Shown one piece after another: positions 1-64,000 of a DNA stretch of 64,000 nucleotides (position 1 is the stretch's first letter; each line of letters starts with the position of its first letter). Source of the stretch: Brachybacterium sacelli (GTDB taxonomy: Bacteria; Actinomycetota; Actinomycetes; Actinomycetales; Dermabacteraceae). Location: NCBI RefSeq assembly GCF_017876545.1, contig NZ_JAGIOD010000001.1:1612001-1676000 (forward strand), given 5' to 3'. The translations under genes and the position numbers were made by a program. The notes beneath the pieces are model-generated. The model was not told the DNA's origin. It was given only the letters and a program-made list of their open reading frames with translations, and did not search any database.

Positions 1-111
1 GCAGCTGGTGTGGTGGGACCTCACGTGCTCGTCGGCGCCGACGACGCGGGCACCCTCGAACCGTTGAGCGCTACTGAGCCCGAGCCGTTCCAGACCACAG
101 AAGGCGTCTAG
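1..111 (+). CDS. C-terminal end of an unidentified protein (partial)
   Basis: The frame is open from the first base and ends at a TAG at 109-111, giving 36 residues that begin AAGVVGPHVLVGADD and end TTEGV. The sequence is too short to assign to a family. It would converge with the isomerase gene at 269-1318, and a strong hairpin lies between them. The call rests only on the open frame reaching the window edge, so it could also be non-coding. Confidence 0.3.
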   Translation, partial: AAGVVGPHVLVGADDAGTLEPLSATEPEPFQTTEGV

Positions 112-214
112 GTCAGGGGCTGACAACGTAGCGCTCATTGCGTAACCAGCCGACCTGCATTCTCATCCGCGTAGAGCCGGTTTAACCTGTGCAGAGCCCA
201 AGTACGCTGAGTCA

Positions 215-247
215 GGGTGCCCTCCTTCGCCCAATAAAAGGGCACCC
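215..247. terminator. Hairpin between convergent genes, candidate bidirectional terminator
   Basis: A perfect 8-bp inverted repeat, GGGTGCCC at 215-222 and GGGCACCC at 240-247, encloses a 17-nt loop. It lies 22 bp beyond the stop codon of the minus-strand isomerase gene, at the end of the PTS operon. No T tract follows on either strand, so the terminator role is inferred from position and stem strength. Confidence 0.5.
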
Positions 248-268
248 CGCATGCCGCGACATGAGGCT

Positions 269-1318
269 TCAGCGCTCCTTGCTGGCGAGACGGTCGTGGA
301 AGGTCGGGTCCTTGGGCGCTGTCGGGTCGTAACCCTTGGCCCACGGGACGAGTGCAGAGATCATCTGTCCCGCGATGGGGAACAGGAAGGTCTCGAACTC
401 GTCGCGGGGGATGTCCCCAAGGTGGAGATCGGTGTGCGCCGCCTCCCCGGTGCCGATCACCACGACGTCTTCAGTCCACTCCCGCAGCACAGCGGCCATC
501 GTCTGCATTCGCGGTTCGGTGCCGTCATCCAGCAGGATCACGAAAGAGTCCTCGGTGATGGCGTTGTAGATGCCGTGGATGAACTCGTTGAATTCATAGG
601 CGGAGACTGGCACCCGCAGTGTTTCCAGAGTCTTCAGAGCCACTTCGAGGGTGTCGCCGTACAAGGAGGCCGGGCCGACAAACCGCAGATCCTTGGTCGT
701 GGCAAGTCGCGCCGAGTTCTTGCGCACCCACGCCTCGGCCGCTTCGGTGACGCCGTCGAACCGGTCGATGGTCTCCTGCAGTCGCTTCGCGGCATCCGCG
801 AGCGCCGCCTCATCGAGCGCGCCCCGGGCGCGTCCGATGGCCTGAGCCAGTAGCAGCAAGTTCAGCTTGGTTCCGTAGTAGCCCTTTGTCTTCGCGCCGG
901 CCTCCTCCTCGCCGACCGCGACAGTGAGAACGTGGTCGGCGAGCGTGTCGATCACGGCGTTCTGGGTGCCGCACATCGTTGCGAGAGTGCAACCGGCATT
1001 CTGAGCGATCTTCAGAGCCTTGAGTGTGGACAGACTGCCGCCGCCCTGCGAGACACCGACGAAAAGAGTTCGCGAGCCATCGCCAAGCATCTCTCTCGTC
1101 ACGGCGAACGGATAGACGGCGTGCACATCTAGGCCACTCGCCCTACGCATCGCGTTCTCCATCTGGGCGGCGCTGTGATAGCTGGTACCGGAACCGGCCA
1201 CGATGATGCGGTCAAAATGTTCGCCCTTCACCGGAGCGAAGAGCGATTCTGCGCCCCTACGAATGTCTTGCAGGCGAGCGGGCGTCTCGCGAATGTATTC
1301 CTCGATGCGATTGTTCAC
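269..1318 (-). CDS. SIS-domain sugar isomerase / fructoselysine-type deglycase
   Basis: This 349-residue protein has the double-SIS layout of the GlmS isomerase half, AgaS and the FrlB/GfrF deglycases. A phosphosugar-binding loop (AGSGTSYHSAA) lies near residues 41-51, and a Ser/Gly-rich loop (VGVSQGGGSLST) near residue 90. The GTG start at 1318 has AAAGGAAC upstream. It is the last gene of an operon with all four subunits of a mannose-family PTS. In characterised bacteria such an arrangement imports and phosphorylates an amino sugar or Amadori compound, which the SIS enzyme then cleaves or isomerises. A glucoselysine/fructoselysine-6-phosphate deglycase is my preferred reading. An amino-sugar-phosphate isomerase/deaminase is the alternative. 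It is presumably cytoplasmic. Confidence 0.75.
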   Translation of the reverse strand: MNNRIEEYIRETPARLQDIRRGAESLFAPVKGEHFDRIIVAGSGTSYHSAAQMENAMRRASGLDVHAVYPFAVTREMLGDGSRTLFVGVSQGGGSLSTLKALKIAQNAGCTLATMCGTQNAVIDTLADHVLTVAVGEEEAGAKTKGYYGTKLNLLLLAQAIGRARGALDEAALADAAKRLQETIDRFDGVTEAAEAWVRKNSARLATTKDLRFVGPASLYGDTLEVALKTLETLRVPVSAYEFNEFIHGIYNAITEDSFVILLDDGTEPRMQTMAAVLREWTEDVVVIGTGEAAHTDLHLGDIPRDEFETFLFPIAGQMISALVPWAKGYDPTAPKDPTFHDRLASKER

Positions 1319-1331
1319 GATAATGTTCCTT

Positions 1332-2141
1332 TCAGAGAATGTGGAGAGCGTGAAGGAGGATGCCGGAGGCCAGGGTGGCCAGAGTGATCCGCGTAACGGA
1401 CACTTTTCTCCGGATCAGCAAGAAAATGATCATCACGGCGGCCAGCGGAAGCATCGATGGCAGTATCTGGTCGAGAATCTCTTGGATCTCGACCGAAGAT
1501 TCCTCGAGCGAGAAGGTGACCGTTGTTGTGATCGACAGGAGCGTGGCGACCATTCCTCCCACCACCATCATTCCGATAATGTTTGCAATGGACATGACGC
1601 GCTCCATGGCTCCGGAGGCCGACATCTTCTCGAGAGCTTCGTTGCCGAACCGATATCCGAGTCGCAGACCGTAGTACCGGGTGAGCAGGTGCGGGACGTT
1701 ATAAAGCACCATGAAGAGGATTGGTCCGAGAACATTCCCTTGGCTGGCCAGGGAGATGCCGATCCCCGCGGCGATCACCCGCAGGGTGCCCCAGAACAAG
1801 GAGTCCCCGATCCCGGCGACCGGCGCCATGAGTGCGGCCTTGACGGCGTTGATCGAGGAGGTGTCGAAGTTCTTGGGGTCCTTTGCGTTCTGCTCCTCCA
1901 TGGCGGCGCTTATACCCATGATCGCGGGCGATACCGCCGGGGTGGTGTTGAAGAATGTCAGGTGGCGTTGCAGCCCTTGAGCGCGCGCCTGCTCGGTCTG
2001 ATAGAGCTTCCGCAGTACCGGGATCATGGCGTATGCGTATCCGAGGTTCTGCATCCGCTCATAATTGAACGCGCCCTGCAGTGCGAACGACCGCCAGAAG
2101 ACCGAACGCAGAGTCTTCTTGTCGATGGCTTGGTCATTCAT
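1332..2141 (-). CDS. PTS mannose-family transporter subunit IID
   Basis: A 269-residue membrane protein typical of the ManZ/EIID family. It has a conserved amphipathic N-terminal part (LRSVFWRSFALQGAFNYERM), the conserved stretch SLFWGTLRVIAAGIGISLA, and a hydrophobic C-terminal helix. The ATG at 2141 is preceded by GGAGAG and overlaps the end of the IIC gene by 8 bp, so the two are probably translationally coupled. With IIC it forms the membrane channel through which the sugar is taken up and phosphorylated. The isomerase gene follows after 13 bp. Confidence 0.9.
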   Translation of the reverse strand: MNDQAIDKKTLRSVFWRSFALQGAFNYERMQNLGYAYAMIPVLRKLYQTEQARAQGLQRHLTFFNTTPAVSPAIMGISAAMEEQNAKDPKNFDTSSINAVKAALMAPVAGIGDSLFWGTLRVIAAGIGISLASQGNVLGPILFMVLYNVPHLLTRYYGLRLGYRFGNEALEKMSASGAMERVMSIANIIGMMVVGGMVATLLSITTTVTFSLEESSVEIQEILDQILPSMLPLAAVMIIFLLIRRKVSVTRITLATLASGILLHALHIL

Positions 2142-2922
2142 AGGTGATCTCTCCTTCCACGAGGTTGTCCTGGGTCTCGTCGTCCTGTGTGCCGTTGACC
2201 TCTCTCCGCACATAGAGCTCGATGATGATCGCGAGGCAAGCTCCTACCAATGCGACACCGGTGATGTCTACCTCGAGATAAGCCGCGATGAGGAATCCGA
2301 GGCCGAAGAAGACAGCCGTGCGGCGTGACCAGAGAATGTCAAGCAGTAGCGCGAATCCCACGGCCGGCAATAGATTGCCGGCGACAGTCAGCCCGTCGAT
2401 GATCCAACTAGGCGTGGCATCCATGAAGGCGTCGATCCGCCGTGCCCCGAGCAGGGTGGCGAGGAATGCAGGTATCGCCGTACTGAAGAAGAACAGGACC
2501 GGCGGTATCCACATCATGAGCGTGACTCCACGGAAGTCTCCCCGCGAGGCAAAATGGTCCGCGCGACCGGCGAAGTAAAGGTTGATGATCCGCACGAGCA
2601 CGCCGAGGGACTGTGCAAGCACGGCGACCGGCACGGCGATGGCAAGCGCCACTCCCACGCCCTCGCCCGAAAGGATGGCCAAGGTGGTGCCGATGACCCC
2701 ACCGGTGACCCAATCCGGAGGCGTGGAGCCGCCTATCCCGGCCAGGCCCATCCACACCAGTTCGAGTTGGGCGCCGATGATGATCCCCTGGGTTGGCTCT
2801 CCGAGCGTGAGGCCGACCAGGACGCTCAGTACGAGGGGGCGACCGAACAGGGTGACGCCGAAGATTCGCTCGTCGAGGATTCCGATGCCTGCGATGAGGC
2901 CGATGATCAGCGCAGTCACCAT
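2134..2922 (-). CDS. PTS mannose-family transporter subunit IIC
   Basis: A 262-residue polytopic membrane protein of the EIIC-Man/Sor family. It starts MVTALIIGLIAGIG and carries the family hallmarks GEPTQGIIIGAQLELVWMG and a C-terminal ALVGACLAIIIELYV helix. The reading frame is open further upstream, but that part overlaps IIB and is not protein-like. I chose the ATG at 2922, which sits one base after the IIB stop codon. IIC forms the translocation pore with IID. Confidence 0.9.
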   Translation of the reverse strand: MVTALIIGLIAGIGILDERIFGVTLFGRPLVLSVLVGLTLGEPTQGIIIGAQLELVWMGLAGIGGSTPPDWVTGGVIGTTLAILSGEGVGVALAIAVPVAVLAQSLGVLVRIINLYFAGRADHFASRGDFRGVTLMMWIPPVLFFFSTAIPAFLATLLGARRIDAFMDATPSWIIDGLTVAGNLLPAVGFALLLDILWSRRTAVFFGLGFLIAAYLEVDITGVALVGACLAIIIELYVRREVNGTQDDETQDNLVEGEITYE

Positions 2923-2923
2923 G

Positions 2924-3415
2924 TCACTGGCTCCGCCGATGTTCGAGCTGTTCGAAGGTCCTGGCGGTGTCACGCGGAAGCATCCGTAGATCGATGGCGA
3001 CGCCAGACGCGTGGAGCTTCGAGAGGGTTTGATACTCCTGCTCGGTGACTGTGGTGTGGTCGGTGAGCTTGATGCGCCCCTCCTCGGCCCGTTGCCCGCC
3101 AACGTTCAGCTCGGTGATCGCGCCGTCGCTGGCCTCGATGAGGGTAGTTGCGTCGCGGATGGACTTGAGGATCACCAGCACGCGTGCCTTCTTCGCCTGG
3201 GCAAACTTTTGCACGATTTCTCCGGATTCGGCGACGGAGCGAATATAGAGGGCAATCCCCGAGGGAGTGCCCATTTTTAGCGCTGTTGCCTGGGTGCGAT
3301 CAGCCTGAGCGGCATCGTTGACGACAAGGATCGTGTTGGCGCCGACCGCGGCGGTCCATCCAACTGCGACCTGCCCGTGAATCAGACGGTCGTCGACTCT
3401 GACGAGGTCAATCAT
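2924..3415 (-). CDS. PTS mannose-family transporter subunit IIB
   Basis: A 163-residue cytoplasmic phosphocarrier. The signature VRVDDRLIHGQV near the N terminus contains the phospho-accepting His13. It passes phosphate from IIA to the sugar during uptake through IIC/IID. The ATG at 3415 follows a GGAGAA ribosome-binding site; upstream in-frame sequence is out of family register. It lies 40 bp after IIA and ends one base before IIC. Confidence 0.92.
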   Translation of the reverse strand: MIDLVRVDDRLIHGQVAVGWTAAVGANTILVVNDAAQADRTQATALKMGTPSGIALYIRSVAESGEIVQKFAQAKKARVLVILKSIRDATTLIEASDGAITELNVGGQRAEEGRIKLTDHTTVTEQEYQTLSKLHASGVAIDLRMLPRDTARTFEQLEHRRSQ

Positions 3416-3455
3416 CGTTGTTCTCCGTTTCTTGAAGGTGTTGGGGATCTCAGGA

Positions 3456-3851
3456 TTACGGGGTGTCTTGCAGGCGTGCATTGACGTGCACGACGGCCGC
3501 CGCTCCGGCGGTTGCGAGTTGGGATCCGTCGGCCGCCAGATCGGTGGCGGCCTCGAGCAGCATGGGAAGATTCACGCCAGTCAGGAGGGTGAAATCCCCG
3601 TGTTCAATGAGGTGCCGACTGCAGATGTTGAAGGGGCTGCCGCCCTGAATGTCCACGAGAACGTTCAGATGTTCTTGATGGGATCGGCCGCGGGTGACGA
3701 GATCGGTGAGTGCTCGGTCGGCTTCGTCATGGGCGAGGCCGGCAGTCATCTCGAAGCACTCGATTCTTTCGATATTGCCGATGATAAGTTCGGCGGTCGC
3801 TTTCAAAGAAGCGGCGAGCGAGCCGTGGGTGGCGAGAATGATATTTGGCAT
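3456..3851 (-). CDS. PTS mannose-family transporter subunit IIA
   Basis: A 131-residue soluble EIIA-Man protein, a normal length for a stand-alone IIA. The N-terminal motif IILATHGSLA places the phosphorylated histidine at residue 9, and the family motif VDIQGGSPFN follows in the middle. It receives phosphate from HPr and hands it to IIB. It is the first PTS gene after the GntR regulator, separated by 111 bp that contain three short inverted repeats. The general PTS proteins EI and HPr are not in this window. Confidence 0.9.
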   Translation of the reverse strand: MPNIILATHGSLAASLKATAELIIGNIERIECFEMTAGLAHDEADRALTDLVTRGRSHQEHLNVLVDIQGGSPFNICSRHLIEHGDFTLLTGVNLPMLLEAATDLAADGSQLATAGAAAVVHVNARLQDTP

Positions 3852-3866
3852 GATGGATCCTGGTAA

Positions 3867-3948
3867 GTTCCGGAAAATGGCAACGGGTATCCCGGAACTC
3901 GCGGCACCGAGTTTTTGGGTGCGACGAATCCTCGCTCCTTGAGGAGCG
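3867..3948 (-). promoter_or_regulatory. Inverted repeats between the GntR gene and PTS IIA
   Basis: Three inverted repeats occupy the gap between regulator and IIA. They are GTTCCGG/CCGGAAC at 3867-3873 and 3892-3898, GCACC/GGTGC at 3904-3908 and 3918-3922, and CGCTCC/GGAGCG at 3933-3938 and 3943-3948 with a TTGA loop. None is followed by a T run on the minus strand. They may lower readthrough from the regulator into the PTS genes or serve as operators. The function is inferred. Confidence 0.35.
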
Positions 3949-3962
3949 GTCAGGGGCCCGAG

Positions 3963-4709
3963 TTACTGGGAGTTCTGGGCTTCGCGGTTCACGATGCGTA
4001 CCGTGCGGACGTCGCCTCGTGCGTACTCGTTGGACCACCACAGTGGCCTGCCGCGCTGGTCGTACGCCGGCCCAACAGTCCGCAGCCACGGCTGGGTGGG
4101 CTCGGTCCCGAAACGCTCCTGGATATGACGAGGCAGCTCGACGGCGGAGACGTCGACGACGGAGGTGCGCATCGACCGGCCGAGGCCGTCCGCGATCTCC
4201 CTCATCGGGGTGTGCCAGTCGATCTTTTCCCAGTCGGGAACGGACGCCTGATCGAAGATGTTCAAGGCGTAAGTAAGGAGGTCGTCCCCGTCGGTGTACG
4301 CCTTGGAAACCTCGAGCACCAAACCGTCGTGTCGGAAGAACGCCGTCTCGTCCGAAGTGGCCTGGCGCTCGATGACGTCGACCACGTGGACGCTGGGCGT
4401 ATACCCGCGAGCGGTGAGGAAGCCGCGCATGCTGCGGATCAGGTTCGCTGATCCCTTCATGATCGTCGTGGCGCCGGGAACGATGTATCGCCCGGAGCCA
4501 CGCCTCACCTCGACGATGCCCTCTTGCTGGAGCATCGAATAGGCCTCACGCACTGTCGTGCGCGAGACGTTGTAGGTGCGGCAACTCTCCGGTTCGGACG
4601 GTAGGCGCGAGCCTTCGGCGAGATCGCCGTCGAGGATCTGATGACGCAGGTCTTCGTAGACCTGTTGGGTCATCGAGCTCGTGTGAATCGCTCCGGCTCT
4701 GCTCTCCAT
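3963..4709 (-). CDS. GntR family regulator, HutC subfamily (UTRA domain)
   Basis: A 248-residue transcription factor. Residues about 13-80 form the GntR winged helix (LPSEPESCRTYNVSRTTVREAY, then a wing with RRGSGRYIV). The C-terminal 150 residues have the layout of a UTRA ligand-binding domain, ending RPLWWSNEYARGDVRTVRIV. The frame extends upstream, but the ATG at 4709 has an excellent AAGGAGG eight bases before it, so I start there. It heads the PTS/deglycase operon, which it probably represses until the sugar phosphate binds. A promoter and a TGTCTGACA palindrome lie just upstream. Confidence 0.85.
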   Translation of the reverse strand: MESRAGAIHTSSMTQQVYEDLRHQILDGDLAEGSRLPSEPESCRTYNVSRTTVREAYSMLQQEGIVEVRRGSGRYIVPGATTIMKGSANLIRSMRGFLTARGYTPSVHVVDVIERQATSDETAFFRHDGLVLEVSKAYTDGDDLLTYALNIFDQASVPDWEKIDWHTPMREIADGLGRSMRTSVVDVSAVELPRHIQERFGTEPTQPWLRTVGPAYDQRGRPLWWSNEYARGDVRTVRIVNREAQNSQ

Positions 4710-4771
4710 GAGGCACCCTCCTTCCGCTGTGACGGAGTGTATCGCCGCTCCCGTGGCGTCAGGCATCATGT

Positions 4772-4814
4772 TGTCTGACAGGTTTAGATTAGACGAGGCG
4801 CTGCCCGCCCGCAA
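4772..4814 (-). promoter_or_regulatory. Promoter and candidate operator of the PTS operon
   Basis: On the minus strand a -35-like TTGCGG (4809-4814) is separated by 17 bp from a -10-like TAATCT (4786-4791). Immediately downstream lies the odd palindrome TGTCTGACA (4772-4780), which resembles the GTCTAGAC core recognised by HutC/DasR-type GntR proteins. The position at the likely start of transcription fits autorepression. Matches were made by eye. Confidence 0.45.
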
Positions 4815-5166
4815 GAGGGAGTGGGCTTTTGGGCGCAGCCGTCGGCGAGGCCGCTATCGACGAGTGGCCCGTACGCGTGGATGGAGGCCCGCGCTGGGCC
4901 TAGCTCGCTGGATGCGGGATGTGTACGCCGGAGACTGCTACCTCGAACGTCTCGGTGGCCGCGTCGTAGACACCGCTGTGCGCCTTGAGTCAGGGGAGGG
5001 CCGTGCGGTCGGATCCTGTCGTGTCACTGCAGTCGGCAAGTACGTCTGTCGGGACAACCGGGACGGCGAGCCACGCAGAATCTCCTCGCGTGCCTCGCTT
5101 CGCGCCCGCGGGCGCCTGCGAAGGTCAATCGGCGCCCGAGAACCCGTTCCTCGCGCCGGCCCGAGC
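4815..5166. other. Intergenic stretch without a convincing gene
   Basis: The gap between the sulfatase and GntR genes runs from 4710 to 5166 (457 bp). Apart from the promoter/operator at 4772-4814 no gene is supported. Open frames on both strands are Arg/Ser/Pro-rich, as expected for random high-GC sequence. One short minus-strand stretch around 4897-4990 reads protein-like (GVYDAATETFEVAVSGVHIP) but has stops at both ends, so at most it is a decayed remnant. Confidence 0.4.
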
Positions 5167-7416
5167 TCAGTCGGCAGGCTCATGGTCTCCCGGCCCGCCG
5201 TTCAGCTCCGCGAGTGAGAACTCCACGGCGTCGAGCGTCCCTGAGAAGGGGAATTCACCGTCGTACGCATCGGAGACCGGAGAGAGCGCGTCGCGGCCGA
5301 TGTCGAGGCCGGCCCAGGACATGAAGTACCTGCTCGTGCGCGGAATCTCGACGCTGCCTACTGGCTCCCCGTCCACGAGCAGACGGCCGATTCCCGCGTA
5401 CGGCCCGGTACGCGTGAAGGCATAGCCCAACTGGCGGTCCGGCGGGCCTGCAGGAATCGCGGCGCTCACACGGAAGATCCCGCCATAGAAGTTGTAGTCG
5501 TGGTGGAGGAGTCCGTCCTTCACGTACAGGCTGTAGCCGCCGCCCACCCCTCCGCAGGCGGCGAGCACGCCCTCATCGCCGGGTGTGCACGTCACGCGGG
5601 CGGTGATCTCGTAGGAGCGGTCGTGGAGAAAAGGGGTGGCCCCGCTGGGGACGTGACTCGTGCCGGCCCGGTACACGAAGTGGTCGCGCAGCCGGGGTGC
5701 GTCGGATCGGGCGATCGATTCAGCGCGCCGCGCGGCGAATCCTCGATCATCCAGCGGCAGCACGTCGTAGGTCTCCGCCTCCGTCCACCAGTGCTGGATC
5801 ATCTCGTGAAGCGTCTCGGGATGCTCGGCGCTCATGTCATGGCATTCGGAGAAGTCCTGGTCCAGGTGGTAGAGCTCCCATCGGTCGTCCTCGTAGTCGG
5901 TGCCGGGCTCGTGGTAGGCGACGGCCTTCCACCCGTCGGCCCAGAGGGCGCGGTGTCCGAACATCTCGAAGTACTGGCTCTGCTTCCGGCTCCGCCCGTC
6001 TGCGGCGAAGCTGTAGGCCATGCTGGTGCCGTGGATCGGCATCTGCGGGACTCCGCGGATCTGCTCGGGCGGGTCGACGTCGAGGATCTCCAGGATCGTC
6101 GGGAGGATGTCGGTGACGTGGTGGAACTGGTCGCGGACGTTACCGCGGTCGGAGATGCCGTCGGGCCAGGAGATGATCAGAGGGTCGCGCACACCGCCCG
6201 CATGAGTGTTCTGCTTGTAGCGCTTCAGCGGGGTGTTGGCAGCGCTCGCCCATCCGAGCGGATAGTTGTTCTGGACCCGCCAGGTCCCGATGTCCTCGAG
6301 ATGGCGGAGGTTGAGCTCCAGCGGGTCCTCCTCCTTGTTCTCGTAGAACGCCATGTTCACCGAGCCGTTGACCTGCCCTTCCTGGCTGGCCCCGTTGTCC
6401 GAGAGCAGCATGAACAGCGTGTTGTCCAGCTCCCCGAGATGCTCCAGGTGCTCGATCAGGCGACCGAGCTCGTGGTCGGTGTGCTCCAGGAACGCGGCGT
6501 ACGCCTCCTGGAAGCGCGCATGCAGTCGTCGCTCCTGTGTGGAGAGCTCCTGCCAAGGAACCACGCCGGGATTCAATGGGGGTAGCTCGGTATCAGCAGG
6601 GACGATCCTCAGCTCCTTCTGTCGTGCCAGCCGTCGTTCGCGAATGACGTCCCAGCCCACGTCGTACCTCCCGCGCTGCCGCAGCAGGTACTCATCGGGT
6701 GCCTGGTGGGGGGAGTGGGTGGCCCCGGGAGCCAGATACAGGAGGAACGGCCGGTCCGGTGCGCACGACGTCTGGTCGTCGACGAATGAGATGGCGTGAT
6801 CGATCAGATCCTCGGTGAGGTGGTAGCCCTCCTTGCGTCCGCGCGGGGGATCCACCCGGTGATTGTCCGAGGTGAGCTCGGGATGGAACTGATCCGTCGC
6901 CGCATCGAGGAATCCGTAGAAACGCTCGAACCCGCGGCCGAGCGGCCACTGATCGAACGGTCCCGCCATGGAGGTCTGGTCGGCCGGTGCGAGATGCCAT
7001 TTCCCGACGGCGAGGGTGTTGTACCCCTCGTGGCGGAGGATCTCCGCCACGGTCCCCGCTTCATCGCTGACGGCACCGCGCTTGCTGGGGTAGCCGCTGT
7101 CGGCGTTGGCGATGATCGACATCCCCACCGAATGGTGGTTCCTGCCGGTCAGGAGGGACGCCCGGGTGGGCGAGCACAGCGCGGTCGTGTGGAAGTTGCG
7201 GTAGCGCAGGCCTCGCGAGGCCAGCGCGTCCATCGTCGGCGTGCTGATCTCGCTGCCGTAGCACCCCAGGCTCGCGAACCCGACGTCGTCGAGCAGGACG
7301 AGCACGACGTTCGGGCTCCCTGGGCGCGGTCCACGGGGCATCGACCATGACGGGGTCGAGTCCTGGTAGGTCGTCCCGATAGTTCCCGGGAAAGCTGTGG
7401 AATCGGTGGTGCTCAC
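5167..7416 (-). CDS. Cys-type arylsulfatase
   Basis: A 749-residue alkaline-phosphatase-superfamily sulfatase. Metal-binding Asp residues are in LVLLDDVGF (43-44). The sulfatase signature CSPTRASLLTGR starts at Cys81, the residue matured to formylglycine, with Arg85. Further family motifs are VGKWHLAP and SDNGAS. The length matches the large actinobacterial AtsA/AtsD group (about 780 aa), and the last 150 residues form a beta-rich LamG-like domain. No signal peptide is visible, so it is predicted cytoplasmic. I chose GTG at 7416 with AGGAG upstream because the longer frame is Arg/Pro-rich. It follows the transporter gene after 10 bp, which suggests import of a sulfate ester and then cleavage. 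The formylglycine-generating enzyme is not in the window. Confidence 0.9.
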   Translation of the reverse strand: MSTTDSTAFPGTIGTTYQDSTPSWSMPRGPRPGSPNVVLVLLDDVGFASLGCYGSEISTPTMDALASRGLRYRNFHTTALCSPTRASLLTGRNHHSVGMSIIANADSGYPSKRGAVSDEAGTVAEILRHEGYNTLAVGKWHLAPADQTSMAGPFDQWPLGRGFERFYGFLDAATDQFHPELTSDNHRVDPPRGRKEGYHLTEDLIDHAISFVDDQTSCAPDRPFLLYLAPGATHSPHQAPDEYLLRQRGRYDVGWDVIRERRLARQKELRIVPADTELPPLNPGVVPWQELSTQERRLHARFQEAYAAFLEHTDHELGRLIEHLEHLGELDNTLFMLLSDNGASQEGQVNGSVNMAFYENKEEDPLELNLRHLEDIGTWRVQNNYPLGWASAANTPLKRYKQNTHAGGVRDPLIISWPDGISDRGNVRDQFHHVTDILPTILEILDVDPPEQIRGVPQMPIHGTSMAYSFAADGRSRKQSQYFEMFGHRALWADGWKAVAYHEPGTDYEDDRWELYHLDQDFSECHDMSAEHPETLHEMIQHWWTEAETYDVLPLDDRGFAARRAESIARSDAPRLRDHFVYRAGTSHVPSGATPFLHDRSYEITARVTCTPGDEGVLAACGGVGGGYSLYVKDGLLHHDYNFYGGIFRVSAAIPAGPPDRQLGYAFTRTGPYAGIGRLLVDGEPVGSVEIPRTSRYFMSWAGLDIGRDALSPVSDAYDGEFPFSGTLDAVEFSLAELNGGPGDHEPAD

Positions 7417-7426
7417 GGTTTTTCTC

Positions 7427-8785
7427 CTATGCGGTCGTGGTCGCGGCGGGAGCCTGGTCGGCGGCATCGAGCTCGCGTCGATAGGTTTCGGGCAGGCAAT
7501 GCGCGCAGACGAATGTGATCGCGGCCAGCACCACCACGAAGGCGCACACCAGCCAGGGTCGGTGGCCGCCCAGCAGCAGTAGCGCGGTAGCAATGGAGGG
7601 AACGACGCCCGCGGCGACGGACGAGAGCTGGAACACGATCGACGTGCCACTGAAGCGGACCCGGGCATCGAACAGCTCGGGGAGCAAAGCTCCGACGGGG
7701 GCGAAGATCATCCCGGTCCCGATCGGGAAGCCGAGCATGAACGCCAGCCAGAGCAGGAGCGGGTTCCCCGTGTCGATCAACAGGAAGCTGGGGACGACGC
7801 AGACAGCGATCACGACCGCTCCGATCATGATCACGGGGCGCCGGCCCACTCGGTCGGACAGCCGACCGGCCCAGAGGACGACGAGGATCTGCATCATCAA
7901 CGCCAAGGCGACGCCGATCGTCGTCATCGACGTGGAGATGCCCACCTCGGACGTGGCGTAACTGATTCCGAAGACGAGGAAGACCGCCCAGGTCCCGGCG
8001 TCCGCGACCCGCGCGCCCCAGGCCTTCAAGATGGTGAGCGGATAGCGGCGGAAGAGGACGCCGGCGGGCACCCGGTGGCGCTGCCCTTGGTCCTTCATGC
8101 GCGCAAAGGACGGCGTCTCGGCGATGCGGAACCGCACGTACAGGCCCGCGATCAGGATGATGACGCCCACCAGGTACGGGATTCGCCAGCCGCCACCGAG
8201 GAATGCGCTCTCGGGCATGGAGGCGATCACCGTGAACACGACGATGATCGACAGCAGCTGCCCGACTGGGTTCCCGAGGCCGGCGAACGAGCCCAAGAAG
8301 CCTCGTCGGCCGTTCGGCGCATGCTCGACGACCAGTAGCGCGGCACCGCCGAACTCTCCGCCGAGCCCGAAGCCCTGCACGAGTCGCAGCGCCACGAGCA
8401 GTATCGGAGCCCAGACGCCGATGACGGCGTAGGTCGGCAGAAGCCCGATGAGCACAGTGGGCAAGCCGGTCATGAGCAGGGTGATGAGGAGGGTCGATCG
8501 CCGGCCGATGCGATCGCCGAGGTGGCCGAAAACCAGCGCCCCGACGGGGCGGATGACGAAGCCGACGCCGAAACCCATGAAGGCGAGCAAGGTGCCGATG
8601 ATCGGATCCTCGGAGGGGAAGAACAGCTGGTTGAAGGCGAGGGCGCTGAGCCAGCCGTACAGCTGGAAGTCGTACCACTCCAGGGTTGCGCCGGCGAGGC
8701 TGGCCAGCGCCGTTCTCCGCATGGACGGCGTCCCGGAGGTCGGTTCGGCGCTGGACCGGACCGGTGGCGTCCGCTCTGGTGACAT
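7427..8785 (-). CDS. MFS transporter, metabolite:proton symporter (MHS) type
   Basis: A 452-residue protein with 12 predicted membrane helices. MHS-type features include ATLEWYDFQLYG near the N terminus, GHLGDRIGRRSTL (loop 2-3), RLVQGFGLGGEFGGAAL, and GRLSDRVGRRPVI in the second half. Relatives carry organic acids, betaines or shikimate with protons. The ATG at 8785 has GGAGGGAG upstream. It is co-transcribed with the sulfatase, so a sulfated organic anion is a reasonable substrate guess. It is divergent from the LysR gene. Confidence 0.9.
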   Translation of the reverse strand: MSPERTPPVRSSAEPTSGTPSMRRTALASLAGATLEWYDFQLYGWLSALAFNQLFFPSEDPIIGTLLAFMGFGVGFVIRPVGALVFGHLGDRIGRRSTLLITLLMTGLPTVLIGLLPTYAVIGVWAPILLVALRLVQGFGLGGEFGGAALLVVEHAPNGRRGFLGSFAGLGNPVGQLLSIIVVFTVIASMPESAFLGGGWRIPYLVGVIILIAGLYVRFRIAETPSFARMKDQGQRHRVPAGVLFRRYPLTILKAWGARVADAGTWAVFLVFGISYATSEVGISTSMTTIGVALALMMQILVVLWAGRLSDRVGRRPVIMIGAVVIAVCVVPSFLLIDTGNPLLLWLAFMLGFPIGTGMIFAPVGALLPELFDARVRFSGTSIVFQLSSVAAGVVPSIATALLLLGGHRPWLVCAFVVVLAAITFVCAHCLPETYRRELDAADQAPAATTTA

Positions 8786-8838
8786 CGATGGCTCCCTCCG
8801 CGTTGGTCGGTGATCGTCACCGTAGGGAGGGGGCGAGT

Positions 8839-8862
8839 ATCCGTCTAACACGTAATTCGGAT
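8839..8862. promoter_or_regulatory. Candidate LysR operator in the divergent promoter region
   Basis: The 97-bp region between the transporter and LysR genes holds an inverted repeat, ATCCG (8839-8843) and CGGAT (8858-8862), separated by 14 bp. Its spacing and position between divergent genes match LysR-type recognition sites. Assignment is by position only. Confidence 0.45.
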
Positions 8863-8882
8863 CTGCTGTATATGGTGAGCGC

Positions 8883-9794
8883 ATGTATGAAGGTGATGAC
8901 GTCTCGACGGTCTGGCTGAGCTCATTCCTCGCTGTAGTCGATCACGGCTCCTTCACCGCCGCGGCCACGGCAACTCACCGCTCCCAGCCGCGGGTGAGCG
9001 CCCATGTGGCGGCGCTCGAGCGCAGGGTCGGGGCGCGCCTGATGGAGCGTGATGCCCGACGGACGAGTCTCACCGAGGCGGGAACGCGACTGCTCCCGCA
9101 TGCCAGAGCTGCGCTTGCCGAGATCCGTGCCGGCGTCGCCAGTGTGAGTTCGCTGGCCGGAGACCTGCAGGGGACTGTGACCGTGGGCAGCTTCGCAGGA
9201 CCGAGCGGAGTGCTGCTGGCCCCGCTCATCAGGCGTTTCCGGGAGACCTACCCCCACGTGGTGATCGACCTCCGGGAGGGGACGCCGCACTGGTTGGAGG
9301 AGGCAGCGACGACCTTCGCCGTGGAACTCGCCCTGCGCACGGCGGACGTCCCGATGCAGCATCGACTCCGCTCCGAGCACCTGATGACGGAGCGGATCGT
9401 CTTGGCCGTCCCCGAGGAGTTGGGTGACCTCGACGGCGAGGAGCAGACGCGCCATCGCGTGCTCGACGGCCGCTCGATCGTCGTCACGGGCGCCCCCGCC
9501 GAGGGCTGGACCGATTTCGCTGACCGACTGTCGGCCTGCGGGGTCACCCCGTCATCGGTCACCACCGTGACGCATCCGACGACTGTGATCGCGCTGGTCA
9601 GGGCGGGCATGGGTGTGGGTCTGCTCGGCGAGATGGGGGCGACGGTGTCCGCCTTCGACGGCGTGAGGCTGTTGCGCCTGTCTGCCGACGTCTGGACTCG
9701 CGAGATCCGCGTCTACTGGAATGACCGGAGGCGACTCGACACGGCGACCCGCTTCTTCCTGGATGCGTTGCTCGAGGAGAGCGAGAACAGATGA
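8883..9794 (+). CDS. LysR family transcriptional regulator
   Basis: A 303-residue LysR protein. The N-terminal winged helix (WLSSFLAVVDHGSFTAAATATHR, then QPRVSAHVAALERRVGARL) spans about residues 9-65. The rest is a two-lobe periplasmic-binding-like effector domain starting near GTVTVGSF at residue 95. The ATG at 8883 has no good ribosome-binding site. It is divergent from the MHS transporter/sulfatase operon, the classical arrangement for a LysR activator of its neighbour. Confidence 0.9.
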   Translation: MYEGDDVSTVWLSSFLAVVDHGSFTAAATATHRSQPRVSAHVAALERRVGARLMERDARRTSLTEAGTRLLPHARAALAEIRAGVASVSSLAGDLQGTVTVGSFAGPSGVLLAPLIRRFRETYPHVVIDLREGTPHWLEEAATTFAVELALRTADVPMQHRLRSEHLMTERIVLAVPEELGDLDGEEQTRHRVLDGRSIVVTGAPAEGWTDFADRLSACGVTPSSVTTVTHPTTVIALVRAGMGVGLLGEMGATVSAFDGVRLLRLSADVWTREIRVYWNDRRRLDTATRFFLDALLEESENR

Positions 9795-9855
9795 GTCGTG
9801 TCGGAGCCCGCCCGTCAGCAGCTGACCGGGGTATACGGTGACCCACCGAGATGAC

Positions 9856-9900
9856 GGGAGCTGCCGCCAGCGCTGCGCGCAGCCGACTGCAGGAGCTCCC
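9856..9900 (+). terminator. Nested hairpin after the LysR gene
   Basis: GGGAGCT (9856-9862) pairs with AGCTCCC (9894-9900), and the loop contains the self-complementary GCTGCGCGCAGC (9872-9883). It lies between the LysR stop and the next gene. There is no T run, so it could be a terminator or an mRNA leader structure. Confidence 0.3.
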
Positions 9901-9928
9901 TCGTGAGTGAGAAAGGCCGGGTGCGCAG

Positions 9929-11638
9929 ATGAGTGGGGACGCGAACGCCCTCAAGAGGATCCTGACGTCGATCGACGGCCGCGGCTACGGCTCCTACAAG
10001 CAGCTCAAAGGCACTTACGACCTGGGGCCGTGCCGCCTCCTCATCAACCACGTGCAGGTGGACCCCTTCGCCCCGCCGTCCCTGATGCGTCTGGTGGTCG
10101 ACGCCGGCACCGCCGACCTCCCCGAGGATCTGATCAGCGACCGTCGCGGCCGCATCGCGACCACCGACTACCTGGCGCGCGCGGTCGCGGGCGCGACGCG
10201 CTCTCTGGACGCGGTCAGCATCGGTGCGCCGCAGCAGGAGGTCCTCGACCGCACCAGCATCGCCCTCACCGAGCAGGGCCTCGAGGCGCGGATTTCCGTG
10301 CAACTGCCCGCCGCCGGGCGGCGCGTCAAGAGCCGTCAGGCCACCCGGCTGCTCACCGAGGACCTGCCGCGGATCGCCGAGGCCGCCCTGGTCCACGCGA
10401 GCCTCGATGCCGATGCCCTGCGCGCCCACGTCACCCTCCACCGCGATCAGGAAGCCCTGCGCGACCAGCTGGCAGACCGCGGCCTGGTGGCCTTCGTCGG
10501 CGATGGCGCGATGCTGCCGCGCCGCTCCGGGGACTCCGACCTGCCGCTCGAGGCAGGAGCTGTCCCGTTCCGCAGCCCGGGCTCTTTGCGGGTCTCCTTC
10601 GAGCTGCCCAGCGGTCGCCGCGTGAGCGGGATGGGCGTCCCGGACGGCGTCACGGTCATCGTCGGCGGCGGGTACCACGGCAAATCCACGCTGCTGCGCG
10701 CCATCGAGCGGGGCGTTTACCCGCACCGCGACGGCGACGGCCGCGAATGGGTGGTCACCCGCGCCGAGGTCGCCGCCATCCGCGCCGAGGACGGGCGCTC
10801 CGTGGCCGGGGTCGACATCTCGCCCTTCATCACCGGCCTGCCCTCGGGGACCGACACCCGCCGCTTCTCCACCACGAATGCCTCGGGTTCGACCTCGCAG
10901 GCCGCCAACCTCGTCGAGGCGGTCGACGCCGGAGCCTCGGCACTGCTGATCGACGAGGACACCTCGGCGACCAACTTCATGATCCGCGACGAGCGCATGC
11001 GTCGACTGATCCCGGCCGAGCGCGAACCCATTACCCCCTTCGTGGACCGCATCCGACCGCTGTACACCGAGCGCGGAGTCTCGACCGTGCTGGTGGCCGG
11101 CGGGTCCGGGGCGTTCTTCGACGTCGCCGACCACGTGATCGCCCTGGACGAGTACGTCCCCCACGACGTCACCGAGCAGGCGCGCGAACTCGCCGACGGC
11201 GCGGCCGCGGAACCCGGCGAGGACATGTTCGGCCCACCGAGCGCCCGGGTGCCTGCCGCCGGTGCCCTACGGCCGCCGGGCAAGAAGAAACCGGCCACGG
11301 CGCGCGGGCGCGAGACCATCCGATTCGGGCACGAGCAGATCGACCTGTCGGCCCTGTCCCAGCTGGTCGACGCCGCACAGACCGAGGCCATCGCTCACGC
11401 CCTGGACCGCCTGGCCGAGCTGATGGAGCGCACCGGGCCGGTAGAACAGGCCGAGCCGTCCGGCGCTCGCCCCACGCTCGACGCGGCGATCACGGCGCTG
11501 TTCGCCCGCCTCGACGACGAGGGCCTCGAGGCGCTCTCACCCCATCGCGGGCACCCCGGTCACCTTGCGCGCCCGCGACCCCTAGAGGTCCACGCCGCCG
11601 TGAACCGCTACCGCGGTCTCCGCCTCGACGGCCGCTGA
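9929..11638 (+). CDS. ABC-class predicted ATPase (COG3044 type)
   Basis: A 569-residue soluble protein of the ABC_ATPase family (predicted ATPases of the ABC class), of unknown role. A Walker A variant (GGGYHGKST) lies at 246-254, followed by family-typical EWVVTRAEVAAIRAEDGR. A signature-like SGSTSQAANLVEAV region and Walker B ALLIDED (338-344) come next, then TSATNFMIRD. The N-terminal 240 residues are the family-specific domain. There are no membrane helices and it is not part of a transporter. The ribosome-binding site is weak. It stands alone between a LysR gene and a small membrane-protein gene, so context gives no substrate. Confidence 0.85.
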   Translation: MSGDANALKRILTSIDGRGYGSYKQLKGTYDLGPCRLLINHVQVDPFAPPSLMRLVVDAGTADLPEDLISDRRGRIATTDYLARAVAGATRSLDAVSIGAPQQEVLDRTSIALTEQGLEARISVQLPAAGRRVKSRQATRLLTEDLPRIAEAALVHASLDADALRAHVTLHRDQEALRDQLADRGLVAFVGDGAMLPRRSGDSDLPLEAGAVPFRSPGSLRVSFELPSGRRVSGMGVPDGVTVIVGGGYHGKSTLLRAIERGVYPHRDGDGREWVVTRAEVAAIRAEDGRSVAGVDISPFITGLPSGTDTRRFSTTNASGSTSQAANLVEAVDAGASALLIDEDTSATNFMIRDERMRRLIPAEREPITPFVDRIRPLYTERGVSTVLVAGGSGAFFDVADHVIALDEYVPHDVTEQARELADGAAAEPGEDMFGPPSARVPAAGALRPPGKKKPATARGRETIRFGHEQIDLSALSQLVDAAQTEAIAHALDRLAELMERTGPVEQAEPSGARPTLDAAITALFARLDDEGLEALSPHRGHPGHLARPRPLEVHAAVNRYRGLRLDGR

Positions 11639-11640
11639 CA

Positions 11641-11654
11641 GGCCCGCCCGGGCC
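11641..11654 (+). terminator. GC hairpin after the ABC-class ATPase
   Basis: GGCCC (11641-11645) pairs with GGGCC (11650-11654) around a GCCC loop, 3 bp beyond the stop codon. It lacks a T run, so the call rests on position and stem only. Confidence 0.3.
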
Positions 11655-11777
11655 AAGGGGCATCTGAGGTCCGCGAGGTGATGCGTTCGCGTCTCCAGCA
11701 CGTCTCGGCATCATCGCCACCCGCGAGGATTGGCCCGCTATCTGTAGGGTGGGACTCCCGTGTGGAGGGGAGCAGTG

Positions 11778-12095
11778 ATGCAGGACCAGCCCGATTCTCC
11801 GACCAGCGTCGCATCGCGGCCGACCGTGCTCGACGAGTTCTTCCGCCCGCCCCGCCCGACCAGGCGGGCACAGTTCAGCGCAGTCACGTTCAGCCTGTTG
11901 CTGGTCGCCTCCCTGGTGATCCCGGCGTTCACGGACACCCAGGCGATGCCCGGGTTGTCTCTGGTGTGCTTGGGGATGCTGCTGCTCCTGGGGTTCGCCG
12001 AGCTGATGGACGCGAGCCAGCTGCGGTCCATCATCGCTGTGCGCTGGGGCGCGATGGCGATCGCGCTGCTCGGACTCGTGATTCAACTGGTCTGA
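11778..12095 (+). CDS. Small membrane protein of unknown function
   Basis: 105 residues. The hydrophilic N-terminal 35 residues (TVLDEFFRPPRPTRRAQ) are followed by three hydrophobic helices around residues 36-53, 60-75 and 87-104. I chose ATG at 11778 because GGAGGGGAG sits seven bases upstream. No family is recognised. It probably has its own promoter and is followed after 63 bp by the glyoxalase-like gene. Confidence 0.65.
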   Translation: MQDQPDSPTSVASRPTVLDEFFRPPRPTRRAQFSAVTFSLLLVASLVIPAFTDTQAMPGLSLVCLGMLLLLGFAELMDASQLRSIIAVRWGAMAIALLGLVIQLV

Positions 12096-12158
12096 GCCGC
12101 CGGTGCCGCACTGCCCCTCGAACGACCCCGAGGCCTCAATCCGGACGAAGGAGCATCC

Positions 12159-12809
12159 ATGAGCGTCCCCCACCTGCTCGACCACATCGTCATCGCCGGG
12201 CCCGACCTGAACCGGACCGTGGAGTGGTTCCGCGAGCTCACCGGCGTCACCGCTGCCCCCGGCGGAGCCCACCCCACCGGCACCGCCAATGCGCTGGTCG
12301 CCCTGAGGGTGAACGGCCAGCCGCGTCCCCACTACCTCGAGCTGATCGGCCCCGCCCCGGAGAGGGAGGGGGAGGAGCTCCCGAAGACGTTCAGTATCAA
12401 CCGTCTCAAGAAGCCCACCCTCCTCACCTACGCCGTGCACCCTGAGGGGATCGACCAGGTCGTCGAGCATGCCCGTGCCGAAGGCTTCGACCCCGGCGAC
12501 GTCCAGGACCTCTTCCGGCGCACCCCGGACGGCACGCTGCTGCAGTGGCGTCTCACTCAGGCGAAGGCCCCGCGCAACTACGCGGTCCCCTTCCTCATCG
12601 ACTGGGGCACAACCACACAGCCGGGACTGGGCGATCTGCCCGCGATCGAGCTGCTCTCCTTCGAACGCACCGAGGTGAAGCCCGACCCGCTCCAGACGTC
12701 GCTCAGCGCACTCGGCCTCGGCGACGGCGTTGCCGAGACCCGCGAGGGCCCGGGCTCACGCTTCGTGCTGCGACTGCGCACCGAGGACGGCCGCGAGATC
12801 GAGATCTGA
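12159..12809 (+). CDS. Glyoxalase-like (VOC) domain protein
   Basis: A 216-residue cytoplasmic protein matching the glyoxalase-like family that starts with LDHIVIAGPDLNRTVEWF. Two beta-alpha-beta-beta-beta halves are visible, residues 6-135 and 140-216. The family binds metals and small ligands, but no specific reaction can be assigned. The ATG at 12159 follows GAAGGAG. It converges with the arabinofuranosidase gene. Confidence 0.8.
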   Translation: MSVPHLLDHIVIAGPDLNRTVEWFRELTGVTAAPGGAHPTGTANALVALRVNGQPRPHYLELIGPAPEREGEELPKTFSINRLKKPTLLTYAVHPEGIDQVVEHARAEGFDPGDVQDLFRRTPDGTLLQWRLTQAKAPRNYAVPFLIDWGTTTQPGLGDLPAIELLSFERTEVKPDPLQTSLSALGLGDGVAETREGPGSRFVLRLRTEDGREIEI

Positions 12810-12931
12810 GGCGGGGGCTGCAAGGTCACTCCGGCCACGTACGACCTCACGTCGCCGGTCGTTGAAGCACTGCAGGCATGCGCCGGCACCTCAGCCGTCC
12901 GACGTGAACCGCTGTCTCGGCCAGGAAGTGC

Positions 12932-14578
12932 TCAGCCTTCCTCCACCTCCCACGACACCACCGACACCGAATGCGCGGGCGCCACGAACACCCCGCCCCG
13001 CAGCTCCGCGGAGCTCTCCCGGATCCCCAGCACGTCGGGCGAGCTCAGAGTGTTCACCGCGAACAGCTCCTGAACGTCTGCTCCCAGGGTGTGCACGGTG
13101 ACGGCGCCTTCGATGAGCTCGCCGTTCACGCCCAGCACCGCCTCCACGTCCTCATCGGCCGAGCGGTTGATGACCGCCACGTAGCGCCGTGACCCGTCGG
13201 CCGATTCCGAGGCACTCACGTCGAGCACGCCCACGCTGGTCCGCACCTCGACGCACTGCGCCGCGCCGCCCCAGCCCTGCTCGTGTCGCACGGGCTGCGT
13301 AACGGAGGGACCGGCCACGCGTGCAGGCAATGGCACGGTGCCGAAGTGGTTCAGGTACAGGTCCCACACGTGGAAGGTCGCCGAGCGGACCATGCCGCCC
13401 TCGCGCACGGCCAGCAGACCGTTGGCGTTCACCAGGTTCACGGTGTTGGCCATCGTCACCGGCACGTGGTTCCCCGCCGTGCGGTGCAGGGCGTGGAACA
13501 CCCCGGAGTAGAACAGGGCATCGGCGAGGGTGCGCGGGGAGTAGCGGCTCACCCGCCAGCCGTTCTCTCCGGCCACGCCCGGAGCGTCGGCCGGCCCGGA
13601 CGTGTCACGCGGGGCGATGCCTCCGTCGGCCCCGGGCTGGGGCTCCTCCCACGAGCGCGGCTCGAAGTGGCGCATGTTCCACTCGTCGAAGGCGATCTCC
13701 AGTGGGCTGGTGATCCCGTGCCGCGACGCCGCAGCGGCCACCTTCTGGGAGAAGCCCTGCAGCACCTGCTCGAAGTGCACCGCCTGGGAGACGATCGCGT
13801 CGAACTCGGCGCGGGAGGGATCCACCAGGTGGAAGCTCGCCCCGTAGGCGTGCACCGAGAACCACTCCGTGATCTGGCCGAGCTCCCGCACCACCACATC
13901 CATCCAGCGGTCATCGTTCAGCCCCACGCACACGAAGCGGATCGATCCGTCCACGGCCCGCATGAACTTCGCGTGGTCGAGGGCGTCGGCCGCGTACTGC
14001 TCGGCGCTGCGGTGCCCCATCTGCCAGGGGCCGTACACCTCGTTGCCGATGCCCCAGATCGGCACCGCTCGCGGACCCTCGATCCCGTCGGCGGTGCGCC
14101 GGCGCGTCATCTCGGTATCGCCGCCGTAGTTGCAGTACTCCACCCAGCGCACCGCGTCCTCGACGCTGCGGCAGCCGTGTGCGAGGTACGCCGTGGCGCC
14201 GGTGGCCTCGCACCAGGCGAGGAACTCGGGGGTGCCGAAGCGGTTGGTCTCCTCCGAGCCCCAGGCGAGCTCGAGGCGGCGCGGGCGCTGATCGCGCGGG
14301 CCGGTGCCGTCCTCCCACCAGTAGGCGGAGGTGAAGTTCCCGCCCGGCCAGCGCACCACCGGCATGCCCAGGTCCCGGCTGGCATCGATCACGTCCTGCC
14401 GGCAGCCGTCCATCGGGCCGTCGCTGCGCACGGACAGCTCAGAGCCCTCGTCGAACACTCCGCCCTCGATGTTGCCGAAGAAGGCGGACTCGAGGAAGTG
14501 GCCGTAGATCTTCGGGTCGATGCGGTGGGAGCCGTCGGCGGGGGAGAGGTCGATGCGAGCGAGGGGCTGCGGGGACAT
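12932..14578 (-). CDS. Alpha-L-arabinofuranosidase, GH51
   Basis: A 548-residue glycoside hydrolase of clan A. The N terminus IDPKIYGHFLESAFFGNIEGG is typical of GH51. The acid/base Glu180 lies in WGIGNEVYGPW, and the nucleophile Glu299 in IAFDEWNMRHF. The C-terminal 150 residues form the beta-sandwich. No signal peptide is present, so it works in the cytoplasm on imported arabino-oligosaccharides. The ATG at 14578 follows AAAGGACC. It ends the operon of the ABC importer at 14636-17933, which predicts an importer for arabinan- or arabinoxylan-derived oligosaccharides. Confidence 0.92.
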   Translation of the reverse strand: MSPQPLARIDLSPADGSHRIDPKIYGHFLESAFFGNIEGGVFDEGSELSVRSDGPMDGCRQDVIDASRDLGMPVVRWPGGNFTSAYWWEDGTGPRDQRPRRLELAWGSEETNRFGTPEFLAWCEATGATAYLAHGCRSVEDAVRWVEYCNYGGDTEMTRRRTADGIEGPRAVPIWGIGNEVYGPWQMGHRSAEQYAADALDHAKFMRAVDGSIRFVCVGLNDDRWMDVVVRELGQITEWFSVHAYGASFHLVDPSRAEFDAIVSQAVHFEQVLQGFSQKVAAAASRHGITSPLEIAFDEWNMRHFEPRSWEEPQPGADGGIAPRDTSGPADAPGVAGENGWRVSRYSPRTLADALFYSGVFHALHRTAGNHVPVTMANTVNLVNANGLLAVREGGMVRSATFHVWDLYLNHFGTVPLPARVAGPSVTQPVRHEQGWGGAAQCVEVRTSVGVLDVSASESADGSRRYVAVINRSADEDVEAVLGVNGELIEGAVTVHTLGADVQELFAVNTLSSPDVLGIRESSAELRGGVFVAPAHSVSVVSWEVEEG

Positions 14579-14635
14579 GAAGGTCCTTTCCAGGAACGGA
14601 GGTGACAGAGGGAGAGCGGGTGGCCGACGATCGGC

Positions 14636-15532
14636 TCACCCCTTGATGCCGCTGGTCGAGACGCCCTCGATGATCCAGCGCTGAGCGATGGCGTAGAGGG
14701 CGAGCACGGGCACGGAGGCGATCACGGCGCCTGCCATCATCACGTCGTAGCGGGTGCCGTTCTCCGCCTGCAGCAGCCGCAGCCCCGAGGGGAGGGTCTG
14801 CATCTCGCTGCTGAACAGCACGAACACCGGCCACAGGTAGTCGTTCCAGCTGGAGAGGAACGACAGGACCACGAGGGTGGCGACGGCCGGTCGCGCCAGC
14901 GGCAGCATGACCCGGTGGAACGTGGTCCACCGGTTGCAGCCATCGACGATCGCGGCCTCTTCCAGTTCCCGGGGGATCGCCGCGAAGAACTGGCGCAGGA
15001 AGAACACCCCGAACGCCCCGGCCGCACCGGGGATGATCAGCGCCGCGTAGGTGTTCAGCCAGCCCAATGAGTTCACGATGAGGAAGTGCGGGATCAGCAT
15101 CACCACGGCGGGCACGAACATGGTCGCCAGCACCACGCCCATGATCAGCGTGCGCCCGCGGAACTCCATGCGGGCCAGCGCGTAGGAGGCGAGCACGGCG
15201 AGCACCACGGTCAGCGCGGAGTGGGCGAGGGCCACCATCAGGCTGTTGCCCACCCAGCGCAGCACCGGTATGGAGGCATCGCTGAGGATGTGCTCGAACG
15301 CCCCGAGGGTGGGCTCTCTCGGCCACAGCCGGAAGTCGGGGGAGACCGACTCCGCCGGTGTTTTGAAGGCGGTGCCGAGCATGTACAGCAGCGGCAGCGC
15401 GAACACGCAGGTGAGCAGGATCAGTGTCGCCCACAGGGCGATCCGCCGCGGTCGCAGCGGCCGCCGACGGGTGGGCCGGGCCGACGCATCGGGTCGGTCC
15501 GTGCGGCGTTGATCAGCGGACAGAGCGGTCAT
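14636..15532 (-). CDS. Carbohydrate ABC transporter permease (MalG type)
   Basis: A 298-residue inner-membrane protein with six predicted helices. The ATPase-docking EAA loop reads EAAIVDGCNRWTTFHRVMLP, and the protein ends SGIKG as in other CUT1 permeases. It follows the other permease after 3 bp. No sugar-type ATPase is encoded nearby, so energy probably comes from a shared MsiK-like ATPase elsewhere. The probable substrate is arabino-oligosaccharides, inferred from the downstream GH51 gene. Confidence 0.9.
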   Translation of the reverse strand: MTALSADQRRTDRPDASARPTRRRPLRPRRIALWATLILLTCVFALPLLYMLGTAFKTPAESVSPDFRLWPREPTLGAFEHILSDASIPVLRWVGNSLMVALAHSALTVVLAVLASYALARMEFRGRTLIMGVVLATMFVPAVVMLIPHFLIVNSLGWLNTYAALIIPGAAGAFGVFFLRQFFAAIPRELEEAAIVDGCNRWTTFHRVMLPLARPAVATLVVLSFLSSWNDYLWPVFVLFSSEMQTLPSGLRLLQAENGTRYDVMMAGAVIASVPVLALYAIAQRWIIEGVSTSGIKG

Positions 15533-15535
15533 CGG

Positions 15536-16498
15536 CTACACCTTTCCCACGAAGCGGAAGATCTGGTTCACCAGCAGGCTGGCCGCGATCAGGCAGAGAG
15601 CGAGGATCATGCTCATCGCGCTCGCCATGCCGATGTCGTAGGACTCCATGCCGGTCTGGGCGATGTACCCGATCGCGGTGCGCGTCGCCCCACCGGGCTG
15701 CTCCATGGTGATCAGCGCCGACTGCCCGTACATGTTGGCCGAGGCGATGATCGTGATGACCACGACGAACTGCAGCACCCGGCGCATGTGCGGGATCGTC
15801 ACCACCCACAGCCGCTGCCAGGCTCCGGCCCCGTCGATCCGCGCGGCCTCGTACAGCTCACCCGGGACGTCCTGCAGGGCGGCCAGGTAGATCACGGCAT
15901 TGAAGCCGACCGTCCACCACACGGTCACGCCCACCAGGGACACCCAGCCGGCGGGCAGCGAGGTGGTCCAGGCGATCGCATCGGGCAGTCCCAGCGAACC
16001 CAGCAGATGGTTCACCGGCCCCACGCGGGCATCGAGCAGGAAGTGCCACAGCACGCCCACCACCGCGACGCCCAGCACGTACGGCGCGAAGTACACGGCG
16101 CGGAAGAAGGTGCGGCCGGGGAACTTCAGGTTCAGCAGCAGCGCGAGCGCGAACGGCACCACCACCAGCAGCGGCACCGACAGCACGGTGAAGATCGCGG
16201 TGACCCGCATCCCGCTCCAGAACTCCTCGGAGAGCACCCCCTGACCGGACAGCAGGGTCGCGTAGTTGTCGGTTCCGACGAAGCCCCCGGTGTCGAATCC
16301 GAGGATCCACTGGCGGGTGCTCGAATAGGCGAGCACGAGGATCGGGGCCAGCACGAACACGGCGAACAGGACCAGGAACGGGGCGACGAACAGGTAGGGC
16401 GTGACGGGGTTGCCCACTCGGATCCGTCGGCGCTCGCCGGGGCTCGGGGTGGTCGGCGGGCTGTGCGGTGGGCTCAGGCTGGGAGCAGCACTGCTCAT
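15536..16498 (-). CDS. Carbohydrate ABC transporter permease (MalF type)
   Basis: A 320-residue membrane protein with six predicted helices after a cytoplasmic N terminus of about 30 residues. The EAA loop is EAARIDGAGAWQRLWVVTIP. It pairs with the MalG-type permease that follows 3 bp later. It is separated from the binding-protein gene by a 58-bp gap holding a strong hairpin. Confidence 0.9.
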   Translation of the reverse strand: MSSAAPSLSPPHSPPTTPSPGERRRIRVGNPVTPYLFVAPFLVLFAVFVLAPILVLAYSSTRQWILGFDTGGFVGTDNYATLLSGQGVLSEEFWSGMRVTAIFTVLSVPLLVVVPFALALLLNLKFPGRTFFRAVYFAPYVLGVAVVGVLWHFLLDARVGPVNHLLGSLGLPDAIAWTTSLPAGWVSLVGVTVWWTVGFNAVIYLAALQDVPGELYEAARIDGAGAWQRLWVVTIPHMRRVLQFVVVITIIASANMYGQSALITMEQPGGATRTAIGYIAQTGMESYDIGMASAMSMILALCLIAASLLVNQIFRFVGKV

Positions 16499-16534
16499 CG
16501 GCCTTCTCCTCTCGGCGGTGATCTGCCTGCTGGT

Positions 16535-16551
16535 CGGCGCCTGGGGCGCCG
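16535..16551 (-). promoter_or_regulatory. Intercistronic hairpin after the binding-protein gene
   Basis: CGGCGCC (16535-16541) and GGCGCCG (16545-16551) form a perfect 7-bp stem with a 3-base loop, 5 bp downstream of the binding-protein stop. Such structures commonly protect the 3' end of binding-protein mRNA and lower expression of the permeases. That role is inferred. Confidence 0.5.
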
Positions 16552-16556
16552 GAATG

Positions 16557-17933
16557 TCAGAACCCGTACAGCTCGCGATTGCGGTCGAGCATCTCCTGGG
16601 CCGTGGTGACCGCGGAGTCGAGCGCGGCCTGCGGCTCCTCCTCGCCGAGCACCACTGAGCTCACCGCCCGGGCGTAGCTGTCCGCCGCGATCTCGCGGGA
16701 GCCCGGCACCTGCTGCAGGAAGATGAAGCTCTCCAGCACCTCGTCGGTGGCGAGCGCGGCCTGAGGACTGTCGGTGAACTGTGCGTCCTCGCGCGCCGAG
16801 GCGCGGGCCGGGATGTTGCCCGAGCCTGCCCAGGTCGCCGAGTTCTCGCTCATCCAGGAGATGAACACGCGGGCGGCCTGACCGCGGTTTTCCTCGGCGT
16901 CGGCCTGCTTGGTCACCGTGAAGTTGTGGGAGTTCGCGAACACGCCCGCTGCCTCGCCGATCGTGGGGAAGCCGCCGATGCCGTACTCCATGCCGTCGGT
17001 GGTGTCTTCGATGTCGTTGATCAGCCACAGCAGCTCGTGGGTCAGCGCCGAGGAGCCGTTCTTGAACGCCGTGGACAGATCGGTCGCATCCGACGGGCTG
17101 ACACTGCTGGTCACTACGTCCTTCATCCAGGTCAGGGCCTTCACGCCGGCTTCCTCACCGAAGCTGACGGTGGTGAGGTCCTCGGAGTAGAGGGAGCCGC
17201 CGAACTGCCCCAGCAGGCTCACGAAGGTCTGCCAGTTGTCCGGCGAGATCCAGTAGGGGTGCTTCACCCCGGCGGATTGCAGCGAGGAGATCGCGGCGTC
17301 GAACTCCTCCTGTGTGGCCGGGCCCGCGTCGAGCCCCGCGGTCGCGAGCAGATCGGTGCTCCAGTACTGCGCGAGGGTGAACATGTCCAGCGAGATGCCG
17401 AAGCGCTGCTCCTGGAACACCCCGCCCTGCCACACGGCCGGGCTGAAGTCGTCCTCGCTGAGACCGACCGACTCGGTGAGGTTGTCCAGCGGGACGATGG
17501 TGCCGCGCGCTGCGAAGCTCGCCAGCTGGTCCAGGTGCATCGCCGCGACGTCCGGGCCGCTGCCGGCGTCGGTCGCGGTGACCACCTTCGAGTAGAAGTC
17601 CGGCCACTCCAGGGACGATTGCTTGACCGTGATCAGCGGGTTCGCCTCGGTGAACTCGGAGACCAGCTGTTTCATGTACGGCCCGTCGCCGCCGGTGAAG
17701 CCGTTCCAGAAGGTGATCGTCACCTCTGGCCCGTCGTACTCGGGGCTGAAAGGTTCCGAGGCAGTGTCCGGTGCGTCGTCGGGCCCGCCGATCGACTGCC
17801 CGCCCGAGCAGGCGGCTGCAGTGAGCGCGGTGCCGGCAACGCCTGCACCGGCGAGCACGCCGCGCCGGCCGACGCCCCGGCGGGGAGGGGGCGAGCTGTG
17901 CGGGCCTGCGGTGGGGCGAGGCGGGAGAGTCAT
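16557..17933 (-). CDS. Sugar-binding lipoprotein of an ABC importer
   Basis: A 458-residue extracellular solute-binding protein of family 1. The N terminus carries twin arginines (GRRGVLAG), a hydrophobic stretch and a lipobox LTAAAC, with the lipidated cysteine at residue 42. The mature part has family motifs such as VTITFWNGFTGGDG and PDVAAMHLDQLASFA. The ATG at 17933 follows GAAGGGAACGGA. It delivers the substrate to the two permeases downstream. Context suggests arabino-oligosaccharides. Confidence 0.92.
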   Translation of the reverse strand: MTLPPRPTAGPHSSPPPRRGVGRRGVLAGAGVAGTALTAAACSGGQSIGGPDDAPDTASEPFSPEYDGPEVTITFWNGFTGGDGPYMKQLVSEFTEANPLITVKQSSLEWPDFYSKVVTATDAGSGPDVAAMHLDQLASFAARGTIVPLDNLTESVGLSEDDFSPAVWQGGVFQEQRFGISLDMFTLAQYWSTDLLATAGLDAGPATQEEFDAAISSLQSAGVKHPYWISPDNWQTFVSLLGQFGGSLYSEDLTTVSFGEEAGVKALTWMKDVVTSSVSPSDATDLSTAFKNGSSALTHELLWLINDIEDTTDGMEYGIGGFPTIGEAAGVFANSHNFTVTKQADAEENRGQAARVFISWMSENSATWAGSGNIPARASAREDAQFTDSPQAALATDEVLESFIFLQQVPGSREIAADSYARAVSSVVLGEEEPQAALDSAVTTAQEMLDRNRELYGF

Positions 17934-18036
17934 GTTCCGTTCCCTTCGAACGAGCTGAGCGAGGTGTCGTACTCCGTGCCGCCCACCGGATACTTCGATG
18001 TCATCCAGGCAGAGACGTTGAGCATGGCGGGAGCGG

Positions 18037-19236
18037 TCACGAGGAGAGACGCCCCTTCCGGTCGCTCACCGTGCACTCGGAGGGCTTCGCCAGGGCGGGA
18101 TAGCCCGCGCCGGTGGGGGAGTCGGGCCGGGACAGGGCGATGGTGTGATCGCGCAGCACCAGGGCGATCCCACCGAGAGCCCCGTCGACCTGGCGGATCC
18201 GCCCGGGGTGGAGCGCGATGCGGTGGGCCCGGGCGGGCATGAGATTCTCGGAGAAGGCCGCTTCCAGCGGGGCGGTGAGGTGTCGGCCGAGCGTCACCAG
18301 ATCCCCGCCGAGCACCACGCCCTCCACATCGAGGGAGGTGCACGTGTTCGCGAGCACCACGCCGATCCGCCGCCCGGCGCCCGCGACGATCTCCCGACGC
18401 CGGGCATCGCCGGCGTCGAGCACTTCGCGCAGCACGTCGAGGTCACGGTGGGCGGTCGCCTCCAGGATCCGCTCGCGGGACACGTACGCCTCGAGGCAGC
18501 CACGCTTGCCGCACCGGCACTCGGGCCCAGCGGGATCCACGGTGATGTGCCCGAACTCGCCGGCGGTGCCGTGCAGCCCGTCGTAGATGGTCCCGTGCGT
18601 GACGAGCGCCCCGCCCACGCCGTCCATGAGCCGCAGATAGATGAAGCTCTGCAGGTCCCGGCCCGCGCCCCACACCGACTCGGCGAGCCCGGCGAGCCGG
18701 GCGTTGTTGTCCACCCGCACCTCACGGGCGACGCGGGAGGCGAAGGTCGCAACCAGGGAGTCGGTGACCCGCTCGCGGTCCGGAATGCGGCCGGGCACGC
18801 CGAGGCCGACGGCGATCACCGCGCGGCGGTCCGGCACCCCGAGGCCGTCCAGGAGCTCGAAGGCGTGTCGGATGCGGTGCGGCCACGAGGTGTCCTGCTC
18901 GTAGACGGCGGTGGCGGAGCCCTCGACGTAATGCGCCTCGTCCATGGCGGTGACCGTGACGCGACGATGTCCGAACTCGACACCGAGGATCACCGCCCCG
19001 GAGATGCTCAGGGCGAGCCGCTCCGGGGTGCGACCGATGGAGCGCCGCGCGGGCGCGGTACCGGCGGACGTGATCCGGTCGGCGGTGAGCAGGCGCGCCG
19101 TGGCGGTCGAGACGGTGGCGCGGGACAGCCCGGTGCGCTGGACCAGGTCGGCGCGCGTCGAGGGACCGTGCAGGCGCAGGGCCAGCAGGATCTCGTGCTC
19201 GGCTCCACGCAGGGGCCTCGTCGTCCCGGTCGTCAT
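18037..19236 (-). CDS. ROK family transcriptional regulator
   Basis: A 399-residue XylR/NagC-type ROK protein. An N-terminal winged helix (STRADLVQRTGLSRATVSTATARLL) at about 25-55 is followed by the ROK fold. Its zinc signature ECRCGKRGCLEAY follows GTAGEFGHITVD. It lies directly upstream of the arabinoside importer operon on the same strand (103-bp gap) and probably represses it in the absence of sugar. The start at 19236 has only a weak GACGGA site. Confidence 0.88.
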   Translation of the reverse strand: MTTGTTRPLRGAEHEILLALRLHGPSTRADLVQRTGLSRATVSTATARLLTADRITSAGTAPARRSIGRTPERLALSISGAVILGVEFGHRRVTVTAMDEAHYVEGSATAVYEQDTSWPHRIRHAFELLDGLGVPDRRAVIAVGLGVPGRIPDRERVTDSLVATFASRVAREVRVDNNARLAGLAESVWGAGRDLQSFIYLRLMDGVGGALVTHGTIYDGLHGTAGEFGHITVDPAGPECRCGKRGCLEAYVSRERILEATAHRDLDVLREVLDAGDARRREIVAGAGRRIGVVLANTCTSLDVEGVVLGGDLVTLGRHLTAPLEAAFSENLMPARAHRIALHPGRIRQVDGALGGIALVLRDHTIALSRPDSPTGAGYPALAKPSECTVSDRKGRLSS

Positions 19237-19309
19237 TCCGTCAGCATCGTCGGGGGTACGGGAGGGTGCAATGACGTGGGCCGATTTCTGTCAATCTATC
19301 GACGGAATG
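19234..19309 (-). promoter_or_regulatory. Candidate promoter and operator of the ROK gene
   Basis: A perfect -35 hexamer TTGACA lies on the minus strand at 19289-19294. It is embedded in an imperfect inverted repeat, TCTGTC (19287-19292) and GACGGA (19301-19306). A perfect 9-bp inverted repeat, CATTCCGTC (19234-19242) and GACGGAATG (19301-19309), spans the leader. The -10 is weak. These are likely autoregulatory sites. The rest of the gap to 19467 shows no gene. Confidence 0.4.
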
Positions 19310-19467
19310 CGTCGGAAGGCCGCGTCACGGGAATGCCGCGGGAAGGTGGGACAGTGACCGACGATCGCTGCACCTCACACGGCGATCCATCGCGCCGCCG
19401 GCGCGGCGACGCATCGTGCTCCAGGGTCGGTCCCACGATGCGGACGAGGCGGCTTCGAGAGGACGCT

Positions 19468-20331
19468 TCAGCCTTTCACCGCCCCGCGCATCATCCCCGC
19501 CACCAGATGCCGTCCGAAGAACACGACGAGGAGCAGCACTGGCAGCAGCGCGAGCATCGCGCTCGCCGTGAGTGGTCCCCATTGCCGACCGAAGGCGCTG
19601 ATGAACTGGTACACGGCGACCTGCACGGGCCGGTACTCCGAGGAGTTCACCATGACGGAGCCGGCGACGAACTCGTTCCAGCTGCCGATGAACACGAACA
19701 GGCTCGCGGCGGCCATGCTCGGTTTGCACAGCGGCAGGATCACCGAGGCGAAGGTCCGCAGCCGGGAGGCTCCATCGATCTTCGCGGCCTCGTCGAGCTC
19801 CACGGGGATGCCCTCCATAGCGCCTTTGAGGATCCACACCGCCATCGGGAGGTTGTAGCCCAGGTACAGCAGCGGCAGGATCACCGGCGTGTCCAGCAGT
19901 CCGAGAGTCGCGAAGTACAGATAGTTCGGGATCACCAGCACCGCAGCCCCCATCGACAGGGGGATGCAGGCGACGATCACGCCGAACAGTGGCCGTCGCA
20001 TCGGGAAGCGGAAGCGGTCGAAGGCGTAGGCGGCCACTGCTCCGATGATGACAGCGGTGAGGGTCGCGACGGTGGAGTAGAGCAGGCTGTTCAGGAGGTT
20101 GCGGGCGAACGTCCCGCTGAACACCTGCGCGTAGTGCTCCGTCGTGACCCCGCTGCCGAACAGCGACGGTGGGAACGTGAAGATCTCCTCCGGGGGTCGC
20201 ACGGAGGTGGCCACGCCCCACAGCACAGGGGAGACGTTGACCAGCGCGATCGCAGCGATGCACACCAGCAGCACGACCCGCACGACCTGTCGGCGGCCCC
20301 CGATCCGGATGTCGGTCGACTCAACGGTCAT
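19468..20331 (-). CDS. Carbohydrate ABC transporter permease (MalG type)
   Basis: A 287-residue membrane protein with six predicted helices. The EAA loop is EAAKIDGASRLRTFASVILP, and it ends MRGAVKG. I chose the ATG at 20331, which shares its A with the TGA of the upstream permease (TGATG), a coupling overlap; the longer frame is not protein-like. It is part of the importer 19468-22605, which has no ATPase gene. Confidence 0.9.
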   Translation of the reverse strand: MTVESTDIRIGGRRQVVRVVLLVCIAAIALVNVSPVLWGVATSVRPPEEIFTFPPSLFGSGVTTEHYAQVFSGTFARNLLNSLLYSTVATLTAVIIGAVAAYAFDRFRFPMRRPLFGVIVACIPLSMGAAVLVIPNYLYFATLGLLDTPVILPLLYLGYNLPMAVWILKGAMEGIPVELDEAAKIDGASRLRTFASVILPLCKPSMAAASLFVFIGSWNEFVAGSVMVNSSEYRPVQVAVYQFISAFGRQWGPLTASAMLALLPVLLLVVFFGRHLVAGMMRGAVKG

Positions 20332-21296
20332 CACACGCTCCACTTGGCCAGTCGCAGGTACGCGAACACGAGTCCGATGTTCAACACCAGCGCCACTGCA
20401 GCGAGGGCTGCACCGCCGGCGAAGTCGAAGTGCGTGAACGCCTGTTGATAGATGGTCAGCGGCAGGATCTGGGTCGCATCGCCCGGACCTCCGCCGGTGG
20501 TCACCAGCGGAGCTTCCACGTTGTTGAGGTTGCTCATCGTGAGCACCACGGTGGTGATCGTCAGCGGCGTCTTGATCATCGGCAGGGTGATCAGCCGGAA
20601 CTGCTGCCAAGGACGTGCGCCGTCGACGGTGGCCGCCTCGTAGAACTCGGCCGGAACGGCCTTGATCCCCGCGAGCAGCAGCAGGACGGCGAAGCCGAGC
20701 GTGCGCCACATCGCCACCAGGATCAGCGAGATCATCGAGAGGGTCGGGTCCGTCAGCGGTTTCTCATCGACGCCCAGTTGGCTCAACAGATGAACCCCGG
20801 GACTGATGTCCGTGACGAAGAACCAGCGGAACAGCAGTGCGCCGACAATCGTGGAGATGACCCACGGCAGGATCACGAGGATCTGCACGAGTGTGGCCCG
20901 CTTCGAGGTGAGCCGATCCAGGAAGACGGCCACCGCGAGCGCGACGGCGAGGGTCAGCGCCACGGTGATGACCGCGAAGGCCAGAGTGCGCACCATGACG
21001 GCTGCCATGGCGGGATCGCTGAACACCTCCCGGTAGTTCGCGAGGCCTGCGAACCCGACCGGGCGCACGGACTTGAGCTCCAGCAGGCTGTAACAGATCG
21101 CGAAGATCGCTGGGAAGATCAGGACGACGAGCAGCACCAGCATCACCGGCGCGACGTAGACGAGCCCGATCAGGTCACGGCCCGTGCGCCGGGTGGTGAC
21201 GGTGCGGCCGCTCGAGGAGGGGCCTTCCTGCCTCTCCCGGTCTTTTGCGGTGGCCCTCGCCCCGGGGCGATCGTTCTGCAGCGCGGCGTCAGTCAT
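20331..21296 (-). CDS. Carbohydrate ABC transporter permease (MalF type)
   Basis: A 321-residue membrane protein with six predicted helices. The EAA loop is EAATVDGARPWQQFRLITLP. The ATG at 21296 overlaps the binding-protein stop by 8 bp, and an in-frame ATG lies two codons earlier. It pairs with the MalG-type permease that overlaps its 3' end. The substrate is unknown; the neighbouring FAD oxidoreductase suggests a sugar that is oxidised rather than phosphorylated first. Confidence 0.9.
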   Translation of the reverse strand: MTDAALQNDRPGARATAKDRERQEGPSSSGRTVTTRRTGRDLIGLVYVAPVMLVLLVVLIFPAIFAICYSLLELKSVRPVGFAGLANYREVFSDPAMAAVMVRTLAFAVITVALTLAVALAVAVFLDRLTSKRATLVQILVILPWVISTIVGALLFRWFFVTDISPGVHLLSQLGVDEKPLTDPTLSMISLILVAMWRTLGFAVLLLLAGIKAVPAEFYEAATVDGARPWQQFRLITLPMIKTPLTITTVVLTMSNLNNVEAPLVTTGGGPGDATQILPLTIYQQAFTHFDFAGGAALAAVALVLNIGLVFAYLRLAKWSV

Positions 21297-22605
21297 GGCC
21301 ACCCACCCCGAACTCCTGCTCGGCGGCCTCCATCGCCTCGGCGGCTGTGCCCTGTTCCAGCAGGACCTTCTGGACCGCTCCGTTGAGGGCCTCCCGCCAG
21401 CCCACCGTCGGCGCGCTGGTCGGTGGCAGCCAGCCGAGCTCCTGCGTCCCTTCGAGGACGGTGGCCAGGAAGGAATTCTCCGGTGCGGCGAGGAAGTCCG
21501 CGTTGTCCGCGGCGGTCGAGGCGTAGAGCGGGGGCTGCTGGCCCTCGAGCATCCACCTCGCGTCCGCTTCCGGGCTGGAGAGGAAGGCGACGAAGTCGGC
21601 GGCCTGCTCGGCCACCTCGCTGCCGGCCCATACGCCGACGGACCACCCGGCGAGACTGCCCGGTGCGGGGTCCACCCCGCCGCCCGAGGGGTAGTGCATG
21701 AAGCCGACGTTCTCGGCTCCGATCTGCTCCTGCATGGCCGGGACGCGGACGCTCGCGCCGTTGATCATCGCGGCCTGACCGGCAGAGAAGAGCTCATAGA
21801 GGTCCTCTGAGGTGAGTCGGACCGCATCGTGGGACGTGACCTGTGAATCGGTCACGAAACCGGCCTGGAACTCCATCGCGCTGACGCCGGGGTCCGTCGA
21901 CCACTGGGGCGACCCGTCAGCGGCGAACATCGATCCCTGCAGCTCCAGGATCCGCGCGGAGAGGATCTGGGGATCGGCGAACGAGGTGCCGAACGCCTGG
22001 CCCAGCCCCCACCGGCCGTCGTCGGGGGAGGTGAGCTCCTTCGTGACCGAGAGGAGATCGGACCACGCGTTGAGGTCCGCAGGGTCCGCACCCACCTCGG
22101 CCAGCAGATCCGCGCGGTACATGATCCCGAAATAGTTGCGGGAATGCACCACCCCGTAGAGGGATCCGTCGTCCTGTTCCATCGTCGTCCAGTAGACGTC
22201 GCGGAGGTCGGCGAGCTGGGCCTCGGGCAGGTCCCCGAACGCCAAGGCGTTCAGATCGGCCAGAGCCCCTTGTTCGACGGCCGTGGCGACCTGGTCGAGG
22301 GAGAGCCACATGACGTCGGGGGCACTGGAAGAGACGTCAGCGGCGAGGAACTGTTGGGTCATGGTGTCCCATTGCTGCACCTCGACGTTGACCTGGATGC
22401 CGGTCTCCTCGGTGTACGACTCGATCAGCGCGCCGAGCACCTTCTCGCGGCCACTCGGCCCGGCCGGGTCGAGGAAGGTCCACATGGTCAGCTCGTCCGC
22501 GGACCTGCCGTTGCTGCTTCCGCACGCGGACGCGGCACCCAGGGTGAGAGCTGCGGAGGTGCCGGCCAGGAATCTCCGTCTGGTGGGGGCGGTTCGTGCA
22601 GACAT
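21289..22605 (-). CDS. Sugar-binding lipoprotein of an ABC importer
   Basis: A 438-residue family-1 solute-binding protein. It has a Tat-like TRRRFLAG and the lipobox AASAC, with Cys28 as the lipidated residue. The mature part begins ELTMWTFLDPAG, and PDVMWLSLDQVATA is typical. I chose the ATG at 22605 with GAGGAG upstream over a longer frame starting at 22701. It precedes two permease genes with overlapping ends. Confidence 0.92.
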   Translation of the reverse strand: MSARTAPTRRRFLAGTSAALTLGAASACGSSNGRSADELTMWTFLDPAGPSGREKVLGALIESYTEETGIQVNVEVQQWDTMTQQFLAADVSSSAPDVMWLSLDQVATAVEQGALADLNALAFGDLPEAQLADLRDVYWTTMEQDDGSLYGVVHSRNYFGIMYRADLLAEVGADPADLNAWSDLLSVTKELTSPDDGRWGLGQAFGTSFADPQILSARILELQGSMFAADGSPQWSTDPGVSAMEFQAGFVTDSQVTSHDAVRLTSEDLYELFSAGQAAMINGASVRVPAMQEQIGAENVGFMHYPSGGGVDPAPGSLAGWSVGVWAGSEVAEQAADFVAFLSSPEADARWMLEGQQPPLYASTAADNADFLAAPENSFLATVLEGTQELGWLPPTSAPTVGWREALNGAVQKVLLEQGTAAEAMEAAEQEFGVGGHD

Positions 22606-22623
22606 CGTTGTCTCCTCTCGGAT

Positions 22624-22648
22624 GCTGCCGGGGCGGCGCCCCCGCAGC
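22624..22648 (-). promoter_or_regulatory. Strong hairpin between FAD oxidoreductase and binding-protein genes
   Basis: GCTGC (22624-22628) pairs with GCAGC (22644-22648), and GGGG (22630-22633) with CCCC (22639-22642), in the 55-bp gap between the genes. No T tract follows on the minus strand. It may partially terminate transcription or mark an mRNA processing point, allowing different levels of enzyme and importer. Confidence 0.4.
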
Positions 22649-22660
22649 GACTGCCACGGG

Positions 22661-24073
22661 TCAGGGGGCGACCGCGCCTGCGGTGGCAGGGGTGAGCGCA
22701 CCAGGCAGGATGGCGCCGTGCTCGGCCAGGCCCTGACGGAGTTCCACGACGTCGACCTCCTTGGGGGTCCCGCCGTCGCGGACGGCCATGGCAGCGGCGC
22801 TCCCGGCCGCTTCGGCGATCGCCATGCAGGTGCCCATCACCCGGGCCGCGGCGAACACCGTGGAATCCACCGAGATCGTCCGTCCACTCAGCAGCAGACC
22901 GTTGACATTCTGCGGCAGGAGCGCGCCGAAGGGGATGCCGAAGGGCTTCTCGACCACGTGCAGGTCGATGCCGTCGCCGGTTCCGGAATGGATGTCGATG
23001 TTGTACGCGGACAGGGCGATCGCGCGGTCGCTGGTCGCGTCGGTGTACAGCGAATCCATCGTCAGCCGCTCCTCGCCGGCGAAGTGCCGGGTCTCGCGGA
23101 TGCCGAGGGCCGGAGCGATCTGCGAGATCTCCACATCCTCGAATCCGGGCATGTTCTCGCGCATGAACTGCACGAGCTCCCACACCTGGGTGTACCCCGT
23201 CTCCAGCCCCTTGGACAGCTGCACCGGATCCGAGGCATCGATCCTGGTCAGACGTGAGGTATTGATCGCAAGCAGCCGCTCGGAGGCGGTGGCGATGTAG
23301 ATGAACTGGTTGCGGGGGATGGTGAACTTCCCGGCCTCTCGGGCGTCTGCGACCCGGGTGGTCAGGCCGATGTAGCAGTGCCCGCGGGTGCGGCGCAGGA
23401 AGTCGACGTCGTATCCGGCGGCGTACTCTTCCTTGATGCCCATCTCCTCGGGGTTCTCGTCGAGGAAGTCCCAGAAGCGCTGCAGGTCGAAGTTGGTGAC
23501 CGTGAACATCAGGGTGCTCGGCTGCATCGTCTGCGTGCCGTCCTGGCCCAGCGTGTGGGGGACGCCCGCGAGGTAGGCGACGTCGCCGTCGCCGGTGCCG
23601 TCGATGAACACCTTCGCGTCGATGCGGGTGGTGGTCAGCTTCCCGTACACGGTCACGGACCGGATGGTGTCGGTGTCGTCGACGTCCACGCCGAGCAGCT
23701 CGTGGTCGAAGAGGATGTCGACGCCGGCCTCCCGGCACATCTGCACGGCGACGATCTTGACCAGGTCGGGGGAGACCGGGGTGATCGAGTTGTGGACCGG
23801 GCACCGGAAGTGGCCCGGGGAGCCGTCGATCGCGATCAGGCGGTCGACGAACTCCTGCGCGATACCTCCCAGTGCCTGGTTCCCCGAGCGATCGAGGTAC
23901 CCGAGGACACCGAGCCCGGAGGCGGCGGCACCGCCGAGCGCCGAGGTGCGCTCCACCAGCACGGTGCGGGAGCCGGCTCGCGCGGCAGCGATCGCGGCGG
24001 GCAGTCCGCCCGGGCCGCCGCCGATGACGGCGACGTCGTACTCGATGTGGTTCTCGCGCAGTGGGGGTCTCAT
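22661..24073 (-). CDS. FAD-dependent oxidoreductase (FAD_oxidored family)
   Basis: A 470-residue protein. The N-terminal dinucleotide motif is DVAVIGGGPGGLPAAIAAA, followed by TVLVERTSALGGAAAS. A FIDGTGDGDVAYLAG stretch is typical of the PF12831 family, and the C terminus has LLLSGRTISVDSTVFAAARVMG. No signal peptide is seen, so it is cytoplasmic. The ATG at 24073 follows GGAAGG. It leads an operon with a sugar importer and is divergent from a LacI gene, suggesting oxidation of the imported sugar or derivative. The exact substrate of this family is generally unknown. Confidence 0.85.
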   Translation of the reverse strand: MRPPLRENHIEYDVAVIGGGPGGLPAAIAAARAGSRTVLVERTSALGGAAASGLGVLGYLDRSGNQALGGIAQEFVDRLIAIDGSPGHFRCPVHNSITPVSPDLVKIVAVQMCREAGVDILFDHELLGVDVDDTDTIRSVTVYGKLTTTRIDAKVFIDGTGDGDVAYLAGVPHTLGQDGTQTMQPSTLMFTVTNFDLQRFWDFLDENPEEMGIKEEYAAGYDVDFLRRTRGHCYIGLTTRVADAREAGKFTIPRNQFIYIATASERLLAINTSRLTRIDASDPVQLSKGLETGYTQVWELVQFMRENMPGFEDVEISQIAPALGIRETRHFAGEERLTMDSLYTDATSDRAIALSAYNIDIHSGTGDGIDLHVVEKPFGIPFGALLPQNVNGLLLSGRTISVDSTVFAAARVMGTCMAIAEAAGSAAAMAVRDGGTPKEVDVVELRQGLAEHGAILPGALTPATAGAVAP

Positions 24074-24195
24074 GTCTGCCTTCCGGATCGGGGTTCTTCG
24101 GGGATGGCCCGGCGCCAGAGGGGCGTGCGCGGGCAGCACGGGACGGCCACATCGCCCTGTGATGTCCACGCCATTTCGACTGAGAAAAACCCTGT

Positions 24196-24210
24196 GAACA
24201 ATCGATTTTC
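24196..24210. promoter_or_regulatory. Candidate LacI operator between divergent genes
   Basis: The palindrome AATCGATT (24200-24207) has the central CG typical of LacI-family operators. It sits in an AT-rich island between the FAD oxidoreductase and LacI genes. The same 8-mer occurs at 59993-60000, in front of another importer operon. The match is by eye. Confidence 0.45.
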
Positions 24211-24221
24211 CAGAAAGATAG

Positions 24222-25304
<1,083 letters not shown>

Positions 25305-25401
25305 ACTCCGCGTGCTCGAAGACCTCGCACGCGGAGCGCTCGAGCGTCGCCACCCCCACCGCCACCTGCGCTGAGCCCATCACGAGCTCGCCATCAGCCG
25401 C

Positions 25402-26166
25402 TCACCGGCCCCGTTCCGCAGCCCGGGCCATCAGCCCGGACGGTACGAATCGCGCAGCGGTGTAGATCGCGCGGTAGCGACGGCTCGGCACGGACACGGC
25501 CCTGCCCCGGCGGACGTCCCGCAGGGACTCCTCGACCACCCGCGGCGCCTCGAGCCACAGCCAGCCGGGGATGCCCTCCTCGCCCTTGGGCAGGCCCAGC
25601 CGGGCGTGGAAGTCCGTGTGCGTGTACCCGGGGCACACCGCAGTCACCGTGACACCGCGGGCCCGGTACCGGCCGTTGGCCCAGCGGGAGAACATCACCA
25701 GCCATGCCTTGCAGGCGGCGTAGGTCGAGCGCGGCATGACGGCCGCGGCCGAGGCGATGTTGATGATCTCGCCCGAGCCCCGGGCCAGCATGCTCGGCAG
25801 CACCGCGTGCATGAGGCGCATGGGCACTTCGTCATGCAGCCGGAGGTGGCGCACCTCGTCCTCGATGTCGTTCTTCTCGAAGGCGAGGGACAGGCCGAAT
25901 CCTGCGCTGTTGACCAGTGTTCCGATGGGCCGCGCTTCGTCCGTGAGGCGGCCGGTGACCGCGTCGATCCCCTCGGCGGTGGAGAGGTCCGCGCCCAGCA
26001 CCTCGACGTCCTCGGCGCCCTCCTGCGTCAGCTCGGAGACGAGTTCCGTGAGCCGAGCGGTGTCGCGGGCGACCAGCACGAGGTGGTCACCGCGGCGGGC
26101 GAGCTGGCGGGCGTACTCGGTGCCGAGGCCGGAGCTGGCGCCGGTGATCAGGGACGTCGATGTCAT
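25402..26166 (-). CDS. Short-chain dehydrogenase/reductase
   Basis: A 254-residue classical SDR. The cofactor motif TGASSGLG lies at 8-15, NSAG at 86-89, and the catalytic Tyr149 and Lys153 in STYAACKAW. After the fold come about 40 extra residues rich in Arg. I chose the ATG at 26166, where the SDR fold begins; no ribosome-binding site is evident and the mRNA may be leaderless. It converges with the LacI gene and is not clearly part of a pathway here. Confidence 0.85.
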   Translation of the reverse strand: MTSTSLITGASSGLGTEYARQLARRGDHLVLVARDTARLTELVSELTQEGAEDVEVLGADLSTAEGIDAVTGRLTDEARPIGTLVNSAGFGLSLAFEKNDIEDEVRHLRLHDEVPMRLMHAVLPSMLARGSGEIINIASAAAVMPRSTYAACKAWLVMFSRWANGRYRARGVTVTAVCPGYTHTDFHARLGLPKGEEGIPGWLWLEAPRVVEESLRDVRRGRAVSVPSRRYRAIYTAARFVPSGLMARAAERGR

Positions 26167-26362
26167 GGCGTCGAGCGTAGTCACCGCTGCGGAGTCGTTG
26201 CGCCCGTGCCTCGTGTGCTCGGAGAACTCGGGCGCGCCCACGACCCGGCGCCGCAGGTGGCCGGCGTAACCACGCGGTGCCCGTGATCCACCGATCGGGG
26301 GATCGATTAGCGCTCAGTTCGACCCTAAGATCGTGGTCACCGTCTCGACCGAGGAGCCCGAC

Positions 26363-26587
26363 ATGAACGCCGAGCACCAGGATGGACCGGACGCACCGCG
26401 CCGCGATGCGGGCTTTGGCGACCGGTGGAGGATGACCCTCAGTGCCCTGGTGGCGGTGGTGCTCGGACTGATCCTGGGGGTGTTCGCGCTCGACAGCGTC
26501 CCCGCGATCACCGTGACGATCCTGCTGCTCGCCGTGGCGACCGTCTTCGGTGTCCGATCAGACCGTCGACGGCGCACCCGAGAATGA
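26363..26587 (+). CDS. Small membrane protein of unknown function
   Basis: 74 residues. The charged N-terminal 30 residues are followed by two hydrophobic helices (about 32-47 and 51-66) and a basic tail, SDRRRRTRE. The ATG at 26363 follows GAGGAG at good spacing. It is divergent from the SDR gene. No family is recognised. Confidence 0.6.
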   Translation: MNAEHQDGPDAPRRDAGFGDRWRMTLSALVAVVLGLILGVFALDSVPAITVTILLLAVATVFGVRSDRRRRTRE

Positions 26588-26839
26588 CCCACGCCCCGTC
26601 CCTCGGAAGCGGGCTGGACGAAGCCGCCCGGCCTGACGACGTCGGCCGGCGTGTCGCAGTGGCTGATGTGCTCCTCGTGAGCAGGCGCCGCTGCATGATG
26701 CGTCGCGAGACAACCGGCCCGAGAAACTCGTCGTGCGGTTAGGATCGCCCACAACGCTCGGACGGACACGTTCCGTGACCCGATGCCTGTGAGCCGAGCC
26801 GAAAGGATTCAGACACACCCGATCCGAGGGAGTCCGCTC

Positions 26840-27481
26840 GTGTGGGAGTACGTCTCCAGCCGCTTCGACCAGATCGCCTTCAGCTCCTGGCAGCACTTCA
26901 GCCTGGTGGTGCAGTGCCTGATCCTGGCGAGCGTGATCGGCCTCGGCATCGGCGCCCTGGTCTACCGCCGCAAGCGCTGGAGCGCCGCCGCAAACGCCGT
27001 CTCCGCGATCGGGCTGACCATCCCCGGATTCGCCCTGATCGGCCTGCTCATCGCCCCCATGGGATTCGGCGTCCTCCCGGCGGTCGTGGTCGTGACCTTC
27101 TACGCGGCACTGCCGATCCTGCGTAACGCGGTGGTGGGGCTCGCCGGGGTGGATCCCGCCCTCGTCGAATCCGCCCGCGGCGCCGGGATGAGCAAAATGC
27201 GCACGTTCTTCCAGGTGGAGCTGCCGTTGGCCTGGCCCGTGGTGCTCAGCGGGATCCGGGTCTCGGCGCAGATGGTGATGGGCATCGCCACCGTGGCCGC
27301 CTACGTGCTGGGCCCCGGACTGGGTGGGTACATCTTCTCCGGACTCTCCCGCCAGGGCGGAGCCAACGCTCTCAACTCGGTCCTGGTCGGGCTGATCGGC
27401 GTGATCATCCTCGCGCTCATCCTCGATCTCATCCTGCTCGGCATCGGCCGACTGACCACGTCGAAAGGTATCCGTGCCTGA
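26840..27481 (+). CDS. Glycine betaine/choline-type ABC permease
   Basis: A 213-residue membrane protein of the OpuBB/OpuCB/ProW type. It has five to six helices and the conserved loop VESARGAGMSKMRTFFQVELPLAWP, which contacts the ATPase. I chose GTG at 26840 with GAGGGAG upstream; this gives the usual length of about 215 residues, whereas the frame opens at 26783. First of four genes for compatible-solute uptake. The ATPase gene overlaps its end by 8 bp. Confidence 0.88.
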   Translation: MWEYVSSRFDQIAFSSWQHFSLVVQCLILASVIGLGIGALVYRRKRWSAAANAVSAIGLTIPGFALIGLLIAPMGFGVLPAVVVVTFYAALPILRNAVVGLAGVDPALVESARGAGMSKMRTFFQVELPLAWPVVLSGIRVSAQMVMGIATVAAYVLGPGLGGYIFSGLSRQGGANALNSVLVGLIGVIILALILDLILLGIGRLTTSKGIRA

Positions 27482-28721
27482 CACCGCCTCCGCCACAGAC
27501 GCTCCGGACGCATCGGCCGTCACCGGTCGTTCGATCACGCTCGACGGCGTCACCAAACGCTTCCGCGGCCAGCAGGCGCCGGCCGTGGACAGCATCACCC
27601 TGGAGATCCCGGCCGGGCAGGTGGTGATGCTCGTGGGCCCCTCAGGGTGCGGCAAGACCACCACGCTGAAGATGATCAACCGCCTGGTCGAACCGACCGC
27701 AGGGCGCATCCTGCTCGGCGGCGAGGACGTCACCGACATCGACGGGGACCGGCTCCGGCGGCGGATCGGCTACGTGATTCAGGCCGGCGGGCTCTTCCCG
27801 CACATGAGCGTGGCCGCCAACGTGGCCCTGGTGCCCAAGATGCTGCACTGGGATGCGGAGCGGATCGAGCAGCGCGTGAACGAGCTGCTGGAACTGGTCT
27901 CGCTCGACCCCGACATCTACCGCGACCGCTACCCCCGGGAGCTCTCCGGCGGCCAGCAGCAGCGGATCGGGGTGGCGCGCGCACTCGCCGCGGACCCACC
28001 GGTGCTGCTGATGGACGAGCCCTTCGGCGCGGTGGACCCGATCACCCGGCAGAGGCTGCAGGACGAACTGATCGGGATCCAGCACGAGCTCAACAAGACC
28101 ATCGTCATCGTGACCCATGACTTCGACGAGGCCGTCAAGCTGGGCGACCGGATCGCCATCCTCGATGAAGGCGCCCGCGTGGTGCAGTACGACACCCCCG
28201 AGCGGATCCTGAGCGACCCCGCGGACGAGTTCGTGGAGGACTTCATCGGTTCCGGCGCCGGCCTGAAGCAGCTCTCGCTGCGCCGTGTCCGGGACGTCGA
28301 ACTGATCGAGGCGATCACCGTCACCCCCGACGTCCCGAGCGTGGACGCCCTGGCTCGTGCACGGGAGGCCGGCCACGACCACGTGGTCGTCCTGGACCGG
28401 AACCGGCGACCGGTGGCCTGGCCGTCGCTGCGAGAGCTGGAACGGCTCCCGCAGCTGCCCAGCAGGCCCCGTGCGGATCTCCCGCTGGTCGGCACGGGAG
28501 CGCCGCTGAACGACGCCCTGGACACCATGCTGGTCACCAGCGTGGGCGGCGCCCTGGCCACCAGCGATCGGGGACAGTTCGCCGGCGTGATCGACGTGGA
28601 GACCGTGATGAGAGCCATCACCGAGGTCCGCGAGCAGTCCGTCCCGGACCCCGACGCGCCCATCGGCACCAACACCAGTGACATGCCCGCGGTGACGAAG
28701 GTCGACGATGACGATGACTGA
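27474..28721 (+). CDS. Glycine betaine/choline-type ABC ATPase with CBS region
   Basis: A 415-residue ATPase of the OpuAA/OpuCA/ProV type. Walker A GPSGCGKT lies at 55-62, the signature LSGGQ at 157-161, Walker B with VLLMDEP at 177-183, and the switch His at 215. The region 290-395 (VPSVDALARAREAGHDHVVV, later GGALATSDRGQFAGVIDVETVM) resembles paired CBS modules that sense ionic strength in this family. The start is GTG. It is the only ABC transporter ATPase in the window and belongs to the quaternary-amine class, so it is unlikely to serve the sugar importers. Confidence 0.92.
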   Translation: MPDTASATDAPDASAVTGRSITLDGVTKRFRGQQAPAVDSITLEIPAGQVVMLVGPSGCGKTTTLKMINRLVEPTAGRILLGGEDVTDIDGDRLRRRIGYVIQAGGLFPHMSVAANVALVPKMLHWDAERIEQRVNELLELVSLDPDIYRDRYPRELSGGQQQRIGVARALAADPPVLLMDEPFGAVDPITRQRLQDELIGIQHELNKTIVIVTHDFDEAVKLGDRIAILDEGARVVQYDTPERILSDPADEFVEDFIGSGAGLKQLSLRRVRDVELIEAITVTPDVPSVDALARAREAGHDHVVVLDRNRRPVAWPSLRELERLPQLPSRPRADLPLVGTGAPLNDALDTMLVTSVGGALATSDRGQFAGVIDVETVMRAITEVREQSVPDPDAPIGTNTSDMPAVTKVDDDDD

Positions 28722-29511
28722 GACCCCCCTCGAGGACCGCACGAGTCACGCGCAGCCCCCGGCATCGAAGAAGACCGCCGGCGCGCTGGGCGCGGGATGG
28801 CGCGCGCTCCTGATCCAGCTGGTGGTCATCCTGGCCGCCGTGGGCGCAGTGCTGACCTACGTCGGCATCGCGCCGCTCAGCGATACCGAGCGCAGCACGT
28901 TGAACGCGGGTTCGCTGCGGCAGTACACCCTCGAGCATCTGGAGTTGACCTTCCTGGCCGCACTGCTCGTGCTGGTGATCGCCATCCCTCTGGGCGTCCT
29001 GCTCACCCGCCCGGCGTTCCGCAGGGCCAGCGGCCCCGTGATCGCCGTGGCCAACGCCGGACAGGCCGCCCCGTCCATCGGCCTGGTGGTCCTGCTCGCC
29101 GCCCTGATTCCCTCCGGCTTCTGGGCCGCGATCCTCGCCCTGGTCGTCTACTCGACCCTCCCCGTGCTGCGCAACACCATGGTGGGACTGCGCGGAGTGG
29201 ACCAGCGACTGGTCGAGGCCGGCCGGGGAATGGGGATGAGCTCCGCCGCGGTGCTCTTCCGGATCGAGCTCCCGCTGGCCGTGCCGGTGATGTTGGCCGG
29301 TGTGCGCACCGCTCTCGTGCTGCTCGTCGGCACCGCGGCCCTGGCCACGTTCATCAACGGCGGCGGACTCGGGGTGCTGATCACCACCGGCGTCAACCTG
29401 GACCTCAACCCGGTGCTCATCGTGGGCGCGCTCCTGATCGCCCTGCTGGCCCTGCTGATCGACTGGCTGGGCCGGGTCGCCGAGCACGTCGCACGTCCGA
29501 GGGGGCTGTGA
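28708..29511 (+). CDS. Glycine betaine/choline-type ABC permease
   Basis: The 267-residue second permease of the Opu system. The 30-residue hydrophilic N terminus is followed by six helices. The coupling loop VEAGRGMGMSSAAVLFRIELPLAVP matches that of the first permease. The ATG at 28708 overlaps the ATPase end by 14 bp; another ATG lies 6 bp later. Relatives move betaine, carnitine or choline for osmoprotection. Confidence 0.9.
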   Translation: MTMTETPLEDRTSHAQPPASKKTAGALGAGWRALLIQLVVILAAVGAVLTYVGIAPLSDTERSTLNAGSLRQYTLEHLELTFLAALLVLVIAIPLGVLLTRPAFRRASGPVIAVANAGQAAPSIGLVVLLAALIPSGFWAAILALVVYSTLPVLRNTMVGLRGVDQRLVEAGRGMGMSSAAVLFRIELPLAVPVMLAGVRTALVLLVGTAALATFINGGGLGVLITTGVNLDLNPVLIVGALLIALLALLIDWLGRVAEHVARPRGL

Positions 29512-29513
29512 TC

Positions 29514-30515
29514 ATGACTTTTCGACCGGACCGACGGCTCGCGATGAAGGCGCTCCTGGGCGCCGGCCTGCTCACCGTGGCCGGCTGCGGTCTGCAGCCG
29601 GCCGCCTCGCTCGTCCCCCAGGTGGGGCCGGGTGCGATCCGACGGGTCGAGGACCTGCCCGATGACGCCACGATCACCGTGACGTCGAAGAACTTCACCG
29701 AGCAGATCATCCAGGGGAAGATCGCGCTGCTGGCCCTCACCGCCGCCGGATTCGACGTCGTGGATCTCACCAACGTGCCGGGCAGCCAGCCGGCGCGCGG
29801 CCTGATGGAGACGGGCAAAGCCGATATGACCTGGGAGTACACGGGCACGGCCTGGCTGACCTATCTGGGCCACGAGAAGGGGATCCCCGATCGCACCGAA
29901 CAGTGGGAGGCCGTCAAGGAGGCGGACTCCGCCAACGGCCTGACCTGGCTCGAGCCGGGACCGCTGAACAACACGTACGCGATGGCGGTGCGCGACGAGG
30001 CCGTGGACGAGCTCGGCGGAGTGAAGACCTTGAGCGACATCGCCGAGCTGCCGGTCGAGGACCGCACGATCTGCGTGGAGGCGGAGTTCAACTCCCGCCA
30101 GGACGGGCTGGACCCGATGCTGGAGGCTTACGGCATCCCGCGCGGACAGCCCGACGGCGTCCCCGAGGAGAACATCTCGCTGTTCGACACCGGCGCGGTC
30201 TACACGGCCGCCGATCGCGGCACCCCCTGCAACTTCGGTGAGGTGTTCACGACCGACGGCCGCATCGACAGCCTGGGCCTCACGGTGCTGGAGGACGACC
30301 AGCGCTTCTTCCCCTCCTACAACGTCGCCCCGGTGCTGAAGACCAGCACTCTCGAGGAGTACCCCAGCCTGGCCGACGTGTTCAACGAGGTCACACCGAA
30401 GCTGACCGACGAGAAGATGCGCGAGCTCAACCTGCGGGTCGATGACAACGGCGAGGAGCCGATCGACGTCGCCTACGACTTCATGCTCGACGAAGGCCTC
30501 GTCACCGAGCCCTGA
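29514..30515 (+). CDS. Glycine betaine/choline-binding lipoprotein
   Basis: A 333-residue OpuAC/OpuCC-like substrate-binding protein. The lipobox TVAGC places Cys25 as the lipidated residue. Family motifs are ITVTSKNFTEQIIQGKIAL at the start of the mature domain, ADMTWEYTGTAW, and PSYNVAPVL. The ATG at 29514 lies 2 bp after the permease stop. It completes the four-gene operon and presents the quaternary amine to the two permeases. Confidence 0.92.
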   Translation: MTFRPDRRLAMKALLGAGLLTVAGCGLQPAASLVPQVGPGAIRRVEDLPDDATITVTSKNFTEQIIQGKIALLALTAAGFDVVDLTNVPGSQPARGLMETGKADMTWEYTGTAWLTYLGHEKGIPDRTEQWEAVKEADSANGLTWLEPGPLNNTYAMAVRDEAVDELGGVKTLSDIAELPVEDRTICVEAEFNSRQDGLDPMLEAYGIPRGQPDGVPEENISLFDTGAVYTAADRGTPCNFGEVFTTDGRIDSLGLTVLEDDQRFFPSYNVAPVLKTSTLEEYPSLADVFNEVTPKLTDEKMRELNLRVDDNGEEPIDVAYDFMLDEGLVTEP

Positions 30516-30527
30516 GCGCTGCAGGAA

Positions 30528-30539
30528 GCGGGCGCCCGC
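30528..30539 (+). terminator. GC palindrome after the Opu operon
   Basis: The perfect 12-bp palindrome GCGGGCGCCCGC begins 12 bp beyond the last Opu stop codon. There is no T run, so it is only a weak terminator candidate. Confidence 0.25.
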
Positions 30540-30599
30540 ACGCGTGGGCCTGACCGCGACGTGGCCGGCGCTGATCTCGCGCCCTGCGCGGCGGCGTCC

Positions 30600-30791
30600 A
30601 CCGCGCCGCGGGGGGTGGAGATCGATGGACCGGCCCCAGACGCCGATGCGGTCATCGAACTCGTCAGAATTCTTGATGCGGTCCCATAGGCCGTAGCAGA
30701 CGCCCTGCGGCTCATCGCGGGTCCGCTCGCGGCCGTGGACCACCTCGAGCCCGCCGCTCCCTCCGATCCACCGGAGGGCGCGCCCCTTCAT
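30600..30791 (-). pseudogene. Decayed fragment of an FAD-dependent oxidoreductase
   Basis: The 372-bp gap 30516-30887 contains a minus-strand stretch that reads protein-like, unlike random high-GC frames. Near its middle it encodes CYGLWDRIKNSDEFDDR, preceded by LEVVHGRERTRDE. This resembles, in order and spacing, the segment of the intact FAD oxidoreductase at 41004-43325 that reads WWIELGKPWDTIDDAETIRHE and then LGVWDWIKN. Neither flank continues the family, so it looks like a remnant of a deleted gene. The identification is by eye on about 50 residues. Confidence 0.35.
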
Positions 30792-30844
30792 GCCGTGGCG
30801 GATCACCCTCTGCCGCGAGATCACTCTGCCCGTCCGGTTGCCCT

Positions 30845-30865
30845 GATTACATGTTGCATGTAATC
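30845..30865. promoter_or_regulatory. Perfect palindrome, candidate GntR operator
   Basis: GATTACATG (30845-30853) and CATGTAATC (30857-30865) are perfect inverted 9-bp arms around TTG. They lie 23 bp upstream of the GntR start codon, overlapping the expected promoter. FadR/FCD-type regulators bind such sites, so autorepression of the sugar-acid operon is likely. Confidence 0.65.
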
Positions 30866-30887
30866 TCTGCGCTCAAGGAGGGCGATG

Positions 30888-31592
30888 ATGGCTCAACTCA
30901 CACTGGACACAAGCTCCATCACCAGAGGCGACGGCCTCGTGGACCAGGCCTACACGGTGATCCGCGACGCGATCCTCAGCCGGCGCCTGGCACCAGGCAG
31001 CAGGCTGTCCGTCCCCGAGATCGCCCGGCAGCTCGACATCAGTCGCAGTCCTGTCCGGGAGGCCATAGCCCGCATCGAGTACGAGGGCCTCGCGGAGAGC
31101 GTGTCCCACCGGGGCGCTGTCGTCGTGGAGATCGGCCTCGACGAGCTGGTCGGCATCTATGACCTGCGTGAGGTGCTCGAAGGCCTCGCCGCGCGACTCG
31201 CGACCCGAGCCGCGGATCCCACGCTGATCGATGACCTCGAGCAGAACTGGCAGGGCCACCACGACGCCGTCGACAGCGGCGATGTGGAACGGCACATGGA
31301 GCTCGACGCGGCATTCCACCGTCGGATCCGCGAAGCCGGTGGCAACCTCCGCCTCTCGGATCACCTGCGGCAGCTGCAGGGGCAGATCCGGGTGGCGATG
31401 TCGACCACCGTCGCCCGCCGGGGCGGCATGCATGCAGCTCTTGCCGAGCATCGCGCCCTCATCGACGCCATCCGCGGCGGAGACCCCGCCAACGCGGAGA
31501 CCGTCGCCCGCGATCACATCACCCGTCTGCGCGAGAGCCTCCACGACGCGGCTCTCGCGGACCAGCACATCGACGAAAGGCACGAGACATGA
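30888..31592 (+). CDS. GntR family regulator, FCD (FadR-like) subfamily
   Basis: 234 residues. The N-terminal winged helix (SVPEIARQLDISRSPVREAIARIE) lies at about 45-68. The all-helical FCD domain follows, with metal-ligand-like residues in ELDAAFHRRI and HRALIDAI. AAGGAGG favours ATG 30888 over the adjacent ATG 30885. It is first in a five-gene run and its last codon overlaps the next gene by 4 bp. It likely senses a sugar acid and represses through the palindrome upstream. Confidence 0.9.
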   Translation: MAQLTLDTSSITRGDGLVDQAYTVIRDAILSRRLAPGSRLSVPEIARQLDISRSPVREAIARIEYEGLAESVSHRGAVVVEIGLDELVGIYDLREVLEGLAARLATRAADPTLIDDLEQNWQGHHDAVDSGDVERHMELDAAFHRRIREAGGNLRLSDHLRQLQGQIRVAMSTTVARRGGMHAALAEHRALIDAIRGGDPANAETVARDHITRLRESLHDAALADQHIDERHET

Positions 31593-32461
31593 CCACCACC
31601 GCAGTCATCGGACTGGGAACCATGGGCGGCCGCATCGCCCACTCGATCGCCACCGGCGGCCACGAGGTCCGCGGCTTCGACCCCTTCGAGGGCGCCCGTG
31701 AGGCAGCCTCCGCCTCGGGCATCACCGTCTTCGAGACCGCCGAAGAAGCCCTGCAGGGGGCAGAACTGGCCATCATCTCCGTCCCGCGCCCCGAGCACGT
31801 CCTTGCCTCGGCACGCGGAGCCCTGTCCACGGCCGAGGGGGCCGTCGTCGCGGACATGTCGACCATCGATCCCGGCAGCGCCCAGGAGGCCTCACGGATC
31901 CTCGCCGAGCACCACGTCACCTATGTCGATGCCCCGGTGCTGGGCAGGCCCGACAAGATCGGCAACTGGACGCTCCCGACCGGCGGACCCGAGGAAGCGG
32001 CCGAGCTGGTGCGCTCCGTGCTGGAGGGCACGGTCGCCAAGCAGGTGGTCCGCGTGGGTGACGTCGGGGCCGGACACGCCGTGAAGGTCCTCAACAACCT
32101 CATGTTCGGCGCGATCAACGCGATCACGGCGGAGGTCCTCACCACCTGCGAAGCCGCCGGCGTCGACCCCGAGGTCTTCGTCTCCACTATCGCCGACTCC
32201 GGCGCCGCGACCGTCTCCAACCTGTTCCGTGAGATCGCCCCGAAGATGATCGCGAGCGACTTCGAGCCGGCCTTCGCCCTCCAGCTGCTGGCGAAGGACA
32301 ACAAGCTGGCGATCGACCTCGCCCGCTCCGTCGGTGCACCCACCCACCTCGCCGAGAGCATCGACCGCGTCAACACCGCGGCCATGGAACGGGGGCTGGC
32401 AGATCGCGATACCGGCGCGGTCCAGGAGCTCTACCGCTCCCAGTCCGGAGCCGCTCGATGA
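31589..32461 (+). CDS. NAD(P)-dependent beta-hydroxyacid dehydrogenase
   Basis: A 290-residue member of the 3-hydroxyisobutyrate dehydrogenase/tartronate semialdehyde reductase family. The Rossmann motif GLGTMG is at 8-13, and the substrate segment DAPVLGRPD at 114-122. The catalytic Lys166 lies in GHAVKVLNN. It overlaps the GntR gene (ATGA) and the dehydratase gene (4 bp). In a cluster with a sugar-acid dehydratase it may reduce a semialdehyde produced by an aldolase, or oxidise a hydroxy acid. The exact substrate is unknown. Confidence 0.85.
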   Translation: MTTTAVIGLGTMGGRIAHSIATGGHEVRGFDPFEGAREAASASGITVFETAEEALQGAELAIISVPRPEHVLASARGALSTAEGAVVADMSTIDPGSAQEASRILAEHHVTYVDAPVLGRPDKIGNWTLPTGGPEEAAELVRSVLEGTVAKQVVRVGDVGAGHAVKVLNNLMFGAINAITAEVLTTCEAAGVDPEVFVSTIADSGAATVSNLFREIAPKMIASDFEPAFALQLLAKDNKLAIDLARSVGAPTHLAESIDRVNTAAMERGLADRDTGAVQELYRSQSGAAR

Positions 32462-33594
32462 GCGACCTGCCTATCGAGCGCATCGTCGCGCGCGTCCTCG
32501 AGGCCCCTCTCGAGGACCACGTGCCGATGTCCTTCTCCCAGCTGAGCGCCCGGCGCACCTTCCTGGTCGAGGTCCACGCGGGCGGCGAGGTCGGGATCGG
32601 CGAGAGCTGGATCAACTACCCCGACTGGGCTGCCACCGAACGCCTCGCCACTCTGCTCGAGGGAGTCGCCCCGCTCGCCCTGGGGTGCGACGCCCTCGAC
32701 CCCGGGGCCCTGCTGGATTCACTCGTCGCCGCTCTCGGCGGCGTGGGTCGGCAGTGGGGCGCGCACGGTCCGATCTGGCAGGCGATCAGCGGCATCGACA
32801 TCGCCCTGTGGGACCTGCACGGTCGTCTGGCCGGCACCTCCACCGCACAGACGCTCGGCCTCGTCCGCGACAGCGCCCCCGCCTACGCCAGCGGCGTCGG
32901 CCCCACCAAGGTCCACGAGCTCACCGAGCGTGCGCTCGAGCTGGGCCTGACGGCGGTCAAGACCAAGGTCGGATTCGGCCAGGAAACCGACCGCGCCACC
33001 ATCGCGGCCGTCCGTGAGACGGCTCCCGACATCCGCATCTTCGCCGACGCCAACCAGGCGTGGACCCTCGAGGAAGCCATCGCGAACACGACGTGGCTCC
33101 AGCAGGAAGGGGTCGAGCTGCTCGAGGAGCCCGTCTCGGGCGACGACCCCCGGGACCTCGCCACCTTGCACGAGGTCACCGGGATCCCGCTGGCAGGCGG
33201 CGAGAACGTGTACGGACTGGAGAATCTGGTCCGTCTCGTCACGACCGAGGGCCTCGTCCACGCCCAGCCCGACGTCGCCAAGTCGGGTGGCCTGACCGTT
33301 CCGCTGCGCCTGGCCGAGCAGCTCGACGGCACCGGGTGCGTGCTCAGCCCCCACTGGTATTCCGGCGCCATCGGCCTGCGCGCCTCCATCACGCTCGCCA
33401 CCACGGTCACCCACGCCGGGTGGATCGAGCTCGACGTGCGCGCCAACCCCCTGCGTGACGACCTCGTCACCGACGGGTTCCCCCTCCGCGAGGGCCATGT
33501 CCTCGCTCCCGGAGCTCACGGCCTCGTCGGCGACCTCGATGCCGACGCCGTGAGCCGATTCCAAGTCCACTCCGACGAACGGAGCCTTTCATGA
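32458..33594 (+). CDS. Enolase-superfamily dehydratase (mandelate racemase/muconate lactonizing type)
   Basis: 378 residues with a capping domain and a TIM barrel. The catalytic Lys pair is in VKTKVG (168 and 170). Metal ligands are Asp197 in FADANQ, Glu223/224 in LLEEPV and Glu249 in GGEN. Asp272 and His299 (LSPHWYSG) complete the set. These residues suit abstraction of a proton alpha to a carboxylate, as in sugar-acid dehydration. The cluster holds an oxidoreductase, an aldehyde dehydrogenase and a transporter. The exact sugar acid cannot be read from the sequence. Confidence 0.85.
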   Translation: MSDLPIERIVARVLEAPLEDHVPMSFSQLSARRTFLVEVHAGGEVGIGESWINYPDWAATERLATLLEGVAPLALGCDALDPGALLDSLVAALGGVGRQWGAHGPIWQAISGIDIALWDLHGRLAGTSTAQTLGLVRDSAPAYASGVGPTKVHELTERALELGLTAVKTKVGFGQETDRATIAAVRETAPDIRIFADANQAWTLEEAIANTTWLQQEGVELLEEPVSGDDPRDLATLHEVTGIPLAGGENVYGLENLVRLVTTEGLVHAQPDVAKSGGLTVPLRLAEQLDGTGCVLSPHWYSGAIGLRASITLATTVTHAGWIELDVRANPLRDDLVTDGFPLREGHVLAPGAHGLVGDLDADAVSRFQVHSDERSLS

Positions 33595-35006
33595 GCACCC
33601 TGTCCATCCCCGCAGCCCGCATCGGTGGCGACATCCTCGCCGGCGCCGCGCACGACGTGATCGACCCCGCCACCGGCGCCGCCTTCGCGAGTGTCGGCTG
33701 GGCCGGCGCCGCCGACGTCGAACGCGCCGTGAGCGTGGCCGCCGGCGCCTTCGCCGCCTGGTCCACCACGCCGGCCCGGGAGCGCGCCGCCGCCCTGCGC
33801 GCCATCGCCGCCGACCTGCGCGCCGAGGCCGCAGAGATCGCGCCGGCGATCGCCGCCGAGTCGGGCAAGCTCCTTCCGGAGGCCACCGCCGAGGTCGAGT
33901 TCTCCGCGAAGTACTTCGACTGGTTCGCCGAAGCTCCCGCGATCGCCGAGGAGGAGGCCGGGCGTGTCACCCCAATGCGACGCTTCCGCGTACGCCGCCA
34001 CCCGGTGGGTGTCGTCGCCGCGATCGGCACCTGGAACTTCCCGCTGTCGATCCCGGCCCGCAAGATCGCCGCGTCGATCGCCGCCGGCTGCCCCACCGTC
34101 CTCAAGCCGAGCGAACGCACCCCGGTCTCCTCCGATGCGCTGGTGCGAATCTGCGAGCGCCACCTCCCGGTCGGCGTCATCGGCCAGGTCATCGGCGACG
34201 GCATCGAGATCTCGAATGCGCTGATCGACGATCCGCGCATCGCCGCGGTCACCTTCACCGGTTCGACTGCGATCGGCACGATCATCGCCGAGCGAGCGGG
34301 CCGCAGCCTGACCCGTGCCTGCCTCGAGCTCGGTGGACGAGCGCCCTTCATCGTGCGTGAGGACGCCGACGTGGCCGACGCCGTCGAGCACCTGCTGATC
34401 GCCAAGCTGCGCAACAACGGCGAGTCCTGCATCGCGGCGAACACCGTTTTCGTGCCCAGGTCGCTGGCCGAGGAGTTTCGGGCGGTCCTCGCGGCGCGCA
34501 TCGAGGCCACCCGCCCGGGCGCCCAGAGCGATGACGACGTCGACTTCGGCCCGCTCATCGACGCCGGCGCGGTCGAGCGCCTGAACTCCCTCGTCCAGAA
34601 GGCCGAGCAGGCGGGCAAGCGTGTGGTGCGCGGCCAGGACGGACCCGATGGCGGCGCCTTCATGGCCGCAGCAGTCGTCGAGGACGCTCGTGGTACCGAG
34701 CTGTACGACCAGGAGATCTTCGGTCCGGTGCTCGCCCTGGTCACCTACGACGAGGAGGACGCCGTCGTCGAGGAGGTCAATGCGTGGGGCGTGGGCCTGG
34801 CCGGCTACGTGTGCGGCCGGGACCTCGCCGCGGCTCAGGATCTCGCCGAGCGCCTGCGGATCGGGATCGTCGGCATCAACAACGGTGCCCCGAACACCCC
34901 GGAAGTCCCTTTCGGCGGCTTCGGCGGCTCCGGAATCGGTCGCGAGGGCGGCATGGAGGGGTACGACGAGTTCACCGAGCTGCAGTCGCTCTCGATCGCC
35001 CGCTGA
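33591..35006 (+). CDS. Aldehyde dehydrogenase (succinate-/ketoglutarate-semialdehyde type)
   Basis: 471 residues, usual length for the superfamily. The oxyanion Asn149 is in GTWNFP, Lys172 in LKPSE, TFTGSTAIG binds cofactor, and the general base Glu246 is in LELGG. The catalytic Cys280 is in NNGESC. It overlaps the dehydratase gene by 4 bp. In oxidative pentose/hexaric-acid routes such enzymes oxidise the semialdehyde formed after dehydration. Here that step is inferred from context. Confidence 0.9.
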   Translation: MSTLSIPAARIGGDILAGAAHDVIDPATGAAFASVGWAGAADVERAVSVAAGAFAAWSTTPARERAAALRAIAADLRAEAAEIAPAIAAESGKLLPEATAEVEFSAKYFDWFAEAPAIAEEEAGRVTPMRRFRVRRHPVGVVAAIGTWNFPLSIPARKIAASIAAGCPTVLKPSERTPVSSDALVRICERHLPVGVIGQVIGDGIEISNALIDDPRIAAVTFTGSTAIGTIIAERAGRSLTRACLELGGRAPFIVREDADVADAVEHLLIAKLRNNGESCIAANTVFVPRSLAEEFRAVLAARIEATRPGAQSDDDVDFGPLIDAGAVERLNSLVQKAEQAGKRVVRGQDGPDGGAFMAAAVVEDARGTELYDQEIFGPVLALVTYDEEDAVVEEVNAWGVGLAGYVCGRDLAAAQDLAERLRIGIVGINNGAPNTPEVPFGGFGGSGIGREGGMEGYDEFTELQSLSIAR

Positions 35007-35035
35007 GCGGTCCCGCCCCAGGAAAGGGAATTGTC

Positions 35036-36442
35036 ATGGACAAGGTAGTCCTGCGCACCAAGCGCGATGTGATCGCGTTCGTCAACGACCATCCCACCGG
35101 CAGCTCCCGCGGCAAGATCATCGCCCTGATCGCCCTCGGCTCCATCTTCATCGACGCCTACGACTTCACGTCCCTCGCGATCGGTCTGGACTCGATGAAG
35201 GCCGAGCTGAACCCCACCCCGTTCCAGGTGGGGACCACCACCTCGGCGATGGCGGTCGGAGCCCTGCTGGGCGCGATCTTCGGCGGGTACCTCGTGGACA
35301 AGCTCGGTCGCTACAAGCTGCTGATCCTCGACCTGATGCTCTTCGTCGTCGCGGCGATCGGTGCGGCCCTGTCTCCCTCCATCGAGGTGCTGATCGTCTG
35401 GCGCTTCCTGCTGGGACTGGGCGTGGGCCTGGACATGCCCGCCGCCTTGAGCCTGGTCGCGGAGTTCACCCGCAACAAGGACAAGGGCAAGTTCGTCAAC
35501 CTCTGGCAGCCCATGTGGTACGCCGCGACGATCACCTCGGCGGCCCTGGTGCTCCCGCTGGTGTTCCTCGGGATGGAGGAGCACATGTGGCGCTGGGCCG
35601 TCGGCTTCGGCGCCGTCCCGGCGCTGATCATCCTCGCCCTGCGCTTCCTGTTCGCCGATGAGAGCCCCATGTGGGCGGCGCACAACCTGGGCATGGGGGA
35701 GGCGGTCAAGATCCTCCGCAAGAACTTCCCCTCCACGGAGTTCGTGATCGAGGAAGGCGAGGCGGAGGCTGAAGCGGACACCAGGATCGCCCGCATCTTC
35801 GAGCGCGGATATCGCATCCGTTCGCTCGTCGTCGCGGTGGTCAGCGGCTTCCAGGCGGTCCAGTACTTCGCAGTCGGGTTCTACCTGCCGGTGATCGTGG
35901 GACTGATCTTCGGCCAGGACGTCGTCTCCATCGTGATCGGCACGATCCTGCTGAACGTGTTCGGTCTGCTGGGCGGGGGCATCCAGCCGTTCCTCACGCA
36001 TCGCTTCGGCGGGCGGGTGCTCACCCTGATCGGCAGCGCGATATGCGTGATCGCGCTGGTCGCCGTCGGCCTGGTCGAGGTGGAGTCCACGCCGTACCTC
36101 GCCGCTCTGCTCGTGGGCGCGTTCATCTTCGGCCACTCCTTCGGGCCGGGCTCGCAGGGCAAGACGATGGCGACGCTGTCGTACCCCACCGACCTGCGCG
36201 GCACCGGCACCGGCTGGGCCGAGGCGTGCAGCCGCGTGGGGTCCATCGTCGGGTTCTACGTGTTCCCGCTGGTGGTGGCCGCAGTAGGCCTGTCCCAGAC
36301 GATGATCCTCCTCGCCGCTGTTCCGCTGATCATCTTCGTGACCGTGCTGGTCGCCCGCTGGGACCCGAAGGACGTCGACATCGAAGCGGGATCCGTCGGG
36401 CAGGCCGCCGGGGCGCAGAAACCGGCGCTGGCCCCGCGGTAG
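35036..36442 (+). CDS. MFS transporter, sugar-acid or sugar type
   Basis: A 468-residue protein with 12 predicted helices. It has IDAYDFTSLAIGLDSMK in helix 1, GGYLVDKLGRYKLL in loop 2-3, and RFLLGLGVGLDMPAAL. The central loop is charged. The ATG at 35036 follows GGAAAGGGAA, and upstream in-frame sequence overlaps the aldehyde dehydrogenase. Last gene of the sugar-acid operon, so it is likely the uptake system for its substrate. Its stop is 8 bp from that of the convergent LacI gene. Confidence 0.88.
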   Translation: MDKVVLRTKRDVIAFVNDHPTGSSRGKIIALIALGSIFIDAYDFTSLAIGLDSMKAELNPTPFQVGTTTSAMAVGALLGAIFGGYLVDKLGRYKLLILDLMLFVVAAIGAALSPSIEVLIVWRFLLGLGVGLDMPAALSLVAEFTRNKDKGKFVNLWQPMWYAATITSAALVLPLVFLGMEEHMWRWAVGFGAVPALIILALRFLFADESPMWAAHNLGMGEAVKILRKNFPSTEFVIEEGEAEAEADTRIARIFERGYRIRSLVVAVVSGFQAVQYFAVGFYLPVIVGLIFGQDVVSIVIGTILLNVFGLLGGGIQPFLTHRFGGRVLTLIGSAICVIALVAVGLVEVESTPYLAALLVGAFIFGHSFGPGSQGKTMATLSYPTDLRGTGTGWAEACSRVGSIVGFYVFPLVVAAVGLSQTMILLAAVPLIIFVTVLVARWDPKDVDIEAGSVGQAAGAQKPALAPR

Positions 36443-36450
36443 TGCCGAGC

Positions 36451-37533
36451 TCAGCCGTTCGCCGATTCACCGGCCGGCACCGCCAGGACGCCCGTCGTGC
36501 TCTCGCGGATGATGATCGTCTGTTCCACCACGACGTCAGTGGGCGGGGCGTCGGGATCCTCGACCCGACGGACGAGTGTCGCCACCGCCTCTCGGGCCAC
36601 GCGGGGGATGTCCACGGCGACCGTCGTCAGGCTGGGATTGGCGTACTCGCCCTCGAGAGTTCCGTCCCAGCCGAGCACGGCGACGTCCCCGGGAACCGAC
36701 AAGCCGCTGCGTCGAAGCGCATACATCGCACCGACAGCTATGAGGTCGGTGGCGCAGACCAGGGAGTCGAACTCGATGCCTGCACGGAGGAGCTCGTGAA
36801 CAGTATCGACCGCGGCGGCCCGGCCGTACGGCGAGACCCGTACGAGTCGGTCGGGGCCGCTGGGCAGGCCGGCGTCCTTCAGGGCGGAGCGGAAACCCAG
36901 TGAGCGCACCCAGCCGGGCCCGAACTGCTTGTCCTCGTGCGCGCCCAGGAACAGCGGGGACGTGCACCCGAGGGACAGGATGTGCTCCGTGGCGTCCCGC
37001 CCGGACTGCGCGTTGTCGATCATCACGTGGTCCAGGTGCGAGCCCTCGACCCTCTCGCCGAGCAGGACGAGAGGCATCGGCCCGTGTGAGTCCAGGACAC
37101 CGGCCCCGTCCAGGCTGTCCGGTCTGAGGATGATGCCGTCGGCGAACTGTGTGGTGAAGCCGCGGGCGGCATGACGCTCACGCTCCGGGCTGCTGGTCGT
37201 CTCGGCGATCAGGACGGTGTACTCGAGCTCCTCGGCGGCGGTGATGATCTCGTGCGCCAGGCTCGCGAAGTACGGGGTGGTGAGCTTGGGCAGGGCGACG
37301 GCCAGGATCTTCGTCCGGCCGGCACGAAGCTGCCGACCGGCGAGGCTCGTCCGGTAACCGAGCTCGCTGATCGCCTGCTCGACCTTCTCCCTGGTCGCGG
37401 GGCGCACGTTGGTCCGTCCGTTCACCACGTTGGAGACCGTCATCGAGGACACCCCGGCCCGCTCGGCGACGTCCTTGACGCTCGGCTGGCGCCCCCGCTC
37501 CCCGCCGGAGCGCCTGCGACTCTTCTCGCTCAT
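36451..37533 (-). CDS. LacI family transcriptional regulator
   Basis: A 360-residue LacI protein. The helix-turn-helix SVKDVAERAGVSSMTVSNVVNG comes after a basic leader, and a hinge with LAGRQLRAGRTKILAVALP follows. The effector domain ends with RESTTGVLAVPAG. I chose the ATG at 37533 with AGAGGA upstream. It is divergent from the importer operon at 37722 and a strong palindrome lies between them. It therefore probably represses that importer rather than the convergent sugar-acid genes. Confidence 0.9.
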   Translation of the reverse strand: MSEKSRRRSGGERGRQPSVKDVAERAGVSSMTVSNVVNGRTNVRPATREKVEQAISELGYRTSLAGRQLRAGRTKILAVALPKLTTPYFASLAHEIITAAEELEYTVLIAETTSSPERERHAARGFTTQFADGIILRPDSLDGAGVLDSHGPMPLVLLGERVEGSHLDHVMIDNAQSGRDATEHILSLGCTSPLFLGAHEDKQFGPGWVRSLGFRSALKDAGLPSGPDRLVRVSPYGRAAAVDTVHELLRAGIEFDSLVCATDLIAVGAMYALRRSGLSVPGDVAVLGWDGTLEGEYANPSLTTVAVDIPRVAREAVATLVRRVEDPDAPPTDVVVEQTIIIRESTTGVLAVPAGESANG

Positions 37534-37643
37534 ATCGTCCTCTGCCGTCCGTCCGCGAACAGGTGCCTCCACCCCGAACGTCCCCACGACTCGTGCGGAG
37601 GAGGTGTTGACGCGGAGGTCCCGCCATCCTACTGTGCATTGTC

Positions 37644-37660
37644 ACGATAAATTTTATCGT
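37644..37660. promoter_or_regulatory. Perfect palindrome, candidate LacI operator
   Basis: ACGATAAA (37644-37651) and TTTATCGT (37653-37660) are perfect inverted 8-bp arms around a central T. This AT-rich site stands out in the 188-bp gap between the LacI gene and the importer operon. It is the best operator candidate for the LacI protein at 36451-37533. Confidence 0.65.
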
Positions 37661-37721
37661 TAGAACGCATGTCTCGTGCGCGCGTGCCCGCCAGAGATGT
37701 CGGCTCACCCGGAGGTCTGTC

Positions 37722-39014
37722 ATGTCCATCGCTACACGGCGTCTTCCGCGTCGCCCACTGATCGCAGGGGCAGCACTCACCGGTGCAACCCTCGCCCTCG
37801 GAGGCTGCGGGGTGGGCTCTCGAGGAGGTGGTTCCGGTGCCGGAGCAGGCGAGGTCCGTGCCACCTGGTGGGGAGGGGACTCCGAGAACAGTGCCCTCAA
37901 TGCAGCGCTGGACGCGCTGGCGCAGGAGACCGGCACGAAGGTGGCCCGCGAGACGCAAGCGTGGGACGGGTACTGGGACCGCCTGGCAACCCAGACTGCG
38001 GGCGGCAACGCTCCCGATCTCATCATGCAGGCGGGCAGCCAGATACCCGACTACGCCGAGCGCGGCACCCTCCTGGACCTGAACACCCAGGAGACCCTCG
38101 ATGTCGAGGCGATCGACGAAGGGCTCGAGCAGTTCGGACTGGTCGGCGATCAGCTCTACGGCGTCGTCGCCGCGTCGAACGCCATGGGTCTGGTCGCCCG
38201 CGACGACCTGGTCGGTCAGGCCGGGCTGTCGCTGCCCGGTGACGACTACGACTGGGAGGAACTCGCGCAGATCGCCGTCTCGGCCCACGACGCCCTCGGA
38301 GACGAGATCTGGGGTCTGCAGGACGGCGGCGGCGACCTGATCCTGTTCGTCATGAAGGTCCGTGACGACGGCCGGCAGTTCTATGCCGACGACGGCACCC
38401 TCAACGCGACGCCGGAGGACCTCACGGCATGGCTCCAGTACTGGCAGGACCTCAGAGACGCCGGCGGGGCACCGCCGGCCGACGTGACCGCAGAAGGTCA
38501 GGGCGAACTGCCGAACACCGCGTTGGCGCAGGGGAGGGCCGCCATGGGGTTCGGATGGACCCAGGACTATGTCGCCTACGCCCGCCTGTCCGACAGCAGC
38601 CTCTCGCTCCACCTCCCCCCGCACGTGCCGGCGACCCCCAGCCTCTGGATGAATGCCGCGAGCCTCTGGTCAGTCTCCTCCACCAGCTCGGTTCCCGACG
38701 CGGCCGTGGAGCTCATCAACCAGCTGACCAACAGCACCGAGGCGATCGAGGCACTCGGGATCTCCTTGGGCATCCCGCCCTCGGAGGCCGCGCGCGAGCA
38801 GCTGACGGGGTCGCTCTCCGCCGAGGAGCAGATCGCGATGGACTACATGAGCACCGTCGCCGAGGTGTCGACCCCGCTGAACAGGCTCTGGCCGGCAGGA
38901 TTCGACGAGCTGCGCACGCTGCTGGGCGACCTCAACGAGGCCGTCGCCTTCGGGGATCTCTCGATCCCGGACGCCGTGGATCAGTTCTTCACCACCGCCA
39001 CCGATTTCACATGA
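37722..39014 (+). CDS. Sugar-binding lipoprotein of an ABC importer
   Basis: A 430-residue family-1 solute-binding protein. A basic N terminus (TRRLPRRPLIAG) and the lipobox LALGGC place Cys29 as the lipidated residue. The mature part begins VRATWWGGDSENS and contains WDGYWDRLATQTAGGNAPD. It resembles the orphan binding protein at 62383-63684 (RIYWWGGDLRN, TGYWDKLATQTAGGDAPD), so the two are close paralogues. The ATG has GGAGG upstream. The next gene overlaps by 4 bp. Confidence 0.92.
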   Translation: MSIATRRLPRRPLIAGAALTGATLALGGCGVGSRGGGSGAGAGEVRATWWGGDSENSALNAALDALAQETGTKVARETQAWDGYWDRLATQTAGGNAPDLIMQAGSQIPDYAERGTLLDLNTQETLDVEAIDEGLEQFGLVGDQLYGVVAASNAMGLVARDDLVGQAGLSLPGDDYDWEELAQIAVSAHDALGDEIWGLQDGGGDLILFVMKVRDDGRQFYADDGTLNATPEDLTAWLQYWQDLRDAGGAPPADVTAEGQGELPNTALAQGRAAMGFGWTQDYVAYARLSDSSLSLHLPPHVPATPSLWMNAASLWSVSSTSSVPDAAVELINQLTNSTEAIEALGISLGIPPSEAAREQLTGSLSAEEQIAMDYMSTVAEVSTPLNRLWPAGFDELRTLLGDLNEAVAFGDLSIPDAVDQFFTTATDFT

Positions 39015-40015
39015 ACGCCACCACGCACGAGGCAGGGGCACGTGGCCCGGGAGCGGCCGGGAGCCACCCTCCGGGCAGAGCGTCTGCCGAGCGCACGCGA
39101 GGTGCAGGGAGGCGCAGGTGGTCTCCGCGCCGACGGTCGGCCACCTTCGCGGGATACCTGTTCCTGCTGCCGTGGTTCCTCGGCCTCTTCGGTCTGGTGC
39201 TCGGGCCGATGCTCGCCTCGGCCTATCTGTCGTTCACCGAGTACGACCTGTTCACCGACGCACAGTGGGTCGGTCTCTCCAACTACACGGAGATCATCGG
39301 GTCCGATCCCGAGTTCCGGCAATCCGTGGGCGTGACGTTCACGTACGTCCTCGCCTCCGTACCCCTGCGACTCCTGTTCGCCCTGGCGCTGGCCGTGGTC
39401 CTCAACCGGACCCTGCGAGGCATGGCCTTCTACCGCTCCGTCATGTATCTGCCCTCCCTGCTCGGAGGGAGCGTGGGGGTCGCCGTGCTGTGGCGCCAGC
39501 TGTTCGGCCGCGACGGAGCCGTCAACGAGTTCCTGGGCCTGTTCGGGATCGACGGGCCGAACTGGATAGCGGACCCCGACTACTCGCTCATGACGATCAT
39601 CGTGCTCGCCGTATGGCAGTTCGGGTCGCCGATGATCATCTTCCTCGCCGGGCTGCGGAACATCCCGCCCGAGATGGGTGAAGCCGCTCTGGTCGACGGG
39701 GCGGGACCGCTGCGCAGGTTCCTCTCCATCACGATCCCGCTGCTGACCCCGATCATCTTCTTCAACGTGGTCATGCAGACCATCGTGGCGTTCCAGGCCT
39801 TCACGCCCTCGTTCATCATCAGCAATGGGACGGGCGGCCCGGTCGGTTCCACCCTCTTCTACACGTTGTATCTGTATCAGAAGGCGTTCACCGAGTTCGA
39901 GATGGGCTACGCGTCGGCTCTGGCCTGGATCCTCGTGGCCATCATCGCAGCCGTCACCGCGGTCGCCTTCCTCAGCTCGAGGCGGTGGGTCTTCTATGCG
40001 GACGAAGGGCGGTGA
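39011..40015 (+). CDS. Carbohydrate ABC transporter permease (MalF type)
   Basis: A 334-residue membrane protein. A 48-residue cytoplasmic tail rich in Arg and Gly precedes six helices. The EAA loop is EAALVDGAGPLRRFLSITIP. The ATG at 39011 overlaps the binding-protein stop (ATGA). Partner of the next permease. No ATPase gene is nearby. Confidence 0.9.
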   Translation: MNATTHEAGARGPGAAGSHPPGRASAERTRGAGRRRWSPRRRSATFAGYLFLLPWFLGLFGLVLGPMLASAYLSFTEYDLFTDAQWVGLSNYTEIIGSDPEFRQSVGVTFTYVLASVPLRLLFALALAVVLNRTLRGMAFYRSVMYLPSLLGGSVGVAVLWRQLFGRDGAVNEFLGLFGIDGPNWIADPDYSLMTIIVLAVWQFGSPMIIFLAGLRNIPPEMGEAALVDGAGPLRRFLSITIPLLTPIIFFNVVMQTIVAFQAFTPSFIISNGTGGPVGSTLFYTLYLYQKAFTEFEMGYASALAWILVAIIAAVTAVAFLSSRRWVFYADEGR

Positions 40016-40022
40016 CGGTCAC

Positions 40023-40913
40023 ATGCAGGTGACATCACGCGGGGGCTTGCACTCAGTTCGGCCCCGAGAAAAGGAACGTGGCGGGGTGAACCTGAAGCGG
40101 GTGGCATTGCATGCGTTCCTGGTGCTCGTCTGCCTCGGCATGCTGTACCCGCTCCTGTGGATGCTGCGCAGCTCCTTCATGCCGGAGGAGCAGATCTTCT
40201 CCCCGGGCACGTTGCTGCCGACGGAGATCGTCGCCGAGAACTACCCGGAGGGATGGCGTGCCAACCCTCCGGGCTTCGGTCGCTTCCTGGTGAACTCCGC
40301 AGTGGTCTCCATGGGCGCGGTGATCGGGAACCTCGCGGCCTGCACGCTGGCGGCGTACGCCTTCGCACGCATCGAGTTCCCGCTGAAGCGAGTGTGGTTC
40401 GCCGCGATGCTGGCGACGGTGATGATCCCCGTGCACGCGACGCTCATCCCGCAGTACACGATCTTCACGGCGATCGGTTGGGTCGACACCTACCTGCCGC
40501 TCGTCATACCCAAGTTCCTCGCGACGGATGCTTTCTTCATCTTCTTGCTCGTGCAGTTCATGCGCAGCATCCCCCGCGAGTTGGACGAAGCCGCGGAGAT
40601 CGACGGGTGCGGCCATTTCCAGAGATTCTCCCGCGTGCTGCTCCCGCTCATGACGCCGGCTCTGGCCACCACCGCGGTCTTCACGTTCATCTGGTCCTAT
40701 GAAGACTTCATGGGGCCCCTCATCTATCTGGCCGACATCAACCGCTACACGGTGCCGCTGGGACTGAGGATGTTCATGAACGGCATGGGTGAATCGTCCT
40801 ACGGTCAGCTCTTCGCCATGACCGCGCTGTCGTTGGCGCCGGTGTTCGTGGTGTTCATGATCTTCCAGCGCCGCCTCATCGAGGGTATTGCGACGACGGG
40901 CCTGAAGGGGTGA
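40023..40913 (+). CDS. Carbohydrate ABC transporter permease (MalG type)
   Basis: A 296-residue membrane protein with six predicted helices. The EAA loop is EAAEIDGCGHFQRFSRVLLP, and the end TTGLKG is typical. The start is uncertain: ATG 40023 has a weak GGGCGG upstream, and GTG 40086 has AAAGGAA and would remove 21 hydrophilic residues. The FAD oxidoreductase gene follows after 90 bp on the same strand. Confidence 0.88.
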   Translation: MQVTSRGGLHSVRPREKERGGVNLKRVALHAFLVLVCLGMLYPLLWMLRSSFMPEEQIFSPGTLLPTEIVAENYPEGWRANPPGFGRFLVNSAVVSMGAVIGNLAACTLAAYAFARIEFPLKRVWFAAMLATVMIPVHATLIPQYTIFTAIGWVDTYLPLVIPKFLATDAFFIFLLVQFMRSIPRELDEAAEIDGCGHFQRFSRVLLPLMTPALATTAVFTFIWSYEDFMGPLIYLADINRYTVPLGLRMFMNGMGESSYGQLFAMTALSLAPVFVVFMIFQRRLIEGIATTGLKG

Positions 40914-41003
40914 GGGCCGATCCGGGCCGTCCTCAGCCGGGCGCATCGACGTGCTCGCAAAGAATTGATCGACCAGACCGAGTAAATTGAGGAAGAGGTA
41001 GCG

Positions 41004-43325
41004 ATGAAACACGCTGCAGCGGAGTACGAGATCGTTGTCTGCGGGGGAGGGCTGGCGGGATTCGCGGCGGCCGTCTCGGCTGCCCGCATGGGCCGGACGG
41101 TCTGTCTCGTGCAGGATCGTCCGGTGCTGGGAGGGAACAGCTCCTCGGAGATCCGGGTGTCCCCGCGGGGCGCGAGCACATATCACGCGTACGCACGGGA
41201 GGGCGGCGTGCTGGCGGAGCTCATGGCCGGCGAGCGCCTGCGGAACCATGAGCCGATCTTCGAGAACGGCTGGACGAACAGCATCTGGGACCTGTCGCTG
41301 TACGACATCGCGCAGCGAACCGAGAATCTCGACCTGCTGCTGAACACGGCGGTCACGGCGGTGTCCGTGGAGGACGGGCGCCTCACGGCGGTCGAGTGCT
41401 GGACGGCCACTGCGGAGACGGTGACCGAGGTGACCGGCACGATCTTCCTGGACTGCACCGGGGACGGCGTGGTCGCGGCGCTGGCAGGGTGCGAGTACCG
41501 GTACGGAGAGGAAGCGCGCTCGGAGTTCGGCGAACCGCATGCACCCCGTGCCGCTTCGAAGGACACGATGGGCAATTCGCTCCACTTCAAGACCAAGGAC
41601 GTCGGCCGTCCCACCGAGTTCCAGCTGCCGGAATGGGCGGTCGAGTACGACGACCCCGACTTCTTCTACCAGCAGGGCCGTTTTCCCCAGGGCGTTCGCG
41701 GTGGTTACTGGTGGATCGAGCTCGGGAAGCCCTGGGACACCATCGACGATGCCGAGACGATCCGGCACGAGCTGACCCGTCGCACCCTGGGTGTGTGGGA
41801 CTGGATCAAGAACAAGGATCCCCGCACCCGCGAGCAGACCGAGAACCTCGCCCTGGATTGGCTCGGCCAGGTGCCGGGCAAGCGGGAGAGCCGCCGCATC
41901 GTCGGCCTGCATCTCCTCACCGAGCACGATCTGCTCCGCGAGGACGCCTTCGAGGACGAGGTCGCCTACGGCGGATGGAACATCGACCTCCATACCCCCG
42001 GCGGCCTGCTCGCGGAGACCAGCGAGCCGACGGCGGCAGCGGGCTACGACCTCCGCTCCGAAGCCTCGGTGACGGCCTATGTGGGGCCCTTCGGCATCCC
42101 GCTGCGCTCCCTGATCGCGAAGGACGTGACCAACCTGCTCATGGCCGGCCGCAACGTCTCGGCCACACACGTCGGCCTGGGATCGGTCCGGGTGCAGGCG
42201 ACGACGGCCATCATGGGGCAGGCCGCGGGGACGGCGGCTGCGGTCGCGCTGACCAGGGACCTCCCCGTCCACGACCTCCCCACCCGCGCCGCGGGAGCCG
42301 TCCAGCAGCAGTTGCTCAAGGACGGCTGCTTCCTGCCCCATGCGGTGAACGCGGACCCTGCCGACCATGCCCGGCGAGCCCGCGTCTCAGCCTCCTCGCA
42401 GGCCCTGTATCTCGGCGCGTCCCCCGGTGACCGCTGGGTCGACGGCGGATTGCGAGAGGGAGGGCGGCGGGTGGGAGACCAGCTGACTGCTCTGCGCGGT
42501 CAGTGGATTCCGCTCGAGACGGGTCCCGAGGCGCCCGGGCTGCGCAGTGTCAGTGTTCTCCTGCAGAACGACGGGAACTCCGCAGTGAAGATCCCCGCAC
42601 GGCTCCAGCAGGTCGACCACATCTGGGACTACCGCGTGGACACGGGACCGGTGCTAGCCGAGACGGAACTGACGGTGGAGTCCGGAGAGCACTGGATCGA
42701 CTGGACGGTCGACGTCGGCCCGCAGACCCTGCGCCGCGAGGAGGCGGGCGGCCAGTACGTGCGCATCGATCTCGGTGCCTCACCGGAGGTGCAGTGGCTG
42801 CGCGCGGGGCGCATCCTTCCCGGTGCCGTCTCCGCCTTCGAGATGGCCACCGGGCGTATGCGTCGCTTCGGTGCCGGCGTGACCATGAGCCACCGGGTCG
42901 AGCCCGCCCAGCACGCATACCCTCCCCGCAGCGTCGTCTCCGGCGCCGCCCGCCCCCACGAGGCGACGAACCTCTGGCGCTCTGACCCAGGACATCCCTT
43001 TGAGCAATGGATCCAGCTGGACTGGGACGAGGCGCAGGAGATTCGTGTCCTCCAGATCGCCTTCGCGGGACACCTCCTGCGGGAGTTCGACCAGACCCCG
43101 GAGCTGTGGGCCGATCCGCAGACCGTTCGTGACTACACGATCAGGGCGAAGACCGACGGGGGATGGGTCGATGTGCTGACCGTGCAGGGGAACGGTTTGC
43201 CGCGGCGGGTCCACGAGCTGCCGGAAGCGGTCAGGACGGCCTCCCTGCGAGTCGTGGTGCACGCGACCCACGGCGACCCCTCGGCCGCCGTGTACGAGAT
43301 CCGCTGCTACAGCTCCGAAGGGTAG
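41004..43325 (+). CDS. Large FAD-dependent oxidoreductase (FAD_oxidored family)
   Basis: 773 residues. The dinucleotide motif EIVVCGGGLAGFAAAVSAAR is followed by VLGGNSSSEIRVSPRG, a family hallmark, and then TIFLDCTGDGVVAALAG. The catalytic part ends with LLMAGRNVSATHVGLGSVRV near residue 395. About 330 further residues form beta-sandwich-like modules, the last resembling a carbohydrate-binding or F5/8-like domain. No signal peptide is visible. It follows an importer operon and likely oxidises the imported sugar or polyol. It is much longer than the relative at 22661-24073 (470 aa). Confidence 0.85.
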   Translation: MKHAAAEYEIVVCGGGLAGFAAAVSAARMGRTVCLVQDRPVLGGNSSSEIRVSPRGASTYHAYAREGGVLAELMAGERLRNHEPIFENGWTNSIWDLSLYDIAQRTENLDLLLNTAVTAVSVEDGRLTAVECWTATAETVTEVTGTIFLDCTGDGVVAALAGCEYRYGEEARSEFGEPHAPRAASKDTMGNSLHFKTKDVGRPTEFQLPEWAVEYDDPDFFYQQGRFPQGVRGGYWWIELGKPWDTIDDAETIRHELTRRTLGVWDWIKNKDPRTREQTENLALDWLGQVPGKRESRRIVGLHLLTEHDLLREDAFEDEVAYGGWNIDLHTPGGLLAETSEPTAAAGYDLRSEASVTAYVGPFGIPLRSLIAKDVTNLLMAGRNVSATHVGLGSVRVQATTAIMGQAAGTAAAVALTRDLPVHDLPTRAAGAVQQQLLKDGCFLPHAVNADPADHARRARVSASSQALYLGASPGDRWVDGGLREGGRRVGDQLTALRGQWIPLETGPEAPGLRSVSVLLQNDGNSAVKIPARLQQVDHIWDYRVDTGPVLAETELTVESGEHWIDWTVDVGPQTLRREEAGGQYVRIDLGASPEVQWLRAGRILPGAVSAFEMATGRMRRFGAGVTMSHRVEPAQHAYPPRSVVSGAARPHEATNLWRSDPGHPFEQWIQLDWDEAQEIRVLQIAFAGHLLREFDQTPELWADPQTVRDYTIRAKTDGGWVDVLTVQGNGLPRRVHELPEAVRTASLRVVVHATHGDPSAAVYEIRCYSSEG

Positions 43326-43366
43326 GAGGTCCCGCGCCCGCGACCTACTGCGCGGTCACGAGGCCG

Positions 43367-44269
43367 TCAGGTCGGCCGCGTCGGCGCGAGGAGCTTCTGC
43401 GCGAGCCCCAGCAGCCCGGCGCGTCGCAGGGGCCCGGCAGGATCGAGGGCCCCGTTCTCGAACCGGGCCTCCCGGGGCGACATCGCATAGAGGTGGCGGA
43501 ATCGGCGCGAGAAATGGAAACGATCCGGGTATCCGCACAGCGCTCCCACGTCGCTGACGGTGGCGCTGCTGCGTTGGAGCGCCGTCGCTGCCTGCCAGAG
43601 CCTCACGAGCTCCAGGCATCGCGCGGGCCCGGTTCCGAGAGAAGCCTTGAACACGCGGTGGAGGTGCGCCGCCGAGACATGCGCATCGTCGGCCAGCTCG
43701 CCCACGTGGATCAGCCGCAGCCCTTCCCGCGTCCAGATCTCCCGCACTCGCTCCAGCGCTTCGCCCACGGAGGTGGGGAGTCCGGCCATCGGGTCGTTCG
43801 GCAGCGGCCCGGTGACATAGAGGTCCACCAGCCAGTGGAGCACCTGAGAGCTGCGCTGCCGGGCGGATGCCCCGTCATCGCCCGCCAGGGCGAGCAGATA
43901 GTCGCACAGGGACTCCAGAACAGGGAAGTCGGAGAAGCTGCGCATCGGCGGCCACGTCATCGGGTCGGGCAGATGGCCCAGTGCGTCCACCGTGAAGTGC
44001 AGATAGGCATGTCGACTCGGCACTCGGGGGTCCCAGGCGTAGTGGTCCCGGTCCCCGGGCCGGGTGATCGCGAGGTCGCCGGGAAGCAGGGTGCAGCCAT
44101 ACGCATCTGCACGGGCCGGCCCCGGCTCGAGCGTGAGCCGAGCCGACCCCGTGACGAGCCAGACCAGCTCGAAGTCCGGGAGCCGGCGAGGGCCGTAGCT
44201 GGCCCCGGCCGGGTAGTCCGCGAGCTGCGCGGGCCGGGACTCGGTCAGCGTGAGATCGGCGAGAGTCAT
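43367..44269 (-). CDS. AraC family transcriptional regulator
   Basis: A 300-residue regulator. The N-terminal cupin-like sensing part (residues 15-110) contains LLPGDLAITRPGDRDHYAWDP. The C-terminal double helix-turn-helix (about 190-285) has IHVGELADDAHVSAAHLHRVFK and VSDVGALCGYPDRFHFSRRFR. It is divergent from the PhyH/importer operon at 44338 with a 68-bp gap holding a near-palindrome, so it is the likely activator of that operon. It converges with the FAD oxidoreductase gene. Confidence 0.9.
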   Translation of the reverse strand: MTLADLTLTESRPAQLADYPAGASYGPRRLPDFELVWLVTGSARLTLEPGPARADAYGCTLLPGDLAITRPGDRDHYAWDPRVPSRHAYLHFTVDALGHLPDPMTWPPMRSFSDFPVLESLCDYLLALAGDDGASARQRSSQVLHWLVDLYVTGPLPNDPMAGLPTSVGEALERVREIWTREGLRLIHVGELADDAHVSAAHLHRVFKASLGTGPARCLELVRLWQAATALQRSSATVSDVGALCGYPDRFHFSRRFRHLYAMSPREARFENGALDPAGPLRRAGLLGLAQKLLAPTRPT

Positions 44270-44300
44270 GATCAGTCATTAAACCGCAAGAACGTGACAT

Positions 44301-44318
44301 GGACCACATGTGCGGTCC
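44301..44318. promoter_or_regulatory. Near-palindrome between AraC and PhyH genes
   Basis: GGACCACA (44301-44308) faces TGTG-C-GGTCC (44309-44318), an inverted repeat with one extra base. It occupies the 68-bp divergent region and probably overlaps the promoter of at least one gene. Assignment to the AraC protein is by position only. Confidence 0.4.
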
Positions 44319-44337
44319 TTCGGTGTACTGATGTGCC

Positions 44338-45228
44338 ATGACCACACAGTTTGTCGCCGGAACGCATTCCGATCCCCAGCACCCCGATCTCGCCGACGAC
44401 TACGCGCGCGACGGATTCGTCATCCTCGAGGACGCCATCGATCCCGATCTCGTCGAAGCTCTCAAGCGCGACGCCGCCCGCATCTGCCGGGGCGATCTGG
44501 GAGAGATCGACGCGCCGCCGGCCGGGGCGGAGGCGATAACCGATACGGAGGAGCTGATGCGGCAGTTCCTGTGCATCCACTACCCGCACAAGATCTCGGA
44601 GGCCGCGCTCGAAGCACTCCGCGGCCCGCGGATGCTCGACGTCCTCACGCGGGTGATCGGCCCCAACGTCAAGGCGATGCAGTCGATGCTGTTCATCAAG
44701 TCCGAAGGCAAGCCCGGCCAGGCCTGGCACCAGGACGAGTACTTCATCCCCACCCGTGACCGATCGCTGACGGCGACCTGGATCGCTCTGGACGACGCCA
44801 CGATCGAGAACGGGTGCCTCTGGGTGCTGCCCGGATCCCATCGCCGGGGCGTGCTGTATCCGGATCGTGAACAGTTCGACCCCGCCTTCGACTGCTCGAT
44901 CGAGGCCTACGACTTCCCCTGGGAGGAATCCGATGCCGTGCCGGTCGAGATCCCGGCCGGAACCGCGATCATCTTCAACGGGTACCTGTTGCACCGCTCC
45001 CTGCAGAACTCCGGCCGCCACGGGTACCGGCGCGCCCTGACGAACCACTACATGAGCGCCGAGTCGCTGCTGCCGTGGCAGGGCATGCCCGAGGGCAGCC
45101 ACATCGGCAAGCACGACTTCCGGGACATCGTGATGGTGGCCGGTGAGGACCCGTACGAGTACAAGGGGATCAGCGACGTCGCCCGGCCGCACTCGCGACC
45201 CGACAAGGACGGCGGGTGCGATCGGTGA
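44338..45228 (+). CDS. Phytanoyl-CoA dioxygenase (PhyH) family enzyme
   Basis: A 296-residue Fe(II)/2-oxoglutarate-dependent oxygenase. The iron triad is His131 and Asp133 (AWHQDEYF) plus His219 (GYLLHRS). An Arg about 12 residues later (HGYRRAL) can bind 2-oxoglutarate. GCLWVLPGSHRRG is a family signature. It is cytoplasmic. It is the first gene of a run with a sugar importer, a GH172 protein and a sialidase-like protein, an unusual setting. It may hydroxylate the imported sugar or its aglycone to open a linkage. That is inference. Confidence 0.88.
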   Translation: MTTQFVAGTHSDPQHPDLADDYARDGFVILEDAIDPDLVEALKRDAARICRGDLGEIDAPPAGAEAITDTEELMRQFLCIHYPHKISEAALEALRGPRMLDVLTRVIGPNVKAMQSMLFIKSEGKPGQAWHQDEYFIPTRDRSLTATWIALDDATIENGCLWVLPGSHRRGVLYPDREQFDPAFDCSIEAYDFPWEESDAVPVEIPAGTAIIFNGYLLHRSLQNSGRHGYRRALTNHYMSAESLLPWQGMPEGSHIGKHDFRDIVMVAGEDPYEYKGISDVARPHSRPDKDGGCDR

Positions 45229-46193
45229 GCACGGCGGTGAGGCCCACCGCCCGGGCCCCCGGGGCCCGGGCCGAGACGCCGACGCCGCGTCGCCGCTCGC
45301 TGGCGCAACGTCTCTACCGGTACCGATGGAGCTACGTCTTCATCGCTCCCGGGGTGCTCTTCTTCCTGATCTTCGCCTACATCCCGCTGGCCGGGAACGT
45401 CGTGGCGTTCCAGGACTTCTCGCCGTTCCGGGGCATCCAGGGCTCGCCGTTCGTCGGCCTGGCGAACTTCGCAGAGATCTTCCAGGACCCCGAGGTCCTC
45501 CGCACGATCCAGAACACCGTGGTCATCAGCGCGCTGCAGATCCTCTTCGCGTTCCCCGCCCCGATCGCCCTCGCACTGCTTCTGAACAGCCTGATCTCGG
45601 TGCGGATCCAGCGACTGGTGCAGGGGGTGGTCTACCTGCCCCACTTCATCAGCTGGGTGGTGGTGATCGCCATCTGGCAGCAGGTGCTGGGCGGAGCGGG
45701 CGTCGTGAACGACCTTCTCGCGATCGTCGGCAGCGGGCCGATCTCGGTGATGACGAGCCCGGAGACGTTCAAAGCCCTGGTCACGGCGCAGGTGGTCTGG
45801 AAGGAGGTGGGGTGGGGCACGATCATCTTCTTCGCGGCCATCTCCACCATCCCCACCGAGCGCTACGAATCGGCAGCCGTGGATGGTGCCGGATCGATGC
45901 GCCGGATGTGGCACATCACGATGCCGGGCCTGATGCCGGTGATCGTGCTGCTGCTGATCCTGCGCCTGGGCACCGTGCTCACCGTGGGATTCGAGCAGAT
46001 CCTGCTGCAGCAGAACATCGTGGGCCGGGACGCGGCCCAGGTGCTCGACACGTTCGTGTACTTCCGCGGCGTGCTCGGCGGGGACTGGGGCCTCGCCGCG
46101 GCCGCGGGTCTGGTCAAGGGCGTGGTCGGATGCGTCCTGGTGATCGTCGCGAACTGGTTCTCCAAGAAGCTCGGCAGTCAGGGGTTGTTCTGA
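45225..46193 (+). CDS. Polysaccharide-type ABC transporter permease (LplB type)
   Basis: A 322-residue membrane protein with six predicted helices, like LplB/YtcP-group permeases. The EAA-like loop is ESAAVDGAGSMRRMWHITMP. I chose GTG 45225, which overlaps the PhyH stop by 4 bp (GTGA); a GTG three codons earlier is possible. Permeases of this subgroup usually pair with large binding proteins of about 550 residues, as here, and often carry complex glycan fragments. Confidence 0.9.
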   Translation: MSTAVRPTARAPGARAETPTPRRRSLAQRLYRYRWSYVFIAPGVLFFLIFAYIPLAGNVVAFQDFSPFRGIQGSPFVGLANFAEIFQDPEVLRTIQNTVVISALQILFAFPAPIALALLLNSLISVRIQRLVQGVVYLPHFISWVVVIAIWQQVLGGAGVVNDLLAIVGSGPISVMTSPETFKALVTAQVVWKEVGWGTIIFFAAISTIPTERYESAAVDGAGSMRRMWHITMPGLMPVIVLLLILRLGTVLTVGFEQILLQQNIVGRDAAQVLDTFVYFRGVLGGDWGLAAAAGLVKGVVGCVLVIVANWFSKKLGSQGLF

Positions 46194-47116
46194 TGGTCGC
46201 CCAGCATGACGTCACCTCCCTTCCCGTCCGGGGCCCGCGCCGGGGCCGGACCGATCGTCCACCGTGGATGCATCCCGCACCGCTTCCGGTGCAGGTGCTC
46301 AAAGCCCTGGTGATCACGGCGATCGTGGCCGTCATGGCCGTCCCGTTCGCCTACATCGTGGTGACCAGCTTCGCCGCGCCGGGATCGAGCGGGCAGATCG
46401 TCCCGGAGTCCTTCAGCCTCGACGCCTACCGGTCCCTGCTCAGCGGTGGGGTGGTCACCCGATCCCTCATCGTCTCCACGGGCGTCACCGTGGTGGGGAC
46501 CTTCCTGTCGCTCTTCTTCACCGTGCTGCTCGCCTTCGGGCTGATGACCACCCGGGAGATGCCCGGTGGCCGCGTCCTCTTCTTCGGCATCCTCGCCACC
46601 ATGCTGTTCACGGCCGGGATCATCCCGAACTACCTCCTGGTACAGCAGCTGGGGCTGTTGGACTCCTACTGGTCGCTGATCCTGCCCACGCTGATCTCGG
46701 CCTTCAACCTGGTCGTCGTGCGCAACTTCTTCATGGAGCTGCCGCAGGACCTGCTCGATGCCGCACGCATCGACGGGGCGAGCGAATGGCGGGTGCTGTG
46801 GTCGATCGTGGTGCCGAACTCCCGTGCGGTGATCGCCGTGGTCGGGCTGTTCTACGCGGTGGGCTACTGGAACAACTTCTTCAATGCGCTGCTGTACATC
46901 AATGACTCCTCCAAGTGGCCCGTCCAGCTGGTGCTCAACTCCTACGTCCTGCAGGGCTCACCGCTCAGCCAGATCGAGAACCCCGAACTCACCCCGCCGC
47001 TCCAGTCGATCCAGATGGCCGTCGTGGTCCTGGCCATGCTGCCGATCCTCGCGGTTTACCCGTTCGTGCAGCGCTACTTCACCAAGGGCGTGCTCACGGG
47101 CGCGATCAAGGGCTGA
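46193..47116 (+). CDS. Polysaccharide-type ABC transporter permease (LplC type)
   Basis: A 307-residue membrane protein with six predicted helices. The loop DAARIDGASEWRVLWSIVVP contacts the ATPase, and the end LTGAIKG is typical. The ATG shares its A with the TGA of the previous gene (TGATG). It pairs with the LplB-type permease. No ATPase gene is present in the operon. Confidence 0.9.
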   Translation: MVAQHDVTSLPVRGPRRGRTDRPPWMHPAPLPVQVLKALVITAIVAVMAVPFAYIVVTSFAAPGSSGQIVPESFSLDAYRSLLSGGVVTRSLIVSTGVTVVGTFLSLFFTVLLAFGLMTTREMPGGRVLFFGILATMLFTAGIIPNYLLVQQLGLLDSYWSLILPTLISAFNLVVVRNFFMELPQDLLDAARIDGASEWRVLWSIVVPNSRAVIAVVGLFYAVGYWNNFFNALLYINDSSKWPVQLVLNSYVLQGSPLSQIENPELTPPLQSIQMAVVVLAMLPILAVYPFVQRYFTKGVLTGAIKG

Positions 47117-47153
47117 GCACCGCACGCATCCTCACCACCAGAAGGAGATTCCC

Positions 47154-48800
47154 ATGACGACGTCGTCACGATTTCCCACCATCTCGCGCCGCTCCGCCGT
47201 CGGCCTCGGCGTCACGGCCCTCGGCGCGACCGCGCTGGCGAGCTGCGGCACGAGCAACTCCTCGAGCTTCGGGGAGAACGCCGGTCTGACCATCCCCTCC
47301 CATCAGGCTCCACCGGACGTCGAGGGCGCGATCATCAGCGACATCCCCGGGGTCCCCATGGGACTCACCTCGATGCCGGACCCCTTGCCGAAGTCCACCG
47401 AGGGCACGCCGGGGAAAGGCGGGCCGTTCACCACCTTCCAGATCAACTGGGGCACGCCCCCGAGTCCGTACGGGGAGAACGAGTACTGGCAGGAGTTCAA
47501 CACGCGACTCAATGTCGACTACAAGCCGACGCTGAACTCCGCCGACGCCTACGAGACCAGCCTCGCCACCATGCTGGCCAGCGGAAACGTTCCCGACATG
47601 GTGTTCTTGCAGACGCACTCCGCCAATGCTCAGCAGGCGATCCAGGACGGCGCCTTCGCCGAGCTGTCGGAGGTGCTCGGCGGTGACAAGATCCTCGAGT
47701 ATCCGAACCTGGCGCACGTGCCCGAGCACCAGTGGCGCAACTCCGCGATCAGCAACGGCATCTACGGCATCCCCAGCGATCTGGGGTACGTCAACAGCCT
47801 GCATGTCTACCGCCAGGACTGGGCCGAGCAGATCGGCTTCGACGCCCCGCCCCAGGACGCCGAGGAGTTCTACGAACTCATGACGGAGATGGCCCGGCTC
47901 GGCACCGACCAGTACGGGGTCGGTGGTCTGAGCGACGGCCTGGGCGCCTTCGTCAACGCCATGTTCCGGGTGCCGAACACCTGGCGCGAGGCCGACGGCG
48001 AGCTGACCAGCTATCTCGAGACCGACGAGTTCGAGCAGGCACTGCTCTTCCAACGTCGGCTGTGGGAGGGAGGAGCCTTCCACCCCGACGCCCTCAGCCT
48101 GTCCGAGAAGGGCGCCGAGGACCGTGCCCTGTTCGAGGAGGGGCACACCGGATGGCAGGTGGCATCGACCGACAACTGGTACCTCTCCGGCGCCCTGGAC
48201 CGTCTGCGGGGCCGCAACGAGGGAGCCCGGCCCCGGATGTTGCTCCCCTTCGGGCACGACGGCGGCGAGTACGCCTTCCCGGCCACCCCCGGTTTCTTCG
48301 CGATCATCGCGATCTCCGCCGAAGCGGCCGGGGACGAGGAACGCCTGCACGAGCTGCTGTCCATCATGAACTACCTGCGGGCGCCGATCCCCAGCGAGGA
48401 AGGGTTCTTCCTGCGGTACGGCCTCGAGGACGTCCACTTCCGGTACGGCGAGAACGGCGTCCCCGAATCGGTCCCCGATTCGCCGGCACCGGCGGACCGT
48501 GACGCGATGTTCTACACCGGGCTGGTGCCGGTCGTGCTCTACTATCCCGACCCCCAGCACGTCGAGGACAGCATCGACTACACCGAGAACAGCATCGTCG
48601 ATCCCACCGTCGGACTCTTCGCGCCCTCGTCGGCGGAGGTGGCGGGGCTGCTCGACGACCTGCAGACCGACTACGTCAACGGGCTGGTCTCGGGCCGACG
48701 GCCGATGAGCGATCTCGAGACGTTCCGCACCGACTGGCGCAAGCAGGGCGGCGACTCGCTCCGCGACGAGCTGCAAGAAGCTCTCGCCCAGAGGGCGTGA
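47154..48800 (+). CDS. Large sugar-binding lipoprotein (LplA type)
   Basis: A 548-residue solute-binding protein of the LplA group. It has a Tat-like SRRSAVGLG and the lipobox ALASC, with Cys31 lipidated. The mature part contains EYWQEFNTRLNVDY and ETSLATMLASGNVPDMVFL. The ATG at 47154 follows GAAGGAG. It is co-transcribed with the two permeases upstream and the GH172 gene 12 bp downstream, suggesting capture of an oligosaccharide or glycoconjugate fragment. Confidence 0.92.
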   Translation: MTTSSRFPTISRRSAVGLGVTALGATALASCGTSNSSSFGENAGLTIPSHQAPPDVEGAIISDIPGVPMGLTSMPDPLPKSTEGTPGKGGPFTTFQINWGTPPSPYGENEYWQEFNTRLNVDYKPTLNSADAYETSLATMLASGNVPDMVFLQTHSANAQQAIQDGAFAELSEVLGGDKILEYPNLAHVPEHQWRNSAISNGIYGIPSDLGYVNSLHVYRQDWAEQIGFDAPPQDAEEFYELMTEMARLGTDQYGVGGLSDGLGAFVNAMFRVPNTWREADGELTSYLETDEFEQALLFQRRLWEGGAFHPDALSLSEKGAEDRALFEEGHTGWQVASTDNWYLSGALDRLRGRNEGARPRMLLPFGHDGGEYAFPATPGFFAIIAISAEAAGDEERLHELLSIMNYLRAPIPSEEGFFLRYGLEDVHFRYGENGVPESVPDSPAPADRDAMFYTGLVPVVLYYPDPQHVEDSIDYTENSIVDPTVGLFAPSSAEVAGLLDDLQTDYVNGLVSGRRPMSDLETFRTDWRKQGGDSLRDELQEALAQRA

Positions 48801-48812
48801 AAGGGGGCCGTC

Positions 48813-49802
48813 ATGCTGAATCTTCCGCGACCTCATAGGACCCGGCAGGTCACGACGTTCGAACCGGACAGCGGCCTCAAGGTCGCCTTCGTGGAGCCGG
48901 GGGAGAGCCGCACCGTCGCCCGGATCGACGGCTCGGGGTATCTCGCCCGACTGTGGCTGACCCTGCCGGGATGGTTCTGGGCTCACTGGGAACCGGACCG
49001 GCCCGTGGATCCGGCGGTGCTCAAGCACGTGGTGGTGCGCATCCACGTCGACGACTCCGAGGAGCCGCAGATCGCCGCGCCGATCGCGGACCTCTTCGGG
49101 CTCGGCCTCGCGCGAGTGCGCAGTTACGCCAGCCGCTGGGTGGGGGCCTCCTCCGGTGGCTTCTACCTGACCCTGCCGATGCCCTTCCGGCGCTCGCTGC
49201 GGATCGACATCGACAACCGCGACCCCGACCAGCGCGTGGACCTGTTCCTCAACGGTCTCTACCAGCTGGCCGATCTGCCACCGGAGGTCCCGGTCCTGCA
49301 CGGGTCCTTCTCCACCGGGCGGCACCAGGGCGAGGATCCCCTCACGCTGCTGGAGACCACCGGTCCCGGCCGGTACGTGGGGACCCTGCTGTCGCTGCAG
49401 GCGCAACCACGCTCCTACCTGAGCTATCTGGAGGCTCCCGAACACATCGACGTGGATGGCGAGCAGATCATCGGAACCGGCATGGAGGACTACTTCCTCG
49501 GAGGCTGGTACTTCCGCGAGGGCACGGTGATCGGTCCCGACCACGGAGTCCTCCTGAAGGACACCCTCGACAGTGCAGTGAGCCTCTACCGTTTCCACGA
49601 CACCGACGCGATCTGGTTCGACTCCACCCTGAGGTTCCGCTTCCGCAATCCCTGGGACCCCGACCGTCTGCGCCCCGTCGCACATTCGGCGGTCGCGTTC
49701 TCCTACCTGGACGGTGCCCATCCGGTGCGCGAGGTGCCGGACCGGGACGGCCTTCGGTGCTGGTACCGCTGGCACACCGAGGACCATCCCGCCATCCCGT
49801 GA
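48813..49802 (+). CDS. DUF2961 / GH172 family protein
   Basis: 329 residues with the double jelly-roll family pattern. The conserved core GTGMEDYFLGGWYF contains Glu225, corresponding to the family's conserved TGxEDYF catalytic-region glutamate. The segment FSTGRHQGEDPLTLLETTGPGRYVG is also typical. Known GH172 enzymes act on alpha-D-fructofuranosides or D-arabinofuranosides and often form trimers or hexamers. No signal peptide is present, so it works inside the cell on imported sugars. The ATG has AAAGGGGG upstream. A furanoside substrate is the best guess. Confidence 0.85.
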   Translation: MLNLPRPHRTRQVTTFEPDSGLKVAFVEPGESRTVARIDGSGYLARLWLTLPGWFWAHWEPDRPVDPAVLKHVVVRIHVDDSEEPQIAAPIADLFGLGLARVRSYASRWVGASSGGFYLTLPMPFRRSLRIDIDNRDPDQRVDLFLNGLYQLADLPPEVPVLHGSFSTGRHQGEDPLTLLETTGPGRYVGTLLSLQAQPRSYLSYLEAPEHIDVDGEQIIGTGMEDYFLGGWYFREGTVIGPDHGVLLKDTLDSAVSLYRFHDTDAIWFDSTLRFRFRNPWDPDRLRPVAHSAVAFSYLDGAHPVREVPDRDGLRCWYRWHTEDHPAIP

Positions 49803-49839
49803 GTACTGACTCGCGGTCACCACAGCTCTGGGAGCGCAC

Positions 49840-51510
49840 ATGACTGACAGCTCGCCGTCCGGACGACACCTCCGCAGGCGTTCACTCCTCCTCGCCGGCG
49901 TCCTCGCCCCCGCCCTCATGACAGCATCCGCGCCGGCCACGGCCGACGGCGGCCGTGCCAGCACCATCGCACGGGCCGTCCCGCCTCAGCAGGGCGCCGA
50001 TCTTCGAATGCGACTGTGCACGGACGACCTGAGCCACGGCATTCATCTCACGCTGCTCGGTCGCCTCGACGGGTGGAATGACACGGACGCCTCCGTCTTC
50101 CACCTCGGGATCCGGCCAGACGGCTCCCTGTGGTGGTTCGACGGACTCGAGCAGGACTCCCTGGGCTGGACGCAGGTCGGAGCCGCCGGGAGCGTGGTCG
50201 CCGGCCGATGGAACACCCTCGCCCTGCAGTCTCCGCCGAGCATGGAACGAGCCCTCGTGTACGTCGGGGATCACCTCGGCGCACGTCCCCGCCCGCACGA
50301 GCTGATCGGCCCGATGGGCCCGGTCGGAGTGAGCCCGGTCGACTCGATCACCGGCTTTCACGTGGCAGCCGGCGGATCAGTCCAGATCGACGACCTGACC
50401 TTCACTGATGGCCGCCACGTGACCGAGGCGCCACCTGAGCGGACGTTCCGGATCGGGGATCCGGTCACGGTCGATTCGACCGCGGAGGGCTTGATGCAGA
50501 TGCCCAACACCGCGACCGTGCACACCACGGCTGACAGCCGTCAGGAGGTGCTCGTGGGCTATCCGGTCCACGGCGATGCCACGCACGACACCGGCACAGC
50601 CCTGGCCGCCTCGACCGACGAGGGCCCCACCTGGTCGCGGGTCGACGAGCGCAACCCTTACCCCGATGAGCAGTCGTTCTATCTGTCGACCCTCAGCAAC
50701 GGTGATCTGCTGGCGGTCAGTTTCCACACCTTCATGGTGGACGGCTCCAGCGGCACGGAGGCGATCGTCCCCACCGCTGTCTCCGCCGACGGCGGCCGCA
50801 CCTGGACACATCGTGAGGGGACCATGACGGCGCCGACGGCCATGAGACCGATCTCCGACGGCACGAGCCGTCCCGGTCACGAGCTCGGGGGCTTCGTCCT
50901 CGTCCATTCGGTGCAGGAGCTCGACGGCACGCTCTACCAGTCGGGGTACGGATACTACGAGGAGGACGAACGGTACCGGCAGATCATCCTCGCCTCGGCC
51001 GACGGCGGGATCACCTGGGACGTCCGCGGGACCATCGCCGTCGACCCCGACCTCTCCGACCACCCGCGGTACGAGGGTTTCAGCGAGGCGGGGATCGCCG
51101 CGACCCGCGATGGCGACCTGCTCGCGGTGATGCGTACCGGCAACTATCAGCCGTTGTACCAGGCGACCTCGAGCGACGGGGGCCGCACCTGGACTCACCT
51201 GCGACAGGTCGTCGCCGGCCTGGACGAGACCCCGGTCGTCGGGGTGTTCCCGGACCTGCTGTCGATGCCCGACGGCACCGTGGTGCTGTGGATCGGGCGT
51301 CCCGGCCAGTCCCTCCTCGCCTCACCCGACGGTGAGGGACGGTCGTGGACCTCACCGGTGACCGTCGACTACATGAATTCCGGGAACGGCTCCCTGGTCC
51401 CGCTCGGCGGCAACCGGATACTCACGGTCGGTGACCGTGGTGCCGACTGGACACCGCGCGCCCCGGAGGTCAAGGAGATCTGGGCGATCGAGGCACAGCT
51501 ACTGCTCTGA
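49840..51510 (+). CDS. Secreted BNR-repeat sialidase-like protein
   Basis: 556 residues. A Tat-type signal (RHLRRRSLLLAGVL, cleavage about residue 36) sends it out of the cell. Residues 50-195 look like a concanavalin/LamG-like module. A six-bladed propeller follows, with Asp boxes STDEGPTW (258), SADGGRTW (315), SADGGITW (386) and SSDGGRTW (444) and a degenerate one near 495. This layout fits exo-alpha-sialidases (GH33) but I cannot place the full Arg triad by eye, so another exo-glycosidase of the sialidase clan is possible. Its last 12 bp overlap the convergent GntR gene. Confidence 0.8.
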   Translation: MTDSSPSGRHLRRRSLLLAGVLAPALMTASAPATADGGRASTIARAVPPQQGADLRMRLCTDDLSHGIHLTLLGRLDGWNDTDASVFHLGIRPDGSLWWFDGLEQDSLGWTQVGAAGSVVAGRWNTLALQSPPSMERALVYVGDHLGARPRPHELIGPMGPVGVSPVDSITGFHVAAGGSVQIDDLTFTDGRHVTEAPPERTFRIGDPVTVDSTAEGLMQMPNTATVHTTADSRQEVLVGYPVHGDATHDTGTALAASTDEGPTWSRVDERNPYPDEQSFYLSTLSNGDLLAVSFHTFMVDGSSGTEAIVPTAVSADGGRTWTHREGTMTAPTAMRPISDGTSRPGHELGGFVLVHSVQELDGTLYQSGYGYYEEDERYRQIILASADGGITWDVRGTIAVDPDLSDHPRYEGFSEAGIAATRDGDLLAVMRTGNYQPLYQATSSDGGRTWTHLRQVVAGLDETPVVGVFPDLLSMPDGTVVLWIGRPGQSLLASPDGEGRSWTSPVTVDYMNSGNGSLVPLGGNRILTVGDRGADWTPRAPEVKEIWAIEAQLLL

Positions 51511-52269
51511 GCGCTCTGCCGTGCCGGGCCGAGCGGATCGGCCACCTGCCTCCTCCGGCGCCGAGATGCTGGACATGGCGGCCTCCCGAGCTCCGTCGAT
51601 ATGGGTCTGTACCGCTCGTCGGGCTTCCTCGGTATCGCCCGCGACGATCGCCTGATAGATCTTCTGATGATCGGTGCGGGACTTCTCGACCCGGCCCGGT
51701 GCTCGCAGCGTCGTCTCCATGCCGGAGGCCAGGATCTCGTGGAGGACGATCGTCGTCTGCTGCAGGAAACGGTTGCCCGCCGCAGAGACGATGCTGAGGT
51801 GGAACGCGGTGTCGAGCGTGCGCAGGTGATCGAAGTCGATCTCGTCGGACCGGGAGTAGTCGTCGAGCGTGGTGAAGGTCTGCGTCACCTCGTCCAGGCC
51901 GTCGGGGTCCCGGCGCTGGGCCGCCCATTCCACGGCCGGCAGCTCGAGCACCGCGCGCATCGCGAAGAGCTCTTCGACGCCGATCTCGCGCTGGATCAGC
52001 GCTGCTCGCAGGGAGACCGCGGCATGCGGTTCGGCGACGAAGACGCCCTGACCATGCCGGATGTCGACGACGCCGTGAGCCTGCAGACTCTTGAACGCCT
52101 CGCGGACGGAGGTTCGGCTCACGTGCAGGATCTGGGCGAGCTCCCGCTCGGCGGGGAGCCGATCACCGGGCTTGAGACGCTTCTTCCCGATCACGTTCTG
52201 GATCTGTTCGGTGACCTGCGTCGACACGTGGCTGGTGCTGAGCGGTTCCCACATCTCGGACTGTCCCAT
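51499..52269 (-). CDS. GntR family regulator, FCD (FadR-like) subfamily
   Basis: A 256-residue regulator. The winged helix (LPAERELAQILHVSRTSVREAFKSL) lies at about 38-63, with wing RHGQGVFVAE. The FCD domain has FDHLRTLDTAFHLSIVSAAGN and DHQKIYQAI. It is the last gene of the minus-strand operon 59847-51499, 45 bp after the SDR/dehydratase fusion. DgoR-like GntR proteins commonly control galactonate genes, so it may sense galactonate or its lactone. It overlaps the sialidase-like gene tail to tail. Confidence 0.9.
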   Translation of the reverse strand: MGQSEMWEPLSTSHVSTQVTEQIQNVIGKKRLKPGDRLPAERELAQILHVSRTSVREAFKSLQAHGVVDIRHGQGVFVAEPHAAVSLRAALIQREIGVEELFAMRAVLELPAVEWAAQRRDPDGLDEVTQTFTTLDDYSRSDEIDFDHLRTLDTAFHLSIVSAAGNRFLQQTTIVLHEILASGMETTLRAPGRVEKSRTDHQKIYQAIVAGDTEEARRAVQTHIDGAREAAMSSISAPEEAGGRSARPGTAERSEQ

Positions 52270-52314
52270 CCGTCGATTGTCGCGTAGCCGGCCGGTTCTC
52301 GATCGTCCGTGTCG

Positions 52315-54243
52315 TCACCATTCCGCGCTCCGTCCGTCCGGGAGCCGCCAATCCGGATTCGTCAGGGTCCACTCCTGCGACGCGGCGACCGCCGAGTCGT
52401 CGATCTCGAGACCGAGGCCCGGGCCCGCCGGAACGTCGAGGTACCCATCGTTCGGACGGAGCACGTCCGGATCACGGAGGTACTCGAACATCTCCGCCTC
52501 GGGGAGGTCGGCGTAGCCGCGGTTGTAGTGCAGGCCGAGCGACTGCTCCTGGACGATGACGTTGTTCGAGCAGGCTGCGACCTGGAGTGATGCGCCCAGC
52601 GAGAGGGGTCCGTTGGGGCAGTGAGGGGCGACCGCGACGTCGTAGGCCGCCGCCACCTGCGCGATGGTCACGAGCTCGGTGATTCCGGTGAGGGACACAT
52701 CGGGCTGCAGGACGTCCACGACCCGAGCCTCGAGCAGTGGCATGAACTCCCTCAGCTCGCTCATGCGTTCCCCGGTGGCGATCGGAACCGTGCGGTCCCG
52801 ACCGAAGAGCTCGCCGTAGGCCGCCTCGTGGCCGGGCGGCAGAGGTTCCTCGATCCAGGCGGGGCGGAACTGCTCCAGCTCTCGCACGAGGGTCCGGGCC
52901 ATCGACCGGTGCACGCGCCCATGGAAGTCCAGAGCAATGTCGATCGAGGTCCCGAACTCGTCCCGAACGGCTCCGATGCGTTCGATGACACCGTCGATCG
53001 CGGCGGAGGTCTCGATCTCGTCGAACTCCTCGGTCGCGTTCATCTTGACCATCGAATAGCCCTGATCGCGCCGGGCCGCGATATCCGCCCCGAGGTGGGC
53101 GGGTCGGTCCCCGCCCACCCACGCATAGCTCGTGATCCGGTCTCGGACCGCTCCGCCGAGCAGTCCGTGGACCGGTACGCCGAGTCGGCGGGCCCGGATG
53201 TCCCAGAGGGCGCATTCGAGCGCCGCGGCCGCCGTCGCGAGCACGGGCCCGCCGCGGAAGAAGCCTCCTCGGCGCATGCGGAGCCGCAGCAGTTCGATCT
53301 GGTCCGGGTCCTCTCCGCGGATGTTCTCGGCCAGATCCTGGATCGCGCCCTGCACGGCATTCGCGCGCTTGGGAAGGATGGATTCGCCCCACCCGGTCAT
53401 CCCGTCCTCGGTGTCGACGCGCACGAAGATCCAGCGGGGCGCGACTCTCTGCGAACGTACGGCAGCGATCCGGTCATTCACCGTCGGCCGCCCAACCCTC
53501 GGCGAAGGCATCGGGACGGCGGCTGAGCAGCCGGTGACGAAGGAGGCGGCGTCCGAGGCGAGGAACGCGACGGCCTCCGCGACCTCCTCGGGACGCCCCT
53601 GACGACGCAGCAGTGACGGCGAGGAGCTGTCAGGGCTGACTGAGATGTCGCTCCTCATCTCCGCCATCCCCGGTGTCTCGATGACGCCCGGGACGACGGT
53701 GTTGACCCGGATGCCGACGGGACCGAGCTCGACCGCCAGCGCACGGGTGGCAGCACTGACGCCGCCCTTGCTGATGGCGTAGGCCGCGTGCTGCGCCAGC
53801 GGCGAGTGCTCCTGGATGCTCGCGACATTCACCATCGAGCCTCCGGCATCCATGACGCGAGCGGCGTCGCGCGCGAGCATCACGGACGCTGCGAGGTTCG
53901 TCTCCAGGACCCGATCCCAGTCGTCGTCGGCGAGGCGGGTGAACGGCTCCCGGCGACCGAGGTGGGCCGCATTGTTCACGAGCACGTCGAGCCGGCCCCA
54001 TGCGTCGACGGTCCGTCCGACGACGCGGCCCCGTTCCTCCCGGTCACACAGGTCGATCACCTCGGCGCGGCAGCGGTCCGGGCCGAAGCCCTCGGTGAGC
54101 GCGCGCAGAGCCGGCCCGTCGAGATCCACCGCGGTCACGGCGCATCCTCGGCTCACGAGCGCCTCGGTGACGGCTCGGCCGATGCCGCGGGCCGCTCCTG
54201 TCACGAGAGCGACCTTCCCGTCGAACCCGGTTCCAGAACTCAT
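52315..54243 (-). CDS. Fusion of SDR dehydrogenase and galactonate-dehydratase-like enolase
   Basis: One 642-residue frame encodes two enzymes. Residues 5-245 are an SDR: TGAARGIG (15-22), NNAA (90-93), Ser142, and Tyr155/Lys159 in YAISK. Residues 255-642 are a DgoD-type enolase-superfamily protein: Lys400, Asp439 and His441 (DFHGRVH), Glu465/466 (IEEP), Glu492 (TGERM), Asp515, and His541 (APHCPNGP). The SDR lacks its usual VDGG ending at the joint. Another frame there contains an SDR-like tail (EGWAADGE) with a TGA at 53474-53476, overlapping a possible GTG dehydratase start at 53481. So this is either a true bifunctional protein (sugar to aldonate to 2-keto-3-deoxyaldonate) or two genes joined by an indel. 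The ATG at 54243 has AGAGG upstream. Confidence 0.85.
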   Translation of the reverse strand: MSSGTGFDGKVALVTGAARGIGRAVTEALVSRGCAVTAVDLDGPALRALTEGFGPDRCRAEVIDLCDREERGRVVGRTVDAWGRLDVLVNNAAHLGRREPFTRLADDDWDRVLETNLAASVMLARDAARVMDAGGSMVNVASIQEHSPLAQHAAYAISKGGVSAATRALAVELGPVGIRVNTVVPGVIETPGMAEMRSDISVSPDSSSPSLLRRQGRPEEVAEAVAFLASDAASFVTGCSAAVPMPSPRVGRPTVNDRIAAVRSQRVAPRWIFVRVDTEDGMTGWGESILPKRANAVQGAIQDLAENIRGEDPDQIELLRLRMRRGGFFRGGPVLATAAAALECALWDIRARRLGVPVHGLLGGAVRDRITSYAWVGGDRPAHLGADIAARRDQGYSMVKMNATEEFDEIETSAAIDGVIERIGAVRDEFGTSIDIALDFHGRVHRSMARTLVRELEQFRPAWIEEPLPPGHEAAYGELFGRDRTVPIATGERMSELREFMPLLEARVVDVLQPDVSLTGITELVTIAQVAAAYDVAVAPHCPNGPLSLGASLQVAACSNNVIVQEQSLGLHYNRGYADLPEAEMFEYLRDPDVLRPNDGYLDVPAGPGLGLEIDDSAVAASQEWTLTNPDWRLPDGRSAEW

Positions 54244-54283
54244 GGCGAACACCTCTTCTCCGCGGCGCGGGTGAGCACGTGGC

Positions 54284-56377
54284 TCATCGCGAACCCTCCT
54301 CGGCGAGGACGGCCACGTCCCACGGTCCGAGCTCGATCTCCTCGCCGATCGCCACCGCCTCCTCGGACAGCACCGAACGGCCGGCGACCGGAACCGGGAC
54401 GGTGGCGGCGCGCGAGGACCAGTTGGTGAAGAACCGCAGCAGCCTGCCGTCCGGCCGGCGGGCGCGGGTGCACCGCACGGACTCCGGGAGGTCGGCCCCG
54501 AGCGGCCGGACCTCGGCCTCTGCGAGCACCCAGCGCGCGACGGAGCGACCCAGCGCCGCGTTCGGCAGTGTGCCCACGTAGGTGACGCGTCCCTTCCCGT
54601 AACGGTTCGTCACCACGGCCGGGAACCGTCCGAACTCGTGGTGGTCGTAGACGGCGAGGGCCTCCGCACCCTCCAGCACCAACTCGTCCATCCACCCCTC
54701 GCCGGCCGCGCCCTCGTCGAGCGGCAGCCCGTCGACGGACGTCACCGGGATCGCGGACTCGAGGTTCGAGTACAGGTTGTATCCCGCTCCGACTCCCGGT
54801 CGCAGCGGACCGGGCGCTCGCTCCCAGCGGGCCCGCCCGAGGTCGTCCATGTACCCGGAGCGGATTCCCAGCACCAGATGGCCGCCCTGCTCCGCATAGT
54901 TCAGCAGGCGGTCGAACGACTCGTCGGCGGCGGCATAGAGGCTGGGCGCGACGACCACCGGGTACTTCTCGAGGTCCTCGAGCGAGTGGGTGACCGTCGC
55001 CTGCGCGCGCTCGTCGAAGAAGGCACGGTAGAAGGTGTCGAAGATCCGCTCGTAGGAACATCGGTCGCCCTGCGCCGTGCCGGGCACGGCCAGGCACGGT
55101 TCGAAGCCGAGCAGATAGCGGGAATCGGGGGAGTAGAGGAAGGCGACCTCGGCCTCGGCCTCGAGGTCGGTGAGCTGATCACCGGCACGCTGGAGCTCAT
55201 GGCCGATGCGCCGCACCTCGGTGAGGTTGCGGTTCTCCTCGAGATCGTGGTTGAGCACCCCGTGCGAATAGGTCTCCGACCCGTGATGGGTGCTGTGCCA
55301 GTGCCAGTAGGCGACGGCGTTGGCCCCGCGGGAGATGCAGGTGTAGGCGGCGAGCCGCCACTGGCCGTCGTAGGCGGGGAAGTTGTGCGCGGGCCCGCCG
55401 ACGCTGATCGGGTTCATCTCGGTCACCAGGAAGTTGCGGTGCCCGCTCGCCCGCGCCATGTCCCCGCGCTGGAAGAGCTGGTACGCGCCGTGGATCCCGG
55501 AGGCGTCGTGGTAGGTGGGGGGATGCCCGCCGCGGGGCGGATGCGACAGCGCCTCCTGGGTGTGATGCGGGAAGTTCTCCGCCGGCACGTCGACGACCTC
55601 CCCGACCGCTTTCCTGTTCGAGTGGGGCAGTCCGTGCCCGCCCACGCAGTCGTGGGTGACGAACTGGTCCTCGCGCAGGTACTCGCGCACGATGCCAGCC
55701 TGCCAGGCGAGGAACTCGGTGACGAGATCGGCTTGGTACCGGCGCCATTCCAGGTCGTACCCGGGATTGGAGTTGCCGCCGCCCTGCGCGCGGTCGCCCG
55801 GGGACCACAATTGCGCGTAGTCGGTCAGGCGGTGCGACCAGAAGTTCAGTCCCCACGCCTCGTTGAGGTTCTCGATGCCCCCGAACTTCTCCTCCAGTCG
55901 CCGGACGAACTCTCGCGTCGCCGCCTCGGAGTGGATGGCCCGGCCCCCGGTCTCGTTGTCGACCTGGACTCCGATCACCGCCGGATGATCGGCCCAGCGC
56001 TCCATGATCCGACGGATGATGCGTTCGGCGTAGAACAAGTAGGCCGGCTGCGTGAAGTCCGCGTTCTGACGGTCCCCGTAGGGCCACGGGGTGCCGTCGG
56101 CGCGAGAGTTCATCACCTCGGGATGCTCGAGGGACAGCCACGACGGGATCGCGTATGTCGGTGTGCACAGCACGACCTGGATCCCGGCACGGTGCAGCTC
56201 CTCCAGCGTCGGTCCGAGCAGGTCGACATCGATGCGTCCCGGTGCCGGCTCGCACATCGCCCAGACGGAATCCCCGATCCGGGCATAGTTGATGCCGGCA
56301 TCGCGCATCATGCGGACGTCCTGCTCCAGGCGGTCGTAAGGCATGTACTCGGGGTAGTAGGAAATGCCGTACAGCAT
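54284..56377 (-). CDS. Beta-galactosidase, GH42
   Basis: A 697-residue three-domain enzyme of usual GH42 length. The start is MLYGISYYPEYMPY. The acid/base Glu142 lies in VQVDNETG and the nucleophile Glu320 in LVTEMNPISVG. The trimerisation domain follows from about residue 395 (VAFLYSPDSRYLLG), then a C-terminal beta domain. No signal peptide is seen, so imported galactosides are cut in the cytoplasm. The ATG follows GGGAGAG. It lies between the importer permease and the SDR/dehydratase fusion gene, linking galactose release to oxidative breakdown. Confidence 0.93.
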   Translation of the reverse strand: MLYGISYYPEYMPYDRLEQDVRMMRDAGINYARIGDSVWAMCEPAPGRIDVDLLGPTLEELHRAGIQVVLCTPTYAIPSWLSLEHPEVMNSRADGTPWPYGDRQNADFTQPAYLFYAERIIRRIMERWADHPAVIGVQVDNETGGRAIHSEAATREFVRRLEEKFGGIENLNEAWGLNFWSHRLTDYAQLWSPGDRAQGGGNSNPGYDLEWRRYQADLVTEFLAWQAGIVREYLREDQFVTHDCVGGHGLPHSNRKAVGEVVDVPAENFPHHTQEALSHPPRGGHPPTYHDASGIHGAYQLFQRGDMARASGHRNFLVTEMNPISVGGPAHNFPAYDGQWRLAAYTCISRGANAVAYWHWHSTHHGSETYSHGVLNHDLEENRNLTEVRRIGHELQRAGDQLTDLEAEAEVAFLYSPDSRYLLGFEPCLAVPGTAQGDRCSYERIFDTFYRAFFDERAQATVTHSLEDLEKYPVVVAPSLYAAADESFDRLLNYAEQGGHLVLGIRSGYMDDLGRARWERAPGPLRPGVGAGYNLYSNLESAIPVTSVDGLPLDEGAAGEGWMDELVLEGAEALAVYDHHEFGRFPAVVTNRYGKGRVTYVGTLPNAALGRSVARWVLAEAEVRPLGADLPESVRCTRARRPDGRLLRFFTNWSSRAATVPVPVAGRSVLSEEAVAIGEEIELGPWDVAVLAEEGSR

Positions 56378-56440
56378 GAATCTCTCCCAGGGGTGTGCGT
56401 CGGGTCCGGTCGTGCGGCGTGGATCTGAGACGGGCGCGGG

Positions 56441-57367
56441 TCATCCCCGCACCGCGCCGGCGATGCCTTCCACGAAATGTCGCTGGAGCAGCAGGAACGC
56501 GATGACGATCGGCAGGATGCTCATCGTGGAGGCCGCAGCCATGCCGGTCCAGTCGGTGGAGTTCTCGCCCTGGAACGCGTAGACGCCCACGGCGAGCGTG
56601 CGCTGGTCGGGGCGGGACAGGGTCAGCACGAGCGGGATGAGGAAGCTGTTCCACACCCGCATGATCGTCATGATCACGGCGGTGGCCATGACGGGCTTGG
56701 CGAGGGGGAGCATGATCGACCAGAAGGAGCGCAGGAAGCCCGCGCCGTCGATGCGAGCGGCCTCCAGGAGGTCCTTCGGCATCTGCCGGAAGTAGCCGGC
56801 GAAGAGCAGGATGATCATGATCTGCGCTCCGCCGGATTCGGCCAGGATCAGGCCGGCCAGGGACGTGCTGAGGCCCAGTGCGCTGATCACCTCGAACAGG
56901 GGGATGATCGTGTAGCCCTCCGGCAGGAAGACCACGGCGATGATCGCGCCGATGACGATGCGTTTGCCGGGGAAGCTGTACGTGCCCAGCACGTAGCCGA
57001 TCGTCGATGTCGTGAGCAGGGTGATCGTCACCGTGGCCACGGTGACGATCACCGTGTTCCAGAAGTACCGCCCCATGTTCGCCGTCCACCACGCCCGGGC
57101 GTAGTTCTCGAACTCCGGGGCGCTCGGGAGCAGCGACATGTCCGTGAAGACGGTGATGTTGTCCTTCAACGAGGCCGAGACCATCCACAGCATCGGATAG
57201 AGCCAGGCGAACCCGATGACACCGAGCACCACCGTGAGCAGCGTGTGACGCACGACCCGCCGTCGATTCCGCCGGCGCCGTGGTCGTGCGCGCCGGGGCC
57301 GCACGGCGCGCACCTGGCTCTCGTGGGGAGCCCGCGAGGGCAAGCTGTCCGTTGCGGTCGAGCTCAT
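56441..57367 (-). CDS. Carbohydrate ABC transporter permease (MalG type)
   Basis: A 308-residue membrane protein. The N-terminal 38 residues are strongly basic, then come six helices. The EAA loop is EAARIDGAGFLRSFWSIMLP. I chose the ATG at 57367, overlapping the TGA of the preceding permease (TGATG). It belongs to the galactoside importer 56441-59847. Confidence 0.9.
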   Translation of the reverse strand: MSSTATDSLPSRAPHESQVRAVRPRRARPRRRRNRRRVVRHTLLTVVLGVIGFAWLYPMLWMVSASLKDNITVFTDMSLLPSAPEFENYARAWWTANMGRYFWNTVIVTVATVTITLLTTSTIGYVLGTYSFPGKRIVIGAIIAVVFLPEGYTIIPLFEVISALGLSTSLAGLILAESGGAQIMIILLFAGYFRQMPKDLLEAARIDGAGFLRSFWSIMLPLAKPVMATAVIMTIMRVWNSFLIPLVLTLSRPDQRTLAVGVYAFQGENSTDWTGMAAASTMSILPIVIAFLLLQRHFVEGIAGAVRG

Positions 57368-58320
57368 CACCGCTCCTTCCGTGCGAGCTGGATCCGTCGC
57401 ACGCCCCAGGCCTGGAGTGCCGTGAACAGGAGGATGCCCAGACCGAAGATCACCGCAGCGGCCGAGGCGTAGCCGAGCCGTGGCTCTCCCTCCGCGGCGA
57501 AGGCGAGCCGGTAGATGTACAGCTCCACCAGCTCGGTGGAGAAGCTCGGGCCGCCCTGCGTCATCGCCTGCACCAGGGGGAAGGTCTGGAACGAGCCGAC
57601 CACCGCGATCAGGGTGATGATCACGGCGAAGGGCAGGATCATCGGAACTGTCAGGTGCCGGTGACGACGCCAGAGGCTCGCGCCGTCGACCTCGGCGGCC
57701 TCGTAGAGCTCCTTGGGCACGGTCTGGAGTGCGACCAGCCAGTAGATCATCGAGATCCCCGTCCATTTCCAGACGAAGACGCCCGAGACGGACGCGAGGG
57801 CGAGGGTCGGATCGCCCAGGAAATCTATGGGCTGATCGATCAGCCCGATCGACAGCAGGAAAGAGTTCAGGGGGCCGTCGAAGGGATTGAGGACCATCGT
57901 GAACACGATCCCGACGATGGCGGTGGTGGTGACCACCGGGAGGAAGAAGACGGCCCGGAAGAAGGGCCTGAGCCGATAGGACGCGTCATTGAGCGCGACA
58001 GCGAAGCCGAAGGCGAGCACCAGGGAGGCGGGCACGGTCATCACGACGAAGAGCGCCGTGCGACCGAAGGCCGACCAGAAGTACGGATCGCCCATGACCT
58101 CGCGGAAGTTCCGGAGGCCGACGAACGTGCGGTCGCCCCCGAAGCCGTTCCAGTCCTGGAAGGAGATCACCCACGAGGCGATCGCGGGATAGAACGTGAA
58201 CACCGACGCCAGGAGGATCGTCGGGAGCATGAAGACGTAGCACCACAGGGTGTCGGTGCGCGCGAACCGTCGGCCTCGCGAGGCGTTCCGGTCCGAGAGG
58301 GGCAGCTGCGCGGTGGTCAT
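57367..58320 (-). CDS. Carbohydrate ABC transporter permease (MalF type)
   Basis: A 317-residue membrane protein with six predicted helices. The EAA loop is EAAEVDGASLWRRHRHLTVP. It starts 3 bp after the binding-protein stop and overlaps the next permease. As in the other sugar importers of the window, no ATPase gene accompanies it. Confidence 0.9.
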   Translation of the reverse strand: MTTAQLPLSDRNASRGRRFARTDTLWCYVFMLPTILLASVFTFYPAIASWVISFQDWNGFGGDRTFVGLRNFREVMGDPYFWSAFGRTALFVVMTVPASLVLAFGFAVALNDASYRLRPFFRAVFFLPVVTTTAIVGIVFTMVLNPFDGPLNSFLLSIGLIDQPIDFLGDPTLALASVSGVFVWKWTGISMIYWLVALQTVPKELYEAAEVDGASLWRRHRHLTVPMILPFAVIITLIAVVGSFQTFPLVQAMTQGGPSFSTELVELYIYRLAFAAEGEPRLGYASAAAVIFGLGILLFTALQAWGVRRIQLARKER

Positions 58321-58323
58321 CGC

Positions 58324-59847
58324 TCAGAGCTCCCCGTACATGTCCTGGGTGTAGTTCTCGCCCGGGGTGAAGTTGGGGAAGACCCAGTCCTCGCGGGAGA
58401 CCTCCGCGCCCGCCGCGCGAGCGGCCTCGATGGCGTCGTCGCGCTGCCGGTTCGAGCGATCGCTGAGGTCCTGGAGCGCGCTCCTGACGTCGGTGATCGA
58501 ACCGTCGATGACGCCGCTGACGATCTCTCCCAGGCTCGGGGTCAGAGCCTCCATCTGCTGGTCGGCGAGGGCCACGTCGGGATTCCGCACGACGGAGCTC
58601 GGCATCAGCACCTGTTCCTCGGCGAGTTCGAGGGAACGGCGCCCGGCGGCGGAGACGGATTCCTTCGCGGCCTCCACCGCCTCGGGGTAGGGGGAGGGGC
58701 TGCCGGGGCCGACGATCTGCGTCCATGCCTTCGCCGCCTCGATGCTCCCGTGGTATGCCATGAGGTCGCCGGCGACCTCCGGGGACGTCGTGCCCGAATA
58801 CACGAACATGACGTCGGACATCTTCCCGGGGGCGTAGCCGATCGGCAGGGCCTCGGCGCTGGGCCGCGGGTGCGCCGCGACCCCGAACTCGAACTCCGGT
58901 GACTCGTTCTCCCAGGTGGTGATGACCCACGGCCCCGCCGTGACCATGCCGGCGGAGCTGGTCGCGACGCGCGGCCATGCTTGCGGGGCTGTCAGCGAGG
59001 TCGACCCCGGGAAGATGCTGCCGTCCGCCAGCAGCGACTGCAGCAACTCGAACGCGTCGTACCAGGCATCCGAGGCGTAGTCGAACTCCCCGTTCGCCGG
59101 GTTCGATCCGTAGCCGCCACCCATCTGGGCCAGTCCGTTGATCCAGAAGTCCAGGCGGTTCTCCTGGGCTCCCTCGAGGACGATGCCGTATGCCTGCCCG
59201 TTCCCGGCCGTCGTGATCTTCCGGGCCGCTTCGCGGTAGTCGTCCCACGTCAGCGGTTCGGACTCCGGATCGAAGCCGGCCTCGTCCATGAGTCTCTTGC
59301 TGTACAGGAGGCAGATCTCGTACCGGTTGTCGGCCGTCGCCGGGAACGTATATGTCTTTCCCCCATGCATGTGCAGTCCCTCGAACAGGACGTTCTCGGG
59401 GTACTGGGACTTCCACTCCTCGAAACCCGGCATGACGTCGTCGAGCGGGAGTATCCACTCGGCTTTGATCGCCTGGTTCAGCAAGGGCCCGGGTAGAAGC
59501 TGGACCAGATCGTGCAGCGTCTTGTTGCGCACCGCGAGCGGGACGAGCTCCTCGATCTCGTTCCAGGGCAGGGCGTCGTACTCGGTCGTGATGTGGGAAT
59601 GCTTGTCGCTGTACGTCGCCAGCAGTTCGTTCCAGTAGTTCGCCTTCGTGTCGCCGCTGTCGACCACACGGAAGGTGAGGTCCTCATCGGGGAGGGTGAC
59701 GGCCGGGTCGGGGATCGTGATGAGTCCGGAGTGGTTGCTCTCCTCGGGGGGACTGCAGCCGGCAGCGGCGATTCCGAGGCCGGCTGCGACTCCTCCCGCC
59801 AGCAGCGAGCGTCGGGACGGGCTCTGAAGGAGGTTGTCGGGTCCCAT
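58324..59847 (-). CDS. Galactoside-binding lipoprotein (predicted) of an ABC importer
   Basis: A 507-residue family-1 solute-binding protein. It has SRRSLLAG and the lipobox AAAGC, with Cys31 lipidated. The mature part has LTFRVVDSGDTKANYWNELL. First gene of a six-gene operon that continues through two permeases, GH42, the SDR/dehydratase fusion and GntR. A galactoside substrate is inferred from the downstream beta-galactosidase. Promoter and operator-like sites lie 100-190 bp upstream. Confidence 0.9.
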   Translation of the reverse strand: MGPDNLLQSPSRRSLLAGGVAAGLGIAAAGCSPPEESNHSGLITIPDPAVTLPDEDLTFRVVDSGDTKANYWNELLATYSDKHSHITTEYDALPWNEIEELVPLAVRNKTLHDLVQLLPGPLLNQAIKAEWILPLDDVMPGFEEWKSQYPENVLFEGLHMHGGKTYTFPATADNRYEICLLYSKRLMDEAGFDPESEPLTWDDYREAARKITTAGNGQAYGIVLEGAQENRLDFWINGLAQMGGGYGSNPANGEFDYASDAWYDAFELLQSLLADGSIFPGSTSLTAPQAWPRVATSSAGMVTAGPWVITTWENESPEFEFGVAAHPRPSAEALPIGYAPGKMSDVMFVYSGTTSPEVAGDLMAYHGSIEAAKAWTQIVGPGSPSPYPEAVEAAKESVSAAGRRSLELAEEQVLMPSSVVRNPDVALADQQMEALTPSLGEIVSGVIDGSITDVRSALQDLSDRSNRQRDDAIEAARAAGAEVSREDWVFPNFTPGENYTQDMYGEL

Positions 59848-59947
59848 GGTGACTCCTGTCCATTCGTCGTCGAAAGACTGAGTGGTATGTGGTTGGACCT
59901 CTGGCCACCTGGTTCAGAGGTCAGCTGATGCCAGGGCGGTGCGGAGC

Positions 59948-60035
59948 TGGTACCAAGTCCGAGTCAGCGGTGGTCGGACCGGCGCAACGGGTAATCGATT
60001 TCACACAACGTACCAACGCAGATATGGAGGGTCAA
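59948..60035 (-). promoter_or_regulatory. Promoter with two operator-like palindromes for the galactoside operon
   Basis: On the minus strand, TTGACC (60030-60035) is separated by exactly 17 bp from TACGTT (60007-60012), a plausible promoter. Downstream lie AATCGATT (59993-60000), a LacI-like palindrome with central CG, and TGGTACCA (59948-59955), which fits GntR/FadR-type half-sites. Dual control by a LacI protein and the operon's own GntR is suggested but inferred. Confidence 0.5.
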
Positions 60036-60153
60036 CCCTTCCGATCAGTAGAGCGGGGAGGGCGCGAGTCGTCGAGGAGAGGGTGGCGACGTGCCGGCCA
60101 GGAACTCGTGGCCGAGGTCGACGTGGGAGCCCGATGTCCGTGGCCGATGAGCG
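60036..60153. other. Intergenic stretch without a visible gene
   Basis: The gap 59848-60367 contains the promoter/operators of the galactoside operon and a possible short minus-strand ORF at 60154-60333. The part between them shows only Arg-rich frames typical of non-coding high-GC DNA. Confidence 0.4.
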
Positions 60154-60333
60154 CTACAGCGCCCAGCGGCCGGCGATGTCGAGAAGTCGCGCCAGCGCGT
60201 TCTCCGTCGTGAGCACGTCGCTTGCGCTCGTGCGGCGATGCGTGTATCCGGCCTTGGTCTTCAGGGAGAGGAGCCGGGCGAGTGCAGTGCGCGCCGACCT
60301 GTCCACTTTCGCACGGCTCCTGAGGTGAGGCAC
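60154..60333 (-). CDS. Possible small protein or gene remnant
   Basis: A minus-strand frame of 59 residues (GTG 60333 to TAG 60154) reads protein-like. It contains ALARLLSLKTKAGYTHRR and ends NALARLLDIAGRWAL, with amphipathic-helix character and balanced composition. There is no clear ribosome-binding site, and a stop lies just upstream. It may be the C-terminal remnant of a larger helical protein. No family is recognised. Confidence 0.3.
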   Translation of the reverse strand: MPHLRSRAKVDRSARTALARLLSLKTKAGYTHRRTSASDVLTTENALARLLDIAGRWAL

Positions 60334-60367
60334 GGCCGAATCGCAGGGTGCTGACTACGCTTCAGGG

Positions 60368-61072
60368 GTGAACACGACGCTGTCCGATGAAGCTCTGCGC
60401 GTGATCCGCCGTGCGTGGGCGGGCTGGTTGGGCGTGTCCACGGACGTGTTTGCGAGCGACCAGCTCGTCTTCGTGGACCGGGCGCCCCATCCCGTGGTGG
60501 TCGTCGTGCGTCTCGGAGCCACGACCGTGGTGGCTGCGCCGGAGCAGAGCCTCGCTTCTCTGCGTCAGCTGCCCGCCCACCAGCTTCTCGAAGCGCCGGC
60601 GCTGCAGGCTGCCCTCGACGCGGAGAGGACGCGGCTCATCGGGACGGCGCAGCTCTCGTTCGCGGACTCCGGGACCTTCACCCCGCGCCGGACATCGAGG
60701 ACACGGGAAGCCTCTCTGGCCGACGTCGAGACGGTGGCCTCGGCGTGCTCCGCCGAGGAGCGTGAGGAGAGCGGGCTGTTGGAGATGGAGACCTGGTGGG
60801 TGGTGGATGCACCGGCTGGGCAGCCCATGGCCGCTGCCGGCTACGAGATCTGGGACGAAGCCATCGCGCACGTCGGGCTCGCTGTGGCACCCCGCCACCG
60901 CGCACGAGGCCTCGGCGCAGCGGTGGCCACCGCTGCGGTGCAGGACGCGTTGGGCCACGGCACGATTCCGCAGTGGCGCAGCGCGGGCGAGAACGCCGCG
61001 TCGGCAATCGTCGGGAAGCGCCTGGGATTCGTGCCGCTCGGGACTCAGCTCGCCCTCGTCCTCACGGCGTAG
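60368..61072 (+). CDS. GNAT family N-acetyltransferase
   Basis: 234 residues. The C-terminal GNAT fold shows VGLAVAPRHRARGLGAAVATAA (acetyl-CoA loop R-x-x-G-x-G/A) near residues 170-191, and NAASAIVGKRLGFVPLG at the end. The N-terminal 100 residues are a separate alpha/beta region found in some GNAT proteins. The start is GTG. The acceptor substrate cannot be inferred; the neighbours are unrelated. Confidence 0.8.
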   Translation: MNTTLSDEALRVIRRAWAGWLGVSTDVFASDQLVFVDRAPHPVVVVVRLGATTVVAAPEQSLASLRQLPAHQLLEAPALQAALDAERTRLIGTAQLSFADSGTFTPRRTSRTREASLADVETVASACSAEEREESGLLEMETWWVVDAPAGQPMAAAGYEIWDEAIAHVGLAVAPRHRARGLGAAVATAAVQDALGHGTIPQWRSAGENAASAIVGKRLGFVPLGTQLALVLTA

Positions 61073-61148
61073 CTCCGCGACGGATCCTGCTGCGCACCGG
61101 ACCGCAGAGGAAGAAAGATTCGAGCCAGGCGAGGTAAGAGGGTCGGAC

Positions 61149-62336
61149 TCAGGCCGTGGCGGATGCCGGTGGCGCGACGGTATCCGACGACCCGCCGACG
61201 GTGATCCCGCCGTCCTGGGAAGCCACCGACGCGGTCTTCTCGAAGAAGTGCGGGGCCCTGGCCTCCAGGGTGCCGGCGCGGTAGTACGGATCCTCGGCCG
61301 GGATCGGCAGGTCGATGGTGCGGCGCTCGATCGCCGCCGCATAGATCGCGGTGACCAGTTCGAGGGCTCGTCGGCCGTCCTCGCCGCTGATCAGCGGGTC
61401 GCGTCCGTCCCGAATCGCGGCGATCACGTCGCGCAGCTGGCCGGCATGGCCGGTGTGCTCCAACCGCGGCAGCGACTCGGCGAAGGCGTCGAGTTCCGCC
61501 ACGAAGGCGCTGTCGCCCTCCGAGGTGGGGAAGCCGTTGGGCTGCGCGGTCTCCGCCACCACGGACCACGGCTGGGAGATGCGGGCGCGCTCGGCCTGGA
61601 CCACGATCTCCTGCTGCTGACCGTGATGGACGACCGAACTGGTCAGCTCGGCGAGGCCGCGCTCGTACTGGAGGATCGCGACCGCGAGGTCCTCGACCTC
61701 GGCGTTGTGGTGCTGTGCGTTGGTCATCATCGCGGCGACCGCTTGCGGGCTGCCCAGCAGCCACAGGGCGAGGTCGATGTGGTGGATCGCGTGGTTCAGC
61801 GTGCAGCCGCCACCTTCGGAGGCCCACGTTCCGCGCCACCACAGGTCGTAGTAGGACAGCCCTCGCCACCATTCGGAGGCGATGCGAGCGTGGGAGACGG
61901 GCCCGAGCTCTCCCGAGTCCAGGACCGCCTTGAGCACCATCATCTCGTCCCGGAAGCGGTTCTGCGCGATCACCGAGAGCAGTCTTCCGCTGCGCCGCTG
62001 GGCATCGAGCATGGCGTCGCAGTCCTCGAGCGAGGGTGCCATCGGCTTCTCGACGATGACGTCGACCCCGGCCTCGAGGGCTCGCACGGCGACCTCGCGA
62101 TGAGCCGATGGCGGCGTCGTGATGCTGACCAGATCCAGATCTTCGGCCCCGAGCATCTCCTCGACGTCCGCATAGGAGCGGGCTTCGGTCAGTGCGAACG
62201 CCTCGCGTTTCGCGTCAGCTCGTTCGAGCGTGAGGTCGCTCAGGGCCACGATGCGCACCTCGTCGGAGGCATCCAGGTAGGCGCGGAGGTGAGTATCGGA
62301 GATGTTGCCGGTGCCGATGATGCCGACGTTCAACAT
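61149..62336 (-). CDS. Gfo/Idh/MocA family oxidoreductase
   Basis: A 395-residue sugar-type dehydrogenase. The N-terminal Rossmann motif GIIGTGNIS is at 5-13, and the conserved EKPMAPS near residue 95 contains the catalytic-region lysine. NHAIHHIDLALWLLG holds the C-terminal His pair. I chose the ATG at 62336 with AAAGG upstream; the longer frame is low-complexity Arg/Ser. It lies 46 bp after the sugar-binding protein gene on the same strand, suggesting NAD(P)-dependent oxidation or reduction of an imported sugar, inositol or derivative. Confidence 0.88.
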   Translation of the reverse strand: MLNVGIIGTGNISDTHLRAYLDASDEVRIVALSDLTLERADAKREAFALTEARSYADVEEMLGAEDLDLVSITTPPSAHREVAVRALEAGVDVIVEKPMAPSLEDCDAMLDAQRRSGRLLSVIAQNRFRDEMMVLKAVLDSGELGPVSHARIASEWWRGLSYYDLWWRGTWASEGGGCTLNHAIHHIDLALWLLGSPQAVAAMMTNAQHHNAEVEDLAVAILQYERGLAELTSSVVHHGQQQEIVVQAERARISQPWSVVAETAQPNGFPTSEGDSAFVAELDAFAESLPRLEHTGHAGQLRDVIAAIRDGRDPLISGEDGRRALELVTAIYAAAIERRTIDLPIPAEDPYYRAGTLEARAPHFFEKTASVASQDGGITVGGSSDTVAPPASATA

Positions 62337-62382
62337 GAGGAAGGCCTTTCGTGGGTGCGGTGCGTGCGTGGGATCCGGTCGC

Positions 62383-63684
62383 TCACGCCTCGGGCTGCAT
62401 GCCCTCGAGCTGGGTGAGGATCTCGTCGGCGACGTCCGACGGGGGCCGGTTGCCGAAGAAGGATTCCTCGGCGAGGCGGCTGAACTCGTCGCCGAAGCCG
62501 ACGCCTGAGGTGGGTGTGACGAGCGGAGGCCGCACCACTTCGGCCTGCATGTCGCGCGCGAAGTCGAGAGAGACCATCTCGTTCTCGGTGAGCACGGACT
62601 CGATCTCGGTCTGCAGCTCGGGGAAGGCGGTGACTCCGCGTTCGATCTTGAGAACCTTCGCCGCCTCCGGGTCACGCAACAGGAAATCGATGAGAGTCGC
62701 GGAGTCGTCCGGATTCGTGGTGGCGGCCGAGATCGACCAGTACATCGAGGCCTTGTTGACCATCTGGTGATCGCCGCTGGTGCGAGCCGGCACCCGCAGC
62801 AGCTTCAGCGGGGAGCCCGAGGAGGCCTGGAACGTCTGGATCTGGGTGTGGAACTGGAAGTGGAAGGCGGAGCGGTTGGTGGCGAATCGGCCTTGCTCGA
62901 CGCCGGCGGCCGCGTCTTCGACCTGCGCCGCCGCCTGGGGGGCCGCATCGGTCTCGATCAGTTCCCTGGCGTACTCGAGGAAGGAGGTGATCGTGTCCTT
63001 GCTGATCAGCGTCTCGTCCTCGCGGGGGAAGAGCTGCTGGCCGCTTTGGCGGGCCCACATCCCGAGCTCTGCCGCATCCGTCCCGAGGAAATCGAGGCCG
63101 ACGATGTCTTCGCCAGCTGAGGCGGCCCACTCGCTGACCTGCGCACAGAGGGCGCCGAAGTCCTTCCATGTCCAGGTGGTGTCGTCGGGCATCTCGATAC
63201 CGGCTTGATCGAGGACGTCCGGGTTCACGCCGACGGAGAAGATGCCGATGCCCAACGGGGCGCCGACCAGGGTGCCGTCGGCCAGGCGTCCCGTCTCGAG
63301 CATGTCCTCGTCCATGTCGCTGAGGTCCAGGAGGTCCGAGACGCTCTCGAGGTCGAGCAGAGAGCCCCGGGTCCCGTAGGAGTCGATGTACGCCTCGTCC
63401 ATCTGGATCACATCCGGGGCGTCGCCACCGGCAGTCTGGGTGGCGAGCTTGTCCCAGTAGCCGGTCCATTCGCTGTACTCGGGCGAGACCGGGAGGTCGG
63501 GATGGGACTCGGAGAACAGGCCGAGCGCCTCGCGGGTCATGCCATTGCGGAGGTCACCTCCCCACCAGTAGATCCGGACCCCTCCGGAGTCATCGCCGCT
63601 GTCCGCGTTGGGGCCGCATGCCGCCATGGTGCCGAACGCCCCGAGGGCACCTGCCGAGATGAGAAGTCGACGTCGAGTGAACAT
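62383..63684 (-). CDS. Orphan sugar-binding lipoprotein
   Basis: A 433-residue family-1 solute-binding protein. It has TRRRLLISAG and the lipobox TMAAC, with Cys23 lipidated. The mature part has RIYWWGGDLRN and TGYWDKLATQTAGGDAPD, closely matching the binding protein at 37722-39014. The ATG follows AAGGAG. No permease genes follow it, unlike the five other binding proteins. Instead a Gfo/Idh/MocA gene does. It could feed permeases encoded elsewhere. Confidence 0.9.
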   Translation of the reverse strand: MFTRRRLLISAGALGAFGTMAACGPNADSGDDSGGVRIYWWGGDLRNGMTREALGLFSESHPDLPVSPEYSEWTGYWDKLATQTAGGDAPDVIQMDEAYIDSYGTRGSLLDLESVSDLLDLSDMDEDMLETGRLADGTLVGAPLGIGIFSVGVNPDVLDQAGIEMPDDTTWTWKDFGALCAQVSEWAASAGEDIVGLDFLGTDAAELGMWARQSGQQLFPREDETLISKDTITSFLEYARELIETDAAPQAAAQVEDAAAGVEQGRFATNRSAFHFQFHTQIQTFQASSGSPLKLLRVPARTSGDHQMVNKASMYWSISAATTNPDDSATLIDFLLRDPEAAKVLKIERGVTAFPELQTEIESVLTENEMVSLDFARDMQAEVVRPPLVTPTSGVGFGDEFSRLAEESFFGNRPPSDVADEILTQLEGMQPEA

Positions 63685-63712
63685 TCATGCTCCTTCAGTG
63701 AGAAAGGCGCGA

Positions 63713-64000
63713 TCATCGATCGCCGGTACGTTCCAGTGCTTCCTCGATCACGGCGAGGGCGACAGGCGCCACATCTTCCTCGGTCCAGGGGAGGAACGCC
63801 GCGCGCTCGATGTCATCGTCATTGCCGTCCGTGCGCACGGTGCCCTGTGTCTCGACGAGGTAGAAGCAGCGGCGGGAGCGCCACGCCTCCTGGCGTTCCC
63901 GTTCGAAGAAGTGCTCCTCGAACTGGCACAGCAGACGGGGCTCGGATTCCATGGTCAGCCCGGTCTCCTCGTGCAGCTCGCGACCGAGCGCCTCGAGCGG
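63713..64000 (-). CDS. NUDIX hydrolase (partial, N terminus outside the window)
   Basis: The minus-strand frame enters at the window edge, ends at 63713, and encodes the end of a NUDIX box, PLEALGRELHEETGL, with the diagnostic REx2EE residues. It is followed by FEEHFFERERQEAWRSRRCFY and a C terminus typical of small NUDIX proteins. Such enzymes hydrolyse nucleoside diphosphates linked to another moiety. The conserved Gly and the rest of the N-terminal half lie beyond position 64000. It is 28 bp upstream of the orphan binding-protein gene on the same strand. Confidence 0.85.
   Translation of the reverse strand, partial: PLEALGRELHEETGLTMESEPRLLCQFEEHFFERERQEAWRSRRCFYLVETQGTVRTDGNDDDIERAAFLPWTEEDVAPVALAVIEEALERTGDR

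Follow-up and report, generated by a model that had tools for sequence, protein, structure and literature searches.

A single open reading frame on the minus strand of the window, the whole stretch of 64,000 nucleotides that was analysed, encodes an SDR followed by a galactonate dehydratase (dgoD). We consider it likely that a recent deletion joined two overlapping genes, leaving the dehydratase complete and the activity of the SDR in doubt. The fused frame looks like a one-off genetic accident, a lineage-specific lesion, rather than an evolved double enzyme. Two features of the joint go beyond the initial annotation of this DNA: the lost tail of the SDR persists in another frame, and the dehydratase has retained a start codon of its own in the overlap.

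Two enzymes in one reading frame

The fused frame (52315..54252, minus strand) runs from 54252 to 52315 without interruption and comprises 645 codons when read from a GTG; an ATG at 54243 gives 642 amino acids, the span of the initial annotation. The single uninterrupted 642-codon frame reported there is thus real, with the strand, unstated at the time, being minus (54243-52315); the plus-strand translation of the same span contains stops. The residues then listed (Ser142, Tyr155 and Lys159 for the SDR; Asp439, His441, Glu465/466, Glu492 and His541 for the dehydratase) are all present in the 642-residue numbering, and we take their catalytic roles to be those familiar from the two families. 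Pfam likewise agrees with the placing of two enzyme classes, an SDR and a DgoD-type galactonate dehydratase, in one frame, and NCBIfam with the second of them.

The SDR half (53515..54252, minus strand) extends up to a V codon (GTC, 53517-53515) whose aligned counterpart in orthologous SDRs is the V of the VDGG segment. It matches Pfam families PF13561/PF00106, with an adh_short_C2 domain at residues 19-244 (645-residue numbering), and 125 of 243 aligned positions (51%) are identical to the SDR of an Arthrobacter plasmid (locus L043, described below). The classical motifs are in place: TGxxxGIG at residues 15-22, NNAA, and Ser142-Tyr155-Lys159 (642-residue numbering). Among the best 25 of 239 NCBIfam matches no SDR-type model reached its cut-off, the best being NF005559 (glucose 1-dehydrogenase) with 188.6 bits against a cut-off of 215; nor, among the same 25, did any model above cut-off point to the D-galactose dehydrogenase of the De Ley-Doudoroff pathway. 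The SDR adjoins a GH42 gene. The C-terminal VDGG segment, a feature of the relatives' SDRs, is absent from the fusion; it is present in all ten of the relatives' SDR tails that were traced. Its loss had been noticed in the initial annotation, and the doubt about the SDR half expressed there holds: because its orthologues have an invariant tail that is missing here, this half is probably weakened or inactive, though its nucleotide-binding and catalytic residues are kept.

The dehydratase half has a likely GTG start of its own at 53481, which overlaps the old SDR stop (GTGAATGA); the dgoD gene would then occupy the segment between this codon and the end of the fused frame (52315..53481, minus strand), and the homology to dehydratases starts just past the GTG. 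Pfam places MR_MLE_N at residues 272-366 and MR_MLE_C at 392-620 (645-residue numbering). The NCBIfam model for galactonate dehydratase (NF010624, PRK14017) matches residues 261-645 with 446.2 bits against a cut-off of 311, covering positions 2-382 of the 382 in the model. Identity to the Arthrobacter dgoD (L043) is 228 of 386 aligned positions (59%), and the best PDB match is 3rr1 (E 1.8e-104). All enolase-superfamily ligand and catalytic positions (Asp439, His441, Glu465, Glu466, Glu492, Asp515 and His541) are present; we take this set, Asp515 included, to comprise the metal ligands together with the catalytic His and Asp. Judged from its sequence, the dehydratase half is complete and probably active, either as part of the fusion or from its own GTG.

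The joint and the tails of orthologous SDRs

Ten SDR tails were traced in relatives. Five are from orthologues: those of Arthrobacter sp. YA7-1 (plasmid, L043) and Sinorhizobium mexicanum (plasmid, L044), and three from the class to which the window belongs (L165, L166 and L167). A further tail is from an SDR match with no dgoD found in its locus (L164). In the nine traced loci that carry both genes, the SDR ends at its own stop in every case. The dehydratase start codon overlaps this stop in L043, L165 and L167; a stop separates SDR and dgoD in the Burkholderia arboris pair (L047); and in L168 (genome G1007) the two happen to share a frame, interrupted by a TGA. SDR and dgoD are not neighbours everywhere, since a frame resembling an ABC ATPase (by eye) intervenes in L044 and L166.

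The five orthologous tails share the pattern V-DGGR[STG][IL]SRxx-D[APQ][FL][AE], followed by a variable tail, and in all five, ten residues separate V from D. In the fusion the V codon is followed by just two bases (53513..53514, minus strand) at the point where the five orthologous SDRs carry ten codons, and then, from 53512 and in a shifted frame, by D-A-F-A. On the basis of codon usage, motif and spacing, we identify the stretch that begins there (53474..53512, minus strand) as an out-of-frame remnant of the SDR tail; it reads DAFAEGWAADGE-stop in frame 2 relative to the fused frame, and its stop overlaps the dehydratase GTG at 53481 (GTGAATGA). The eleven residues of the joint in the fused protein, PMPSPRVGRPT (53482..53514, minus strand), represent the former SDR tail translated in the wrong frame.

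The tetrapeptide motif D-x-[FL]-[AE] occurs at 23 of 127,978 positions in the six-frame translation of the window. The SDR of L166 terminates in the same GGTGAATGA as the remnant, which otherwise has few residues in common with any single orthologue. The stop of the remnant lies four bases deeper into dgoD than the 4-base overlaps of L043, L165 and L167. A TGA does stand at the usual point of overlap in the third frame (53480-53478), but this frame has no tail motif and its codon use is poor (-7.7); the odd position of the stop therefore fits a slightly different tail length.

Codon usage was scored with a model trained on 43 genes of the window, out of 54 coding stretches called there; the fusion was excluded, as were ten others, for the most part short or weak. 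The eleven codons of the joint score -7.19 in the fused frame and +3.56 in the shifted frame of the remnant. Each equivalent sliding window inside the 43 other genes was scored by a model trained without the gene in which it lies, and only 6 of 15,886 favoured a shifted frame as strongly; an in-frame score as low was found in 22 of the 15,886 and a shifted score as high in 17. Because the windows overlap and the joint was chosen beforehand, these counts are a guide rather than an exact probability.

The simplest account is the loss of 28 bp, since ten codons less two bases make 28. The ancestral state would have been an operon segment in which the SDR preceded dgoD with an overlap of a few bases, an arrangement seen in several relatives. 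Losing approximately 28 bp within the last codons of the SDR would have removed the end containing DGGR and shifted the frame by one, so that translation of the SDR misses its own stop and runs into dgoD in phase. Ribosomes that formerly stopped and restarted at the overlap would then produce one chain of 642-645 residues. The orthologues of both halves are only about 43-59% identical and the parent sequence is not known; the figure of 28 bp therefore leans on the conserved spacing. A slip of one or two bases was also considered, and was rejected because the ten-residue spacing in the five orthologues points instead to the 28-bp loss. An AlphaFold model of the fusion (6 rows) is too poor to judge the joint, with a mean pLDDT of 55.9 and a pTM of 0.41.

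At positions invariant among the orthologues (four other SDRs, L166 being cut off there, and five other dgoDs) the fusion carries a different residue at 13 of 81 sites of the SDR half and at 21 of 159 of the dgoD half. It is the most divergent member at these positions in both halves, and the SDR half is not singled out. This even spread is consistent with a recent event or with some remaining constraint on the SDR; given that both halves diverge, function may have changed. A small deletion at a gene overlap can make a two-domain enzyme frame that looks evolved, and it is the out-of-frame remnant, together with the spacing in relatives, that tells a fresh accident from an established fusion.

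Distribution of the fused frame and competing explanations

The full-length two-domain search proposed in the initial annotation was carried out, and it revealed no second unbroken fusion. Among 38 genomes of relatives, the matches listed, best first, contain an unbroken full-length match in the window's own genome only; the same is true of 394 genomes of the class, searched at a threshold of 1e-104 with scoring of three candidates in each. The genome of the window is included in both sets, which overlap. At strict thresholds no unbroken full-length match was found in 24, 60 and 22 genomes of three families, the searches of 24 and 60 genomes, which gave no match at all, being weak evidence. 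For plasmids, at least 80% of the query is covered in one place by 225 records, of which the 20 listed match in two or three pieces; a scan of genome contigs gave two remote matches only, at 27% identity. Thus the relatives examined do not have the conserved fused architecture of a stable SDR-DgoD fusion family. A literature search found no description of an SDR-dgoD fusion, which does not prove that none is in print; the part of PMC5719810 that was available deals with a Brevibacterium cluster. The pair itself is rare in this group: dgoD relatives (E 1e-60) occur in 6 of 38 genomes of the genus, SDR matches (E 1e-40) in 2 of 396 genomes of the order with six candidates scored per genome (the window's own included in both counts), and, at 1e-38, just one of the 47 genomes of the family, the window's own, has an SDR match. 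Given this rarity, the pair may have been acquired from outside the group.

The reading put forward in the initial annotation is that of a selected bifunctional enzyme, which passes an oxidised aldose directly from the SDR to the dehydratase. Both catalytic sets are indeed present, the SDR half is free of visible erosion, and later steps of the pathway are fused in the proteins of NCBIfam model NF041633 (KHG/KDPG aldolase/sugar kinase fusion). Yet no second example was found among the 38 and 394 genomes, own included; the joint has poor codon use and is a remnant read out of frame; and the SDR is without a tail found in five of five orthologues. Between aldose oxidation and aldonate dehydration there is, moreover, normally a lactonase step. 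With the genes separate in relatives and the joint bearing the signature of a frameshifting deletion, channelling is not supported, and we regard such an enzyme as quite improbable. Separate genes in all close relatives had been named as an observation that would speak against it; the genes are separate in the relatives found, which are approximately 43-59% identical, none closer having been found. The fused frame, the enzyme classes and the doubt about the SDR thus stand from the earlier interpretation, and the channelling enzyme does not. A related case is that of a newborn two-enzyme fusion, in which the loss of the SDR end is tolerated and one chain serves galactoside catabolism with both of its active sites functional. 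We give this only a slight chance. If true, it would capture in nature how translationally coupled genes become one protein through a deletion where stop and start overlap; should both halves be active, it would offer a useful example of how a fusion between nearby pathway steps is born.

It is also conceivable, although unlikely, that the organism has two normal overlapping genes and that the joint is an artefact of sequencing or assembly. The fusion is a singleton in full-length searches and the contig ends look duplicated; in the part of PMC3711429 available, a study of prokaryotic frame transitions, singleton frameshifts are held to be possible sequencing errors or recent indels. The same part speculates that shifts near the 3' end of a gene are more likely to be real indels. 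The change inferred here is 28 bp long and no one-base slip, and a loss of that length is not what a sequencing slip usually looks like. Frameshift-like events, sought with a purpose-written two-strand Viterbi scan that recovered 82 of 120 planted single-base removals, number 3 in 1.264 Mb of the window's own genome against 4 in 0.8 Mb of a genome of the same genus (G021). The assembly is not visibly indel-rich by this measure, and the idea of an indel-ridden assembly was rejected. The scan reported 0 events in the window and did not flag the joint, because the remnant is too short for its penalty. A comparison of protein matches with the same-genus genome suffers from too few shared genes (2 of 382 own genes at an identity of at least 55%; 6 and 10 matches in one piece, 0 in two). 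Lastly, ribosomes could switch frame in a programmed manner near 53513, giving an SDR with its own end in addition to the fusion. The shifted frame does remain coding-like up to its stop; however, a slippery run is not evident at the site by eye, and a switched SDR would still miss the ten residues beginning with DGGR. We consider this explanation highly implausible.

Genomic setting and comparison with known systems

The fused gene lies in a cluster of genes of the same direction. Directly upstream is a GH42 beta-galactosidase (54284..56377, minus strand; PF02449), which suggests galactose as substrate. The cluster also includes the binding protein of a sugar ABC transporter (58324..59847, minus strand; SBP_bac_8), and between the two are permease-like ORFs, named by eye (57367-58320 and 56441-57766, minus strand). 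Directly downstream is a GntR/FCD regulator (51499..52269, minus strand; PF00392, PF07729). Elsewhere in the genome there are two KDPG-aldolase-family matches over the Pfam cut-off, one of which adjoins a sugar kinase (best NCBIfam matches KDG/KDGal kinases, below cut-off) and an idonate-dehydrogenase-like gene (below cut-off), and five DHDPS-family matches. On account of these aldolase, kinase and DHDPS-family matches, a route for 2-keto-3-deoxy acids is possible.

Positions 12932-63684 of the window form a dense sugar-uptake region, with several sets of carbohydrate ABC transporters, an arabinofuranosidase-type domain, and LacI, ROK, AraC and GntR regulators. On the plus strand, opposite the fusion cluster, a DUF2961 protein has as its neighbour a sialidase-like BNR-repeat protein, in which a signal peptide is probable by eye (48813-51510). 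At 269-3571 on the minus strand, genes for the mannose/sorbose-type PTS components IIB, IIC and IID precede one for a GlmS-like protein (below cut-offs), probably as an amino-sugar uptake operon. An SDR match of identical score recurs at three sites near contig ends of the assembly (G000:C1:4807-5532, near the start of C1, and C2:6261-6986 and C2:1721718-1722443, near the two ends of C2), which suggests that the assembly contains a repeat or that its contig ends are duplicated. No Rfam family was matched at gathering thresholds.

In comparison with classical SDRs (PF13561), the SDR half is alike in TGxxxGIG, NNAA and the Ser-Tyr-Lys set, and unlike in being without the VDGG tail. The dehydratase half matches the NF010624 model over its full length; from this family and from 3rr1 the fusion differs by the SDR at its N-terminus. 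The Arthrobacter sp. YA7-1 plasmid pYA7-1a (NZ_CP110115.1, L043) has the same order of SDR and dgoD beside a sugar ABC transporter, but there the two are separate genes that overlap by 4 bases, and the SDR has VDGG and a long tail. The regions 3' of the pair differ as well: in Arthrobacter it is followed by DHDPS-family, lactonase-family (SMP-30/gluconolactonase), kinase and aldolase genes, and in the window the fusion is followed by the GntR/FCD regulator.
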